Below, in pieces: positions 1 through 49,963 of a DNA stretch of 49,963 nt. Source of the DNA: a virus; the IMG/VR virus record IMGVR_UViG_3300048587_000174, positions 1 to 49,963 of that record, one strand, 5' to 3'. A model generated the notes under the pieces. It saw only the letters and a program-made list of their open reading frames with translations, had not been told where the DNA came from and searched no databases. The translations under genes and the position numbers were made by a program. The stretch's first letter is position 1. Every line of letters starts with the position of its first letter.

Positions 1-127
1 CTGATTGAATTTTAATCAGCCCGGCGTACTTCGGAAACCAAACATCGTTTAGATTATCCCCGTTCGGGGTGAATGACACCGGAAAATTAATCACAGCGCA
101 ATACTGAGCGTTCAAATAAACTGTTCG
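1..127. repeat. Left copy of 127-bp terminal direct repeat
   Basis: These 127 bases are identical to 49837-49963. A gene is in frame across the join, so the repeat marks a circular or permuted genome. The length of 127 matches a common maximum k-mer of short-read assemblers, so the duplication is most likely an assembly overlap and not a biological terminal repeat. Unit genome length is then about 49,836 bp. Confidence 0.95.
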
Positions 128-385
128 ATCAGCTACACATCCAAACGAATCAACGGCAGATATTTTTACCGGGGTTATTCCCGTGTCAGTTATATCCACC
201 GAAATAATTGAATCCTGATAATTAACCCCGTTTACCTGCCAGTAAATCGTTGAGCTTGGGTACTGTGCTTGCAAATTCACGCGTGATAAATCCCAGCATA
301 ATTCAACAGGGAAAACCTGAGATAAACCAATGGAATAACCCGCAATTAAAACGGTCAAAAATATACCCCTGAGTAACCGGATCAT
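1..385 (-). CDS. Secreted protein with T9SS type B (CHU_C) sorting domain, 5' part of a gene spanning the circular join
   Basis: The ATG is at 385. The gene runs off the left edge and continues at 49836 down to the stop at 49664, giving 558 nt and 185 aa. Residues 1 to about 23 are a signal peptide (MIRLLRG, a hydrophobic run, then GLSQ). A PKD-like beta domain follows to about residue 93. The C-terminal ~90 residues match the gliding-motility-associated C-terminal domain: FTPNGDNLNDVW, YSRWGGLVW, GWNGTLPDG and a final strand ending VTLIR. In Bacteroidota this domain directs proteins through type IX secretion to the cell surface. It normally ends very long adhesins; here it is the main part of a small protein. 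It is the last gene after the lysis block and lies just beyond a terminator-like hairpin. Its role in the phage is unknown. Confidence 0.88.
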   Translation of the reverse strand, partial: MIRLLRGIFLTVLIAGYSIGLSQVFPVELCWDLSRVNLQAQYPSSTIYWQVNGVNYQDSIISVDITDTGITPVKISAVDSFGCVADRTVYLNAQYCAVINFPVSFTPNGDNLNDVWFPKYAGLIKIQS

Positions 386-403
386 ATCCGGTAAAAATAA
401 AAC

Positions 404-430
404 AAAAAATCCGGCCTATTGAGCCGGATT
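404..430 (-). terminator. Intrinsic terminator after the 132-aa exported protein gene
   Basis: On the minus strand an 8-bp stem (AATCCGGC / GCCGGATT, 408-415 and 423-430) with a 7-nt loop is followed by a T run. It separates the gene ending at 495 from the CHU_C gene starting at 385, so the latter needs readthrough or its own promoter. No good TAnnTTTG box was seen in the gap. Confidence 0.75.
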
Positions 431-494
431 CCTTGCGCTAAATTCAAAATAACAACAACAACTGTTATGAAGAGGGTGCGAAGATATGAATTAT

Positions 495-893
495 TCAACT
501 AAAGGCAAATATTCGCTCTCCGGTGTAAGAATCTCCCAAATAACAATATTCATGTGGAATTTTAAGGCATGTTTGCTCGTTGCGCCATCGGTACTTATGC
601 GGCCGCTTTAATAGGTTTGCGTGAGCATCGGATGAAATCTCAACTGCCTTAAACTCGACAATTTCGCAATTCGTTACGGCAAACGCGACTGGCGCATCTA
701 CCAAAACAAAAACAAAGTTATCAATATCGTTTCTGACAATTTCAATAACGTCAACCTGTGAGCCTAAGTTGCATTGGCTGACAATTTCGGTTAACGGTCG
801 CTCTTTTTCTGGTTGGCCAACATCAGCAGCGAAACTGACGCCTGTTGCTATTGACAGCGCAAAAAGCAACAAAATGAATTTTGGTATTCGCAT
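495..893 (-). CDS. Exported protein of unknown function (132 aa)
   Basis: I do not recognise this family. The first ~22 residues form a clear signal peptide (MRIPK, a hydrophobic run, then SFAAD), so it should be exported. The mature part is about 110 residues and has four cysteines (CNL, NCE, TCL, EYCY) that could form disulfides in the periplasm or on the surface. It lies between a PKD-like exported protein and the CHU_C protein, with a terminator after it. The context suggests it belongs to the same surface-protein group, but no domain supports that. Confidence 0.7.
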   Translation of the reverse strand: MRIPKFILLLFALSIATGVSFAADVGQPEKERPLTEIVSQCNLGSQVDVIEIVRNDIDNFVFVLVDAPVAFAVTNCEIVEFKAVEISSDAHANLLKRPHKYRWRNEQTCLKIPHEYCYLGDSYTGERIFAFS

Positions 894-925
894 ATCGCAA
901 TATTACAAATTAATTACACACTGAA

Positions 926-1483
926 TCAATTCACCGTAATTACTCCATTAGGCGCATCCCTGGAACCTACAACTACGGCAACGCTGCCGGAGCATCCGCC
1001 GGAAACAACGGAGTAAGTTACCGTTTGCGCTATATCAGGTGAGCAGACCTGAGTTATTGTAGCACCGGATCCGTTTGTCCACACGCCTCCGGATGGGGCA
1101 ACATTCACACCTGATAATTGCGTGCATGATCCGTTTAAACATACAATTGGAATATCTGCCGTCGGAGGTGCAGGAACAATAACCTCGATACACGTTGTAA
1201 TTGTGGTGTCGCAATTCCCGTCCGTTACTGTATAACTTACAGTGTACTGACCGGGTGTGCTTCCAACGCTGGCGAATGTGATTACGGGCGTCCCCTGGCC
1301 GGTAAACGGCAATGTTGAATTCCATGTGATTGTATGCTGCGGCACGGTAAACGCCAGTCCAGTGGACTGATCTATGGCCGTGGCCGTTGCGGATTCATTC
1401 TGGCACTTCACCGTGCATTGCGCGGCCAGGTTTGCTGTAAACAAGGCGAATAACATCGCCAGTAATCTGATTTTTGTTTTCAT
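926..1483 (-). CDS. Exported PKD/Ig-like beta-sandwich protein (185 aa)
   Basis: A signal peptide is visible (MKTKIRLLAM, a hydrophobic run, then ANLAAQC, cleavage near residue 21). The rest reads as two Ig/PKD-like domains. The first ends in the typical PKD strand pattern GQYTVSYTVTDGNCDTTI. The second carries the Bacteroidota-style VCLNGSCTQLSG and GGVWTNGSGATIT pattern and ends near GCSGSVAVVV. Such domains are the central modules of long type IX-secreted adhesins. Here they form a free-standing secreted protein directly after the propeller gene. It has no sorting domain of its own. Function is unknown; surface or periplasmic display is an inference. Confidence 0.78.
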   Translation of the reverse strand: MKTKIRLLAMLFALFTANLAAQCTVKCQNESATATAIDQSTGLAFTVPQHTITWNSTLPFTGQGTPVITFASVGSTPGQYTVSYTVTDGNCDTTITTCIEVIVPAPPTADIPIVCLNGSCTQLSGVNVAPSGGVWTNGSGATITQVCSPDIAQTVTYSVVSGGCSGSVAVVVGSRDAPNGVITVN

Positions 1484-1558
1484 TGGTTGTTTGGTTTTTA
1501 TTGGTTTGTCTTGCGCGGTATTTCCGCTGTTTAAAATTCGTGGATACCGCTGTTTGTA

Positions 1559-2980
1559 TCAGTTTATCAAAATTCCAGGTCTTAAACCTCCGCTTACAGT
1601 TACCACCTGATCCCGGCTATTGTCATAACAGGTACATTGCCTGGTTAATCGTATGCTGTGAGTTCCGCTGCCAAGAAACGCTGTGGCGGAACTTCCCGCA
1701 GCAGATCCACCGGGCCATGACCATGACCAGGTGCAATTATCTGGCGATGCGCAGTTATCTGGAATTACCGGAGCGGTCAACTGCACCCATCCGCAGCCAA
1801 ATGGCGAGGCGGTAAACGGCGGCGGATCAGTGCGGGTTACTGAGGCATTAAACGTGGGCGTTCCAAGCCCTGAATTTCTGCCAGCCGTGGGTATGCACAT
1901 ATTGCAATATCCGCAGCCCACACCGTAAACATTCGGGTTTGCGATGTATGACAGTCCCGTAGTTGAATTCCTTGGTATGTATAGCCTGCCATCCATTCCC
2001 GGCTGAATGCTGCCCATAAACGGGCCTGCGCTGTAAACTACATACCTGGACGCTGTGATCTGGGCCCTGGTTCCCGCGCACAAATCAAACTGGGTTAAAA
2101 CACCTGGGTTTGTCGCCCCAAATATTTTAGTGCCGTCCGGGGAAAACGAGCACCCGTAAACTCCAGTTTCGTTTGAAACAGTCCAACCCGCAGAAACAAC
2201 GCCTGTTGAATTGTTAAAATCATGGAGCTCAAGTTTGTTAATCCCTGATGAAACATACCCGTAATTGGCCGTGAGAATTTTATCCCCTATCGGCGAAACC
2301 TGCAACTGCCCGTATTTAGACTGAGCCACCCCATTTATTACACTTCCGGAATTACTCACTACCGGACCAGTAACACCGGATGATGTCAGTAAGAACGCCC
2401 GGAACCCGTTTGAATTCCAGTCGTGGGTAATAACCCACTGATCTATGCCGTTACAGTGCGGCGTTGCTGCCAGTTTTTCGCATGACGGAGTGTGCAGCGG
2501 TGAATTTTTAACAGTTACAGACCCCATGCCCAGGCTGCCAAACATATCAACAACGGAGTAACATATACCGTTTAGGCCTACGTCTGCATCGGCGGTGAAT
2601 ATGTAATAAATATTCGTGTTTCCTGGCTGTTTAACAATTATGGCCGATTGCGTTGAGCTGGCGTGTCCAAACAAACCAGTGCCGTTTGTCATAATTACAT
2701 GATTGCGATTCCACACGCGCACCCCATCCGTGTAGAATAACAACGCCCCAGCAGCGGTGCTGATCGTGGCACACCCCTCCGTTGTGGATAAATCTCCGTT
2801 TGTCAGAGCCGTTGGCCCTGGCCATGAAATCCCGGCGCGATTACCGAAATACCAGTGCGATGATTCTCCCTGGGCTGCACACCGCGAAACCAGAGCCATG
2901 AATGCTACAAATAAAATCATCACAATTACAGCCCACGGGAAACGTGGGGGTTCGGGATACGAAAATCGCTGATAATTCAT
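1559..2980 (-). CDS. Exported beta-propeller-like protein resembling the N-terminal half of gliding-motility surface proteins (473 aa)
   Basis: Residues ~15-37 form a hydrophobic export or anchor segment ending CAAQG. The following ~350 residues strongly resemble the N-terminal domain of Bacteroidota proteins that end in a type B sorting domain: HWYFGNRAGISW, TTEGCATIS, LLFYTDGVRVWNRNHV, SSTQSAIIVKQPG, NIYYIFT, EKLAATPHCNG and VITHDWNSNGFRAF. The last ~100 residues look like a PKD module rich in W and C. There is no C-terminal sorting domain, so the usual single-chain architecture stops early; the PKD and CHU_C modules lie in downstream genes. The stop codon side lies 76 nt from the PKD gene, and the start overlaps the spanin-like stop by 4 nt, so the gene is coupled to lysis. 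Function in the phage is unknown. Confidence 0.85.
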   Translation of the reverse strand: MNYQRFSYPEPPRFPWAVIVMILFVAFMALVSRCAAQGESSHWYFGNRAGISWPGPTALTNGDLSTTEGCATISTAAGALLFYTDGVRVWNRNHVIMTNGTGLFGHASSTQSAIIVKQPGNTNIYYIFTADADVGLNGICYSVVDMFGSLGMGSVTVKNSPLHTPSCEKLAATPHCNGIDQWVITHDWNSNGFRAFLLTSSGVTGPVVSNSGSVINGVAQSKYGQLQVSPIGDKILTANYGYVSSGINKLELHDFNNSTGVVSAGWTVSNETGVYGCSFSPDGTKIFGATNPGVLTQFDLCAGTRAQITASRYVVYSAGPFMGSIQPGMDGRLYIPRNSTTGLSYIANPNVYGVGCGYCNMCIPTAGRNSGLGTPTFNASVTRTDPPPFTASPFGCGWVQLTAPVIPDNCASPDNCTWSWSWPGGSAAGSSATAFLGSGTHSIRLTRQCTCYDNSRDQVVTVSGGLRPGILIN

Positions 2981-3636
2981 TCCCTTAGAATTTTAATATT
3001 CCGGATAAAAACCTTAGCGGAATCACCGCAGTTTGTGAACGCACGAGCGTTTATCTCCCTGGGGCCATACCTCCACAGTGGTATGCCGAATAATTTACGC
3101 TGCTGCGATTTTTTCCCCTCATAAATGATTGCATCCACGGTCAGGTTAATCCAGCGGGAAACCAGCGCATACGATGAATCGGCGGGATACCATATATTAC
3201 CGCCCATGCACGAATCGTTGAACAAGATTTTACGGCCAGCGATAATTGTAGTTCCGGGTGTGATGCTGTCGGTCCAGTATTCCTTCACGTTTTCACGCTC
3301 CCAGATAACCTGAGCTCGCAGGTCTTGAATTATCCGGTTGAGTTTTATTTCCCGGTTTCTGTTTGCGCGTTTCAAACTGTCAATTCTGGATGAGAAAATC
3401 TGTTCATACTGCTGTTTTGTCAGAATTTGAGTGAGCGCGAACCCGTTTTGTAAATTTCGATTCTCCAACAGCAACGAATTGTAATTATTCTCATGCCTGT
3501 AAGATTCAGCGCGCAACTTACGAGCTGATTTCACGCCCCATCTGACTGCGTACACCAGCGAAAAACTGAGCAGAATTATAGCCAGAATCAGGTAAACCGA
3601 TCGGCTGAATGTGAGGTTGTATTTCCAGATTTTCAT
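2977..3636 (-). CDS. Spanin-like membrane protein with coiled coil (219 aa)
   Basis: There is one N-terminal membrane segment (about residues 13-33, VYLILAIILLSFSLVYAV) followed by a long charged helical stretch (about 36-115). The C-terminal domain of about 90 residues is predicted to be periplasmic. This layout resembles inner-membrane spanins and the TM-coiled-coil proteins beside endolysins in Bacteroidota phages. Position supports a lysis role: it starts 6 nt after the endolysin gene stop and overlaps the propeller gene by 4 nt. No separate outer-membrane spanin lipoprotein was found, although the endolysin itself is a lipoprotein. The specific family is not certain. Confidence 0.6.
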   Translation of the reverse strand: MKIWKYNLTFSRSVYLILAIILLSFSLVYAVRWGVKSARKLRAESYRHENNYNSLLLENRNLQNGFALTQILTKQQYEQIFSSRIDSLKRANRNREIKLNRIIQDLRAQVIWERENVKEYWTDSITPGTTIIAGRKILFNDSCMGGNIWYPADSSYALVSRWINLTVDAIIYEGKKSQQRKLFGIPLWRYGPREINARAFTNCGDSAKVFIRNIKILRE

Positions 3637-3642
3637 AGCGTG

Positions 3643-4245
3643 TTATTTATAAGTCCAGTCAGCTGCCGCGTGAATCTCCCACGGCTGACGAAATTTCACA
3701 ACCACGGCGGTGCCGTTTCTGGTATGCTGAGAAACAGACGCGTTCCCCTCGGTAATTAACAGCGCGCCGGACTGCCTGCCGGTAATTATTCCAATGTGAG
3801 CGATGCGTTTTTTTGACGTAAAATAAAAACCTACTTCAGTTCCAATTTTCAGACTGTCCGGGTTGCCCCCCTTGCGCCAATAAACGCGCTTGGATGGAAA
3901 CCATGCTGGAGAATAAGCCGATGACATTCCCGGCGTTGGATACCCGGTTAAATAATGCACCTCGTGGCAGGTTACAGCGCACCAGTAAATCGGGCATTTC
4001 AGCCCGATGCGCGAAGCCCACAGTTTTATTTCAGGTGAACAGTTTTCGTGCGTTTCAACTACACCCACGAATTTTAACGCCTGAATGGATATGCTGTCAT
4101 ATCGGTTCAGTATCGGAGTGTTTACAGATGAATCTGTAAACGTTGTATCTGCAACGCCCTCAGTGTCGTTTACTACCCGATTTTTACAGCCAGAACTGAG
4201 AAAAATACAGACAGCCAGACAGTATAGAATATTACGAATCTCCAT
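3643..4245 (-). CDS. Lipoprotein endolysin, CHAP/NlpC-P60-like peptidase (200 aa)
   Basis: The N terminus is a lipoprotein signal peptide with lipobox FLSSGC (Cys20). The catalytic domain shows the expected order: Cys89 in YWCAVTCHEVHY, His150 in RIAHIGIITG and an acidic or Asn residue in ITEGNAS (about 166-168). These match cysteine peptidases that cut peptide cross-links in peptidoglycan. An export signal implies secretion by the host Sec system and tethering to a membrane, so activation or release may differ from lambda-type endolysins. The start is set by the lipobox; the gene therefore overlaps the end of the upstream membrane-protein gene by 73 nt. Neighbours are spanin-like and holin-like genes. 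Confidence 0.78.
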   Translation of the reverse strand: MEIRNILYCLAVCIFLSSGCKNRVVNDTEGVADTTFTDSSVNTPILNRYDSISIQALKFVGVVETHENCSPEIKLWASRIGLKCPIYWCAVTCHEVHYLTGYPTPGMSSAYSPAWFPSKRVYWRKGGNPDSLKIGTEVGFYFTSKKRIAHIGIITGRQSGALLITEGNASVSQHTRNGTAVVVKFRQPWEIHAAADWTYK

Positions 4246-4565
4246 AGTCGTTTTGGTTGAGAATCAGAAATTACCCAGTCGTGGTGCATGGGTGTTTTGT
4301 CGCCTGCCTTATAATAGTACCACTGCCAGAGTGTTGACCGGAAATTAAACCGGATAAAACCGAAAGCGGCCATGCTGGCGAATATCGTTTTAGCCAGCGC
4401 GTAACCCCATCCCATGAAAAACCCGCCGGATACCTCCGGAGTGGTAATGTCATAGAAATAACGAAGCGCTACAAGCCCGAAATAAATCAGGATAATTGTC
4501 AGCGGCATCGCCCATAGGTCAGACCACTTGTCGATAAAATGTCTGTGTGATTGTTTGAGTTTCAT
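4173..4565 (-). CDS. Three-TM membrane protein in the lysis block (130 aa)
   Basis: I chose the ATG at 4565 (MKLKQSHRHF). Longer starts would run into the holin-like gene at 4621. About three hydrophobic segments are visible: around MPLTIILIYFGLVALRYF, a middle FFMGWGYALAKTIFASMAAF and a C-terminal FVIFYTVWLSVFFSVLAV. The leader is an A/C-rich stretch with no Shine-Dalgarno site, as at several genes here. It lies between the holin-like and endolysin genes, so a lysis or membrane-modulating role is plausible. The protein family is not recognised. Confidence 0.65.
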   Translation of the reverse strand: MKLKQSHRHFIDKWSDLWAMPLTIILIYFGLVALRYFYDITTPEVSGGFFMGWGYALAKTIFASMAAFGFIRFNFRSTLWQWYYYKAGDKTPMHHDWVISDSQPKRLWRFVIFYTVWLSVFFSVLAVKIG

Positions 4566-4620
4566 ATCTGATGGGTTTGTGGTGTGGTGTGTGGTTTGAG
4601 GTGATATATGATTTACGGGT

Positions 4621-4902
4621 TTAATTTTTATGAAAATTCCCTGCGCGTTTTTCGTCCGCTTCCCACATACGTTTTTTGTGCTGATGCTCCTTGTAAGTGG
4701 AAAAAAAACGATATGAAACAAATGCCACGGTAATCAGCGCGGTTAAAAACGACATGAGCATGTTTATCTCAGGTAAATGTTTGAAGTAAAATCCAAACCA
4801 AACAGACAGCCAGGTTCCAATAAACCCGATTGTTCCGGTAATGAATTTATCAGCCAGTGAATGGTGATCAAGGAAATCGTTAATCTGATGCCAAATGTTC
4901 AT
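4621..4902 (-). CDS. Holin-like small membrane protein (93 aa)
   Basis: Two hydrophobic segments (about ITGTIGFIGTWLSVWFGF and INMLMSFLTALITVAFVSY) are followed by a strongly charged tail with HKK and KR clusters. This is the layout of two-TM phage holins. It is the first gene of the lysis block, just upstream of a membrane protein, the endolysin and the spanin-like gene. Identity rests on topology and context, since holins share little sequence. Confidence 0.65.
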   Translation of the reverse strand: MNIWHQINDFLDHHSLADKFITGTIGFIGTWLSVWFGFYFKHLPEINMLMSFLTALITVAFVSYRFFSTYKEHQHKKRMWEADEKRAGNFHKN

Positions 4903-4938
4903 GGTTAGGTTGAGGGTTGATATATGTGGTTATGTTGG

Positions 4939-6108
4939 TTACGGATATATTCTAATTTCGATGTTAAACTTTGGATAGTCAACAGAACCTCCCGAATCTG
5001 ATTTAGGGATTACAGTCAGCGTACCAGACGTAGCCTCGATGCTAATAAAACAAGATGGATTGAATAGCGGGGAAAAGAAAAACACGGTTTTGTCGAGGTC
5101 AAAATTCGTTGCGGGGGTACATGAAAAATTTCCACCGGATGAATATGACCAATTAAATGTATTCGCAGTATTATTCTGCAAATCAATAACACCAACTTCG
5201 TCGCCATCAAGACCGTTTATTATTGCTACATACTTTAAATATCCGTCCACGGTAATATTTCCATCGTCTTCGGCATAAACTCCGTTTACAGAAATCGGAA
5301 TTACTCTATTTGAATTTTCGCTCGGGGTTGTGTTAGGTAAGTCGAAATTAACAGACGTAGCCATCAGCCTGTTAAGAATCATCCCTTGCACATTATCCCG
5401 ATTGTGGAGAGATACATAAGATTCATTTTCAGAATCAATTTCACCAATTCCAATTGCCGCGATAGCGCCGGATAAATCCTGCTGGGATGTTACAGATACT
5501 TTTTCTTCGTCAGATACTACTGTTATGCTGTTGGTGGTCTCATTTCCCTGGCTTGTAACTTCTTGTAAATTAGGCGTGGAACTTCCGCTTGCAGGTATCC
5601 TTATAACCGGATACCACGCCGTGAAATCAGCGGAATATCTGAGTAAATACAGCGATGGGGGAATATCTGACCCTGAGCCGCCGACAAACGCTCCAAGAAT
5701 CGAAAATGCGCCAGTAACCTGTTTGTTTACCAGAACTTGCAAATACGCGCCGTCCTGCGGGTTCGCGTATCCGGTAATGGTTAATCCGGTCAGACCTGGC
5801 CCGCCTGTATCAATCAACAAAAAGTGGTTTGGGCTGGCATCGGCAGAAACCGCTACCGTCGGCGCGCCGGAGACGGCTTCGGATTGAAACGATGTTTGAA
5901 CGCCTCCCGGACGCGGCGACCACGAATTGGTATATTTGTCGTACTGATACCAATTTCCCTCTGACTGAACAAACGTTTCAAATCCATCAGGCACAAATTC
6001 AAACGCCGTGGATAGCGCGGCAACGTCCGCCACAGTCATACGACCGTCAATAAACTGTTCGGTTGAAACGGCAAAATTTGCCGAAATTTTTATATCTCCT
6101 GGGTTCAT
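4939..6108 (-). CDS. Tail fibre or baseplate-tip protein (389 aa)
   Basis: The sequence is rich in Gly, Ser, Thr and Asn with short beta-type repeats and no membrane segments, as in phage fibres. The motif NWYQYDKYTNSWSPRPGG near residues 52-67 is of a type common in tail tip proteins. It is the last virion-type gene before lysis and follows three other candidate fibre genes. Which part of the particle it builds cannot be seen. A receptor-binding role is inferred from position only. Confidence 0.5.
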   Translation of the reverse strand: MNPGDIKISANFAVSTEQFIDGRMTVADVAALSTAFEFVPDGFETFVQSEGNWYQYDKYTNSWSPRPGGVQTSFQSEAVSGAPTVAVSADASPNHFLLIDTGGPGLTGLTITGYANPQDGAYLQVLVNKQVTGAFSILGAFVGGSGSDIPPSLYLLRYSADFTAWYPVIRIPASGSSTPNLQEVTSQGNETTNSITVVSDEEKVSVTSQQDLSGAIAAIGIGEIDSENESYVSLHNRDNVQGMILNRLMATSVNFDLPNTTPSENSNRVIPISVNGVYAEDDGNITVDGYLKYVAIINGLDGDEVGVIDLQNNTANTFNWSYSSGGNFSCTPATNFDLDKTVFFFSPLFNPSCFISIEATSGTLTVIPKSDSGGSVDYPKFNIEIRIYP

Positions 6109-6146
6109 GGTCTGTGTTTTTGTCGGTTAATCTGACACGCGTGGGG

Positions 6147-6998
6147 CTACGAAAATATCAACGGGTAATTAACCTGAGTGGTGTTATTATTTGATGCCAA
6201 AATATTCATTAATTCCGTTGTAATTCCATCAGCCAGCGTAAACGTCGCCTGAGACAATGTGAATGAATCAATGATTTCAAAATTATTCGGGTCTTTTACG
6301 GATGTAATTGAACCCTGCGATGCCGGCCATGCGTAATAAAACCGCTGATTTGTCGGTGAGAAATTCGCCGTTAATCCCTTGGAAGTTTTTACCTGTTTTG
6401 TTAGCGCCTTAATTTGCGCCTCATTTAAACCCGCAGCGCCAACTCCGTAATATGCGGGAGCGGCAAATACCAGCGTGCGCGAAACAGAAACTACTATCTC
6501 ATTGTCATCGCTGTCAGTGTAGGTGAACCTGAGCGTTGAGGTGCGCCCACCTTCGGAGGTGGCAAATGTGATACTTACCGATTCAGCGTATGCAATGTTA
6601 TTCACAACAAAATCCTGAACGTCAACGCCGTTTCTAAGTAATTCCCGATCAGCGATAATATTTCCATTGGCCGTGATCGTTCCGGTGTGCTGAATTTCTG
6701 TTACTGTTGTTCCTTTTTCGGCCAGTGATGGAGAGATCGAATACGCCAATGTGGAGGCCACGGCGGGATACAACAGCTTATCCAGCGCGTCCTGAATTGA
6801 ACCGTCAAACGTGGTACCCTGAACGGCACCGCCGACCGAAATCTGCATCGGAGTTTCGCGGACGTAATTACCGACCGACCCGGCGATTTTTGTTCCTGGA
6901 ATTCTTACTGACGTTCCGTTTTGAACGGTTTCAAATTCTTCATTTCCGGTGGCCGGTCCTTCAAATTCCGGCAGCATTGGTATGGTACTATCTGGCAT
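6147..6998 (-). CDS. Tail fibre-like structural protein (283 aa)
   Basis: The N terminus has the pattern LPEFEGPATGNEEFETVQNG and then IPGTKIAG, often seen at the start of phage fibre proteins. The rest is beta-rich, with a stretch around TITANGNIIADRELLRNG that resembles Ig-like or carbohydrate-contacting domains. No catalytic motif is visible. It lies in the run of probable fibre genes (8633-4939), all minus strand and closely spaced. The exact virion location is unknown. Confidence 0.5.
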   Translation of the reverse strand: MPDSTIPMLPEFEGPATGNEEFETVQNGTSVRIPGTKIAGSVGNYVRETPMQISVGGAVQGTTFDGSIQDALDKLLYPAVASTLAYSISPSLAEKGTTVTEIQHTGTITANGNIIADRELLRNGVDVQDFVVNNIAYAESVSITFATSEGGRTSTLRFTYTDSDDNEIVVSVSRTLVFAAPAYYGVGAAGLNEAQIKALTKQVKTSKGLTANFSPTNQRFYYAWPASQGSITSVKDPNNFEIIDSFTLSQATFTLADGITTELMNILASNNNTTQVNYPLIFS

Positions 6999-7047
6999 GG
7001 TGTGAGTTTTTTAAAACTGATTTTTAAATTCCATTTTCGCCCTGTGT

Positions 7048-7620
7048 TTATCGCGTGTATAACCTGCGGCTGCCGTCCATCAGCAGCCTGTAAAATCCAT
7101 CTTCAGTAATTCTGAAATCTCCTTCCGGAAACGGGAAGTTAGGTCCTGAATAATTGTCATCGCCCAGGATTTTACCCTTGGCAGCATCCCAGATAAACTG
7201 ATACAGATAATTATTCTGATTTGACGGTTCACGAATTCCAATTGCGATATTTAACCAGTCATCTGAAATGATCGTCACAGCCACTGTAACGATTGCAAAC
7301 GACTGCATGAACTGCAAATCTGCTTTTATTGCGTTTTCAATTAAAATACGCCCCTGCGATGTGATGGGGGTATTAATTAAGGTGCGCTCAGTGATGCTGT
7401 TTAGCTGCGTTGGCAAATCAAACAGGAACGAATTACCCCACCAGTCAAACCGCTGTTCATCCGTTGCGCCTACCTGCTCAGTGGTCTGTTCAACGTTTCC
7501 GCCAAACATTCCAATGTATGGCATATTTTCAAAACTCTGAACAGATTCCAAGTCATTACCACGGATCATAATATCCCCGCCGTTTCCGGTTTCGTATATT
7601 TTTATGTCCAAGGTGTCCAC
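7048..7620 (-). CDS. Putative virion protein, unknown (190 aa)
   Basis: No family is recognised. The protein begins MDTLDIKIYETGNGGDIMI and is acidic and soluble, with no signal peptide. Openings of this style occur in small phage tail proteins. It lies between the 69-aa gene and a fibre-like gene, in the same direction, which suggests a tail accessory or fibre-assembly role. Confidence 0.45.
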   Translation of the reverse strand: MDTLDIKIYETGNGGDIMIRGNDLESVQSFENMPYIGMFGGNVEQTTEQVGATDEQRFDWWGNSFLFDLPTQLNSITERTLINTPITSQGRILIENAIKADLQFMQSFAIVTVAVTIISDDWLNIAIGIREPSNQNNYLYQFIWDAAKGKILGDDNYSGPNFPFPEGDFRITEDGFYRLLMDGSRRLYTR

Positions 7621-7635
7621 TGGGTGAAATATAGA

Positions 7636-7845
7636 TTAAAATTCAATTGTTTCAGGAGGCACTGGCATATATTCAATCAACGGCGCTTCTTTGAGCCATT
7701 CAATGTTCGATTGACTTACTTCTTCAATGCTTATAACCCAATTACCGTTTGCGTCCTGAATGGGGTTGAAATAGCTGTCGGGTGCGTATTGCTGACCTGT
7801 TAATAGCTCGGCCTGTTCTGGTGTGAGTTGGTGTACCTGTGTCAT
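7636..7845 (-). CDS. Small acidic protein between fibre genes (69 aa)
   Basis: The protein starts MTQVHQLTPEQAELLTGQQY and continues with a WVISIEEV segment. It is short, acidic and has no membrane part. The start overlaps the stop of the lectin-like fibre gene by 4 nt, so the two are translationally coupled. Small acidic genes beside fibres are sometimes fibre-assembly chaperones; that role is only an inference. Confidence 0.55.
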   Translation of the reverse strand: MTQVHQLTPEQAELLTGQQYAPDSYFNPIQDANGNWVISIEEVSQSNIEWLKEAPLIEYMPVPPETIEF

Positions 7846-8633
7846 ACGTTCCTGCCTAATGCGAGTTGTAATGCGTTTACTGCTGTTGTTAAATTCAGCG
7901 CGTCCGTGTCAGTCATTGCAACGCCCGTAATGAACGCAAACGATAGTTCATAAACTGTGAATAACTGAGCTGCGCCGGATAAATTACGCGCCCCAAAATA
8001 GAAGTTAAAATTCGGCATTGTTGCGGACGAGGCTGCTGTATTTGACCCCAACGAAACCCCATCCCGATAGGCTTCTCTGAAATTTGTTGCTGTCGACCGA
8101 ATCATCATAAACCGCGTTGTTGGTGAAGGGGTGTAGTTAATAACAGGCGCAGCGGTTGTGCCTATTAAAAATTGGCCTCCGCTTACAAAATGCGTTGAAA
8201 AATTACTCCCATTAGTGCACCCATAAGCCTGAGTGCCTGCGGTTGATTCCGTTCGCGAATAAATACCGAAGCAATGACGAGTAATTGCAGCGTTAACCGA
8301 CGGATTAAAGAATGTATTTGCGAACGCATTCACACCATTCGGCGTTGCACCGGTAGCAGCGTGTGTCCAACCGCCGGAAAATGTAAGCCTGAACGCCGCG
8401 TTTGTATCAGCCGGATTTTTCAGGTTGAACTTATGTGTTGTGGCCGTGCCGCCAACCATTGGATAAATAGCATCCAAAACATTCCACAAACCGTTTGCTT
8501 TCAAATAAGCCACAAAATCACAAATCGCCCTGTCAATAGCCGGATCGGTTATTCCGGTAGCGGCCATGAACGCCTGAACGTCTGCATCCTGGCAGATCGT
8601 TGGTGCGCGGAATAGGTTTACTTTGCGGCTCAT
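7842..8633 (-). CDS. Tail protein with LamG/concanavalin-like lectin fold (263 aa)
   Basis: Residues ~1-65 are helical and contain TICQDADVQAFMAATGITD and AICDFVAYLKANGLW. The following ~190 residues have a beta-sandwich pattern (TTHKFNLKNPADTNAAFRLT, FGIYSRT, FREAYRDGVSLGSN, FNFYFGARNL) like the LamG-type lectin domains of phage tail proteins that bind surface glycans. It overlaps the preceding repeat protein by 4 nt and the following 69-aa gene by 4 nt, forming a tight tail-tip cluster. It is a good receptor-binding candidate, but ligand and location are not visible. Confidence 0.6.
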   Translation of the reverse strand: MSRKVNLFRAPTICQDADVQAFMAATGITDPAIDRAICDFVAYLKANGLWNVLDAIYPMVGGTATTHKFNLKNPADTNAAFRLTFSGGWTHAATGATPNGVNAFANTFFNPSVNAAITRHCFGIYSRTESTAGTQAYGCTNGSNFSTHFVSGGQFLIGTTAAPVINYTPSPTTRFMMIRSTATNFREAYRDGVSLGSNTAASSATMPNFNFYFGARNLSGAAQLFTVYELSFAFITGVAMTDTDALNLTTAVNALQLALGRNV

Positions 8634-10381
8634 GGGTAGGTTCCAGATAATTTAATCACTCCAACTGCATCCGGAATTATCCTGAGCGTATCGGTGGCAA
8701 CCAATGTAAACGGTAGTGTGTCCGGCGATCCATTTACCTCATACGTTGCTGATGCCATGCCCCCGGAAAACGCCGCAGTGGTGTAAGTTCCTGCGGTGTC
8801 CGAATCAATAGTAATAGTGTAATCCAATGTCGCGCCTGTATCGAATTGAACCCGGGTAACTAAATCCTTAATCGGATCGGGAATTTCCCAAACACCACCG
8901 TTTAACGAACCTACCAGCGTTCCGTTTTCGTACATGACCGGAATATTTACCAGCCCGTCCGATTTAACCGATGCAACCAGAACTGAATTTAATTCTACCG
9001 ATCCGTCCGGAGCAATGAAATCCTGAGCACCCCCAGACGGTACATTGCCGCCTCCGATAATCGTACCGGCTGAATCTTTTAAAACCACTACTGCATCCGG
9101 CGCCGCAAATTCAGCAGAATCCCCCGAAGGAACCCCGCCAGAATCAACAACGGTTCCGGATGAATTTTTCACAATCGCTGTTCCGTCTGGCGCGGTAAAT
9201 TCTTCGGTTTTTCCCGAAGGAACTGGACCGGAAACAACAGTGTCCCCGTTTGAGTTTTTAACGTCTGCAATTCCATCCGGAGCGTTCAGCGTCAACGATC
9301 CGCCGGAACGAACAACCCCGGAGGCTACCTGAGTGTTTTCTGAATTCCTGACAGAAATAGACCCATCCGGCGCGGTGAACTCCTGCGAACCATCTGACGG
9401 GATCGTGCCGCCACCCACAACATTGCCTGCGGTGTCCTTAACCACAGCCGTTGCGTCCGGAGCAAGAATGTCCTGAGAATCTCCTGCAGGAATCGAAGTT
9501 GTGGAAATTACATCATCATCGCTGTTTTTCAGCACAGCCGTTGCCGGCAAACATATTACCGGACAAACTTCAGTTACAAACGGAGTTTCTGGATCATACG
9601 GCACGGAAACTTCATTTCCCTGTCCGTCAATAATTATCTGATCCGCCAGCGGGAACGGATTGTCAGAATTCTGATTGATCGTATAAATTACCTTGTCATC
9701 AGAGTTTAACAGCGGAACCGAAAACGGAGGTCCGGGCGGTACCGGAATCGGCAAGCCGTTTCTGATCCATTGGTACCCCTTATTTGTCAACCCCATTCGG
9801 GCGTATGTATCAGTGCCGCTTACAATTGGAGCGGTTAACTGTTCAACTGTTTCAAGTGCCTTAACCTGAAATATTATCCGCCCCGCCTGAACCAGCGTTG
9901 TGTCTGAATCCGAACTGATATATTTTTTCGGATCAAACATTACAATTTTCGCACTGCGCCGGTTTTTTATAATTCCGGACAGCGCGGGAAAATCCAATGT
10001 TTTATACTGCGATGCGTTCAGAATAGCCCTTACTTTGCCCAGGATCATCTGAACGATCACAGCGGCCTGAGTGTCGGCTGTTTCTGAATCAGTGGCCACC
10101 CCGCGACATAAACAATCAACAGCGAATGAATACAACCCGTCTGCATCGTTCACATCTTCATTGTCGTAATCCCCTTCCAGAAACGAAACGTTAATTACAG
10201 CCGGATTCATCTCCTGAAATACGTCAAACGGCGTTGTGCGCTCCATCCAAACCTGAACGTCCAGATTTGCATCGTAACTCAGCACAAACTGCTGTTCCAG
10301 TTCTTCGCCTATAATATGCGTAATTCGGTTTCTAATCAGTTCAAACGACTGAGGGGGTATAACGCCAACGATCTTACTCAT
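8630..10381 (-). CDS. Tail-terminator-like domain fused to six 30-residue repeats (583 aa)
   Basis: Residues 1 to about 185 look like a tail terminator or completion protein: an N-terminal helix (PQSFELIRNRITHIIGEELE), then PAVINVSFLEGDYDNED and a C-terminal strand ending IIFQVKALETVEQL. After a Pro-rich linker (~209-225), residues 281-460 are six repeats of exactly 30 residues with consensus APDGTAxVKNSxGTVVxSG followed by VPSGxSxEF. The C-terminal ~120 residues are a further beta domain. The gene follows the head-tail joining gene with a 4-nt overlap, which is the expected position of a tail terminator. The repeats are unusual for that protein and may form collar fibres, whiskers or a second tip; that is inference. 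Confidence 0.6.
   Translation of the reverse strand: MSKIVGVIPPQSFELIRNRITHIIGEELEQQFVLSYDANLDVQVWMERTTPFDVFQEMNPAVINVSFLEGDYDNEDVNDADGLYSFAVDCLCRGVATDSETADTQAAVIVQMILGKVRAILNASQYKTLDFPALSGIIKNRRSAKIVMFDPKKYISSDSDTTLVQAGRIIFQVKALETVEQLTAPIVSGTDTYARMGLTNKGYQWIRNGLPIPVPPGPPFSVPLLNSDDKVIYTINQNSDNPFPLADQIIIDGQGNEVSVPYDPETPFVTEVCPVICLPATAVLKNSDDDVISTTSIPAGDSQDILAPDATAVVKDTAGNVVGGGTIPSDGSQEFTAPDGSISVRNSENTQVASGVVRSGGSLTLNAPDGIADVKNSNGDTVVSGPVPSGKTEEFTAPDGTAIVKNSSGTVVDSGGVPSGDSAEFAAPDAVVVLKDSAGTIIGGGNVPSGGAQDFIAPDGSVELNSVLVASVKSDGLVNIPVMYENGTLVGSLNGGVWEIPDPIKDLVTRVQFDTGATLDYTITIDSDTAGTYTTAAFSGGMASATYEVNGSPDTLPFTLVATDTLRIIPDAVGVIKLSGTYP
9002..9541 (-). repeat. Six in-frame 90-bp coding repeats
   Basis: These encode residues 281-460 of the 583-aa protein. 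The APD motif falls at residues 307, 337, 367, 397, 427 and 457, a constant 30-residue period. Each unit has the form V(K/R)(N/D)S, then Gly-rich turn, then (V/I)PSG, then EF(T)APDG. Identity between units is partial, so duplication is not recent. Confidence 0.85.
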
Positions 10382-10776
10382 GAGTGCGGAGGTGTTGGTT
10401 TATAATCAACCAAAAGGCATACAATTACACCCACGGTTTCATCAGGAAACTGCTGATCTATCTTATACGATTTCGTTACCCCCGTTGAATCCTTCACGTA
10501 TATAATGTGGCCTTTGAGCGCGACCTCCCCGGCGGCGTTTCTGACAGGGTAGTATTCAGCGATTAATTCGCGTTCAGGAATCGCAATGTGAGCATTTCGT
10601 GAGTTTACCAGTGCGCCGGATTCAAAATCAACCCGAAACCAGTGTTTTGTATGCGTTCCGGTAAACGTTGCTGTTTCGCTCGTTGCCGGATTTACAATAG
10701 TTATTTCCACTCCGAAATCCCGGCGTGAACTCACTATTTTGTTCCAGTCGGAACGCGCAAAATCAAGTAATCCCAT
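10378..10776 (-). CDS. Head-tail joining / head closure protein (132 aa)
   Basis: This is a soluble 132-residue protein beginning MGLLDFARSDWNKIV with a beta-rich middle (ITIVNPATSETATFTGT, HWFRVDFESGALV). Size, beta content and position (after capsid and FI-like genes and before the terminator-like gene) match lambda gpFII-type head-tail joining proteins. Its stop overlaps the next start by 4 nt. An intrinsic terminator lies just upstream (10793-10817), so expression may be reduced relative to the capsid genes. The family assignment is moderate and mainly positional. Confidence 0.55.
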   Translation of the reverse strand: MGLLDFARSDWNKIVSSRRDFGVEITIVNPATSETATFTGTHTKHWFRVDFESGALVNSRNAHIAIPERELIAEYYPVRNAAGEVALKGHIIYVKDSTGVTKSYKIDQQFPDETVGVIVCLLVDYKPTPPHS

Positions 10777-10792
10777 CGTTTTTATTTTTACG

Positions 10793-10817
10793 AAAAACGG
10801 CGGAAATTACTCCGCCG
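10793..10817 (-). terminator. Intrinsic terminator after the head genes
   Basis: On the minus strand a 7-bp GC-rich stem (CGGCGGA / TCCGCCG, at 10811-10817 and 10798-10804) is followed by five T. It lies between the FI-like gene stop (10862) and the joining gene start (10776). It probably lowers transcription from the abundant capsid genes into the tail genes. Confidence 0.75.
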
Positions 10818-10861
10818 CCCTCCGTTTAACATAATCTCCCAAAAAATCAGTCAAACGATCT

Positions 10862-11335
10862 TCAAATCAGGTTAGATGTTTGAGCCACCCACAGATCGTA
10901 CAGCGATTGTTTAGGCTGTAACTGATCGAATTCAACGCCCAGATTTTTCAGTTCAGCGATCAGTTCTTTTTTTGTGATCTGATCAATGGTTTTTATTGGC
11001 GCGGGTGCAGCGGCCTGATTAATTATTTCGTTGACCAGGTTCTCCGGAGTTCCTGTGTCGCTCCCCGGAGCTTCGCCCGCAGGTGATTCCGTAGCTTCCG
11101 GAGCAGTTTCTGAAACTCCACCAGGAATCATGTTGTCCAGTGCGGCGTTTGTTTCTGCATCCGTTTCGCCGTCACCAGAATTCAAATCAGCAGCCAGTTC
11201 TTCCAAAAAACCCTGTTTAACCAACAGTTCAGCGTTCCCTGGCGGAAAGTGTTTCTCCTTCACAATGTCGCCGGATGTGAACACTTTCCCGTTCACCCCG
11301 CCAACGTACAACGATATGACTTTAAACTGCTTCAT
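10862..11335 (-). CDS. FI-like head protein with HeH/LEM-type C terminus (157 aa)
   Basis: I start at 11335 (MKQFKVISLYVGG); an earlier start would run into the capsid gene. Residues 1 to ~47 form a compact module (GKVFTSGDIVKEKHF, PPGNAELLVKQGFLEEL). The middle (~50-115) is acidic, low-complexity and probably disordered. The last ~35 residues (KTIDQITKKELIAELKNLG, then VEFDQ) look like a HeH/LEM or SAP-type helix pair as found in phage head accessory proteins. It follows the major capsid gene, the place of lambda FI, a packaging helper. The N-terminal module recurs at the start of the 582-aa glycosyltransferase at 17165. Confidence 0.65.
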   Translation of the reverse strand: MKQFKVISLYVGGVNGKVFTSGDIVKEKHFPPGNAELLVKQGFLEELAADLNSGDGETDAETNAALDNMIPGGVSETAPEATESPAGEAPGSDTGTPENLVNEIINQAAAPAPIKTIDQITKKELIAELKNLGVEFDQLQPKQSLYDLWVAQTSNLI

Positions 11336-11381
11336 GGTTTGGGATTTTTTTGATTCAAATTCGCTGATTTCGCCGCTCAAA

Positions 11382-12434
11382 TTACGCAGCAACAACCCTG
11401 ACAGTATATATCTGGTCAACGGCCACCGGGATCGCAATACCAGCGGACTTAACATCCATGATATGCGCGGTCTTACGCTGATCAGTGTACTGATTCAGAA
11501 TGTACTGGCCGGTAGCGGCTGCAATACCTCCGTCATTCATCAGACGTGGAACAGCGCCAAACCCAAGGCGGAATTTTGTAATTTGAGGAATGAAAATACA
11601 CAGGCCTGGAGTTAGGTAAGGGGTGGCAACACCCTGAGCATTGTCGTAATACTCCGGATAAGTCCAGATGTCAAACGTGTACGCTCCGGCTGAATAACGA
11701 CCCTGGTAAACGCCGCCAACAGAATTACGCTGAGGCTCTACGATATTATCCAGGTGGAAATTGCGGATCCACGCACGTGTCTGCATCAGCGGGTTTGCCA
11801 CGAACGCAGAAAACGCGTTCTCAGCCATGATCACATTGTATGTTCCACCCTGCACCTTTCCAACGGTACGCAGGAACGTGGCTGCGTTTTGGAAAATCAC
11901 AGCAGGGTCAACGGTGTTTACCGTCCAGTAAGTACCGCCGCCGCCGTCAACCATAGAGGCTGATTTGCGCTGAAAGTTGATACTGGTTGCAGACTCCAGG
12001 GTAACGATACCCGAAGTAAGCACATCCCAGCACTGTTTTTCATAAGCCCGTTCAATTTTATTTCGCACCAAATCAACGTTGTCGGCCACCTGCATGGTGT
12101 ACTCCTCGAACATTCCGGCATCAATCTCCGTAGCACTCCACAGAGTGTTATAGAGGTCGAGCTGGGTCATGTCGAAATACTCATGATAAAACGGAGGCTG
12201 GATGATCGTTTCAGTTGATTTTGAAATCGAATTCCGGTTCCCGTCCGCACCACGAATAACGTCAACGGCAATTTTCTCAGTTCCGCGTTGAACTTCAATT
12301 GAAAGGTTCAACGAGTTTGAAACTTTTGACGGGAAGAAAGACCTCCCGAATGACATAACCTGCGGACGTTCTTTGTAAACGTCAACTAAGAACTTGGTAA
12401 ATAGTCCTTGCGCTTCTCTGGTGGTAATTTTCAT
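11382..12434 (-). CDS. Major capsid protein, lambda gpE family (350 aa)
   Basis: The pattern matches gpE-type capsid proteins: an early FGRSFFPSKVSNSLNLSIEV segment and then IKxP-like PFYHEYFDMTQLDLYN, with length 350 (lambda E is 341). The order around it (protease, decoration, capsid, FI-like) is also lambda's. It forms the shell by HK97-fold subunits. The leader is an A/C-rich stretch (CACCACACCACAATTCAACC) without a Shine-Dalgarno site, probably a strong Bacteroidota-type initiation region. Confidence 0.85.
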   Translation of the reverse strand: MKITTREAQGLFTKFLVDVYKERPQVMSFGRSFFPSKVSNSLNLSIEVQRGTEKIAVDVIRGADGNRNSISKSTETIIQPPFYHEYFDMTQLDLYNTLWSATEIDAGMFEEYTMQVADNVDLVRNKIERAYEKQCWDVLTSGIVTLESATSINFQRKSASMVDGGGGTYWTVNTVDPAVIFQNAATFLRTVGKVQGGTYNVIMAENAFSAFVANPLMQTRAWIRNFHLDNIVEPQRNSVGGVYQGRYSAGAYTFDIWTYPEYYDNAQGVATPYLTPGLCIFIPQITKFRLGFGAVPRLMNDGGIAAATGQYILNQYTDQRKTAHIMDVKSAGIAIPVAVDQIYTVRVVAA

Positions 12435-12523
12435 GGTAATTTATATTCGGTGAGGTGAGTGGTTGAATTGTGGTGTGGTGATGAATTACAGGTTGCAGAA
12501 TTTACTATTCTGAGTTTCGGTGA

Positions 12524-12955
12524 TTATGGAATCTGGTTGTCGTACTCAGTCAACTCCTCGGAGGCAACCAGTTTAATGCCTACGGTATCTGAACCGACCC
12601 GGTCAAACAGTCTGCGACCTGAAATCACAGAATCCCAGGTTGTTCCTGTTTGCAGGATAACTTTATCCTGAACTACATCGCCGGAAACGCACAGTGTAAG
12701 TCTTACGGTTTCGCCTTCAGGAACTACCGAGTCCTGGAACAAAATTCCAACAGGAAACTGAGAGCCGTCAGCTGCATCATATTCCAATGGAGCCAGTAAT
12801 CCGGTTGCTGAAATCCGGCCAAATAACGTACCGGCAGGATACTCCACATCATCGTATGTTGGGTTGTTGATCTCATACTGCTCCGTGCGGTTATCCCACA
12901 CGAATATTTTTGAGGTGTCCTGATTAAATTTTGCGAAATTATTTTGGTTTGGCAT
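12524..12955 (-). CDS. Head decoration protein, lambda gpD-like (143 aa)
   Basis: The sequence contains PAGTLFGRISATGLLAPLEY, then QFPVGILFQD, typical of the D-type decoration or stabilisation proteins (start-up strand, alkylated loop, PVGIL core). Length 143 is near the usual 110-140. It sits between protease and capsid genes exactly as in lambda (C-D-E). It likely binds the expanded capsid at threefold sites. Confidence 0.7.
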   Translation of the reverse strand: MPNQNNFAKFNQDTSKIFVWDNRTEQYEINNPTYDDVEYPAGTLFGRISATGLLAPLEYDAADGSQFPVGILFQDSVVPEGETVRLTLCVSGDVVQDKVILQTGTTWDSVISGRRLFDRVGSDTVGIKLVASEELTEYDNQIP

Positions 12956-13023
12956 GGCCGGTGAATTTTAAAATGGTTTCTGGTGTGTAAATTACCTGGG
13001 TAATACTCTGATTATTCTGGTTA

Positions 13024-14055
13024 CTACTCAACGATATTAACAAGTTTGTTGTCGTCAGCCTTACCGGTTATTCCTGCTTTGGCCTTAGCCTCAGCCAGAA
13101 AATCAGCTGTATTTTTTTCGGCTGCTAACTGCTCGGCGGTTTTTCCTTCACCGGTTCCAGGCGCGGCTGGTTTTGACGGGTCTGTTGGCAGCGAACCAAG
13201 CGCGTTGGACTGAACGCCTTTTAATAGCAATTCGTTTTGAAGGGTTTGGCTCATGGCCTCTCCTGAAACGATTCCTTTTTTCACCGCTTCCGGATCAACG
13301 GATAAAAACACCATAAACGCACCTACGCGGTCGCGTTCGGCCTTAACGGCATTTTCTGAAACTGTCTTGAACAAATCTGGATGATTCGCTTTAAATTCTT
13401 CGATTGTCATGGCTTTACGTGGTGTTGGTGTTGGTGGTTGAGAAACGGGTTTAACCTCAGCAACGGCACCGGTATATAACGCGGCCAGTCCAAGCTGAGA
13501 GCAGTACGAATTTATCTGTGTGGCAAGTGGAGCGGTAATGTCAACGATTTCATCAACCAATCCGATTTCCCGCGCCTCTGAGGCTGTTAATTCAACGTCA
13601 ATTTGTGGCTGTTCAATATCGAAAATTCGATCCATTGTAACGCCCTTCATACGCTCAAATCTTGCAACGTCAATTTTACTTTCCATCGCAGCGCGTAAAT
13701 CAGCGTTGATTTTCCTGAGTGATTCTTTGCGAGCCTCGGTAAACTCTGACGGATTTCCTTCAATCCAGCTACCGTAAGCGGCCCTGTGAGCCATAAAACC
13801 GGAAACATTCAAACAGGAAACTTTTTTCGCCATACAACAAGCAAAAAATCCGGATGATTTTGCGCGTCCGTCAACTTTGATAAGTTTGACTTTGCACTCC
13901 TTCATTTTGGCAACCATCCCATACATATCTTCGGGGTTGCCTCCATCGGTATTCATGCGAACGACTATGTCGCTATTTTTGTTGGCTTCAAGGGCTTCGA
14001 TGAAGCCCGCAGCCGAATAGCTGTACATACTGCCATATAGGAGAATCTCCTTCAT
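13024..14055 (-). CDS. Head maturation protease, ClpP/S14-like, with scaffold-like C terminus (343 aa)
   Basis: Residues 1-190 match ClpP-type phage prohead proteases: NTDGGNPEDMYGM, then the nucleophile region GRAKSSGFFACCMA (Ser67) and the His region GFMAHRAAYG (His90). The C-terminal part from ~205 is helical and charged (TIEEFKANHPDLFKTV) and probably acts as scaffold, as in lambda C/Nu3. It would process the prohead. Gene order portal-protease-decoration-capsid supports this. A 55-aa plus-strand gene separates it from the portal gene. Confidence 0.82.
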   Translation of the reverse strand: MKEILLYGSMYSYSAAGFIEALEANKNSDIVVRMNTDGGNPEDMYGMVAKMKECKVKLIKVDGRAKSSGFFACCMAKKVSCLNVSGFMAHRAAYGSWIEGNPSEFTEARKESLRKINADLRAAMESKIDVARFERMKGVTMDRIFDIEQPQIDVELTASEAREIGLVDEIVDITAPLATQINSYCSQLGLAALYTGAVAEVKPVSQPPTPTPRKAMTIEEFKANHPDLFKTVSENAVKAERDRVGAFMVFLSVDPEAVKKGIVSGEAMSQTLQNELLLKGVQSNALGSLPTDPSKPAAPGTGEGKTAEQLAAEKNTADFLAEAKAKAGITGKADDNKLVNIVE

Positions 14056-14120
14056 TGGCGGTAAAATTCCAATGAATTATTTCCGGCTGAAAAAAAATTC
14101 CATTTTACGCGGAAAAATTA

Positions 14121-14128
14121 TAAGTTTG
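14121..14128 (+). promoter_or_regulatory. Bacteroidota -7 box for the RHH gene
   Basis: TAAGTTTG fits TAnnTTTG exactly and ends 5 nt before the ATG at 14134. Transcription would then start on or beside the start codon, giving a leaderless mRNA. No clear TTTG -33 box lies at the expected distance. Confidence 0.5.
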
Positions 14129-14133
14129 CCACT

Positions 14134-14301
14134 ATGGCAAAACGCGAAATCAGAATCCAGGGAGTGCCTGACGGCCTCCATAAGAAACTCAACAACATTC
14201 GTAAAAACCTGGGGGTTTCAATGAGTTCGATGGCCAAGACCGTTTTATTCGATTACGCGGAAAAACAGCCGGAAAGACTTACAAGGGAATATAAGGAGTA
14301 A
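14134..14301 (+). CDS. Ribbon-helix-helix DNA-binding protein (55 aa)
   Basis: The 55-aa product begins MAKREIRIQGVPDGLHKKL and continues NNIRKNLGVSMSSMAKTVL. It shows the Arc/CopG pattern: a basic N-terminal strand (KREIRIQG), then two helices separated by GVSMSS. It is on the plus strand, opposite to the head operon, alone between the protease and portal genes. It has its own -7 box immediately upstream. It likely forms a dimer and regulates transcription; the target is unknown, perhaps late or glycosyltransferase promoters. It is a moron-type insertion by position. Confidence 0.72.
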   Translation: MAKREIRIQGVPDGLHKKLNNIRKNLGVSMSSMAKTVLFDYAEKQPERLTREYKE

Positions 14302-14336
14302 TATGCTGACGCTGGCCCCTGATCATCCGGATTAAA

Positions 14337-16022
14337 TCACTCTTCTTCTTCCTTTTCAGGCTTCTCCTGATGCGCACCAGGTAATGGTGCAGGTTTAATA
14401 CCCAACGATTCAGATAATTTTAACTCTCTGGCAAACTGCTCAATATTCGCATCCCCATCACCTGAATTTAATGCCTCGGCGGCTTCCTCCACGGTGGTGA
14501 GCGGTATGGCTGATCCCATTGTTCCAAGTTTCATTCGTTCAGCAGTTACTTCCTTCAATGGGTCAATGTGTGGCACATTATCCCCAACAAACCTACACTG
14601 AGTGTATGCCTGAATTACATCTTCGTTACCGTCAATAAACGCCTGAGAGTACCCTGGCGCGGTAATTTTCCCGGCAAACACCTGTGTAAACATCCAAAAA
14701 TCATATATGATGCCGTAAAACTGCTTTTCAAAATCATTACGCTCTACTTTTAAAGTGTGCTCCCAGTCCTTCAACGCTGCCCTGGACGATGAATAACTGT
14801 TCTCATATTTGGAAAATGCTACATCCGGAGGTATCCCCAACGCGCCACAGACTACATCTATATTTGCCTCGTAAAAATCCTTGAAAAACATTTCGTTTTT
14901 CACATCCAGCGCGTTGATCTTCGCGCCAACAGGCATGTTAAACGTCTGCTTATTTACCGATGCAATTACTTTCTTTGCCAGTTCATCGCCCTCAATTGTC
15001 TGAGGTAGCTTACCGTCTGTGTTCCCAAACGTGTTTTGCCCTCCACGGGCGGCATCTGCAAGCTGTTGCAATAACGGATTTTCCCCGTCTGAATCTTTGG
15101 TGTGCTCAATAAAATAAGGAATTTTCGCCCGCTCCTCAGCCGACCCTACGGCAGCCTCCTTATACCTATCTAATTTTGCCAGGGTTTCCAGAATTACAGA
15201 AATCAGCGGGATACCCCGAACATCACCAGGGCGGTGAGTTTTTCCCTTAACCAAAAACGCTACCTGGTGGCCGGTTTTACTTCGGGCCTCGATGCGTTCA
15301 TATTTCAAATTGCGCTGCATCACATGATACGCCACAACACGGCCTTCAGGAGTAACCTCCACGCCTGATCTCATTTCGTTTCCATTGTCGAGTAGCGTAG
15401 GATAATTCCCAACGGATGAAATCGGCGAAGCCACCAGTCCGCCGTCAATAATTTGAACTTCCGGACGCTTCGACTTACGGTTATATCGCAAAATTACCAG
15501 AACATCCCCTCCGATTTTTGCAGCCTTAAAAACCTCCCGCGCAAGCGTATGAATGTCATACATCTTCGACACGGATGAATTTTTGTTGCAGGCATATAGC
15601 CGGAAACGATGCTCCACGTTTTTTGAAAACGTGGCCGCGTCAATCTCTATGCCTTCATCGCGCAAAATGTCAACGTCCGGAATGGATTGCAATTTCAAGC
15701 CGGAACCAATTACCCATGTTGTAAAACGTCCGATGATTGTTTGAGTAATTTCCGATTCAGTATATGACTGCCATGAACGCGCCCGCAGTGCGGGGTAATT
15801 CATCCAGTAATTACGGATCGGGCCTATTTCTCCCAGGTTTTTTTCTCCGTCAAATGGCAACGCAAACGAATCTCCAAACTGAACATAATTACCTACACGT
15901 TCAGCCTTAACCTCATCAATTGCTTGCTGAAATTTCTCAGACGGAACGCCTCCGAAAAATTCAATAATCCGGCCTGTAAATCCGATTTTCGGAACAGGTT
16001 TGTTGCCGCTGATGTCCTTCAT
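14337..16022 (-). CDS. Portal protein, lambda gpB family (561 aa)
   Basis: The sequence matches lambda-type portals: GPIRNYWMNYPALRARSWQS, a WVIGSGLKLQ segment, VFKAAKIGGDVLVILRY, VQIIDGGLV, and the later YENSYSSSRAALKDWEHTL helix. Length 561 is typical (lambda B 533). The protein forms the dodecameric ring through which DNA enters and to which the tail attaches. It overlaps the gpW-like gene by 4 nt and is followed by the protease, the same order as lambda W-B-C. The C terminus is acidic (EKPEKEEEE). Confidence 0.88.
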   Translation of the reverse strand: MKDISGNKPVPKIGFTGRIIEFFGGVPSEKFQQAIDEVKAERVGNYVQFGDSFALPFDGEKNLGEIGPIRNYWMNYPALRARSWQSYTESEITQTIIGRFTTWVIGSGLKLQSIPDVDILRDEGIEIDAATFSKNVEHRFRLYACNKNSSVSKMYDIHTLAREVFKAAKIGGDVLVILRYNRKSKRPEVQIIDGGLVASPISSVGNYPTLLDNGNEMRSGVEVTPEGRVVAYHVMQRNLKYERIEARSKTGHQVAFLVKGKTHRPGDVRGIPLISVILETLAKLDRYKEAAVGSAEERAKIPYFIEHTKDSDGENPLLQQLADAARGGQNTFGNTDGKLPQTIEGDELAKKVIASVNKQTFNMPVGAKINALDVKNEMFFKDFYEANIDVVCGALGIPPDVAFSKYENSYSSSRAALKDWEHTLKVERNDFEKQFYGIIYDFWMFTQVFAGKITAPGYSQAFIDGNEDVIQAYTQCRFVGDNVPHIDPLKEVTAERMKLGTMGSAIPLTTVEEAAEALNSGDGDANIEQFARELKLSESLGIKPAPLPGAHQEKPEKEEEE

Positions 16023-16345
16023 ATTGTTCCGGTGAAATTTCGACCGTCAACCAAGCGGAAATGCCGGCCAGTTCTACGGTTTACAAGTAAATTCCTGACC
16101 TTATATAACGCCTCGATGGAAGCCTGAATGCTCTCAATATTTCGGTACTTCGCTCTGATTTTCGTTTGCCCGTCATCAAGGGAGTATTCATCAATGTACT
16201 GTTTTTCGATGATCTCAGTGTCAGCGCACAATAAAATCAGCGCGTCAATTGCGCGGTCTATGGCTGCGATCCGATCCCTTACAGTGGTAAAGGATTCAAT
16301 GTACTTCCGCGTGGAGGTAAAATAGATACCGTCTATGGCACTCAC
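16019..16345 (-). CDS. gpW-like head-completion protein, GTG start (108 aa)
   Basis: I chose the GTG at 16345 (VSAIDGIYFTS) because longer starts add a hydrophobic run that is probably leader sequence and overlap the divergent glycosyltransferase start. The protein is helical, with IESIQASIEALYKVRNLL followed by RLVDGRNF near the end. It lies immediately before the portal gene with a 4-nt overlap, the position of lambda W. A head-completion role is therefore mostly positional. The alternative start at 16420 would give 133 aa with an N-terminal membrane segment. Confidence 0.5.
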   Translation of the reverse strand: MSAIDGIYFTSTRKYIESFTTVRDRIAAIDRAIDALILLCADTEIIEKQYIDEYSLDDGQTKIRAKYRNIESIQASIEALYKVRNLLVNRRTGRHFRLVDGRNFTGTI

Positions 16346-16392
16346 AAACGCAAAGTAAAACAAAAAAATCAACAAGTAAATTAAAATAATTG

Positions 16393-16400
16393 TATGTTTG
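16393..16400 (+). promoter_or_regulatory. Bacteroidota -7 box for the glycosyltransferase genes
   Basis: TATGTTTG matches TAnnTTTG, 18 nt upstream of the ATG at 16419. A -33 TTTG is not seen at the usual distance. It lies in the 73-bp gap between the GTG of the leftward gpW-like gene and the rightward glycosyltransferase, so both divergent transcripts are controlled from this short stretch. Confidence 0.55.
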
Positions 16401-16418
16401 GAATCCCAAAACATAAAC

Positions 16419-17117
16419 ATGCTCCCAAAAATCGCTGTTTTAATTCCGGATCGCGGCGACCGTCCTGAATTTACAGATCACTGCCTATGGATGATGAAAA
16501 GGCAGAACCTAAAACCCGTTGAAATAATCCACGTAACATATCCGCCGGAAAGTAACCTGCGGGATATTACTCAGAGGTACCGGATCGGATACGAATCAGT
16601 TACGGATCCATCCATTGATTTTATAGCGTTCATCGAAAACGATGATTTTTACCACCAGGATTACCTCAGATTCATGAGCCTGGAATTTGAGGCGGCGGGC
16701 CGTCCCGACCTGATGGGAACCCAGCATTCAACATATTACCACATAGGGCTACTCAGGTACGCTCAGTTAACACACTACACGCGATCCACGGCCATGAATA
16801 CGATCATCCGGCCGGCGCTTAAAATAAACTGGCCTGCAGATCATGAGCCGTACACCGACATGCACCTGTGGATGAATGTTCCAGGAATCAAAAAACACCT
16901 GTTCACAGCCCCCGCGTTTTTATCGATGGGGATTAAACACGGCACCGGGTTATGTGGAGGCGGTTCACATGTTGACCGGTTTCATAAATACAAACATGAT
17001 GATTCTGACATGAATTTTTTGCGCGGGATCGTTGACCAAGAATCGTTTGAATTTTACCAGCGGATTCACAGTAAGATAAAACAAAGTTTTCAGGGGATGG
17101 ATTTTAATGGGTTATAA
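16419..17117 (+). CDS. Glycosyltransferase, GT-A / family 2-like (232 aa)
   Basis: I start at 16419 (MLPKIAVLIPDRGDRPEF). The opening strand plus DRGDRP is the nucleotide-binding start of GT2-like enzymes. DFIAFIENDDFYHQDYL holds the DxD-type metal and nucleotide-sugar motif. The C-terminal half (GTGLCGGGSHVDRFHKYKHD) resembles the acceptor part of such proteins. It would transfer a sugar from a nucleotide-sugar donor. It is encoded opposite to all structural genes, between head and baseplate operons, and is followed 47 nt later by a second glycosyltransferase. Likely acceptors are virion proteins, host glycans or DNA; the sequence does not decide. Confidence 0.75.
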   Translation: MLPKIAVLIPDRGDRPEFTDHCLWMMKRQNLKPVEIIHVTYPPESNLRDITQRYRIGYESVTDPSIDFIAFIENDDFYHQDYLRFMSLEFEAAGRPDLMGTQHSTYYHIGLLRYAQLTHYTRSTAMNTIIRPALKINWPADHEPYTDMHLWMNVPGIKKHLFTAPAFLSMGIKHGTGLCGGGSHVDRFHKYKHDDSDMNFLRGIVDQESFEFYQRIHSKIKQSFQGMDFNGL

Positions 17118-17164
17118 ATATTACTGAGCAGGTTATAATCACGGAATTACGGAACATCACGAAC

Positions 17165-18913
17165 ATGAAATACTTCAGAGTAAACACACATTCCATAACC
17201 GGACGGTTTGGAAAAACATTCAAATCAGGTGAAATAGTATCGGAATTAAATTTTCAGCCCGGAATCACACCGGGATTAATTAACCAGGGGTTACTAATTG
17301 AAACCATGCAGGACGGCAAACCTGTAAAAACGCCGTTTGCCACATCGCAGATAGTGAAGATAGCCGGGAGTAAACAACGACCAGCACCATCGGCACCAGT
17401 CGAATTATCAACGGAAACATCCCCGCAAGTGGTTGACAGTTGTAACGTGGAATTTGGATATGAACTACTAAGCGCGCTGCCATACGCGTACTCATTATTT
17501 TTGAAGGGAAAACTACTTGGTACCGTTTCCGCCGTTGACACTGAGCCGTTTTATTTTTTCTCACCTCAGCATGGAATCAACCCTGACCCGCGCGGATGGG
17601 ATAATATGCGCCGCGCCTGGGCTGCGAAAATTCCAAACATTCACATTCACCGTCCGTCGTTGGACTGGGACAATTTCGCGCCTCCACCGCTGCGGGATCA
17701 TTACCGCAATGAGGTTTTTAAATGGGATAAACCAACGTTATGTATATGTAACCGGATAAACGTTGAGTGGGGCAAGGGAGTGATTAATTACTTCGATATT
17801 CCAACGCTGCGCAAGCTGTTTAAAACGCTGTCGAAAAAATATAAAATCATATACTTTAACATTCATGGCAGACCTGAGTTCTACGATGGAGTTACCCCGG
17901 AAGAAATCAACGATTTTGATTTGTGCCGGGAAATGGGGGTTACAACCATTCATGATTTATATAACGAATGGCAGAGTAAATCCAGTTTACCACACCACGC
18001 CGTAAAATATTCCTTCAACACCGTTCAACTCATGGTTATGGCGAATTGCCGCGCGTTTATAACCATGAACGGAGGTTATTCAATACTCGCATCTTACATG
18101 GGCGGCGTGAATATAATCTATTCCAAGGAATGCCGGGAAATAACCCCACATGTGAATTCGTTTTACAGGTGGTACCACCGCTTGGGCGGAAGTCGGATAA
18201 TTCACACTGACACATATTCAGGACTGTTCAGCCAGGTAAACACCCACCTTGTAAAACAACTACCAACACTGAACGTGCTGATCCGCACCCACAACAGGCC
18301 TAATTACTTCGCGGAGTGCATGCGGTCTATTCTCTCACAGGATTATCCAAACATCCGCGTAATCGTAGGCTACCATACAGACGAGGCTGATTTATACACA
18401 ACAAAATATCCGGTTACTCCGGTAAGGTATCAACCGGCATCCAAGAAAATACCTAAACACATAAACCGGTATGAATACGGACAGGGATTTCCGTCAAACG
18501 AATACCTGAATAATCTGGTTGCTGAGGTTTCCGATGGGTACATCTTACTGATGGATGACGATGACGCGTTTACCGGATCAGACGCGGCAAGTAAGATCAT
18601 GCAAAAAATAATCGGTGGAAAATCCCTGGTTATGTGGCGAATTTTCGCAATGGGCCGGATAATACCATCAGATGCAACTTGGAAACAATCTCCTGTTCCC
18701 AAGGATATTTCAGGCATATCATTCTGTTTCCCTGTTTCCGCCGTGCGGAAATACAAATTTGAACCGTACAGGCTGGCTGATTACAGGTTGGCGAAATATC
18801 TCACACAACGATTAAATCCGGCGTACATCGATGAACAATTTACGTGCATGCAGTCAGGTGGATGTAACATGGGTCGGGGTAATGATATTCAGGCTGGTGT
18901 GGCCGCGGTGTAG
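17165..18913 (+). CDS. Three-part protein: capsid-protein-like N module, GT-B-like domain and GT2 domain (582 aa)
   Basis: Residues 1-47 closely resemble the first 47 residues of the FI-like head protein at 11335: both begin MK-F-V, share G-GK-F-SG-IV and end in QG-L. A disordered linker (~68-90) follows. Residues ~92-365 look like a GT-B-type domain, with NVEFGYELLSALPYA and TMNGGYSILASYMGG. Residues ~369-582 are a GT2 domain: LNVLIRTHNRPNYFAECMRS and a YILLMDDDDAF motif (Asp464-467). The stop at 18913 nearly touches the convergent spike gene stop at 18915. The shared head module suggests the enzyme is targeted to the capsid, and so may glycosylate virion proteins; this is inference. Confidence 0.75.
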   Translation: MKYFRVNTHSITGRFGKTFKSGEIVSELNFQPGITPGLINQGLLIETMQDGKPVKTPFATSQIVKIAGSKQRPAPSAPVELSTETSPQVVDSCNVEFGYELLSALPYAYSLFLKGKLLGTVSAVDTEPFYFFSPQHGINPDPRGWDNMRRAWAAKIPNIHIHRPSLDWDNFAPPPLRDHYRNEVFKWDKPTLCICNRINVEWGKGVINYFDIPTLRKLFKTLSKKYKIIYFNIHGRPEFYDGVTPEEINDFDLCREMGVTTIHDLYNEWQSKSSLPHHAVKYSFNTVQLMVMANCRAFITMNGGYSILASYMGGVNIIYSKECREITPHVNSFYRWYHRLGGSRIIHTDTYSGLFSQVNTHLVKQLPTLNVLIRTHNRPNYFAECMRSILSQDYPNIRVIVGYHTDEADLYTTKYPVTPVRYQPASKKIPKHINRYEYGQGFPSNEYLNNLVAEVSDGYILLMDDDDAFTGSDAASKIMQKIIGGKSLVMWRIFAMGRIIPSDATWKQSPVPKDISGISFCFPVSAVRKYKFEPYRLADYRLAKYLTQRLNPAYIDEQFTCMQSGGCNMGRGNDIQAGVAAV

Positions 18914-18914
18914 T

Positions 18915-19451
18915 TTAATTCGTTTTAACGTTCTGAATTTTCGCCGCTGCTACCGTGGCCGTGGACGGTATGGCCGGAACTGAGTTTGGTATCGGTGTGG
19001 GTGGAACCGGCGGACCGGGAGCTGCAGACGCGTGAACGTGTGCGTTAAACGCGGCCACCACCTTGTTAAAATCATCCCTGAGCTGATTAAACGATTTTTC
19101 CAACTCTGAAAACCGGACCATATTATCCCCATCGCCATTGATTTCAATATCCCCACCGGAGCGCAGGTAAATCACTGATTTTTCATTCCCGTTCGCATCG
19201 GTGCTGAACAAACGTTTTCCGCCAACCTCAGCCAGCGATTTCACATTCAGATACCCGACAATTACCTGTTTGCCCATTTCCGAGGTGGTCGCGTACACAG
19301 CCACCATATCCTTGGTTGGGTTGCTGTCATCTCCGAACGGCGAAACCTGAACCGCCGTTTGAACATCATCCCGACCAAACCGCAGGATTTTTACAACGAT
19401 CCGACCCATTCGATCTGTGGCAGTGGAGATTACTTTGGATAAAACATTCAT
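18915..19451 (-). CDS. Baseplate spike protein, Mu gp45 / P2 gpV-like (178 aa)
   Basis: I start at 19451 (MNVLSKVISTATDRMGR); an earlier start would overlap the hub gene. The N-terminal OB-type part holds VQVSPFGDDSNPTKDMVAVY and GNEKSVIYLRSGGDIEING, typical of gp45-type spikes. The C-terminal ~70 residues contain a helix then a Pro-rich tail with AHVHASAAPGPPVPPTPIP; an HxH-like pair (AHVH) may bind a metal at the tip. It follows the hub gene as in Mu. It would pierce the outer membrane during injection. Confidence 0.78.
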   Translation of the reverse strand: MNVLSKVISTATDRMGRIVVKILRFGRDDVQTAVQVSPFGDDSNPTKDMVAVYATTSEMGKQVIVGYLNVKSLAEVGGKRLFSTDANGNEKSVIYLRSGGDIEINGDGDNMVRFSELEKSFNQLRDDFNKVVAAFNAHVHASAAPGPPVPPTPIPNSVPAIPSTATVAAAKIQNVKTN

Positions 19452-19470
19452 ACACCGGTTCAGATTACGT

Positions 19471-20511
19471 TCATGCGAATATATTACGAATCCTGCTTTC
19501 AGAATCATAAACCTGCGGCAACACGCAGTTTAACACTGCAGTTTTTCCGTTCTCAGAATCATCAGTAAACACAACTCCTTCGATAAAAAACAGTTCTAAA
19601 TTCGGCAATCCGATTTCAGCATTTCGCACGGTGATCAACTGACCTGGCCGCCACAATCTCCCATCCCAATTAACCCATGAGTTTACGTTTATATCGAGCG
19701 TTACAGCACGTAATTCATCCTGTAACGCTGATCTGGCAGCGGTGGCCGTGTCGTTATCGTTGCCAGAACTCTGGGTATACACAGCTGGCCTGAATATCGG
19801 CACATACGGGTTTTTAACAGTTGATTGCCCGGCGTTTCCACCGTCTGAATCAGCCTGTTTTACAACCGTAATCTCAGAGTGCATGCCTTTGCCATTAAAC
19901 CTGAGCGTGTAATTTGTCGCCGGTGGTCCGCCGGTAAAACTGAACTTGTTATTATTCACCGCTGAAAACTTCGTAATCAGCAAATTGCCGGATGAATCGT
20001 GCGATAAAACCAGGTTACGCTGCGAGGCTAACTTGGATAGATACCCCTTAATTGTATCTCCGATCTCAGCTGTGGTAGATTCAATCACACGCGATGCAGC
20101 AGCGTTGGCCTGTGGATCAACGGAAACGCGAATATTAAACGGCTTGGTTAATCTCTGAGCTATTTGAATCAGAGACAACCCGTCTGTTTGCAGTGGATAC
20201 AACGAAACGGGTATCTGGCAATCTTCCAAAACTCCAGTGGTCGAATACCCCGAAATTGAACTCATTGTTTTTACCAATGAATCAGCCAGCCCGTTGTTTA
20301 AAATCGTTCCGGTAATCATGCGCTCACCGTTATACGTAACGGTGCATTCAGCGTACTTGCTGATTTTATTCAGCGCTCTGAGGTTTTCAATCTTATCATC
20401 CCGGCGATATTCAAACGAAAACGTGGAGGCTATGGTATCATACCTCAGTTCAACGGTGGCGACATCGAAATCCGTTATTTCCTTGCGATCGACTTTTAAA
20501 ATTATCTCCAT
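19471..20511 (-). CDS. Baseplate hub protein, Mu gp44 / gpD-like (346 aa)
   Basis: The sequence has the late-control D/gp44 pattern: TVELRYDTIASTFSFEY, CTVTYNGERMITGTI, GYSTTGVLEDCQIPVSLYP, GLSLIQIAQRLTKPFNI, and the domain ending RPGQLITVRNAEIGLP then LFFIEGVVFT. Length 346 is near the 350-380 of the family. It forms the trimeric hub that holds the spike. It sits between the gp43-like and spike genes, as in Mu. Confidence 0.82.
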   Translation of the reverse strand: MEIILKVDRKEITDFDVATVELRYDTIASTFSFEYRRDDKIENLRALNKISKYAECTVTYNGERMITGTILNNGLADSLVKTMSSISGYSTTGVLEDCQIPVSLYPLQTDGLSLIQIAQRLTKPFNIRVSVDPQANAAASRVIESTTAEIGDTIKGYLSKLASQRNLVLSHDSSGNLLITKFSAVNNNKFSFTGGPPATNYTLRFNGKGMHSEITVVKQADSDGGNAGQSTVKNPYVPIFRPAVYTQSSGNDNDTATAARSALQDELRAVTLDINVNSWVNWDGRLWRPGQLITVRNAEIGLPNLELFFIEGVVFTDDSENGKTAVLNCVLPQVYDSESRIRNIFA

Positions 20512-20533
20512 GCTACTGAATCTCCACGTTCAA

Positions 20534-21760
20534 CTACTGAATGTAATAAACCAACTCACGGCCATGCCTGAGCAGCAGAATCTCAGACAGCCCAATGTTA
20601 TTTGAGGTTCTGAACAATTCCAGTTCAGAATCTGTTAATCCCAGCCCGTAAAACCTGTGAGCCTGCACAATCAAATTGGAATCATATTCCAAAAATATAC
20701 GCCGCTCCTGCCTGGCTCCAAGTGCAATGTTAAACAGGTTGCTGATCGTATAATCAATGATTGTAATTACCGAATTGATAAACGGATAATCCGGCACATA
20801 CGAATCAGTATCCCCTCCGTTTGGCGTTTGAATTGAATCCAACACTCCGATAAATGTGTTTTCAACAATAATCAGTTCATTAATTACATCAACAACCTGA
20901 ACCACATTCACATAATCGGTTGATAGCGGCAGTGCAGTTGCCACACACATTGATGAAATCACAGACCCGGCATTGAACTCAAACAGTGGTTTCCCTTCTG
21001 GGTTATTTATTTTACCGACTCCGGAAAACAACTGCTCCAGTTGCTGCTTGAAAATATCCAAACGATTTTTAACCGATATCTCCAGATACGCCGGATACCC
21101 AAGCAACTGCTGAATTGAGCGAAGTGCAGCCAGCGGATCATTTGTGGCGTTTAAAATTGCAGCGTTTGCCTGATTAAACAGGTTGGCGTATTCCTCCTGC
21201 TGAAACTGCGGGGCACCGGAATTTTCACCAGCAGAATACATCTCAGAGTATTTGGCGCGCATGGAGTCATCCGGCGTTTCAAATACATACGTAAACGTTG
21301 GCTGCCCAGTTGTATCAACATCGTTTTTCAACCCTTGAATAAAATCAGGCGGATCGTCACTTAAAATTAAACTGGACTGTTCAATGGTTTCGATCAGCGT
21401 TCCGGTAACACGTGAGTTATTCAGCGTGGTATTGTCGAATGTCAGCGATACAGGTTGAACGGTTATCCGTCCATACATCGGATGCTCCACTACCCAGGGC
21501 CTGGAGTCTTTGGCTGATGTTTCAAAACTGCGGGCCGTGTCCAGGTGATCCAAACCCTGAAAAACTATGTCCATCGCATATTTCGCGCCCTTTGGCCTGC
21601 GCCGATCTACGAAGGTGCCGTCTGTTCCGGGGAAGTTAAACTCAGTGATATTAAACTCAACCTCCTTGGTAACTGAACTGGCAGGCCACAATGGAGTGTA
21701 CCTGTTTCCATCACCGCAAACGATGATGAATTGTTGGTTTATCTGTTCCTGCCAGCTCAT
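20534..21760 (-). CDS. Mu gp43 / DNA-circularisation-N-type baseplate protein (408 aa)
   Basis: Residues ~1-130 are the recognisable part: VEFNITEFNFPGTDGTFVDR, then GAKYAMDIVFQG and RPWVVEHPMYGRITVQP, the pattern of the N-terminal domain shared by Mu gp43 and related tail proteins. The rest is helical with few signatures. It overlaps the tail-completion-like gene by 4 nt and is followed by hub and spike, which matches the Mu order 43-44-45. A baseplate-hub connecting role follows from that. Confidence 0.7.
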   Translation of the reverse strand: MSWQEQINQQFIIVCGDGNRYTPLWPASSVTKEVEFNITEFNFPGTDGTFVDRRRPKGAKYAMDIVFQGLDHLDTARSFETSAKDSRPWVVEHPMYGRITVQPVSLTFDNTTLNNSRVTGTLIETIEQSSLILSDDPPDFIQGLKNDVDTTGQPTFTYVFETPDDSMRAKYSEMYSAGENSGAPQFQQEEYANLFNQANAAILNATNDPLAALRSIQQLLGYPAYLEISVKNRLDIFKQQLEQLFSGVGKINNPEGKPLFEFNAGSVISSMCVATALPLSTDYVNVVQVVDVINELIIVENTFIGVLDSIQTPNGGDTDSYVPDYPFINSVITIIDYTISNLFNIALGARQERRIFLEYDSNLIVQAHRFYGLGLTDSELELFRTSNNIGLSEILLLRHGRELVYYIQ

Positions 21761-22491
21761 TTGCGATAAAAATAACGATCAATCTGTTTCTGCGCCTCTT
21801 TCAGATAAATATGAGAAATGCTGTCTGCGGATTCGGCGGAGGCCTTACCCATAAATCCGGTACCGGAAACCTTAACGGTCCTGTTTTTACTGAACGAATA
21901 CAGTTTCGTTTTTTTGATCCGCCCCTTTTCAATCGAATCAATGCGATAAATCGCGCCTGATCTTCCGGATGTCGATAAAACCATACCGCCAACGCCAACG
22001 TGTAAAGCGGTTTTGAAAAACCGATCAGCCCAGTTTTTACCTGGTGCATCACTGACGCTCTTTAAATTCCGGAGTTTTTCAATCCTGAAATTTGCCCTAA
22101 CGTTTTTCTTAACGGATTTTGAAACCCTGGCCTCCTGCTGAGGTATGAAACTTTTCCCGCCGATGGTACCGCCATATTCCTGCTGCTGCAAATCATCAAC
22201 GGCGTAATTATCAGAGCCTCGCAGTGCATGCTCGGTAAACCCAACAACCGATCTCATTGAATCTATATCCTTTCCTTTGGCAAATTCAACGCGGGAATTT
22301 GCCTTGAAAAACGTCTTGGTGCGCTGAACAAATTCAGACTTCGCCTGATGGGGCATTGTCCGCTGCTTTACGTCCAGCGCGGCCTTGCTGAGAGTTTCGC
22401 GCACCGCGTTGGGCAGTGCGGACTTCCCCAGCTTGTCAAGTTTGTTTGAAAACTTAACAACAGCATCGCTATTAACGTCCAGCAGTGGCAC
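21757..22491 (-). CDS. Tail completion / virion morphogenesis-like protein (244 aa)
   Basis: The N-terminal helix KFSNKLDKLGKSALPNAVRE followed by LSKAALDVKQRTMP resembles the HK97 gp10, lambda gpZ and Mu gpG class of tail-completion proteins. The middle holds a basic segment EARVSKSVKKNVRANFRIEK. The C terminus is helical (SHIYLKEAQKQIDRYFYRK). It lies between fibre-like and gp43-like genes in the baseplate cluster, not beside the head genes, so the assignment is moderate. Confidence 0.5.
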   Translation of the reverse strand: MPLLDVNSDAVVKFSNKLDKLGKSALPNAVRETLSKAALDVKQRTMPHQAKSEFVQRTKTFFKANSRVEFAKGKDIDSMRSVVGFTEHALRGSDNYAVDDLQQQEYGGTIGGKSFIPQQEARVSKSVKKNVRANFRIEKLRNLKSVSDAPGKNWADRFFKTALHVGVGGMVLSTSGRSGAIYRIDSIEKGRIKKTKLYSFSKNRTVKVSGTGFMGKASAESADSISHIYLKEAQKQIDRYFYRK

Positions 22492-22492
22492 G

Positions 22493-23068
22493 TTACAGAA
22501 CGTATTCCAGCACTATGTAGCCGCGATTAATAACCGCGTTGGAAAATGCAGGATCATCAAAGAATCCGCTCCCTTCCCGCACCACAGCCATGCCTCCTGA
22601 ATCACTTATTGCAAGGGCTGCGGCGGGGCCGCTATACACCCCAACTATCCCGGATGAAATACCAACGATGCCGTTTGGATATAAAACTCCAGAATCTGAT
22701 TTAATCAAAAAACTGGCAGCTCTTATTTTTGAGGCAGTAATACCTAATGAACCAAGAGGTATTACCGTTGACCTGCCATTGGTCTGCATATCCCAGCCTC
22801 CAATCTCAATAGTTTTCTTCAACGTCCCTCCCTGCAACGCTACAAGGGCCTCGAAATACTGGAAGCCTGAATACTCGCTGTCTGGCAGGTTGTTAAATGG
22901 AATTCCCGCCTCGTCCATGATTTTGGCGAAAAACTGGTGAAAATCCGCATAAACAAGTTTGTTTACAGGAGTTCCTGAGTTATCCCCTGGATTGTCGCGG
23001 ATGTTTCCGTATGGATAATCTGAGCTTGGGGGATCTGTGTTTGGTTTTGCAACGATGCTGTATGCCAT
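22493..23068 (-). CDS. Tail fibre-like protein (191 aa)
   Basis: The N terminus reads GNIRDNPGDNSGTPVNKLVY then ADFHQFFAKIMDEAGI, a pattern at the start of fibre or tip proteins in this phage group. The rest is beta-rich and Gly/Ser-rich. Its leader carries three CACTCACATAAA repeats (23080-23133). It lies directly after the gp48-like baseplate gene, where Mu carries its tail fibre gene 49, so a fibre or fibre-network role is likely. Confidence 0.5.
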   Translation of the reverse strand: MAYSIVAKPNTDPPSSDYPYGNIRDNPGDNSGTPVNKLVYADFHQFFAKIMDEAGIPFNNLPDSEYSGFQYFEALVALQGGTLKKTIEIGGWDMQTNGRSTVIPLGSLGITASKIRAASFLIKSDSGVLYPNGIVGISSGIVGVYSGPAAALAISDSGGMAVVREGSGFFDDPAFSNAVINRGYIVLEYVL

Positions 23069-23079
23069 GGTTTCGAGTG

Positions 23080-23133
23080 TTTATGTGAGTGTCTGAATGT
23101 TTTATGTGAGTGTATAAGCGGTTTATGTGAGTG
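23080..23133. repeat. Three 12-bp direct repeats with 21-bp period
   Basis: TTTATGTGAGTG (minus strand CACTCACATAAA) occurs at 23080-23091, 23101-23112 and 23122-23133. The 21-bp spacing is two helical turns. They lie in the 95-bp gap upstream of the fibre-like gene. They could be an operator or an A/C-rich translation enhancer made by duplication. Confidence 0.8.
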
Positions 23134-23163
23134 GTTTATTCTGGTGAAATTCCAATGTTAAAC

Positions 23164-23946
23164 TTACGCGTAATTTATGAACAAAAATCCGCAGCTTTGG
23201 ACTGGTTTCAACTTCAGTAACAACTGCCGGAATTCATTTTTTCGCGCCAGCGGAACCGTGGCGAACGAACCCAGCGGGTTGCCGCCAACAAAAAACGTGG
23301 AGCGCATGGTTAACCCTGGGTTGAAATACGCGTCAAACGATTCTTCAATGTAATTCACAATTTTATTGGTGTAAACAAACTGATTATGCTGGAAATCACC
23401 ATGCTGCATGTTCCCGTGCTGCGGGGATTTAAACAGGCTGGAAAACACCGTGTACGCGTCCCCGTGCTGGGTACTTCCGTGCTGAAAATCCCCGTGCTGT
23501 CCAAAATTACCCGAGAGAACGTCTTCGGGCCTGAGCGCATAATAACCGCCATATCCGTCCGGGAACAGGTTCTCATAAACAAACACGTTAAACCCTGCAT
23601 TCTGCAACTGCCCCTGAATATACAGGTAGTGCTGGCGGGCCTTAATCGTTCCCGGATGATTCATTTTACGAAGAATCGCCAGCTTACGATCGGCCAGGGA
23701 AACGGACGGGTTTGTAATCAGCCCCAGCCTGCGCTCCCAATCAGTCGCATCAGAGGCGGTGAATTTATCATTATCCGGTAAGATACTCCAGAGTATCGCC
23801 GTTGCATCCGAAAACGCCTTAGCCTCTGAAACAGCCAGACATTTATGCAGCCGTTCAAACCAAGAGCCGGCAAACAGTTTAAACCCACGCGAACGCGGGT
23901 ACAACTGCTTTGTGAGCGTTACTATTTTATCCCTGAGCTCAGACAA
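23164..23946 (-). CDS. Baseplate wedge protein, Mu gp48 / YmfQ-like, with QHG pentapeptide repeats (260 aa)
   Basis: Residues ~45-100 match DUF2313/gp48-type proteins: TDWERRLGLITNPSVSLADR then KLAILRKMNHPGTI. Residues 149-188 carry two triplets of a pentapeptide with QH at 150, 155, 160, 176, 181 and 186 (QHGDF, QHGST, QHGDA; QHGNM, QHGDF, QHNQF). The regular His spacing is unusual and could bind metal or form a small beta stack. The gene overlaps the baseplate J gene by 8 nt, as gp47-gp48 adjoin in Mu. Confidence 0.72.
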   Translation of the reverse strand: MSELRDKIVTLTKQLYPRSRGFKLFAGSWFERLHKCLAVSEAKAFSDATAILWSILPDNDKFTASDATDWERRLGLITNPSVSLADRKLAILRKMNHPGTIKARQHYLYIQGQLQNAGFNVFVYENLFPDGYGGYYALRPEDVLSGNFGQHGDFQHGSTQHGDAYTVFSSLFKSPQHGNMQHGDFQHNQFVYTNKIVNYIEESFDAYFNPGLTMRSTFFVGGNPLGSFATVPLARKNEFRQLLLKLKPVQSCGFLFINYA

Positions 23947-25117
23947 ATGTGATCGAATTTAAGTAGGGTATATCCCCGTTTTTAAACACATAACTCCCCA
24001 ACTGAGGCACTCCGTCAACGGCAAAATCCAAGCTGTCATAAACGCTCTGGGGCACGGCCACCTGAACGAAGTAAGACAGCCGTGGAACTGACAGCACATC
24101 ATTTTTATTCGCCAACACGTTGGCCGATGCAACAAACGGGCGAACCTTAGCTAAATCGGATTTCAGGGATTCAAAAATAAATGCCTGTATAGCTGGTGTT
24201 AATCCCTGGTAATTTGTGATTTCAATGTCAACATTTCGCACTGTGATGGGCAGATAATTTACAATCATTCCAAGCGGTCGGCGTCCCCTGTCTGTCAAAG
24301 GCTTACTGGTATCCGGATCGAAATTTACCACGGCTTCCACAGCGGCCAACATAGCAGTTCCAGGGGTGCCTTTTCCGTCTATTGAGTCGGGCAGCATGGC
24401 CTCCACATACAGATTAACCTCTGAGGTGGCTCCTGATTTCGCATACGGGTAAACCTCATTCACCCCTTGCGCGTCAGCAGCCCAAATTATGTAATCAGAC
24501 CCGGCCCCGCCTTGGGGTTCTAACTGATACGCCTCTATGGCTTTTTCCCGGTATTCTTCTATGGTTTCAGCGGCCAACGGGGCCACAGTTTCAGTTAAAA
24601 CAGTTACCTCTGAATCAACCAACGCAATCGGAGCCGTGGCCGTTAATTTATCCCCAACCTGCAGTTTACTTCCAGAGCCTGCCTCCAACGCCCTAACCGT
24701 AATAGTGCCGGTCGGCCCTGGCATGGTGTACGGAGCATCCAACTGGTAAATTTTACCAGGATTCAGAGCCGTATCGTTGGATTTAAACGTGAGAGGTATC
24801 CCGATAACTGCGCCAGCCTGACCTGTTACAGTAACAGAATACTGGCCAGCCACCGCCGGAAACGGAGGGCGACCTAATTTTACAATTCCAAACCGCTCCA
24901 GGGTACCGCCCATGCTGGCAGGATCCGCTGTGTCAACAAATATATTTTTCTGCAACAGCCCTATGGCTTTATAATACAGCCACAATTTGCCCGCCTGAAC
25001 CATTGCCAGCACCCTAAGCAGCGAACGTCCAAAAATCGGGATGCGAATGTTTAATCCGGATTCCAGGTCTGCCTTAACGCCCTGATATAATTCATTGAGT
25101 GTGGGTAGTGAGATCAT
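23939..25117 (-). CDS. Baseplate J-like protein, Mu gp47 (392 aa)
   Basis: The order of motifs is that of baseplate J: an N-terminal helix (LPTLNELYQGVKADLESGLN), LERFGIVKLGRPPFPAVAG, TVTGQAGAVIGIPL, EEYREKAIEAYQLEPQGGAG with SDYIIWAADAQGVNEVYPY, and a C-terminal ITNYQGLTPAIQAF. Length 392 is normal. It forms the baseplate wedge with the gp48-like product. It overlaps the tape measure gene by 4 nt. Confidence 0.85.
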   Translation of the reverse strand: MISLPTLNELYQGVKADLESGLNIRIPIFGRSLLRVLAMVQAGKLWLYYKAIGLLQKNIFVDTADPASMGGTLERFGIVKLGRPPFPAVAGQYSVTVTGQAGAVIGIPLTFKSNDTALNPGKIYQLDAPYTMPGPTGTITVRALEAGSGSKLQVGDKLTATAPIALVDSEVTVLTETVAPLAAETIEEYREKAIEAYQLEPQGGAGSDYIIWAADAQGVNEVYPYAKSGATSEVNLYVEAMLPDSIDGKGTPGTAMLAAVEAVVNFDPDTSKPLTDRGRRPLGMIVNYLPITVRNVDIEITNYQGLTPAIQAFIFESLKSDLAKVRPFVASANVLANKNDVLSVPRLSYFVQVAVPQSVYDSLDFAVDGVPQLGSYVFKNGDIPYLNSITFV

Positions 25118-27252
25118 GGTTTCCAGAATGGGCCTGTGGTGCGGGTTGTTTGAACTGAAACATTCGGCGCGTTGGTTGCCGCTCCGGCTTGTAAACCAGG
25201 TGCCAGCCCAACGTTTAAGTTTACGTTTTGGGGTGCGTTTTTAGTAGAACCGCCAGCAGCGGCCTGGGCGTTGGCGGCGTTCAAATTCAACGCCTTGCGT
25301 TCATCGGCTTCGATTTGCGGTTTCAAAATTGCCTGACGGCGGTTTAGTTCGTTAATATCAGACACATTGCCGGCAATACCAAAACCTAACTGAGATTTCA
25401 TAGACTCCCACAACGCAGCAACAATATTCTGCGAGGCTGCGTCCCGCGCCTCAGCCAATTCCAACAACAACCGCTGTTTTTTAATTTCGTCTTCGCGAAA
25501 TATCTCAGCACGAGCCTCCGCACGGGCCTTTTCTTCAATGGTGGCAATCAACGATTTTTGAGCCTTATTAAGATCATCAATTGCGCCTCGTTCCAGATTA
25601 TACTGTCGAATTATTCCAGGCTGAATTTCTTCGATTCTGGACAGTGCGTTTTTATAATCCTCAGACCCTTTTGCAGCATATTTCAACACCCGAAACAGCT
25701 TATCAATCTCGATTCGCTGATCTACTGTTTTATCAATTACCGAACTCTGAATTTCAGAGGCCAGCTGTTCAGCCGTTGATTTTTTCGTTATCGCCTTCAC
25801 CAGCACATACGTAACGGCAGCAACGGCGGCGATTCCCAAAACCAACGGGTTTAACGTTCCGAGCATTAACTCATTAACCACCTTCCAATGCCACATCGCA
25901 GTTCTTACAGCACGCAATACAACAGTCAGCGCCATGCCCGCCTTCCCAAACACTCCCACAACCAGCGCCCCGGCTGATATGGCCAACGACAGCGCGCCAA
26001 CGGCGGCAGCGGTCAACGCCAAAGTTTTAATCAAAACAGGGTTTCGTTTCGCCCAATCAGACACGCTCTGAATTATCGGGGAAACAACCAGTACCATTTT
26101 TTCCAATGCAGGCAACAGCGACTCTCCTACTATTATCGCAAGCGCCTGGAAATTATTTTTCAGCCTGGCAATTTTCGCAGCAGCAGTGCTATTTTTCGTG
26201 TTATATTCGTTCAACAGCGATGTTCCTTTTACAAACTCATCCGCCGCGATGCCCTGAAATTCTGCCAACTGTTCAGTGGCCGTGGACAACGCTCCTACAA
26301 CTTTAATTGAACCGGTGTCCCCTATTTTCAACGATTTTAACAGCGGACCAATGGCAGCAGCGTCCAGACCTTTCAGCGATGAGGCAAATTTTGTCAGAAA
26401 CTCTTCCGGCTTTGTATTCAACAACGCCTTAGCCTCCACCGCACTGATTTTCATTTGCTTGGAAAACGCGCCTAAATTCTGCGAGGCCGTAAGCAGAATA
26501 TCACCAATGCCCCTGGCGCCAATTTCCGAAGTTATACCGGCTTTATTCAGCACAGCACCAAGTGCAGCGGTCGCCTGTATGGACGGTTTAATTGCATCTG
26601 GCAACTGTCCGACACGGGCAATAAAATCAGTCAATTCCGGCACGTTTACACCCTTGGCAGACAACGCGTTTATGGCTGATCCGGAACGGGTAATCGCATC
26701 GGCAATATCCAACGAACGGGTTTCTTTAAACAAATTTCGCAAAACAGCAATCGAGCGAGCCGCCTCTTCAACACCGCCCGAAAAATCAGACCCCAAAGCC
26801 ACGTTGAATTTATTTACCGAATCGGTGAATTTCAGCAGGTTTTCAGCCCCGGTAACGCCCATCTGACCGCCGATTTCAGCTATTTTTTGAAGTTCTTCAA
26901 TTGTGGTACGGGTTCCGGTTCCTATTTTTAAAACACCCTTTCCAAAACCTTCAAGCGACGCTCCAGCCAACCCCGTTGTTTTGGCAACATCTGCCATGCG
27001 ATCCTCGAATTTTATAGCCTCGTTCCCAACCAACGCAAGCGGGGCCATGATCGCAGCCCCTGTAACGGCTGACCTGCGGGATAAATCAAATGCTGAATTA
27101 GATATTTTCCTGAACCTGCGTTCGGCCCTATCCAGTGATGCGTCTGAAATCTGGCCAAATTTCAGCATTGACGCCGACATCTTAGCCACCGGAGCGGACA
27201 GCTTGTCCACGGCAGTGAAAATTGTCGGTATCTTTAACTGTTTAGTAGCCAT
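25114..27252 (-). CDS. Tail tape measure protein (712 aa)
   Basis: The N-terminal ~400 residues are the phage tape-measure type (FEDRMADVAKTTGLAG, LQKIAEIGGQMGVTGAENLL, GARGIGDILLTASQNLG). A hydrophobic block lies at about 408-445 (TLALTAAAVGALSLAISAGA and VVGVFGKAG) and a second around LVLGIAAVAAVTYVLVKAI, likely for passage through the host membrane. The C-terminal third is coiled coil (EEKARAEARAEIFREDEIKK). Its length sets tail length. It starts 18 nt after the end of the frameshifted chaperone. Confidence 0.88.
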   Translation of the reverse strand: MATKQLKIPTIFTAVDKLSAPVAKMSASMLKFGQISDASLDRAERRFRKISNSAFDLSRRSAVTGAAIMAPLALVGNEAIKFEDRMADVAKTTGLAGASLEGFGKGVLKIGTGTRTTIEELQKIAEIGGQMGVTGAENLLKFTDSVNKFNVALGSDFSGGVEEAARSIAVLRNLFKETRSLDIADAITRSGSAINALSAKGVNVPELTDFIARVGQLPDAIKPSIQATAALGAVLNKAGITSEIGARGIGDILLTASQNLGAFSKQMKISAVEAKALLNTKPEEFLTKFASSLKGLDAAAIGPLLKSLKIGDTGSIKVVGALSTATEQLAEFQGIAADEFVKGTSLLNEYNTKNSTAAAKIARLKNNFQALAIIVGESLLPALEKMVLVVSPIIQSVSDWAKRNPVLIKTLALTAAAVGALSLAISAGALVVGVFGKAGMALTVVLRAVRTAMWHWKVVNELMLGTLNPLVLGIAAVAAVTYVLVKAITKKSTAEQLASEIQSSVIDKTVDQRIEIDKLFRVLKYAAKGSEDYKNALSRIEEIQPGIIRQYNLERGAIDDLNKAQKSLIATIEEKARAEARAEIFREDEIKKQRLLLELAEARDAASQNIVAALWESMKSQLGFGIAGNVSDINELNRRQAILKPQIEADERKALNLNAANAQAAAGGSTKNAPQNVNLNVGLAPGLQAGAATNAPNVSVQTTRTTGPFWKP

Positions 27253-27269
27253 GTTTCCAGCGCATTTAC

Positions 27270-27437
27270 TTACTCTGCTTGTAATTTATCAACCTCTGAT
27301 TTAATGTGATCGTACCAATATTCCAACCCTTGAAAATCAATACAGTCAACATACAAACCTCCTATTACGTCCGGCGTCCAGTTCAATGACAGCGCAACTG
27401 ATTTAATCATGCTGTCCAAACCGGAAGCCGCTATATG
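27270..27437 (-). CDS. -1 frame extension of the tail assembly chaperone (55 residues)
   Basis: Reading begins at CAT (27437-27435) after a -1 shift on the slippery run and ends at the TAA at 27272-27270. It gives 55 residues starting HIAASGLDSMIKSVALSLNW and including DFQGLEYWYDHIKSEVDKLQ. It has no start codon of its own. The joined product is 191 residues. It ends 18 nt before the tape measure start, as expected for the long form of a G/GT-type chaperone. Confidence 0.75.
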   Translation of the reverse strand, partial: HIAASGLDSMIKSVALSLNWTPDVIGGLYVDCIDFQGLEYWYDHIKSEVDKLQAE

Positions 27438-27844
27438 AAAAAAATCACAACGTTGTTACACATTCTTAAATCCGTGGTATCCAGCATTCCGATAACCCCA
27501 GATGACTGACCGGACAGCGCGCACAAAATGGCCTTCAAGCGACCGTCGGCATTCCCGGCAGCGATCTTCATTTTCTCCAACCTATCAGAAATTTCGCGAG
27601 CCTGAATCCGTGGCTTTAACGACAATTTTGAAATCTCAGGCCCCACACCAGAATCAACAGGCCAGTTCAGATCAATTTCGATGTGAAAATTTTCTTCGTT
27701 AATTCTTACAGTTCCTTCCATCACGCCCGAAATCAGGCTTTTAATGTGGTCTTTAAAATCTTCGCGATCCGCCGCGCTGATACGTTTGTAATCCAGCCAC
27801 TTGTTTACTTCGGCTGTGGCTACACTTTCTGATACTCTTTCCAT
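27431..27844 (-). CDS. Tail assembly chaperone, short form (137 aa)
   Basis: This is a helical protein between tube and tape measure genes, the invariant place of G-type chaperones. The N-terminal SVATAEVNKWLDYKRISAAD and FKDHIKSLISGVMEGTVRI are consistent with Mu gp41-type proteins. The 3' end carries the heptamer T TTT TTC in frame (27443-27437) just before the TAG at 27433-27431, a classical -1 slip site. The short form stops there; the long form continues in the -1 frame. The two forms would coat the tape measure during tail assembly. Confidence 0.78.
   Translation of the reverse strand: MERVSESVATAEVNKWLDYKRISAADREDFKDHIKSLISGVMEGTVRINEENFHIEIDLNWPVDSGVGPEISKLSLKPRIQAREISDRLEKMKIAAGNADGRLKAILCALSGQSSGVIGMLDTTDLRMCNNVVIFFI
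27437..27443 (-). promoter_or_regulatory. -1 ribosomal frameshift slippery heptamer
   Basis: The minus-strand sequence T TTT TTC fits X XXY YYZ in the chaperone reading frame, two codons before its stop. A 55-codon open -1 frame follows and ends just before the tape measure gene. No strong downstream pseudoknot was worked out. Confidence 0.72.
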
Positions 27845-27864
27845 TTTATTGGGGTTTATGGTTT

Positions 27865-27900
27865 AAAAAAACACCCGCAAAACTTGCGGTCCTGCGGGTG
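27865..27900 (-). terminator. Intrinsic terminator after the tail tube gene
   Basis: On the minus strand CACCCGCA (27900-27893) pairs with TGCGGGTG (27879-27872) over a 13-nt loop and is followed by seven T. It lies between tube and chaperone genes and probably makes sheath and tube mRNA more abundant than the downstream mRNA. Confidence 0.82.
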
Positions 27901-27923
27901 CGAGAATTCACTTTAAAATTAAC

Positions 27924-28325
27924 TTACAAAACGCGCAATCTTCCGCCACCGGAAACCTTCAATGTAATCTGTGAGGTGTTCCCGTTTCCTTGCAAATCTC
28001 CAACAGGCTTACCGTTTCCGGCGTAAACAACTCCGTTGATATTTGTAAACGTCCAATCAGCCGTTTGCGGCGATGCAGCCAGGGCAGACAACCTCTCCAG
28101 TGTTCTGGCGTCCATATCCCACGACAGCGCGACCTCAAACGACCAGCGAATACGCGTCAACTGATCCATCATATTACCGCCGCCGTCAATCATCTGCGCA
28201 TCATCCGCAGCACGAATACCGCCTAAGTCGTAGGTGGAATCTTCGCCGGCCTTCGGGAAAATCGTACCACTGCCTAATGTAGCGTGGTTGAACGTGATTT
28301 CTACTATGTCGCCTCCCTTTGGCAT
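27924..28325 (-). CDS. Tail tube protein (133 aa)
   Basis: This is a 133-residue beta-rich protein with YDLGGIRAADDAQMIDGGG, then RWSFEVALSWDMDART and a C-terminal GNTSQITLKVSGGGRLRVL. Length and position, directly after the sheath and before the chaperone, fit Mu gpM-like tail tubes. It forms the inner tube. A terminator follows it. Confidence 0.75.
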   Translation of the reverse strand: MPKGGDIVEITFNHATLGSGTIFPKAGEDSTYDLGGIRAADDAQMIDGGGNMMDQLTRIRWSFEVALSWDMDARTLERLSALAASPQTADWTFTNINGVVYAGNGKPVGDLQGNGNTSQITLKVSGGGRLRVL

Positions 28326-28335
28326 AACTTACAAT

Positions 28336-29847
28336 TTAAACGGTTCCAAAATTAAATCCGGCAGTCGCCGTGGTGGATGCGATACGGGTAAACCCTGATC
28401 GCTTGTATGAAAATTCAGTTTCAAGCCTGTCCGGGTTTGTGGTGGAAATATTCACCCTCAAACTGGCCTGCATAAAATCAGCCTGAACGGTTAAACCGCG
28501 CAAAACCAGATCAACAGCGTAATTACTTAAAATTCCTTTCCAGTTTTTCGGCTTAACAACGCGTTCAGCAGAAACAGTATCATCATCCGCTGCAATGGCA
28601 TGATCCACCACGTTGGTGTTTTCCAGCAAATAATAGCCAAATCGGATGTTGAAATCAATCATCAAATTACGGCAATATCTGAACTGGGGCGGAACCTCTC
28701 CCGCCGGATGATATGTTGTGACAAAATCAGTAACACGGTAACGTCCGGCGAGCAATTCCACGCAGGAATTTCCTTTCTTAACATACGCGTCCCTGTTATC
28801 GTAACTGGACATTGTGCCAATATCCGTAGGCGTTGGCATATCAGGGTAATACAGCCCTGAAACATCCAAGTGCGGGGTGTCCTGCGAAACGCGGGCAAAC
28901 AGCGCAGTCATATTCGCTGAGGCTTCCAGCGGCAATCCCTTAGACAGCGGAGCCGGAGCGACCGCGAGTGTAACCTGCTCGTTTCTGGCATCGGTAAACG
29001 ATGCGTTATTGTCAGCCACAGAGCCGGAAACAGCTATAAACGGCTTGAAAACAATACCAGCATAACGTCCGGTAGGATTCTGCGATGGAATACCATTGAA
29101 CTGTTCAAGTTCACCGATAACATTCGCATTCATGCCGTATCCGTTACAAACGATAGTATTCCATTCGTTCTGAAATTTACCAAGCGATGTTGTTACAGCA
29201 GGAGTTCCTGACCCGGATGATGTTGACGAAATCGCGTATGTGATCCCTAAATCATCACCGTTGGTATCAACAAACAGCGTCAATGCTTCGGCGGTTAACC
29301 CCTTCCATTTCGAGGTAAGTTCAGCCACGTAATCCGTGGAATCAGCGGTAACAGGACATCCAAGGACGTTGTTTATCGCGTTTTCAATTTTCTGAGTAAT
29401 TTCGTTGGAGGTGTCGCCCTGAACGATATTAATGTCGTAACTGCCGCCGTCCAACGAATACCTACCACCGATAACAATGGTATGAGTTCCGTTTGCCGTG
29501 GCTGTTCCGGTTGGTGTAATTTCGTAAATTTTCGCAGTGGCTCCGTCTGGCTCTTCCTGCGGATAAACAACCGTAGGAATGCCACCAACGCCGCCGCCGG
29601 AAAATGGTCTTAAAATTCGCATCATCAGGTAAATCGGAGAGCCGAAACCGTACAGCTCACCCGCTTGTTGTGCGGATGTTACCTCAACCGGATCGGTGCT
29701 CAGAGAAATCTGATTTGCAGTGTTGGCCTCGCCGATAACAGCGATACGCTGAGGCAGGTTAGGACTTGAAGTTGAAAAATCTCCCTTTGCCAGCTTATAA
29801 CCGACAATCTTCGCAATCCTTTCGGAGCCTACCGCGTTTGATGCCAT
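28336..29847 (-). CDS. Tail sheath protein, Mu gpL-like (503 aa)
   Basis: N-terminal QRIAVIGEANTANQISLSTD and PVEVTSAQQAGELYGFGSPI are the usual sheath opening. RILRPFSGGGVGGIPTVVYP and LGKFQNEWNTIVCNGYGMNA are later conserved-type stretches. The C-terminal part (GLTVQADFMQASLRVNIST) carries the inter-subunit handshake region. Presence of a sheath shows a contractile tail. It has its own -7 box (29870-29877) and lies after a terminator-like hairpin. Confidence 0.88.
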   Translation of the reverse strand: MASNAVGSERIAKIVGYKLAKGDFSTSSPNLPQRIAVIGEANTANQISLSTDPVEVTSAQQAGELYGFGSPIYLMMRILRPFSGGGVGGIPTVVYPQEEPDGATAKIYEITPTGTATANGTHTIVIGGRYSLDGGSYDINIVQGDTSNEITQKIENAINNVLGCPVTADSTDYVAELTSKWKGLTAEALTLFVDTNGDDLGITYAISSTSSGSGTPAVTTSLGKFQNEWNTIVCNGYGMNANVIGELEQFNGIPSQNPTGRYAGIVFKPFIAVSGSVADNNASFTDARNEQVTLAVAPAPLSKGLPLEASANMTALFARVSQDTPHLDVSGLYYPDMPTPTDIGTMSSYDNRDAYVKKGNSCVELLAGRYRVTDFVTTYHPAGEVPPQFRYCRNLMIDFNIRFGYYLLENTNVVDHAIAADDDTVSAERVVKPKNWKGILSNYAVDLVLRGLTVQADFMQASLRVNISTTNPDRLETEFSYKRSGFTRIASTTATAGFNFGTV

Positions 29848-29869
29848 TGTATTGAATTATTACAACGGC

Positions 29870-29877
29870 CAAAACTA
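29870..29877 (-). promoter_or_regulatory. Bacteroidota -7 box for the tail operon
   Basis: On the minus strand TAGTTTTG fits TAnnTTTG and lies 22 nt before the sheath ATG. The region 20 nt upstream is TTTT, a weak match to the -33 TTTG. It lies just after the hairpin at 29901-29927, so the tail operon may be transcribed separately from the terminase. Confidence 0.5.
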
Positions 29878-29895
29878 TTTTAAGAAAAATTCGAT

Positions 29896-29927
29896 TTAAA
29901 AATTATTCCTTTTTTTAAGGAATAATT
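29896..29927 (-). terminator. Terminator-like hairpin between large terminase and sheath
   Basis: A perfect 11-bp inverted repeat (AATTATTCCTT at 29901-29911, AAGGAATAATT at 29917-29927) with a 5-nt loop is followed on the minus strand by a short T run. It lies 15 nt after the large terminase stop. The stem is AT-rich, so strength is uncertain. Confidence 0.6.
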
Positions 29928-29942
29928 CACAGCTCAGTGTCA

Positions 29943-31964
29943 TTATATCTCCCCATTAACCAACCTGACGTAATCCACCCACGTGGGATGAGGTATTTTC
30001 CTAATGCGGCAAACTTCATACGCCAAAATGTCCCTTAACGCCATGTTATAAATCCGAACGTCCCAGAAGTGATTTTGTAGCGATGATTTTTTCTTTACCC
30101 ATTTGTATTTTAAATCCAGTTTATCGTTGGGATCCTGCTCCAAAATCCTATGTTCAGCCTCAAAATGAGCAAAATAACGCGGATATGAGTATTTTCCGTC
30201 CGATTGCTGGGGGTAATTCATAAAACCCACAGGCTGATCATCGTCCTGAGCCGGATCCCAAGTCAACTGCATTAAATCCGCCAGCTGATCCTTCACTTTG
30301 TTAACCTCCACCAGGTACAGCTTATTACGGCTCACAGCCGGACGAAATACAGCGGTTTCCTTGTTAATCCTGGTATATTTAAACACATCCTTACCTTTTA
30401 GCCCCACACACCAAAAATCTTTCACCGAATCAATGAAATCGAATGCGTTTTTCTCAAAAAAACCGGTGTCTATGCCAACAATCATAGGTTTCATCTTAGT
30501 TCCGGTGTCTTTTTCGTACGCCTTTGTCGCAATTTGCCGCAAAACAGGCCAAACTGAACGGCTCGATCTGAGGTTATAACTCCATCTTATACGGTCCTGT
30601 TTGTGTTTTATAGAATTTTCCTTCGGAATAAAGGTGCCAATTGATCCCTGATCAATGGAGTACGGCGTTCCTGATTCACTCCATGCCACCAATTCCCAAT
30701 CCAAACGAACATCATCACCGCCCTTATCATCTTCCACACCTCCCAAATCGCAGGCTAATGTGAGCGCAATTATCTTACCGTTGCCGTCCTTAATGGATAA
30801 TTTCTCAGGAATAGTGCCAATTGGATATTCTCGGTGGTTATTCCTGAGCAGGTTTGCGTTTACCTCCTTGGATTTTTCTTCATAAGTCAATCCCAGCACC
30901 AGGTTTGTGAATGTGTGTAATTTTTTGGTGTTTATCTGCCCGTTGGGAGGGCATGCCTTTAGGTACTGGTAAACATACTTTGTCCATCCAAACATTCCTG
31001 GGGCGGCATACAGCGAGCTGATTTGATATGAAACATATCCGGGCGCAAACGGGTCCGCCGTTGGAACCCACAGTCCATTGTAATTTAACTCATACTTATT
31101 TTTTTCATCGAAAAAACCGGAGCACAACTGGCAGATATAACCAACGGATGATTCAAACAGCCGCCCGCGTTCGTCTGTTTTCCAGGTAATCCCCGCCAAC
31201 CCGGATCCGGTTTCAAACTGCCACTCCAACGGAATCAACTGCTGACAGCATGGGCAATGAACGTTATACCTGCGCTGATCGCCCAACAGATAAACAGGTT
31301 CAATGTTTGAGTTGTGCTTGGTTTCGGGTGTGGAAATAAAAAACAGCTTCATTTTCGATTCGCTGGAAGCAAATCGCTGCTCGATCATTTCTTCGGTGGA
31401 TCCAGATTCTTTGGATAAGCCTTTGGCCGCCTCGTAATCATCTATGAATCCAACCTGAACAGTACGCTGGCGCAGTAATTTGTGATTCCCCGCCGATCCT
31501 GCAATGATTGAACCACCAGGAAATTCCTTGGCCTGGTTTGTATCTCCGGTGCGCTGATTTTTTTTTCTGAGCGTATTAGGGCCAATCAGCGGGCGTAACC
31601 CACACGAGTCAATCATTTCATCAATCCTGCCTGACATTGATTCTTCCGCCAGGTCTATGTGTCCGGTAAGAAATAACACATCAACCGGTTTCTGGTCAAT
31701 AATCCACCCTAACCCGTTTTCGATCACTCCGGCGGAGGCACCCAACTGAGCGCCCTTCATAAGCGCAATAATCCTGGCGGGTGATTCAGGTGATAAATGA
31801 TTTACAATCTCTCGAAAATACGGAGTCCGATCATAAGAATAAGGCCCTGGAAATGGAGATTTTTGAGGCATTACCCTGTGTTTTTCCGCCCATTCGGACG
31901 GCAGCATGTTTGATAGCTGAACCCGTCCGGAGTTAATTAGGCTTGATATGTGTGCTTGGAGCAT
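29943..31964 (-). CDS. Terminase large subunit, lambda gpA-like (673 aa)
   Basis: The sequence matches gpA-type terminases: PSEWAEKHRVMPQKSPFPGP near the start, a Walker A-like MKGAQLGAS (69-77), a Walker B-like FIDDYEAAK (172-180), Cys pairs (CPCCQQL, CQLCSG) and a nuclease region with IVGIDTGFF. Length 673 is near lambda A (641). It drives DNA into the capsid and cuts it, most likely at cos sites. Met20 is a possible later start. The small subunit gene is not adjacent; 2.3 kb of attC-like cassette DNA separates them. Confidence 0.9.
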   Translation of the reverse strand: MLQAHISSLINSGRVQLSNMLPSEWAEKHRVMPQKSPFPGPYSYDRTPYFREIVNHLSPESPARIIALMKGAQLGASAGVIENGLGWIIDQKPVDVLFLTGHIDLAEESMSGRIDEMIDSCGLRPLIGPNTLRKKNQRTGDTNQAKEFPGGSIIAGSAGNHKLLRQRTVQVGFIDDYEAAKGLSKESGSTEEMIEQRFASSESKMKLFFISTPETKHNSNIEPVYLLGDQRRYNVHCPCCQQLIPLEWQFETGSGLAGITWKTDERGRLFESSVGYICQLCSGFFDEKNKYELNYNGLWVPTADPFAPGYVSYQISSLYAAPGMFGWTKYVYQYLKACPPNGQINTKKLHTFTNLVLGLTYEEKSKEVNANLLRNNHREYPIGTIPEKLSIKDGNGKIIALTLACDLGGVEDDKGGDDVRLDWELVAWSESGTPYSIDQGSIGTFIPKENSIKHKQDRIRWSYNLRSSRSVWPVLRQIATKAYEKDTGTKMKPMIVGIDTGFFEKNAFDFIDSVKDFWCVGLKGKDVFKYTRINKETAVFRPAVSRNKLYLVEVNKVKDQLADLMQLTWDPAQDDDQPVGFMNYPQQSDGKYSYPRYFAHFEAEHRILEQDPNDKLDLKYKWVKKKSSLQNHFWDVRIYNMALRDILAYEVCRIRKIPHPTWVDYVRLVNGEI

Positions 31965-32227
31965 GTTAGTTTTGATTTATAAAACGCAAGCAATGGCAGC
32001 AGTTGACGCGAATGTTTACTATCGTGCAAATGAATTTATGTTTAAAGTTGGAGTTGTACTTCAACCCGCAAACTGATCGGCATGTTACACCTCCTCCGTT
32101 TTGAAAATTGTACTTTGATGTTAAGTGTATTTTTCCCATACTTCAAATTTTAAAATTTCGCAAAGCCAACCGTTTTAATTGATTGGAACGAAAGCCGTTT
32201 CGCCAATGCGGTAGTTAGCAGAAATGG
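31965..32227. other. Intergenic: cassette-array edge next to the large terminase
   Basis: No convincing gene is present. The right end (32214-32220) carries GTTAGCA directly after the last cassette gene, as in the other attC-like elements, but a matching inner arm is not found, so this palindrome seems broken by the join to phage DNA. The left part has no recognised structure; a 27-codon plus-strand frame (31993-32076) was rejected. Confidence 0.5.
32214..32220 (-). repeat. Truncated attC-like end (core box only)
   Basis: The minus strand reads TGCTAAC just after the stop region of the 97-aa gene, equal to the core box of the complete palindromes upstream. Its partner arm is absent or degenerate. 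It marks the downstream edge of the cassette array. Confidence 0.4.
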
Positions 32228-32521
32228 CTACTGACCGTCTTCGTTTGACAATTCCACCAACAAGGCATCGGCAGCTTGAATTGAAATCTTTGAAAGATGT
32301 TCGTAATTCCAAGTTTGACAATCTCCTTCTTGTGAATGTCTATCCGCCCCTGAAAGTAACCCTTGCATCAAATGAAGTGCAAAGTATTCACGTTTAGTAA
32401 GTCCTCCGAACTTTACTTCCCACCCTGTTTTTTGCCCATCTTTCAAGGGTTGATAATCATCTGCACCGTCTCCGCATTTAGTGTACATTGTTGGTGTAAT
32501 TGGTTGTTTCCCGTTATTCAT
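32228..32521 (-). CDS. Small cassette gene: phage/Bacteroidota hypothetical (97 aa)
   Basis: The protein reads MNNGKQPITPTMYTKCG and includes GGLTKREYFALHLMQGLLSG, a pattern known from small hypothetical proteins widely carried by phages and Bacteroidota. Function is unknown. The 3' end on the minus strand (GAAGACGGTCAGTAGCC) is almost identical to the 3' end of the 89-aa gene, although the proteins differ otherwise. It lies as the last cassette of the array, followed by a truncated attC-like end. Confidence 0.65.
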   Translation of the reverse strand: MNNGKQPITPTMYTKCGDGADDYQPLKDGQKTGWEVKFGGLTKREYFALHLMQGLLSGADRHSQEGDCQTWNYEHLSKISIQAADALLVELSNEDGQ

Positions 32522-32568
32522 TTTGTTTACGTTTTAAATTAAAACCCTTGTAAATTGACCGCCACTTC

Positions 32569-32699
32569 TGCTAACAAGGGTTTGTAGCAATAGGGGCAGA
32601 AGTGCAAGTTTTGAGCCTTTTACTTCTATTGGGCTATTGTGCTGTATTCATCAGTAGTGCATCAAATTCCCTACTGCTACAAGCCCTCCAACGTTATGT
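32569..32699 (-). repeat. attC-like palindromic element C
   Basis: Boxes TGCTAAC (32569-32575) and GTTATGT (32693-32699) bound 131 bp. Inner arms 32576-32596 (AAGGGTTTGTAGCAATAGGGG) and 32669-32689 (CCCTACTGCTACAAGCCCTCC) are imperfect inverses. On the minus strand it directly follows the 89-aa gene. The AAC...GTT core with long inverted arms is the layout of integron attC sites. Confidence 0.6.
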
Positions 32700-32705
32700 G
32701 CAAGG

Positions 32706-32975
32706 CTACTGACCGTTTTCAAATCGGAAGTTTGCGAGAAAAAAGCCAAACAAAAACGTTTTGGAAATTGGGTAATCATTAATATCAATTTCAACTTCTT
32801 CCAAATAAATATCTTCCAAGTCTTTCACAACTTCACCTTCAATGTGTATTGGCATATCTGAATTTTCGTTTGTCCAAATACATAAATAATCGTTTCCGTT
32901 TTTGTTTTTAGCAATAGGTGTTACATAAGCATATTGCTTATAACCACACCCTGCTGTTGATTTATAAAATTTCAT
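32706..32975 (-). CDS. Small cassette gene, unknown (89 aa)
   Basis: No family is recognised. The protein is acidic (VVKDLEDIYLEEVEIDIND) with the opening MKFYKSTAGCGYKQYAYVTP. It is more AT-rich than the phage core genes. It is flanked by attC-like elements B and C, so it forms one complete cassette. Its last codons share the CGGTCAGTAGCC end with the next cassette. Confidence 0.6.
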   Translation of the reverse strand: MKFYKSTAGCGYKQYAYVTPIAKNKNGNDYLCIWTNENSDMPIHIEGEVVKDLEDIYLEEVEIDINDYPISKTFLFGFFLANFRFENGQ

Positions 32976-33017
32976 TTCGTTTTCAAATTAAAATTTAGTG
33001 CTGACAAACCGCCCAGC

Positions 33018-33099
33018 ACATAACAGCGGTTTGTGGTCATTAGCCCGACCACACAAGGCTTTGCTTCGCTAACGAACCACAAGCCGCAAAACGTTATGC
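33018..33099 (-). repeat. attC-like palindromic element B
   Basis: Boxes ACATAAC (33018-33024) and GTTATGC (33093-33099) bound 82 bp. Arms 33025-33037 (AGCGGTTTGTGGT) and 33076-33087 (ACCACAAGCCGC) are near-perfect inverses. The stop codon of the 88-aa gene overlaps the right box, the usual placement of attC at a cassette gene end. Confidence 0.65.
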
Positions 33100-33360
33100 T
33101 CCATTGCTACGTGACCGCTTCGATTTGACATTTGTGGAAGTTTTTTTAATCTTTTTTTCTCCCACGCTTCCAGTCGTTTTCATTACTGATTTTCTGATGA
33201 TACAAATTGCATTTTCAAAATTTGAAGTGTCAAAATCAAATCTGTCAAGCGTAAATTTTGAAATACCTAAATCAGGATTTTCAGAGCATAAAGCGGACAA
33301 GCTCCCATAATATTTATGAGAGTTGTCTGCTTTGGTTTCTAAGTGAAAGATTTTACGCAT
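33094..33360 (-). CDS. Small cassette gene, unknown (88 aa)
   Basis: The protein starts MRKIFHLETKADNSHKYYGS, contains ISKFTLDRFDFDTSNFENAI and ends in a very basic tail (KKIKKTSTNVKSKRSRSNG). This could bind nucleic acid, but no domain is recognised. It overlaps the upstream 101-aa gene by 8 nt, so the two form one two-gene cassette. Its stop lies in attC-like element B. Confidence 0.6.
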   Translation of the reverse strand: MRKIFHLETKADNSHKYYGSLSALCSENPDLGISKFTLDRFDFDTSNFENAICIIRKSVMKTTGSVGEKKIKKTSTNVKSKRSRSNGA

Positions 33361-33658
33361 TTTCTTCCTCTTTGTCGTTAATTTCTTCGCACCACTCTAA
33401 AATGCTTTCTTCTAAGCTGTCAAATGCTTTTTCTTTATAAGCATTTTGAATTTCATCCCATGAAGCATTTTCTGCTTTCATATCAGAAATTTGGTCAATG
33501 AACATGCTGTCAGTTGTGTAATGACGGAATGTTTTTTTCTCGCCTTTAAAAGACACTTCGCAGTTGATATTCCAGCCACCACGTCCTTTAAACTCTTGAG
33601 CAAAATAAGTTTCGATTTCAAATTGCTCTCCTTTGTAATTTTCGATTGTTGTTGTCAT
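33353..33658 (-). CDS. Small cassette gene, acidic protein (101 aa)
   Basis: The protein begins MTTTIENYKGEQFEIETYFA and is strongly acidic at the C terminus (EEINDKEEENA). The acidic product and the basic product of the overlapping next gene might interact, which is an inference from charge only. It has its own consensus Bacteroidota promoter at 33691-33722. No family is recognised. Confidence 0.65.
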   Translation of the reverse strand: MTTTIENYKGEQFEIETYFAQEFKGRGGWNINCEVSFKGEKKTFRHYTTDSMFIDQISDMKAENASWDEIQNAYKEKAFDSLEESILEWCEEINDKEEENA

Positions 33659-33690
33659 GATTTCTATTTTTTAATTGTTATTTGATGATA

Positions 33691-33722
33691 CAAATATAAG
33701 CCACTTATTTGTAACCACCAAA
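33691..33722 (-). promoter_or_regulatory. Consensus Bacteroidota promoter for the 101-aa cassette gene
   Basis: On the minus strand TTTG (33722-33719), a 20-nt spacer and TATATTTG (33698-33691) fit the TTTG-N19/21-TAnnTTTG consensus exactly. The gene start is 33 nt downstream. An own promoter inside a cassette is known for some integron cassettes. Confidence 0.75.
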
Positions 33723-33867
33723 CATTTTTACAATTATTTTTCACTTATTTGTAATTTTATTTGTAAAGTGTTGATTTTCAATGTGAATATTTTTAGCCCA
33801 CCGCACAAAAAAAGATTAAAAAAACAGTGCTTCGATTGAAGTTTAGTGCTAAAAAACCGCAACGAGA

Positions 33868-33999
33868 GCATAACACACGTTTGGCAAAAGTGGCGTTGCA
33901 GTAGTCCGCTCTACATTTACTGCTATATTCAACATCCGTTCTCCGCATTGGCATTTGTGGTAAAAATCGCCACCTTCGCCAAGCGTGGGAACGTTAGCG
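33868..33999 (-). repeat. attC-like palindromic element A
   Basis: Boxes GCATAAC (33868-33874) and GTTAGCG (33993-33999) bound 132 bp. Arms 33877-33895 (ACGTTTGGCAAAAGTGGCG) and 33968-33986 (CGCCACCTTCGCCAAGCGT) are near-perfect inverses. It begins 6 nt after the stop of the 61-aa gene on the minus strand. Confidence 0.65.
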
Positions 34000-34005
34000 G
34001 CAACC

Positions 34006-34191
34006 CTAAGAAGCCTTAAACTTTCTTTTAACAGTTGACATTGCTAATCGTCTTTGAAACTCTACCATTGTGATTTTCTCTTTATTCCAAGAGTAATCAA
34101 AGTTACTTCTATCCCACCCATCAGGGTCTAAGACTTCATAACCAACTTCTTTAATCCATTCAGCGGACACTTTTTTAATTTCTTTTGACAT
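34006..34191 (-). CDS. Small cassette gene, unknown (61 aa)
   Basis: A 61-residue basic protein, MSKEIKKVSAEWIKEVGYEV then DPDGWDRSNFDYSWNKEKIT. No family is recognised. It is preceded by a GTTAGCG box (34220-34226, minus orientation) and followed by attC-like element A, so it is the first cassette of the array. Base composition is AT-rich like the other cassettes. Confidence 0.55.
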   Translation of the reverse strand: MSKEIKKVSAEWIKEVGYEVLDPDGWDRSNFDYSWNKEKITMVEFQRRLAMSTVKRKFKAS

Positions 34192-34219
34192 TTTATTTTG
34201 ATTTGTGAAGAAGGGCAGC

Positions 34220-34226
34220 CGCTAAC
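34220..34226 (-). repeat. Truncated attC-like end at the upstream edge
   Basis: The minus strand reads GTTAGCG, the terminal box of an attC-like site, followed by the 61-aa cassette. The arm beside it (34227-34246) has no inverse partner before the small-terminase gene begins at 34295, so this element is cut off and marks the upstream edge of the array. Confidence 0.4.
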
Positions 34227-34294
34227 ACATTATTGCCGTCATTGGGGTTTTCTTCTTTCAAATCATTTCGTGCCATATCATCATCTATCATCAA

Positions 34295-34975
34295 TCAACT
34301 CAACCTATCCCCCTGCCCCCTCACGTTTGAATACTCCTGAACGATATTACTAACCGATTCTTCAGCCAAATCACATCCATCATTCACAGCCTTATTCACG
34401 ATCTTAATTATTCGACCGCGCATGCTGGCTACCTGCTCACGGGTTAATCCGGATAAACTGGCAAACTCCATAAGCAAATTATCGGCCTCATTCTGAAACG
34501 ATGAAAGCAGCGATTTACTGAACCTTGCAAACGTACCACGCACCAAATCAACAGGCACAACCTCTCCGGCCATCTTCGCCCGCTTTAATTTTGCAATCTC
34601 TAAATCCTCTTCTTTCCTGGCCAGTTCTGTTTCTTTAATTTTCTGATCCAGTTGATTCAACGGACTTACATACTGAAATTCGCCAGGGTCTTTGAAACTC
34701 TTTGGCTTTAGCTTATCAACAGGTTTTCCCAATTTCGGCTTGCGCCCTGGAGCCTGAATTACTTTAGTCCTGGCCTTATGCTCCGGCCTTTCAATCGGCT
34801 CTGGAATCTCCGTCAACTGGCTCTGCCACTTCTCCATAAACGCAGCGTTCACGTCTATTTTATCATCCACCAGCTCGCCGGATAAAATCACCTTCCCGCG
34901 CTTAATGTACTGCGTGAGCCAGTTCTTATCCTTGCCACATAAACGTGCAAAATCTGATCTGCGATGAAGGGCCAT
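34295..34975 (-). CDS. Putative terminase small subunit, Nu1-like (226 aa)
   Basis: I start at 34975 (MALHRRSDFARLCGKDKNWL). The first ~45 residues look like a helix-turn-helix of the Nu1 or MerR-like type (FARLCGKDKNWLTQYIKRGK). A basic linker follows, then a coiled coil (LDQKIKETELARKEEDLEIA) and a helical C terminus. Size, DNA-binding start and coiled coil agree with small terminases that pair with gpA-type large subunits. The large subunit lies 2.3 kb downstream beyond the cassette array. A consensus promoter is just upstream. Confidence 0.6.
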   Translation of the reverse strand: MALHRRSDFARLCGKDKNWLTQYIKRGKVILSGELVDDKIDVNAAFMEKWQSQLTEIPEPIERPEHKARTKVIQAPGRKPKLGKPVDKLKPKSFKDPGEFQYVSPLNQLDQKIKETELARKEEDLEIAKLKRAKMAGEVVPVDLVRGTFARFSKSLLSSFQNEADNLLMEFASLSGLTREQVASMRGRIIKIVNKAVNDGCDLAEESVSNIVQEYSNVRGQGDRLS

Positions 34976-35303
34976 TTCTGGAATCGTTGTTATCTTTAGC
35001 GTTTGCAAACATACAAAACAGGGTAACAAGTTCCAAATGTGTGTCAACCCCTTGATTTTCGGGGCTTCGCATCTTTTGCACCCCCTCTGAAATTTTCCGG
35101 AAGTACCTTGATGGGTGGGGGTGGGTGCCTTTGAGGTGGATAACAAGGTGTTGAGGTTAAAGCGGAGTGATACGCAGTGAATAAATGGCGATAGACGCGC
35201 GTCAGGTCGCTCAGGGTTGCGTTACTGTGTGCGGCTGGTGTTATGTATTAGATTGCGATACTGAACGCATCAGAGTGCGCGAAACGAAGCCAACAAGCGT
35301 AAT
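34976..35303. other. Intergenic upstream of the small terminase; promoter and possible packaging region
   Basis: No gene is seen. It holds the late promoter (35006-35037), a hairpin CCCC...GGGG near 35053-35069, G-rich tracts around 35110-35127, and the palindrome GACGCGCGTC (35194-35203). In lambda the cos site lies just upstream of Nu1, so a packaging site is possible here, but nothing defines the cut. Confidence 0.4.
35006..35037 (-). promoter_or_regulatory. Consensus Bacteroidota promoter for the terminase/late operon
   Basis: On the minus strand TTTG (35037-35034), a 20-nt spacer and TATGTTTG (35013-35006) match the consensus exactly. The small-terminase ATG lies 31 nt downstream of the box. 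It probably drives the packaging genes and the cassettes behind them. Confidence 0.75.
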
Positions 35304-35639
35304 TCACGTGTCTAAAATGTCATTTATTTGATTATGAACCATTTGCTTTATATGACCCTGGTCTATCGAATACCAATTACCAAGTAAGTGTTTCGATTCA
35401 TACTCCAGCCTTATCTTATTCATCCATCTATCCCTTTCAGATTCTTTATAAAAATAAATAAGCATGTAAGGCTTTACGCGCGGATTAAACAACCTTATTT
35501 TATTAAACATGGCATTGGCAGCGCCAATACCATCGGCGGTATATATAGCATATTCATTAAACGGCTTTACGCCAATAATAGCTACTATAAACCTGCATTT
35601 TTGCTTTGTAATTAAATCGATCATAAAAAAACAATCCAT
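35304..35639 (-). CDS. Unknown protein, possibly degenerate GIY-YIG-like (111 aa)
   Basis: Two starts are possible: ATG at 35639 (MDCFFMIDLITK) and ATG at 35624 (MIDLITKQKCRF). The C-terminal RDRWMNKIRLEYESKHLLGN then WYSIDQGHIKQM resembles the end of GIY-YIG/T5orf172-type nucleases, where a helix is followed by G-x-W-[YF]-x-[IL]. The catalytic GIY and YIG strands are not clear, so this may be inactive or unrelated. Upstream is a consensus promoter whose leader holds interleaved inverted repeats that cover the first start codon. Confidence 0.55.
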   Translation of the reverse strand: MDCFFMIDLITKQKCRFIVAIIGVKPFNEYAIYTADGIGAANAMFNKIRLFNPRVKPYMLIYFYKESERDRWMNKIRLEYESKHLLGNWYSIDQGHIKQMVHNQINDILDT

Positions 35640-35728
35640 CAATACTATATCAGTTTGAGCCGTGTCGGAAACACTCTGACAAGAATTGATGGATGTTTAA
35701 ATTTTTCATTCCGAAGTCCGGCTCAATG
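35634..35728 (-). ncRNA. Structured leader or small RNA with interleaved inverted repeats (pseudoknot topology)
   Basis: In minus-strand order the segments are TTGAGCCG..TCGGAA (35726-35719, 35714-35709), ATCCATCAAT (35694-35685), TTCCGA..CGGCTCAA (35670-35665, 35662-35655) and ATTGATGGAT (35643-35634). The first pairs with the third (8 + 6 bp), the second with the fourth (10 bp, perfect). Order 1-2-3-4 with 1-3 and 2-4 pairing is an H-type pseudoknot, or two mutually exclusive hairpins. Seven T follow (35631-35625), as in a terminator. A consensus promoter places the RNA start near 35728, exactly at the first segment. It may control the 111-aa gene or be a free RNA of ~105 nt. Confidence 0.6.
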
Positions 35729-35734
35729 GACGGG

Positions 35735-35767
35735 CAAATATAATTTATTTTAAATAAAAAACACAAA
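35735..35767 (-). promoter_or_regulatory. Consensus Bacteroidota promoter for the structured leader
   Basis: On the minus strand TTTG (35767-35764), a 21-nt spacer and TATATTTG (35742-35735) match TTTG-N19/21-TAnnTTTG. The predicted start at about 35728 coincides with the first paired segment of the leader. Confidence 0.75.
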
Positions 35768-35785
35768 TAGTATTCAATTATCGCG

Positions 35786-36143
35786 TGTAACGCCTGAAAG
35801 CATTGACTTCTTACATAACAAATCCAGCATTGGCGTATGTTACAAAGCGTGTAACATTTTTGGCATTGATAATCAATGTATTACAAAGAAATGTTACAAG
35901 ATTATTTTTTTGTAACATGTTTTGTAACATCTCAAATCCCTTACTGGCGTAGGCTTCTAATAATAATAAATAAATAAATGTTACATAATAAAAATAAATA
36001 AATATATACGCGACCCTCATAGAGAAATTAAAATAATATTAATATTTTTAAAGATATATATTCGTTTTCAATTCTGTAACATTGATTTTTTGGGCTGAAA
36101 TCCTTGACTGGCGTATGTTACAGCGATGTTACAGGGTGTTACA
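35786..36143. repeat. Iteron-like repeat cluster, candidate origin or operator region
   Basis: TGTTACA occurs at 35838, 35892, 35979, 36116, 36127 and 36137; its inverse TGTAACA at 35850, 35911, 35923 and 36075. Three of the direct copies are spaced 11 and 10 bp. A longer unit, AAATCC-N5-TGGCGTA (18 bp), occurs at 35820, 35934 and 36098, two of them running straight into TGTTACA. Ten heptamers in about 300 bp is far above chance. AT-rich DNA follows to 36506. This layout fits a replication origin with iterons, or a multi-site operator between divergent promoters. Confidence 0.7.
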
Positions 36144-36506
36144 GAATTTTAAACGCAGATATAATTATATATATGCGTGTATTATTTTTGTTCATAAAAT
36201 ATAGCATATTGTTATTATATTTTATGTATATAAATATGTATTTTCGTGTATAAATATATGTAAATAATATTTACAATTAATTATAGATATTTTTAATAAC
36301 TTTAAATATTTTTATGTGGTTTTTATTATTCATTACTAATTAATGTATATTAATGTTTTCAAAAACGTATATCAATGTTTGGCAAAATAATATAAATTTT
36401 TAAAGTTTTACGTATCAATGTTTTACATATATTTTTGATATAAATTACTATTTTGTATTTAATATTTAAAATATATCTATACATTTGCGCTGTAAAATTA
36501 CATACA
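36144..36506. other. Very AT-rich stretch upstream of the rightward early operon
   Basis: No gene is seen. The DNA is mostly A and T with many TATA and ATAT runs and would melt easily. A second direct repeat, ACGTAT(AT)CAATGTTT, occurs at 36365-36380 and 36410-36423. The promoter box at 36480-36487 lies at its right end. Together with the adjacent heptamer cluster it could be a DNA-unwinding element. Confidence 0.6.
36480..36487 (+). promoter_or_regulatory. Bacteroidota -7 box for the rightward early operon
   Basis: TACATTTG fits TAnnTTTG, 19 nt before the ATG at 36507. A TTTG lies at 36452-36455, but the spacer is 24 nt, longer than the usual 19-21. Confidence 0.5.
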
Positions 36507-37091
36507 ATGAAAGAAAAAAAAATAAATCACCCACTGCGGATTGATCCATCAGTGATTGCGGCATTGAAAGTTTTAGCCGCCAAAGACAACCGGAAGTTGA
36601 ATAATTACATTGAGGTTAAGCTGGCTGAAATAGCTGGTGTAACGACCGAAGATGTCGGTATGTTTGCGAACAATCCGGTCCATAAACTCACCCCTGAAAT
36701 TACTCCGCCACCGCCAGTTACGCATGCTGAAATACCAGTGGATGTATTATATCCGGGTGCGTACCCTGAGCCGTTAAACGATGAACCAGAATACAACGAC
36801 ACCAAACCGGACGCGTCCTATTCAGGCGTAATTGAAATTGAACCATATTTGCAAAAATGGAATATCCGTGGTCGTGAGATATTTGGATTGCATCCAGACC
36901 AGGTTAATACAATGGTCCAGCAAGGATTTCTCACTCAAATTGAAGCAGACCATTACCGGATGGGTTATGAGCGTGGATTTTCAGGCATGGGTTCTCTGAT
37001 TAGAAACCATGAATTTCAAATGCCTTTAAAATACCCGTATGACAAACCCGCTGAATTTTCAACACAACCCGCGCAGGACGGCCTCCTGTAA
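36507..37091 (+). CDS. RHH-like N-terminal protein, early operon (194 aa)
   Basis: I start at 36507 (MKEKKINHPLRIDPSVIAAL), just after the promoter box; earlier starts fall inside the promoter. Residues 1 to ~50 have an Arc/MetJ-type pattern: a basic strand (INHPLRID), then two helices (PSVIAALKVLAAKDN, KLNNYIEVKLAEIAG). The rest is acidic with Pro-rich stretches and no known domain. As first gene of the rightward operon beside the heptamer cluster, it could bind that DNA and control replication or its own promoter; this is inference. Confidence 0.6.
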   Translation: MKEKKINHPLRIDPSVIAALKVLAAKDNRKLNNYIEVKLAEIAGVTTEDVGMFANNPVHKLTPEITPPPPVTHAEIPVDVLYPGAYPEPLNDEPEYNDTKPDASYSGVIEIEPYLQKWNIRGREIFGLHPDQVNTMVQQGFLTQIEADHYRMGYERGFSGMGSLIRNHEFQMPLKYPYDKPAEFSTQPAQDGLL

Positions 37092-37109
37092 TTTATAATC
37101 TCCCAAACA

Positions 37110-37790
37110 ATGTATATTGATGGAAAAATCCTGGAGTATCCGCAGGCTAAACGGATAACGAAAAACAACGGTGAGCCGATGGATATTCAGCTCATGATTT
37201 TGGAAACATTTGACACATACCCTCGGAAGGTGGCAATTCAGTTTATTGATAAGAAAATTGAATTGCTCAATCAGGTGAATTATAACCCTGTTCGGGTTCA
37301 TATTAACCCAGAATCGCGCAATTCAGGCGAAAACTGGTTTACATCTCTGAATGGCTGGAAGGTTGAACCGATGCCTATGGCCGCTCAGGCTGGAGCACCT
37401 CAGAATGCAGCACCTGCTCCGGCGGCGACTCCGGTTCATCCTGCTGCCGCCCCGGTACAACCACAGTACAAAATCGGCGATGTTGTTAATGGCTATATCC
37501 TAACCGTTCAGGGATGGTCCCCGGCTCAGAATATTCCGCAGCCGATTACAAATTCTCCGCAGCCGATTACGCAGACTCCAACCACTCCCCCACCGCCACC
37601 TGCACATCCAGCACCGCAGGTTCAGCAGCCCGCGCCATCATGGGGAGCTCCACCCGCCGCCCCGGCTCCCGCGCCAACACCCGTACAGCAATGGGCGGCA
37701 CCTGCCGCTGCGCCTCCACCAGCAAACCCATCTGGAGGTATGTTTGACGCGAATGGGAATATAATTGCCGACCCAAGGGAGTTGTTTTAA
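37110..37790 (+). CDS. DUF3127-type single-strand DNA-binding protein (226 aa)
   Basis: Residues 1 to ~90 match the DUF3127 OB-fold proteins common in Bacteroidota and their phages: MYIDGKILEYPQAKRITKNN then FDTYPRKVAIQFIDKKIELL. Residues ~95-205 are Ala/Pro/Gln-rich and disordered. The end, DANGNIIADPRELF, is an acidic-hydrophobic tip like that of bacterial SSB, which recruits partners. It probably coats single-stranded DNA during phage replication. It follows the RHH gene by 18 nt. Confidence 0.75.
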   Translation: MYIDGKILEYPQAKRITKNNGEPMDIQLMILETFDTYPRKVAIQFIDKKIELLNQVNYNPVRVHINPESRNSGENWFTSLNGWKVEPMPMAAQAGAPQNAAPAPAATPVHPAAAPVQPQYKIGDVVNGYILTVQGWSPAQNIPQPITNSPQPITQTPTTPPPPPAHPAPQVQQPAPSWGAPPAAPAPAPTPVQQWAAPAAAPPPANPSGGMFDANGNIIADPRELF

Positions 37791-37798
37791 TCGCGTAA

Positions 37799-38104
37799 AT
37801 GGAATTATTTTCCAATGAAAACGAATCCGGCAGCGTAAATGTTGCCGGATTTATTCCGCCTAAAAACATCATGTTAAACTCGTTTTACCTCACCGCAAAA
37901 GGAATTTTAATGTTGGCCATGAATTACGTGGTTTATAACGGCGAAGTGTGCGTTATGTGCCGCGTTGATGCTGTGGATGGCGTTCGTCCGTTGGCCGCAC
38001 ACGGACTACCTGTTTTCGTGAACATTGAATCGGGATTATTTTCTCAAATGATCACACAGGGGCGCGCTGAAAAATTACACGGAGTGGGGAACGAGTTAAT
38101 TTAA
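37799..38104 (+). CDS. Small unknown protein, early operon (101 aa)
   Basis: No family is recognised. The protein begins MELFSNENESGSVNVAGFIP and has a mid-segment FYLTAKGILMLAMNYVVYNG that is moderately hydrophobic. It starts 8 nt after the SSB-like stop, so it is probably co-expressed with replication genes. Nothing more can be seen. Confidence 0.6.
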   Translation: MELFSNENESGSVNVAGFIPPKNIMLNSFYLTAKGILMLAMNYVVYNGEVCVMCRVDAVDGVRPLAAHGLPVFVNIESGLFSQMITQGRAEKLHGVGNELI

Positions 38105-38115
38105 AACCAAAACTA

Positions 38116-38412
38116 ATGAAAACATTCAACCGTCTATGCGTTACCGATCCGCAAGCCTATGAACGCATCGGTCCGATGCTTGAAGATTTTGTTTGCAATG
38201 GAACACCGGTCAGGGAATTATCGGAAAAATATAATTTAGGCGTGTTCATCGTAGAACGCGCAGTTAAAGAGTATTTAGGAGACCCTAAGAATCCGTTTTA
38301 CGTTTCATTGATTGCAGATCAGGTTATCCCGTTTCAGATGATTCCAGGCAGGATTGTTTATTCTGGATTTGATTTTAATTCTCCGGAGTCTGACGTATCC
38401 AATAACCGCTAA
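38116..38412 (+). CDS. Small HTH-like protein, early operon (98 aa)
   Basis: The segment TPVRELSEKYNLGVFIVERA then VKEYLG has the shape of a helix-turn-helix, with the turn at NLG. This suggests DNA binding. The rest has no known domain. It lies third after the SSB-like gene with a 12-nt spacing from the previous one. Regulator or replication accessory are both possible. Confidence 0.55.
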   Translation: MKTFNRLCVTDPQAYERIGPMLEDFVCNGTPVRELSEKYNLGVFIVERAVKEYLGDPKNPFYVSLIADQVIPFQMIPGRIVYSGFDFNSPESDVSNNR

Positions 38413-38423
38413 CCAACAACAAC

Positions 38424-38651
38424 ATGAGCGCAAAAAACAACAACCAACTAAGGGATTTTCACAACAACCATTACCGGAATAAAGACTCGTTAAAATGGGA
38501 ACAGTTGTCAGTCAAACAGCGCGATGCGCTGGAGCAAACTCAGGAATATTTCACGTACAGTTTAAATCTGGCATTCAATCAGTTTCGCATCGCTGCGATG
38601 ATGGAGGTTGAAAAATTAATTGTAGCGATTAAGAAATTAACTGGTGAATAA
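38424..38651 (+). CDS. Small helical protein, early operon (75 aa)
   Basis: The protein begins MSAKNNNQLRDFHNNHYRNK and continues as one or two long helices (LSVKQRDALEQTQEYFTYSL, FRIAAMMEVEKLIVAIKKL). It is not recognised. It is the last gene of the rightward operon and converges with the leftward genes at 38677. Confidence 0.55.
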   Translation: MSAKNNNQLRDFHNNHYRNKDSLKWEQLSVKQRDALEQTQEYFTYSLNLAFNQFRIAAMMEVEKLIVAIKKLTGE

Positions 38652-38676
38652 TTTTACAGGAAATTATCCGGAAAAT

Positions 38677-38775
38677 TTATTCAATAAAATCATCCAACAC
38701 CGATATGAACGCCAGGTAAATTAACACCGCAAAAAACACGATTACAATTATTTGTCCGAAAGTGTTTATTTCCAT
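38677..38775 (-). CDS. Single-TM microprotein (32 aa)
   Basis: The reading frame from ATG 38775 gives a 32-residue peptide with MEINTFGQIIVIVFFAVLIY and an acidic end (LDDFIE). It is almost entirely one membrane helix. It lies upstream of the convergence point and 38 nt downstream of the primase-helicase stop, as the last frame of the leftward operon. Coding status rests on the clean hydrophobic helix and position. Confidence 0.4.
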   Translation of the reverse strand: MEINTFGQIIVIVFFAVLIYLAFISVLDDFIE

Positions 38776-38812
38776 AACTGTGTGTTTATTTCATTACCGC
38801 GCGCCCGCTATC

Positions 38813-41524
38813 CTATTCTATAACCTCAATAGGAATCCCTACACCCCTGGATGTTACCGCACCAAATCTGATTGTGTTGTAACTCACCGACCCTGGTATC
38901 CGTTGTAAAATCTTCGCGTGATTCTCTCCGCTCCAAGGCGTGTTTCTGAGTATTTTCCTGATGCCTTCGTGCTGCGATGCGATGATTATTTTCGCATCGT
39001 ATAAACCAGAAACGGCGCGGTGAATTTTAAAGCCCCAACGATTCAATGTTGTTTCAGCCGATGCCGCTGAAATTCCAAACTCAGAATTTTCAACCAGATC
39101 ATAACGTCCCGAAGAAATGACACACAGTTCAGCGATGCTGCGCTCAACCTTTGTGTTAATGTCAGTTTCAACCATTACGATTGATTCAAGCAGTTTTGAA
39201 ATCAATCGGCGCTCGTCCTTACTGGAATCCAACTCACGTTCTTCATGCCAGTCTTTTTCAGAAATCCACCTCAACGCCTCATCGTATGTAACCAGCCCAT
39301 CATATTCGAGTGATACAGCACCGGCCAGCAGCGGACCCAACTGATCACCGTGGCGCTGGCCTCCAAGAAACGCCACGGCTGCCTTAGAAAATGTTTCGGC
39401 GTTTTTTAAAATCGTTGGAAGCATGGTAATGGTTCTGGAATGCAAACCCCTCACAAAATCAGCGTCAACCGTTTGGGTATATATCCGGCTTAATGTTTCA
39501 AAACGGGTTTTCCTGGTAGCCTCATCTGGAGCTTTCAGGCTTAAAACAGTAACCCTTGAACGGTCTGATTGCTGCTCTAGGTGCATGCCGATTGACCCGA
39601 ATAACACACAGGTTCTAACGCGCGATGCCGATACGCCGCCACCACCAGAAACACCCTTAACTACCAGGGCCTCATTTTCTGAGCTGGCAGCGCGGGCCAA
39701 CTCCAAAATTGATTTAATCCTGCCTTGCGATCCGACTGATTCCGCTTCTGCCTCGTCAAATATTATCGGCATGGCATCATGTCTGAGCAGCCCACGGATA
39801 CCTGGCTCAGTTGTGGCTCCTTCGATCATGTACCCGGCATCACCAATTAATTCTTTGACAAATTTTAAAATCCATGATTTACCAGTGCCTGCACCTCCGG
39901 TTAACCAGGCGTGTGGTCTCCATTTTAACGCGCCGCAAACCGGAGCGATCACACACCAGCCAGCCAGCAGGTAGGCGTTAACGGGACGTTCCCAGTTCAT
40001 CAGGTTTGTAATTTCTAAAACGCGGCCAGCGTTTGACACATGCAGCGGTTCAGTTATGGATATTCCAAGCGGTAGGCCCTGTTCATAGATATATTTTGAT
40101 TTTAAGTTGTGAAGATCAACGCGGTGGCCGTCAACGATTAAACTATCTCCAACGTGCAGTACTGTTTTACCCTGATCCGTCCATGCTCCACGTCCACGGA
40201 TTCGAGATTCTGAAAATATACCGGCATTGATGGATCCGTTTATCAGATATTCTGAAACCTGATCCATGAATTTTTTACCGCTTCCGAATATATCCTCCCA
40301 CCAGTTTAATGGTGCCAGCGATAGGATGTTTTGTTTTGTGATTGATGAATTACTCAGTGATATTACCGTTTTGGAAAGGCCCGAATAAAAACAATACTTC
40401 AGATATTCACCGTCCTTTTTAAAACCAAGGAAAGTAAACGGCGGTTTTTCGTGTGGCATGCCAGGAGCCACGTATGGAGAAACTGGCGGCACCACAGGCG
40501 GCGGCGGCGCGTCTTGAAATGGTACAGTGCATGTGTTTAATTTGATAAACTGATTTAGCTCGTCAGTCCCCCATGATTTATCTGCTATGTCCCAGCCGCA
40601 TGGTGTACCCCTGAGCGGTGTAACCCACTGAATAGTTTTAGCGATTGGTTTTAAATGCTCGTATAATTCGAGCATGCAGCGTATTCCAGGCTGTTTTTCC
40701 GTTGGCATAACCTGACCTGCCAGCGGATGATTTTTCCCGTATGTGTGGGAAAAATCGTTGTCGGGAAGCAGTAGTACATCCCGACCGGTTAAGTAAGACC
40801 AGTCGGTTTTTAAAACTGCCTCAACTCCACCGTGCCATGAGATGACTGGCTGCTGTAAATTGGCCACCCCAGCATTGCATGTTTTTTCGCCCTCAACGAT
40901 TAAAACCGGATCGTTTGGATACTTAGCCAGGGACATAGCGTTATAAATCGGCCTGTGATCTCCCATGCCGGCCCATCGCCATAAGCCAGGAAACCTGAAT
41001 GTAAGGGGACGTACCTGTTTTTTTCCTTTTTTATCAGCATACCTGACCGAATAACACATCAGGGTTCCATTAATGTCAGTGAATGGGTATTGTTCGATAA
41101 ACGCAGCCATGTCATCCCTGTCAAACGGCGGGGGCGGTGCGTTTTTCGGAACGGGGTATATCGGCCCTGGATCATCGAATTCAGGTACTTGAAATGCGCT
41201 GGTTGGTTTTATTGGAACTGGTGGGATCAGCTGGTAGTTTCCAGTTAAATATTGGGTCTTACCAGTTAAAACTCCCACAGCATCATTAAAACTCACACGC
41301 TGATAGTTTTCGATAAAATGAATAATGTCGCCTCCGATTCCGCAGCCGAAACACTTGAAAAATTGACTGGCTCTGTTTACCTTGAAACTCTCTGTTCTCT
41401 CATCGTGAAACGGGCATTTTGCCACATGATCCGCACCCTGTTTTTTCAGCGGAACGAATTGATTGATATAATCAACGATGTCGTAATTTGATTTAAGCCG
41501 CTGAATTTCGTCGTGGGAGAGCAT
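38813..41524 (-). CDS. Primase-helicase with CHC2 zinc finger, Toprim and SF3/DUF927-like ATPase (903 aa)
   Basis: Residues ~30-65 are a CHC2 zinc finger (CPFH, Cys37/His40; CFGC, Cys58/Cys61). A Toprim-type site lies at 208-260 (VLIVEGEK; LLPDNDF). Residues ~365-760 form a DUF927-like helicase: Walker A GGAGTGKS (543-550), Walker B MPIIFDEAEAE (585-595). It would make primers and unwind DNA at the phage fork. The length of 903 is large because both activities are fused, as in many phages. It is the last large gene of the leftward operon. Confidence 0.88.
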   Translation of the reverse strand: MLSHDEIQRLKSNYDIVDYINQFVPLKKQGADHVAKCPFHDERTESFKVNRASQFFKCFGCGIGGDIIHFIENYQRVSFNDAVGVLTGKTQYLTGNYQLIPPVPIKPTSAFQVPEFDDPGPIYPVPKNAPPPPFDRDDMAAFIEQYPFTDINGTLMCYSVRYADKKGKKQVRPLTFRFPGLWRWAGMGDHRPIYNAMSLAKYPNDPVLIVEGEKTCNAGVANLQQPVISWHGGVEAVLKTDWSYLTGRDVLLLPDNDFSHTYGKNHPLAGQVMPTEKQPGIRCMLELYEHLKPIAKTIQWVTPLRGTPCGWDIADKSWGTDELNQFIKLNTCTVPFQDAPPPPVVPPVSPYVAPGMPHEKPPFTFLGFKKDGEYLKYCFYSGLSKTVISLSNSSITKQNILSLAPLNWWEDIFGSGKKFMDQVSEYLINGSINAGIFSESRIRGRGAWTDQGKTVLHVGDSLIVDGHRVDLHNLKSKYIYEQGLPLGISITEPLHVSNAGRVLEITNLMNWERPVNAYLLAGWCVIAPVCGALKWRPHAWLTGGAGTGKSWILKFVKELIGDAGYMIEGATTEPGIRGLLRHDAMPIIFDEAEAESVGSQGRIKSILELARAASSENEALVVKGVSGGGGVSASRVRTCVLFGSIGMHLEQQSDRSRVTVLSLKAPDEATRKTRFETLSRIYTQTVDADFVRGLHSRTITMLPTILKNAETFSKAAVAFLGGQRHGDQLGPLLAGAVSLEYDGLVTYDEALRWISEKDWHEERELDSSKDERRLISKLLESIVMVETDINTKVERSIAELCVISSGRYDLVENSEFGISAASAETTLNRWGFKIHRAVSGLYDAKIIIASQHEGIRKILRNTPWSGENHAKILQRIPGSVSYNTIRFGAVTSRGVGIPIEVIE

Positions 41525-41545
41525 GAAAATGGGTTAGGTGTGAGG

Positions 41546-41707
41546 TTATAAGTCGCAGGTGTCAATGATTATAACAACCCAAATAAATACTAAAAATGCC
41601 CTGATCATACCATTCCAATCAGCCGGATTTAACGATGCCAAAAGGAATGAAAACATCAGATAAACCATCGCGCAAAACACAAGGGCTGTAATTATTTTCT
41701 TTTTCAT
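41546..41707 (-). CDS. Two-TM small membrane protein (53 aa)
   Basis: ATG at 41707 gives MKKKIITALVFCAMVYLMFS and a second hydrophobic run FLVFIWVVIIID before the stop at 41546. This gives two membrane helices with a short loop. It lies between the primase-helicase and the 138-aa gene in the same direction. It resembles small phage membrane proteins of unknown use; superinfection exclusion is a possibility without direct support. Confidence 0.45.
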   Translation of the reverse strand: MKKKIITALVFCAMVYLMFSFLLASLNPADWNGMIRAFLVFIWVVIIIDTCDL

Positions 41708-41730
41708 TTTATTTGGTGGTCATGGTTTTG

Positions 41731-42147
41731 TCAGTTTTCGTATTTTGATTCCCGTCCGGTATCATTGCCAATTGGATTATTAAATCCATACTTTAGAGCA
41801 GTTTCCTTAAATACTGGAAGTCCATACATTGGGTAATCATCAAAATCTTCAAGACCTTCTTCTAAAATCCAGTTCCACATTTTCACGACAATTGCCATCA
41901 TTTCAGCAGAAATGCTCCTCTGATCTAATGCTTTTTCAAATCCAAAAGCAACATCCTTTTTTAATTGAATCAAAATGTTGTCTTTCGTAAATTCAATGTG
42001 TTTGTGTTTTCCGACATATTCATCTTTGAGAGTTATTCCAAAGTCGGCTAATTCATTTTCTGGAATAAACTGCATTAATCTTCCCAAATCGCTGCCGTCA
42101 ATTGTTTCTGATTTGTAATTCTCTTTTACTTGTTGTAGTGTTTTCAT
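41731..42147 (-). CDS. Unknown acidic protein (138 aa)
   Basis: The protein has MKTLQQVKENYKSETIDGSD then GRLMQFIPENELADFGI and a Trp/acid-rich middle (VVKMWNWILEEGLEDFDDYP). No family is recognised. Composition is more AT-rich than its neighbours, similar to the cassette genes at 32.2-34.2 kb. A GC-rich hairpin (42168-42191) lies between it and the previous gene. Confidence 0.6.
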   Translation of the reverse strand: MKTLQQVKENYKSETIDGSDLGRLMQFIPENELADFGITLKDEYVGKHKHIEFTKDNILIQLKKDVAFGFEKALDQRSISAEMMAIVVKMWNWILEEGLEDFDDYPMYGLPVFKETALKYGFNNPIGNDTGRESKYEN

Positions 42148-42167
42148 GATTTCAATTCAATTAATCC

Positions 42168-42191
42168 CCAGCCGTCCGTCCGCTCGGCTGG
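42168..42191. other. GC-rich hairpin between two small genes
   Basis: CCAGCCG (42168-42174) and CGGCTGG (42185-42191) form a perfect 7-bp stem with a 10-nt loop. No T run follows on the minus strand, so a terminator is doubtful. It lies just upstream of the 138-aa gene and could affect mRNA stability or reflect an insertion boundary. Confidence 0.45.
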
Positions 42192-42199
42192 TAGCGGGT

Positions 42200-42457
42200 T
42201 TAATTATTATTCATGTTTACATGAGGTTCCCATGAAACTTTTATACAGTTGTTTGGCTTTCGGTAGCACTGGAATTTAAGTTTTATAAAATCCTTTTGAA
42301 GTCTTTCAATAAAATCTTCATTTACAGGCCCAATTGTGCAATGGAAATTATGACCTCTTGCTGCGGACACAACTTGATTTTGAACTAATAAAAATTCAAT
42401 CCAATATGCAGTCTTAAAAGGATTGCATGTGAATTTTCTTAATTTTTTGGCGTTCAT
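42200..42457 (-). CDS. Unknown small protein (85 aa)
   Basis: The protein has AYWIEFLLVQNQVVSAARGH then NFHCTIGPVNEDFIERLQKD. It is basic at the start and ends in Asn repeats (VNMNNN). No family is recognised. It overlaps the upstream 138-aa gene by 4 nt, so it is translated with it. Confidence 0.55.
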   Translation of the reverse strand: MNAKKLRKFTCNPFKTAYWIEFLLVQNQVVSAARGHNFHCTIGPVNEDFIERLQKDFIKLKFQCYRKPNNCIKVSWEPHVNMNNN

Positions 42458-42870
42458 TGTTTTTCAGTTAACGGTAAATATTTTATTTCTGCATCTCTTT
42501 TTTCAGCTTCACCATCCGATTCATCAGGCAAAACATTAATCTCAGGCGCGTCTTTCGGCGCGTTTTTATCCTGTTGTAATTTCAGATTATTCGAGTGAAA
42601 AACGTGTTTAACGATTTGTTCAAATAATCGCGGAATTGCAGCCTGAACTACTTCTGTTGAAATCATTCCGCAAAGGTGTAGGTGGAATAGTTCAGTGCGA
42701 ATAACTTCAAAATGTTTCATTCGATTTAAGTCATATTTTAAATAGAATTTATCACACTGAGCGGCCAGTGATGGATAGTCAGGTGTGAATTTTAATTCAA
42801 AGTTGAATGTTTGTTTTGGTTTCATGGGTGGTGAGTTTATTATGTGTGTATGATTATGGTCGCGGCTCAT
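42454..42870 (-). CDS. Unknown protein, replication operon (138 aa)
   Basis: The start at 42870 overlaps the VRR-NUC stop by 4 nt; Met16 at 42825 (MKPKQTFNFELKFTPDYPSL) is an alternative after an A/C-rich leader. The N-terminal half is helical, the C-terminal third acidic (DESDGEAEKRDAEIKYL). No domain is recognised. The neighbours are nuclease and helicase genes. Confidence 0.55.
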   Translation of the reverse strand: MSRDHNHTHIINSPPMKPKQTFNFELKFTPDYPSLAAQCDKFYLKYDLNRMKHFEVIRTELFHLHLCGMISTEVVQAAIPRLFEQIVKHVFHSNNLKLQQDKNAPKDAPEINVLPDESDGEAEKRDAEIKYLPLTEKQ

Positions 42871-43259
42871 AAATTCAACCTATGCTGTGTCAATATCCCC
42901 ACAGCCTGTTGAGGTGTTTTAGCCATTCCAGCGATGCCGCCAAACGCTAAAACGGTATTCATCCATGTGATCTGATCGGGCGTTAAACGGCTGCCGGATT
43001 TCACTTCAATGGAAGCAAATACAGCTATTGTTTTGCCAACCATGTCCGGAGTAATTACAACGGGCATCCAACCTATCTGATCGGCTGAACCCTTCATTAA
43101 TCCGGCGTGTAAGATACGCGGGTTTTGAATGTGAACCGACCCGTCTGACAATCGGGTGGCCTGCCCTGTGTAACCGGTTCCAACGTTGTTTCTAAACAGC
43201 CGCGCTCCAACTTGGGACGCTGCCATAGTTATGAGTTTTTCGAGGTCTGATTCTTTCAT
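42867..43259 (-). CDS. VRR-NUC domain nuclease (130 aa)
   Basis: The whole protein is a compact VRR-NUC: a helix with ITMAASQVGARLFRNNVGTG, then LMKGSADQIGWMPVV and the catalytic strand FASIEVKSGSRLTPDQITWM (E-x-K), ending near AKTPQQAVGIL. These are PD-(D/E)xK nucleases, often Holliday-junction or flap cutters in phages. It lies directly after the SF2 helicase, a common pairing in Bacteroidota phages. Confidence 0.85.
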   Translation of the reverse strand: MKESDLEKLITMAASQVGARLFRNNVGTGYTGQATRLSDGSVHIQNPRILHAGLMKGSADQIGWMPVVITPDMVGKTIAVFASIEVKSGSRLTPDQITWMNTVLAFGGIAGMAKTPQQAVGILTQHRLNL

Positions 43260-43294
43260 TTTGAGAGGTCGGATTATTACATTTTATCGTATTA

Positions 43295-45907
43295 TCAAAT
43301 CAAATATTCATCATTTCCATCTTCCGAAAACAAATTAAACTCAGGCACAACCAGCGGCGCGCGCTCCTGATTTAACTTACTCTGCCTGTGTTTATACATA
43401 AACGCGGCCCATCCTGGTTTGTAATTCCTGGCCGCAGCTATGGCCAGAAAATCTTCCAATGTGCGGGCGCGTCCAATTTCCATCCTGCGCTCTTTGCGCA
43501 GTAAGTCCTTCATTTCGGAGGTTATTTCCACCAGTTCACCGTCAACCTGTTTTATTTCCTGTGATTTAACGGTGTAAACATGTCCGCAAACTGTGGGATA
43601 AATATTCGGGCAAAACGGAGCAGGTGGGTGAACGTAATAACATTTCGGGCATTGAACTACGTTTATTTTTTCACCACTGGCAGCCAGTGATTTGCGGCTG
43701 TTTTTCGTTTTTCCGTTTAAACTCCACGTCCTAATTTCATCCGGTAATCCATGTGCCAGCACGTTGCCCACGTGGTCCAAAATGTACGCAAACGGCTTGG
43801 GGCCTAATTCGATAGCCCTGAGCCTTCCCGCGTCCGTGTCCAAGGGCATCAAATTCGCATACACAGGCCTGAGCACCCTTCCGATTTGCTGAATAAACAA
43901 ACCCAACGATGCAGTGGGCCTGAGCAGGATTCCACAAACCACATTCGGCAGGTCTGTTCCTTCAGAAACCAAATCACAGGTCGTTAAAACTTGATAGCGT
44001 CCGTTTTCCAGTCCGTCAAATCGTTCAGAGCGCGTTAAATCATCCATTTTGCCGTCAACGTGAGCCGTTCGGTATCCGGCAGCGGAAAACGCCTCAGAAA
44101 CGTGAATTGAGTGATCTATTGAAACGCAAAACACAATGCAGGGCTGACCAGCGCAAACTCGCGTGTAATGATCCACAGCATCACCTGTAATGGTTGGTTT
44201 ATCAATCTTGGATAGAACCTGATTTCGGTCATAATCTCCGGCAACGATGTCAACGTCTGATAAATCAACGCGGTTTCCAGGGCAAAACACGCGAGCACGG
44301 GTTAAATATCCCATGTCCATCAGTTCACCGGTCTGGGGGCCTTCAATTAACTGTTCAAAGTACCCGCCAGCGTCAACGCCCAATCCCGCCCCATCGCTGC
44401 GCACTGGCGTAGCTGTAACACCTAATTTGTAAGCGTTTGGAAAATTATCCATGATTTTACCCCAAGTATTTTTGCGCGTACAATGGTGCGCCTCGTCTAT
44501 GATAATTAAATCAGGTGGCCGTAACTTTCCGATCCTGTTTACAACGGTTTGAACGCTGGCCACCTGAATTAACTCCTGTGGCGCAGGTGTGTAATTCGGG
44601 TTAATCATACCAAACCGCATACCTAATTTGCGAAGTGAATTTCCCGCCTGCCTGAGTAGTTCAATTCTGTGAACTAAAATCCAGACTGAATTGCCACGAT
44701 GCGAGGATCCTGCAGCGATGTCTGAAAAAATGGCGGTATTGTGAGTTACCGTGAAATCTCCTAATAAAAAAAGTCGATCATTCCCTGAAATTTCAAACCC
44801 AAAGTATTCTCCTACCCCCTTTTTCTTTACAGTTATTCCTGTAACAAGATGATTTTTTTTCTGTAATCTTTTTGCAGCTTTTTTTCTTTCAATTTTACAT
44901 GGAATTTCGCATATATCACCAACAATAGAAACGCTATAATAAACTCCCGCAACTCCGTTATTATAACATTTTTTAATTCTTTTTGATTTATAACAAGCAA
45001 ATCCAAGAGATCGAGATACAAAAATTATATCATCAATAAGTCTTTCGTTTTTTTGTATTATATCGAATCCTTTCATTGAATAATACCCATCAGTATCAAT
45101 TATTCCAGCCAATAATTTAAGTCTATTTTCTCTTGAAGAAGTTTTATAATCGTGCGGTATGTGCTTGTTTTTTATTAGTCCGTATTTTTTAAATTTATTC
45201 ATTAAAAAACTACCCCCTCTACCTCTATGAATTTTATCTTTTAAATGAAGTATTGAACTTTTTTCTGTATTAAACTCTCTCCTTATTAAACAATCGTTTA
45301 ATAAGGCAAAATCATAGATATATCTCTCTATTTCAAAATCTCCTGTTGTAATTGCCATTGAATCACTAGATCCATCTCCAAGCCAAACTCCCAAAAAATA
45401 TGAATCAATTAATAATTCATTTTTATTGTTTTCAAAATCAACGCCCACTCTCCATCCTTTGTGAATGTGTTTAAATGTCTTTGATTTTGACAAATAATCC
45501 AGTACCGAAATGTTTGTAATATTTCCGCCTTTTTTATCTGAAGGATAAATTGGGTTTGACGATGTATATGTTTGCTTTAAACTTAAAATATGGCTTTCGT
45601 TTACTGTATATGAATCTCCTTTGATTGGGATTATATCATACAACATTTCAATTCCAGAGCACACAGACTCAACTGTTCTGGGTTTACTATCTGGACCCAT
45701 TAATAAATCGCCAACAACAACTTTTTCAACCGGCTTAATGGTTCCATCAAACATTAATACAGGAGTTCCACGCCCCAGGCATTTACCCCCGCCTGTTGGA
45801 AGAGCAGCCAGTACGTGTTTTGTGCCCTGCATAAATGCGGAACGTACACGTGTTTTAATGTCCTGCTGATATGGGCGGAGGGTGAGCACGGATGAATTAT
45901 TTAACAT
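43295..45907 (-). CDS. SF2 DEAH-box helicase interrupted by an intein (870 aa; 522 aa after splicing)
   Basis: The extein is a type III restriction/UvrB-like SF2 helicase: RPYQQDIKTRVRSAFMQGTK, Walker A PTGGGK|T, DEAH motif LIIIDEAHHC, a VTATPVR motif III, then motif VI QQIGRVLRP. Four Cys residues near residue 765-790 (CPKCYYVHPPAPFC) form a zinc-ribbon-like element. An intein of 348 residues sits between Lys42 and Thr391, inside Walker A, so ATPase activity depends on splicing. It likely unwinds branched phage DNA together with the VRR-NUC product. The start overlaps the XRE gene stop by 11 nt. Confidence 0.9.
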   Translation of the reverse strand: MLNNSSVLTLRPYQQDIKTRVRSAFMQGTKHVLAALPTGGGKCLGRGTPVLMFDGTIKPVEKVVVGDLLMGPDSKPRTVESVCSGIEMLYDIIPIKGDSYTVNESHILSLKQTYTSSNPIYPSDKKGGNITNISVLDYLSKSKTFKHIHKGWRVGVDFENNKNELLIDSYFLGVWLGDGSSDSMAITTGDFEIERYIYDFALLNDCLIRREFNTEKSSILHLKDKIHRGRGGSFLMNKFKKYGLIKNKHIPHDYKTSSRENRLKLLAGIIDTDGYYSMKGFDIIQKNERLIDDIIFVSRSLGFACYKSKRIKKCYNNGVAGVYYSVSIVGDICEIPCKIERKKAAKRLQKKNHLVTGITVKKKGVGEYFGFEISGNDRLFLLGDFTVTHNTAIFSDIAAGSSHRGNSVWILVHRIELLRQAGNSLRKLGMRFGMINPNYTPAPQELIQVASVQTVVNRIGKLRPPDLIIIDEAHHCTRKNTWGKIMDNFPNAYKLGVTATPVRSDGAGLGVDAGGYFEQLIEGPQTGELMDMGYLTRARVFCPGNRVDLSDVDIVAGDYDRNQVLSKIDKPTITGDAVDHYTRVCAGQPCIVFCVSIDHSIHVSEAFSAAGYRTAHVDGKMDDLTRSERFDGLENGRYQVLTTCDLVSEGTDLPNVVCGILLRPTASLGLFIQQIGRVLRPVYANLMPLDTDAGRLRAIELGPKPFAYILDHVGNVLAHGLPDEIRTWSLNGKTKNSRKSLAASGEKINVVQCPKCYYVHPPAPFCPNIYPTVCGHVYTVKSQEIKQVDGELVEITSEMKDLLRKERRMEIGRARTLEDFLAIAAARNYKPGWAAFMYKHRQSKLNQERAPLVVPEFNLFSEDGNDEYLI
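44738..45781 (-). mobile_element. Intein with LAGLIDADG homing endonuclease in the helicase Walker A motif
   Basis: Encodes residues 43-390 of the helicase. It starts with Cys43 (CLGRGTPVLMFDG) and ends HN before Thr391. Blocks are complete: N-terminal block A, a block B with TVNESH, two dodecapeptide motifs (FLGVWLGDG, LLAGIIDTDG), and the C-terminal FGFEISGNDRLFLLGDFTVTHN-type block (last residues TVTHN). The first extein residue after it is Thr, a valid splice nucleophile. The insert is clearly richer in A and T than the flanking helicase, a sign of separate origin. Confidence 0.92.
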
Positions 45908-46112
45908 CAGTTTCCTGCTTTTCCAGCATATCCAACGCTGCGATAATTTTCTTATATTTTATCAGTGTTGGAGGTTCTTTGTCGCGCCACCAGTAAATAG
46001 TTGAAATAGGAACGCCGGATGCTTTACTGAGAGTTGACATGGTAATTCCTATTTTTTCGCAGCGTTTTAAAATTGATTCAAAAACGGAGCCTGGTCTGAT
46101 TTTTTCGTTCAT
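45897..46112 (-). CDS. XRE-family HTH regulator (71 aa)
   Basis: The segment KIGITMSTLSKASGVPISTI then YWWRDKEPPTLIKYKKIIAA is a classical helix-turn-helix with the turn at GVP. The 71-residue size is that of a minimal HTH. It lies between the exonuclease and helicase and overlaps the helicase by 11 nt. It may regulate early genes; no paired repressor operator was defined. Not necessarily a lysogeny repressor, since no integrase is present. Confidence 0.7.
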   Translation of the reverse strand: MNEKIRPGSVFESILKRCEKIGITMSTLSKASGVPISTIYWWRDKEPPTLIKYKKIIAALDMLEKQETDVK

Positions 46113-46151
46113 GGTTTCGGAGTGGTTCTGAGTGGTTCAGATTTCAGCGTG

Positions 46152-46781
46152 TTAAAATCCAACAACAGCATTAATTATCTTATTCACCTGTGAATTGAAG
46201 TGAATTAAATTGCCGCGTAAAATATTTACTTCTTTTTCAACGGAATTACGCGAAATCCGCTTAATCCATATAGGCATAGACGCGATTTCAGGGCAGTAAG
46301 AAACAAAATCAACGTATTGAATATTCTCTGAACATATAAACGGAGAAATTACCTGTGTGAAATAATTGTCGGGTATTTTATTTTCATAAATATATCCGAT
46401 ATGCGTTTCCGGTCTGGGTGATTTAATTTCCAAAACTGCAATGATATTTCCAAATGAATCATGGATTAATCCATCCGGCGACATTCCAAAGTATTCAGCC
46501 ATGTTATCCGGCTGAATAAACCCGGCGTGTGAAATTATTGAACCAGTCGAGGAGGTATATTCGGCCACGGCCATCGGTTCACGTTCAACTCCGCGTTCCA
46601 TATCTTCTGACTTGAAATCCGGTTTTTCAATCTGCTGGCCTGTGATGCGTTCCTTTGCAATTTTATAAGCCCATTTCATGTGATTTCGGCCAGAAATTTC
46701 ATCCAGCATCGTTCCGGTTACTTTGCCTAATCGAATTTGAAACCAGGCTTCGGAGCGTTGGGGGAAGGTGTGGAGGATCAT
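46152..46781 (-). CDS. YqaJ/lambda-Exo family exonuclease (209 aa)
   Basis: Motifs follow the YqaJ order: RSEAWFQIRLGKVTGT at the start, DMERGVEREPMAVAEY, GMSPDGLIHD and the catalytic VLEIKSPRP (PD-(D/E)xK). Length 209 is normal. It would resect 5' ends of double-stranded DNA to leave a 3' strand for annealing. The start overlaps the putative annealing-protein stop by 4 nt, the usual Exo-Beta type pairing. Confidence 0.88.
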   Translation of the reverse strand: MILHTFPQRSEAWFQIRLGKVTGTMLDEISGRNHMKWAYKIAKERITGQQIEKPDFKSEDMERGVEREPMAVAEYTSSTGSIISHAGFIQPDNMAEYFGMSPDGLIHDSFGNIIAVLEIKSPRPETHIGYIYENKIPDNYFTQVISPFICSENIQYVDFVSYCPEIASMPIWIKRISRNSVEKEVNILRGNLIHFNSQVNKIINAVVGF

Positions 46782-47782
46782 ACCATATACGCCCCTCCAT
46801 TCGGCATATTAACAGGCAATTTAACCTTCAATTCATTTTTCAACGCGCTCACATCAGCGTTAACGCGAACTGTAACTGGCAGCCCCATAAACACAGTTTC
46901 TAATTCTGATCTGGTGCGGCAGGCGCGTAATTTTTTCAGCGCATCAGAAATTCCTGAACCGTCCACCGAAGCAGAAACATCAGGCACTCCAAACCAATCC
47001 GAAGCCTGCGAAAACCCGTCTTTTATTGAATTGAAAATTGAGAATAATTCACCGAGTTGGTCTGGCAAAATGGAATCAACCTTCGCGTTTATTCGAGCCT
47101 CAATGTGAGAAACTGAAATCCCTATTTTGGAAAAATCATTCACCATGTGTTTGATCTTATCGGCCAGCGGCATGTCTGAATTTCCTAAAATCGCTGCTTC
47201 GCAAATTCCCAGAGCGTACTGCTCCAAATCCCGGTCAATTACGGCCAGTATGCAAGCGCGAACGCGGCGGCCTCCCTGGTTGGCTGTCATTTCATAAATA
47301 TCGCGCGGGTCGGTCAGTCTTGTAACACCGGATTTTGTGTGCCGCTCATGTTTTACGGTGAAATTCATAACCCTTTCTGTGTTTGTTTCCAAATCCCAGG
47401 CGTAAGCCTGCATTTCTGAAATTCCTGTCCGCTGCGATAATTCACGAATGCCGTATTGTATGTTCCCGTAACACCTGGCCAACTCTTCAGCTAACCGGAT
47501 AGACGGCCCCGAAATCGTTTGCCCCCCACGCGGGTAGGCATAAGTGGCAATTTTGGCAAATGACGGGCGGCTGCATGCGGTTTTTATCCGCTCCAAAGCC
47601 TCAGCCATTGACCTGGGATAAGCCTTGGCAACTTGAATTTTACCCAGGGCCTCAGCAACGGCGCGGGACTGTTCAACGGCGACTGTTCCGGCGTTTGCGT
47701 GCTCAGGTAGCGGTGAAATTGCAGCAGGGGCGGTGGGGGCCGATGGAGCGGGAGGTGGGGGTGGTATGATGTTCTGGTTCAT
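46778..47782 (-). CDS. Putative single-strand annealing protein (334 aa)
   Basis: After a Pro/Ala-rich start, residues ~60-190 carry PSFAKIATYAYPRGGQTISG then PSIRLAEELARCYGNIQYGI and GARR-like GGRRVRACILAVIDRDL, a set I know from phage proteins placed beside YqaJ exonucleases. Identity as a RecT/Erf/Beta-type annealer is inferred mainly from that pairing, with a 4-nt overlap. It would anneal resected phage DNA to a homologous strand. It does not match the common annealing families by eye. Confidence 0.6.
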   Translation of the reverse strand: MNQNIIPPPPPAPSAPTAPAAISPLPEHANAGTVAVEQSRAVAEALGKIQVAKAYPRSMAEALERIKTACSRPSFAKIATYAYPRGGQTISGPSIRLAEELARCYGNIQYGIRELSQRTGISEMQAYAWDLETNTERVMNFTVKHERHTKSGVTRLTDPRDIYEMTANQGGRRVRACILAVIDRDLEQYALGICEAAILGNSDMPLADKIKHMVNDFSKIGISVSHIEARINAKVDSILPDQLGELFSIFNSIKDGFSQASDWFGVPDVSASVDGSGISDALKKLRACRTRSELETVFMGLPVTVRVNADVSALKNELKVKLPVNMPNGGAYMV

Positions 47783-47802
47783 GTGCGTTATTTTAATCCT
47801 GT

Positions 47803-48018
47803 TTATTCCATCTCATCAATATGTCCACGAATAACGCCTCCTAAGCGTTTAACTTCGCGCATGGCAGCTGCGCGTTCGTCCTTTAGGTACCAACTGTAAA
47901 CAGTGGTCGCAAACATTGAAATTCCCAGCATGATGCCGTGAAAATCGGCATCCATACACTGCTCGATAAATGCACCAAGCAGGTACAGTGAGATTAATAA
48001 ACTGAGTAGTTTGTTCAT
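47803..48018 (-). CDS. Small membrane protein, two hydrophobic segments (71 aa)
   Basis: The protein begins MNKLLSLLISLYLLGAFIEQ, with a second hydrophobic run around IMLGISMFATTVYSWYL, then a charged tail (DERAAAMREVKRLGG). No family is recognised. It is early-operon encoded, after a structured intergenic element (48055-48119). It could act on the host membrane early in infection. Confidence 0.6.
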   Translation of the reverse strand: MNKLLSLLISLYLLGAFIEQCMDADFHGIMLGISMFATTVYSWYLKDERAAAMREVKRLGGVIRGHIDEME

Positions 48019-48054
48019 GTTGTTGTGATTTAGCGGGTTTATTAGCGTGGTTTA

Positions 48055-48119
48055 AAAAGTGGGAGGGCCGGGCGCAAACCCGTAGGAAACATTAAACCTA
48101 ACCTTAACTTACCCTCCCA
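48055..48119 (-). promoter_or_regulatory. Structured intergenic element, terminator/attenuator-like
   Basis: On the minus strand TGGGAGGG (48119-48112) pairs with CCCTCCCA (48067-48060), enclosing a smaller hairpin (CGGG...CCCG near 48068-48083). The outer stem is followed by CTTTTT. It spans nearly all of the gap between two early genes. A simple attenuator is likely; a ligand-responsive or protein-bound RNA cannot be excluded. Confidence 0.55.
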
Positions 48120-48124
48120 AATAA

Positions 48125-49276
48125 TCAGCGTTTCATTGATCGGAATATGCCCAGCCAACCTGGTTTATCATAACGCGTCTGATCTGTTTCAAAACGCTTG
48201 CAAACAGCGTCAATTCCCATGTTAAAAAATACCTTAAATTCAAGTGTTGATTCCAGCCACGTAATTGATGCACGGCGAAATTGAGCCAGTTGATCAATTG
48301 TGTTTATTTCAGGAGTTTTCTGTGATTCGTGGTGCGCAGGCGGTTCAGGTCGCTGATCTGTTTGCTGCGCTGGCGCCGTAACCGGCTGCAATGTTCCTGC
48401 CGGGATCGTTGCAGGAATACCCTGATATGGAACCTGAACGGGTTGTATAGTTCCTGCTGGAATGATTTGCTGTTCTGGCTCCGGTAAATTCGATGGAACA
48501 AATACCGGCGTATGAATTTCCACCACGCGACCGTCCATGTTGAAGTCGTATTCCTGCGGCGGCGCAGGCGGAAGTGGTTCAGAATCATCCTGTTTCGCCG
48601 CAGTTTGTGCGGCTTTCCACGCACGAAATTCAGCAAGTTCAGCCTCATGAGCGACTAATCTCCGTTCGCGCTCCTCTAATTCACGTTGTTTCTGTAATTC
48701 AGCTTCCCGGTCAGCGGCAACGCGCTGCTGCTCCTGATGCCCCTGAGAAACCCACAGGTTTAACTGAGCCTCGTCAGCATCGTCAATCAAATCAAACATG
48801 ATCCGGTTAAATCCGGAAACGTAAAACTGCCCGGCCAGCACCCATCCGGCGGATTCGAGCAAATTAACTCTGCGTAGGTGTTCGGCTTCGGCCTCCTTTT
48901 GGATCCTGATTGATTCGGCGTTGACCTTACTTTCAACTGAAATTCGCGATTGTGCTGCTTCGGCAATAAGCCCGTCAACGTGGTCTTTTGCCTCTGAAAG
49001 CAACGCCCTGACAGGTTCAAATAGTTTAACCCTTGCTTTATCCGCTCCGGTTTCAAATTTCTTAATCCTGGCCACCAAATCAATGGCGCGTTCCAGTGAT
49101 GCTTTGTCGGTTATTTGAATAACCGCAGCTTCCTGTTTTAAATCGTTCAACATCACCTGTAACGGTGATAATTTAACGAGTGCTTTTTCTTTAGTGTCCG
49201 TGGGAAGTACCGGTTCGGTAAATGTGATTAGAGTTTCCTCCGGTTCTACCGCGAATGATTTTATTCGTTTTGCCAT
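48125..49276 (-). CDS. DUF1351-like coiled-coil protein (383 aa)
   Basis: Residues ~50-220 are a long helical region (LERAIDLVARIKKFETGADK, LFEPVRALLSEAKDHVDGLI, then a charged coiled coil with REAELQKQRELEERERRL). This is the architecture of DUF1351-type phage proteins that sit next to recombination genes. Residues ~235-320 are Pro/Gln-rich with repeated IPAGT(I/L)QPV units. The C-terminal ~50 residues are folded. It precedes the annealing protein and exonuclease and probably assists recombination or replication. Confidence 0.6.
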   Translation of the reverse strand: MAKRIKSFAVEPEETLITFTEPVLPTDTKEKALVKLSPLQVMLNDLKQEAAVIQITDKASLERAIDLVARIKKFETGADKARVKLFEPVRALLSEAKDHVDGLIAEAAQSRISVESKVNAESIRIQKEAEAEHLRRVNLLESAGWVLAGQFYVSGFNRIMFDLIDDADEAQLNLWVSQGHQEQQRVAADREAELQKQRELEERERRLVAHEAELAEFRAWKAAQTAAKQDDSEPLPPAPPQEYDFNMDGRVVEIHTPVFVPSNLPEPEQQIIPAGTIQPVQVPYQGIPATIPAGTLQPVTAPAQQTDQRPEPPAHHESQKTPEINTIDQLAQFRRASITWLESTLEFKVFFNMGIDAVCKRFETDQTRYDKPGWLGIFRSMKR

Positions 49277-49345
49277 TGTTTGGGAGTTTATTGCGTGGTT
49301 TATTATTTTACGGCATCCTGTTTAATTCAGTTTCGGTGTTACATT

Positions 49346-49531
49346 TTAATTCAGCGTAGCAAGCCGAAGATCCTCAGCATACTGGTAATAATAAGCGTTT
49401 TCTGCCAGTATTTTTTCAGCGCAAGTTTTACAAATCTGCCCACGGGCTGATAATTCGCGCACTTTGGCAGATTTAACCAACAGTTCAGCCTTATTGGCTG
49501 CGATTTGTTTGAGGTCTTTGAGGTTTAGCAT
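49346..49531 (-). CDS. Small CxxC protein, first gene of leftward early operon (61 aa)
   Basis: The 61-residue protein is helical with one CxxC pair in ARGQICKTCAEKILAENAYY. A single pair could bind metal as a dimer. No family is recognised. Its start lies 25 nt after a -7 box (49556-49563), so it is the first product of the leftward early transcript, a typical place for host-takeover proteins. Confidence 0.55.
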   Translation of the reverse strand: MLNLKDLKQIAANKAELLVKSAKVRELSARGQICKTCAEKILAENAYYYQYAEDLRLATLN

Positions 49532-49555
49532 GTTTTAGTTGTTGTTTAGCGAAGA

Positions 49556-49563
49556 CAAACGTA
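49556..49563 (-). promoter_or_regulatory. Bacteroidota -7 box for the leftward early operon
   Basis: The minus strand reads TACGTTTG, an exact TAnnTTTG. The -33 region is TTTT-like, a weak match. The ATG at 49531 lies 25 nt downstream. Confidence 0.55.
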
Positions 49564-49644
49564 TGTATTTTTCGGAATACGGAAAACACGAAGCCGGAAA
49601 ATAATTTACAGTTCATTGATTTTCAGCCTAATAATTTTCGGACT

Positions 49645-49676
49645 ACCGAATCAGCATCATAGTTTACCGAATCAGC
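49645..49676. repeat. Two 11-bp direct repeats at the end of the CHU_C gene
   Basis: ACCGAATCAGC occurs at 49645-49655 and 49666-49676, 21 bp apart; the second covers the last codons of the gene. They lie between the end of the late transcript and the early promoter, and could be a regulator-binding pair or a chance duplication. Confidence 0.5.
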
Positions 49677-49963
49677 GTTACCGATCCGATTCTCACCTCC
49701 GGCAGCCCACCACGGTAATACGCGGCCTTGAATGTATATACGTCTATGGGGGCATCTGATCCGTCCGGCAGCGTTCCATTCCATCCGGATACCGACCCAG
49801 ACCAGACCAGGCCACCCCAGCGGGAGTAAACCTCCACTGATTGAATTTTAATCAGCCCGGCGTACTTCGGAAACCAAACATCGTTTAGATTATCCCCGTT
49901 CGGGGTGAATGACACCGGAAAATTAATCACAGCGCAATACTGAGCGTTCAAATAAACTGTTCG
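49664..49963 (-). CDS. 3' part of the CHU_C sorting-domain gene (continues at 385-1)
   Basis: This is the end of the 185-aa secreted protein whose ATG is at 385. The bases 49837-49963 duplicate 1-127, so the unique 3' part is 49664-49836 (173 nt). It encodes most of the sorting domain: the WGG and GWNGTLPDG motifs, the VYTFKAAYYRGG strand and the final VTLIR. The reading frame matches across the join, which shows the split is only an effect of where the circle was opened. Confidence 0.9.
   Translation of the reverse strand, partial: RTVYLNAQYCAVINFPVSFTPNGDNLNDVWFPKYAGLIKIQSVEVYSRWGGLVWSGSVSGWNGTLPDGSDAPIDVYTFKAAYYRGGLPEVRIGSVTLIR
49837..49963. repeat. Right copy of 127-bp terminal direct repeat
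   Basis: Identical to 1-127. See the left copy; it most likely reflects the assembly overlap of a circular or permuted molecule. Confidence 0.95.

Follow-up and report, generated by a model that had tools for sequence, protein, structure and literature searches.

Integron cassettes are already known from bacteriophages, both as arrays without an integrase (CALINs) and as phage-borne complete integrons. The CALINs of the virulent phages Tetrasphaera TJE1, Polaribacter P12002L and Pseudoalteromonas PH101 contain cassettes with attC sites and small same-strand ORFs and have no integrase gene, and the attCs of other virulent phages are recombined by IntI1 (Qi et al, 2023, PMC9892861). Complete integrons, with the integrase and the array inside the phage, occur in temperate phages such as Shewanella phage M16-3 and are host IntI integrons (PMC9892861). 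The IntI-specific domain has been used to define or detect IntI (PMC9668308; PMC2426708, citing Messier and Roy 2001), and the IntegronFinder 2.0 survey reported a complete integron within Bacteroidetes proper only in Salinibacter (PMC9024848). The array described here resembles the CALINs of virulent phages in layout, but its sites have their matches in arrays of other phages, and those phages possess a dedicated recombinase outside the IntI family. A position between the terminase genes terS and terL is not known to have been described for the CALINs of PMC9892861.

The array lies in IMGVR_UViG_3300048587_000174, a virus contig of 49,963 bases from IMG/VR that is classified as linear; it was analysed at its full length (the window). 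The phage is likely to be contractile-tailed because the record encodes a gpA-type terminase large subunit, a lambda-type portal, a Clp-like protease, capsid E and baseplate J. Its host is probably a member of Bacteroidota; the TerL relatives include Cellulophaga and Flavobacterium phages at 37–39% identity, and the best one, at 50% identity, is a single IMG/VR contig (L002). The array occupies the minus strand from 34226 to 32214 as four head-to-tail units with three hairpins between them (Table 1). No protein with the tyrosine recombinase domain PF00589 was found in the whole 49,963-bp record, and the terS-terL array is thus integrase-less and CALIN-like.

Table 1. Coordinates of the terS-terL array and its flanking genes in the window.
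Feature	Position	Strand	Remarks
Terminase small subunit TerS	34295..35146	-	upstream flank; PHROG 57 3e-14, phrog_5193 4e-19
5' edge half-box GTTAGCGGC of cassette C1	34226-34218	-	hairpin upstream absent
Cassette unit C1	33993..34226	-	ORF 34006-34191 (61 aa); phrog_11725 9e-23
attC hairpin 1	33992-33875	-	118 nt between AAC and GTT
Cassette unit C2	33093..33874	-	ORFs 33353-33658 (101 aa) and 33094-33360 (88 aa; phrog_10608 3e-4)
Promoter-like TTTG-N20-TATATTTG in C2	33721-33690		Bacteroidota type; recognised by eye
attC hairpin 2	33092-33025	-	68 nt
Cassette unit C3	32693..33024	-	ORF 32706-32975 (89 aa); own-box pair 9 nt
attC hairpin 3	32692-32576	-	117 nt
Cassette unit C4	32214..32575	-	ORF 32228-32521 (97 aa); phrog_2201 3e-12; own-box pair 10 nt
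3' edge half-box TTCTGCTAAC of C4	32223-32214	-	attC-like hairpin downstream absent
57-aa ORF between array and TerL	31966..32139	-	no confident family
Terminase large subunit TerL	29943..31964	-	downstream flank; PF05876 1e-42, PF20454; PHROG 15 3e-130

An earlier note, made from the sequence alone, had described five small same-strand genes between the terminase genes, separated by three palindromes bounded by AAC and GTT boxes (33868-33999, 33018-33099 and 32569-32699), with truncated boxes at both array edges (34220-34226 and 32214-32220), one overlapping gene pair and one gene with its own promoter. Each of these claims held. The five ORFs are all on the minus strand, the palindromes are where they had been placed, the edge boxes are exact complements of the partner boxes in their own units, and an overlap of 8 bp joins the two ORFs of C2 (C2a and C2b), the promoter of which was recognised only by eye. 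The count of cassettes was corrected from five to four. A search for a protein relative of the 89-aa product of C3 found none. Both ends of the array are half-boxes without a hairpin; a fourth attC was considered at 32214-32160 but is not supported by folding, as this flank folds like its shuffled versions (z 0.01).

In each of the four units, the GTT box at the 5' end is the exact reverse complement of the AAC box at the 3' end of the same unit. The own-unit pairs match over 9, 9, 9 and 10 nt in C1 to C4, whereas the 12 cross pairs match over 4–6 nt. At the 5' edge of the array, GTTAGCGGC is exactly complementary to GCCGCTAAC (34001-33993), and at the 3' edge TTCTGCTAAC is exactly complementary to GTTAGCAGAA (32575-32566). 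Such own-box complementarity is an imprint of integron cassettes and is expected if each unit has passed through a circle joining its ends into one attC. The significance of this pattern was measured with a detector of our own that requires both palindromic arms and the own-box rule. It chained all three hairpins, and a chain of three was obtained in none of 200 block-shuffled versions. With the own-box rule alone, hairpins being disregarded, and a threshold of 9 nt, the window gave a chain of four units, longer than in any of 500 shuffles (maximum 3); at 8 nt the same test did not discriminate in this AT-rich DNA (real 6, shuffles up to 5) and was discarded. The shuffles preserve composition per 100-nt block and not dinucleotides. 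As a positive control, the same detector applied to the surroundings of classical IntI genes (stretches of at most 15 kb) returned chains of up to seven, and as a negative control, 55 phage stretches with homologues of C1 or C4 gave no chains except one of two (L180).

The arms of the hairpins pair at 88% in the register that starts 5 nt after AAC and ends 1 nt before GTT, and at about 15–36% in most other registers. The folding z-scores of the three hairpins as single-stranded DNA were moderate (-1.4, -2.8 and -2.5), and Rfam at gathering thresholds gave zero matches for the array elements. The criterion for a CALIN, namely at least two attC sites with AAC and GTT boxes, imperfect arms and same-strand ORFs, is fulfilled by the three hairpins.

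The units and the hairpins were then compared with other viral contigs. C2 recurs in the viral contig L207 with 96% identity across the entire 782-bp unit. The alignment extends beyond the unit by only about 10 bp on the GTT side and 7 bp on the AAC side, and the L207 hairpins on both sides of C2 differ from those of the terS-terL array. Under a simple model of a gene plus one attC, the difference of both neighbouring hairpins is unexplained. Across the arrays, C2 was the only independent shared gene unit, the remaining gene-hairpin linkages being those of near-duplicate contigs. DNA matches to C2 in named phages were set aside; they fall on the promoter region and the cassette itself was not matched. 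Hairpin 1 was found at 91% over 134 bp in a 430-kb viral contig (L072), in an array adjoining a recombinase relic; hairpin 2 at 100% over 87 bp in G003/L046, adjoining an intact recombinase; and hairpin 3 at 84% over 133 bp in the array of L066, again adjoining a recombinase relic. Hairpin 2 occurs at 97–100% in further viral contigs, in which the upstream boxes and the downstream genes differ and the leader after GTT is common; this leader, which is that of C3, is kept together with hairpin 2 in L008-L015. A search of plasmids returned just short, weak matches, and the arm pattern of a single attC, searched in genome contigs, matched one Flavobacterium MAG by a single partial arm. A match of this pattern in an Aminicenantes MAG was judged to be chance. 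Homologues of C1 occur in 53 viral loci, nearly always as phage genes with no array, and the homologues of C4 (L205 and L206) are likewise array-free phage genes; therefore, the cassettes carry phage genes.

The site between terS and terL varies among the relatives of this phage. In L002 the end of terS, with its stop codon, overlaps the start of terL, that is, the site is empty, and Cellulophaga phage phiSM and Flavobacterium phage FCL-2 contain small unrelated ORFs upstream of terL and gave no attC chain. To the extent that such distant relatives are informative, the array is therefore not ancestral. No close relative with or without the array could be found, the best TerL being 50% identical, and hence the capture of the array is an inference from distant relatives. 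The 3' junction AAC/TACCGC shares AACTA with an attI-like site of other phages.

That site belongs to a recombinase platform carried by other phages. Of the contigs that carry hairpin 2, two (lengths 71 kb and 310 kb) encode a tyrosine recombinase of 267–268 aa at the end of their arrays. A search with both recombinases retrieved 27 viral contigs, in which the intact copies are 77–100% identical, and T4 gp23-type capsid genes are present in 12 of the 27 records. These counts include near-duplicates (L057-L059, L064/L065 and L068-L071), and all phage data are from metagenomic contigs. By eye, every one of the 27 has the attI-like site AAC/TATATTATATA, usually 50–53 bp upstream of the recombinase start. 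The 9 nt before the site differ between contigs and in most cases agree with the 5' box of the last cassette, so that the site looks like an attI that holds another cassette in each contig, an inference from sequence alone. As a sole marker, the attI-like pattern is not specific (about 60% of 22 matches had no recombinase). Chains of attC-like elements lie upstream of the recombinase in most contigs with enough upstream sequence, and the longest ORF was on the recombinase strand, that is, pointing towards the recombinase, in 91 of the 95 scored cassettes (near-duplicate contigs included). The spacers of the platform hairpins have an asymmetry of 3–4 nt, unlike those of the classical integron. 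A constant 11-nt loop, TCGTTTTAATG, was also observed, which closes unrelated palindromes and “empty” cassettes.

The recombinase has decayed by internal deletions in L066-L072, where the array persists, and is frameshifted in L064/L065. Such decay offers a plausible route to integrase-less arrays like the terS-terL one. In the platform array examined in detail (G003), a hairpin is kept at the recombinase-distal end; the terS-terL array has no end hairpins, and terminal deletion or decay must therefore be assumed for it. Of the 64 cassette proteins of the phage arrays, only two matched Pfam, each a different family; 16 PHROG families were represented by one member each, and one protein was DNA-methyltransferase-like by PADLOC. 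No common function was found among them with Pfam, PHROG and PADLOC.

The residues R133, K158, H217, R220, H243 and Y252 correspond to the catalytic residues of tyrosine recombinases. They are invariant in the phage recombinase. IntI has 100 residues in the stretch from KGxKxR to HxLRHS, which is the site of its additional domain, whereas the phage recombinase has 53 and its Flavobacteriaceae relatives have 58; by this length the phage protein is without the IntI-specific domain. Its TIGR02249 scores of 154–157 bits are below the cut-off of 265, and in a maximum-likelihood tree the phage recombinases formed one clade (100/99) outside the IntI clade (100/98). The best sequence match in PDB was 4a8e, a Xer-like archaeal recombinase. 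An AlphaFold model (pLDDT 75, pTM 0.57) fitted XerA and IntI4 about equally, and the membership is undecided by structure.

The platform shares with the classical integron (IntI, attI and attC) a recombinase beside the array, an attI-like site, hairpins with GTT and AAC boxes and own-box complementarity. It is thus integron-like in anatomy, yet it fails two tests of a classical integron: its recombinase lacks the IntI domain and is outside the IntI clade, and its ORFs read towards the recombinase whereas classical cassettes read away from attI. In comparison with the M16-3 type, in which a temperate phage carries a host IntI integron, one recombinase clade is here spread across many large, partly T4-like contigs. 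The recombinase has the same domain length and architecture as Xer and XerA but, unlike them, adjoins a cassette array with an attI-like site.

The own-box rule, the shared hairpins, one exactly bordered shared cassette, the attI-like site and the association of recombinase with array are shown by these sequences; recombination activity of the platform and the array is inferred only. We consider it likely that the terS-terL array consists of four integron-type cassettes captured by the phage without an integrase, from a pool of large, partly T4-like phages with their own platform, as judged by our own detectors and by sequence comparison. The earlier inference of a captured integron-type array is supported by the own-box rule, by C2 lying between different hairpins and by the empty site in L002. 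Similar elements beside recombinases, which had been proposed as a check, were found, though beside a non-IntI phage recombinase, and gene content at the terS-terL site, another such check, is not conserved in L002, phiSM and FCL-2, which are distant relatives. The alternative raised in the same note, that a host integrase swaps the cassettes, is not excluded. The phage platform or its cassette pool is nevertheless the likelier source compared with a classical host IntI integron because the best-matching sites adjoin the phage-encoded non-IntI recombinase.

In the mechanism proposed, the recombinase would bind the folded single-stranded hairpins, cut at the GTT and AAC boxes and join the ends to the attI-like site. 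Units of hairpin, GTT, gene and AAC would thereby pile up beside the recombinase gene in the order of phage transcription. Co-infection or a shared host may deliver cassettes to other phages through recombination at a secondary site. Transcription of the cassettes would then start either at promoters of their own or together with that of the terminase genes. The small, diverse products may serve accessory phage functions, and counter-defence is also possible; no functional data are available.

Three other explanations were considered. The first places the origin in a chromosomal array of Flavobacteriaceae served by a Xer-like non-IntI recombinase. Related recombinases (roughly 35–55% identical) are present in 195 of 300 sampled genomes from the family of the Flavobacterium MAG, and attC-like chains of at least three were found at 9 of the 20 best chromosomal loci with such recombinases. 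The chromosomal hairpins, however, differ in sequence from the terS-terL ones, for which the phage arrays provide close matches. The source may still be a chromosomal Bacteroidota array, but we regard this explanation as unlikely. The second, that the array derives from a host chromosome with an integron of the classical IntI kind and that the phage depends on the host IntI, appears very unlikely. In its favour, IntI above the cut-off is present in 84 of 296 genomes sampled from the phylum to which the Flavobacterium MAG (G009) belongs, cassette chains lie beside several of those IntI genes, and IntI1 acts on other phage attCs as cited above (PMC9892861). Against it, no copy of the three hairpins was found beside an IntI gene in the loci examined, the best hairpin matches all come from viral contigs, where they lie at non-IntI recombinase loci or in recombinase-free arrays, and the sole match in the Flavobacterium MAG is the partial arm. 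The third, that the palindromes are ordinary interspersed repeats (REP-like or terminators) mimicking attC, accords with the moderate fold z-scores, the absence of Rfam matches and the fact that intergenic hairpins can be terminators, but it is all but excluded, as a terminator or REP predicts neither complementary boxes across the gene but not across the hairpin nor a shared 782-bp C2 unit ending at the boxes.

Returning to the phage platform as the preferred source, a bolder reading can be put forward, although the balance tips slightly against it at present. Large, T4-like Bacteroidota phages may carry a phage-specific, Xer-like system of cassette exchange outside the IntI family and with inverted polarity, from which cassettes spread to unrelated phages such as this one, and the 11-nt loop may be a trace of the making of new cassettes and hairpins. 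In the open-access literature searched, neither a phage-encoded non-IntI integron-like platform nor a paper joining integron, jumbo phage, tyrosine recombinase and cassette was found (preprints and most subscription papers were outside the scope). If phages do have such a platform, they keep and use it as their own, beyond picking up pieces of bacterial integrons, and their small genes, most of them unknown, form a modular store that moves between unrelated phages. Such systems would be missed by integron surveys because the recombinase is without the domain that defines IntI and serves its detection by software. The still-open origin of attC cassettes would also become accessible to tests, with the constant 11-nt loop, the reversed reading direction and the recombinase outside IntI as starting points.

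The 57-aa ORF between the array and TerL could possibly be a decayed fifth cassette, which is an inference only; a box-like CTAAC stands immediately before the TerL start, and the box match is 8/10 by eye.

The phage-integron loci, viral contigs in which an attC-like array adjoins a 267-aa non-IntI tyrosine recombinase, contain palindromes that are otherwise unrelated in sequence and yet are closed by one constant loop, TCGTTTTAATG. The loop was found at 33 distinct occurrences across these loci, most of them directly flanked by perfect inverted repeats of 5–12 bp, compared with 2 in 268 kb and 2 in 518 kb of control sequence. Five of the cassettes were "empty", with this loop occupying the space between the cassette's own GTT box and AAC box. 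A search for the loop in the window returned no occurrence.

The hairpin and the leader following the GTT box move as one block, whereas the next gene varies. Because the two travel together with differing downstream genes, leader and ORF seem to be separable. Furthermore, the viral contig L207 and the window share the gene unit of C2 with different hairpins on both sides, and therefore the exchange of gene units independently of hairpins is possible.

In L064–L072, the recombinase genes of the phage platform have been degraded through frameshift or internal deletion, leaving for example only residues 1–38 or 1–19, and the attC arrays are still present. Xer-like recombinases of 277–386 aa without the IntI domain also adjoin attC-like arrays at several chromosomal loci from the family to which a Flavobacterium MAG belongs, and these might represent overlooked chromosomal integrons.

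Coordinates of the features
Feature	Locus	Position	Window position
Shared hairpin and leader, different gene	L008–L015		33024–32980
Shared hairpin and leader, different gene	L066	8890–9045	32575–32540
Shared C2 unit	L207		33874–33093
TCGTTTTAATG loop (examples; more exist)	L046	3316	
	L049	357	
	L050	5929	
	L052	4042	
	L072	4014	
Chromosomal Xer-like recombinase with attC-like array	L097, L098, L100, L101, L102, L106, L107, L108, L109		
Short ORF			34275–34190 (-)
C2 promoter region			33750–33650 (-)
Helicase gene			43295–45907 (-)

In the window, the first cassette border is crossed by a short ORF (MARNDLKEENPNDGNNVLAAALLHKSK) whose start lies in the phage sequence that follows terS; it may be a gene cut by insertion of the array. 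The C2 promoter region showed 78% identity over ~105 bp to a stretch of Flavobacterium FspS phages. The Walker A motif of the helicase gene is interrupted by an intein containing Hint and homing endonuclease domains.
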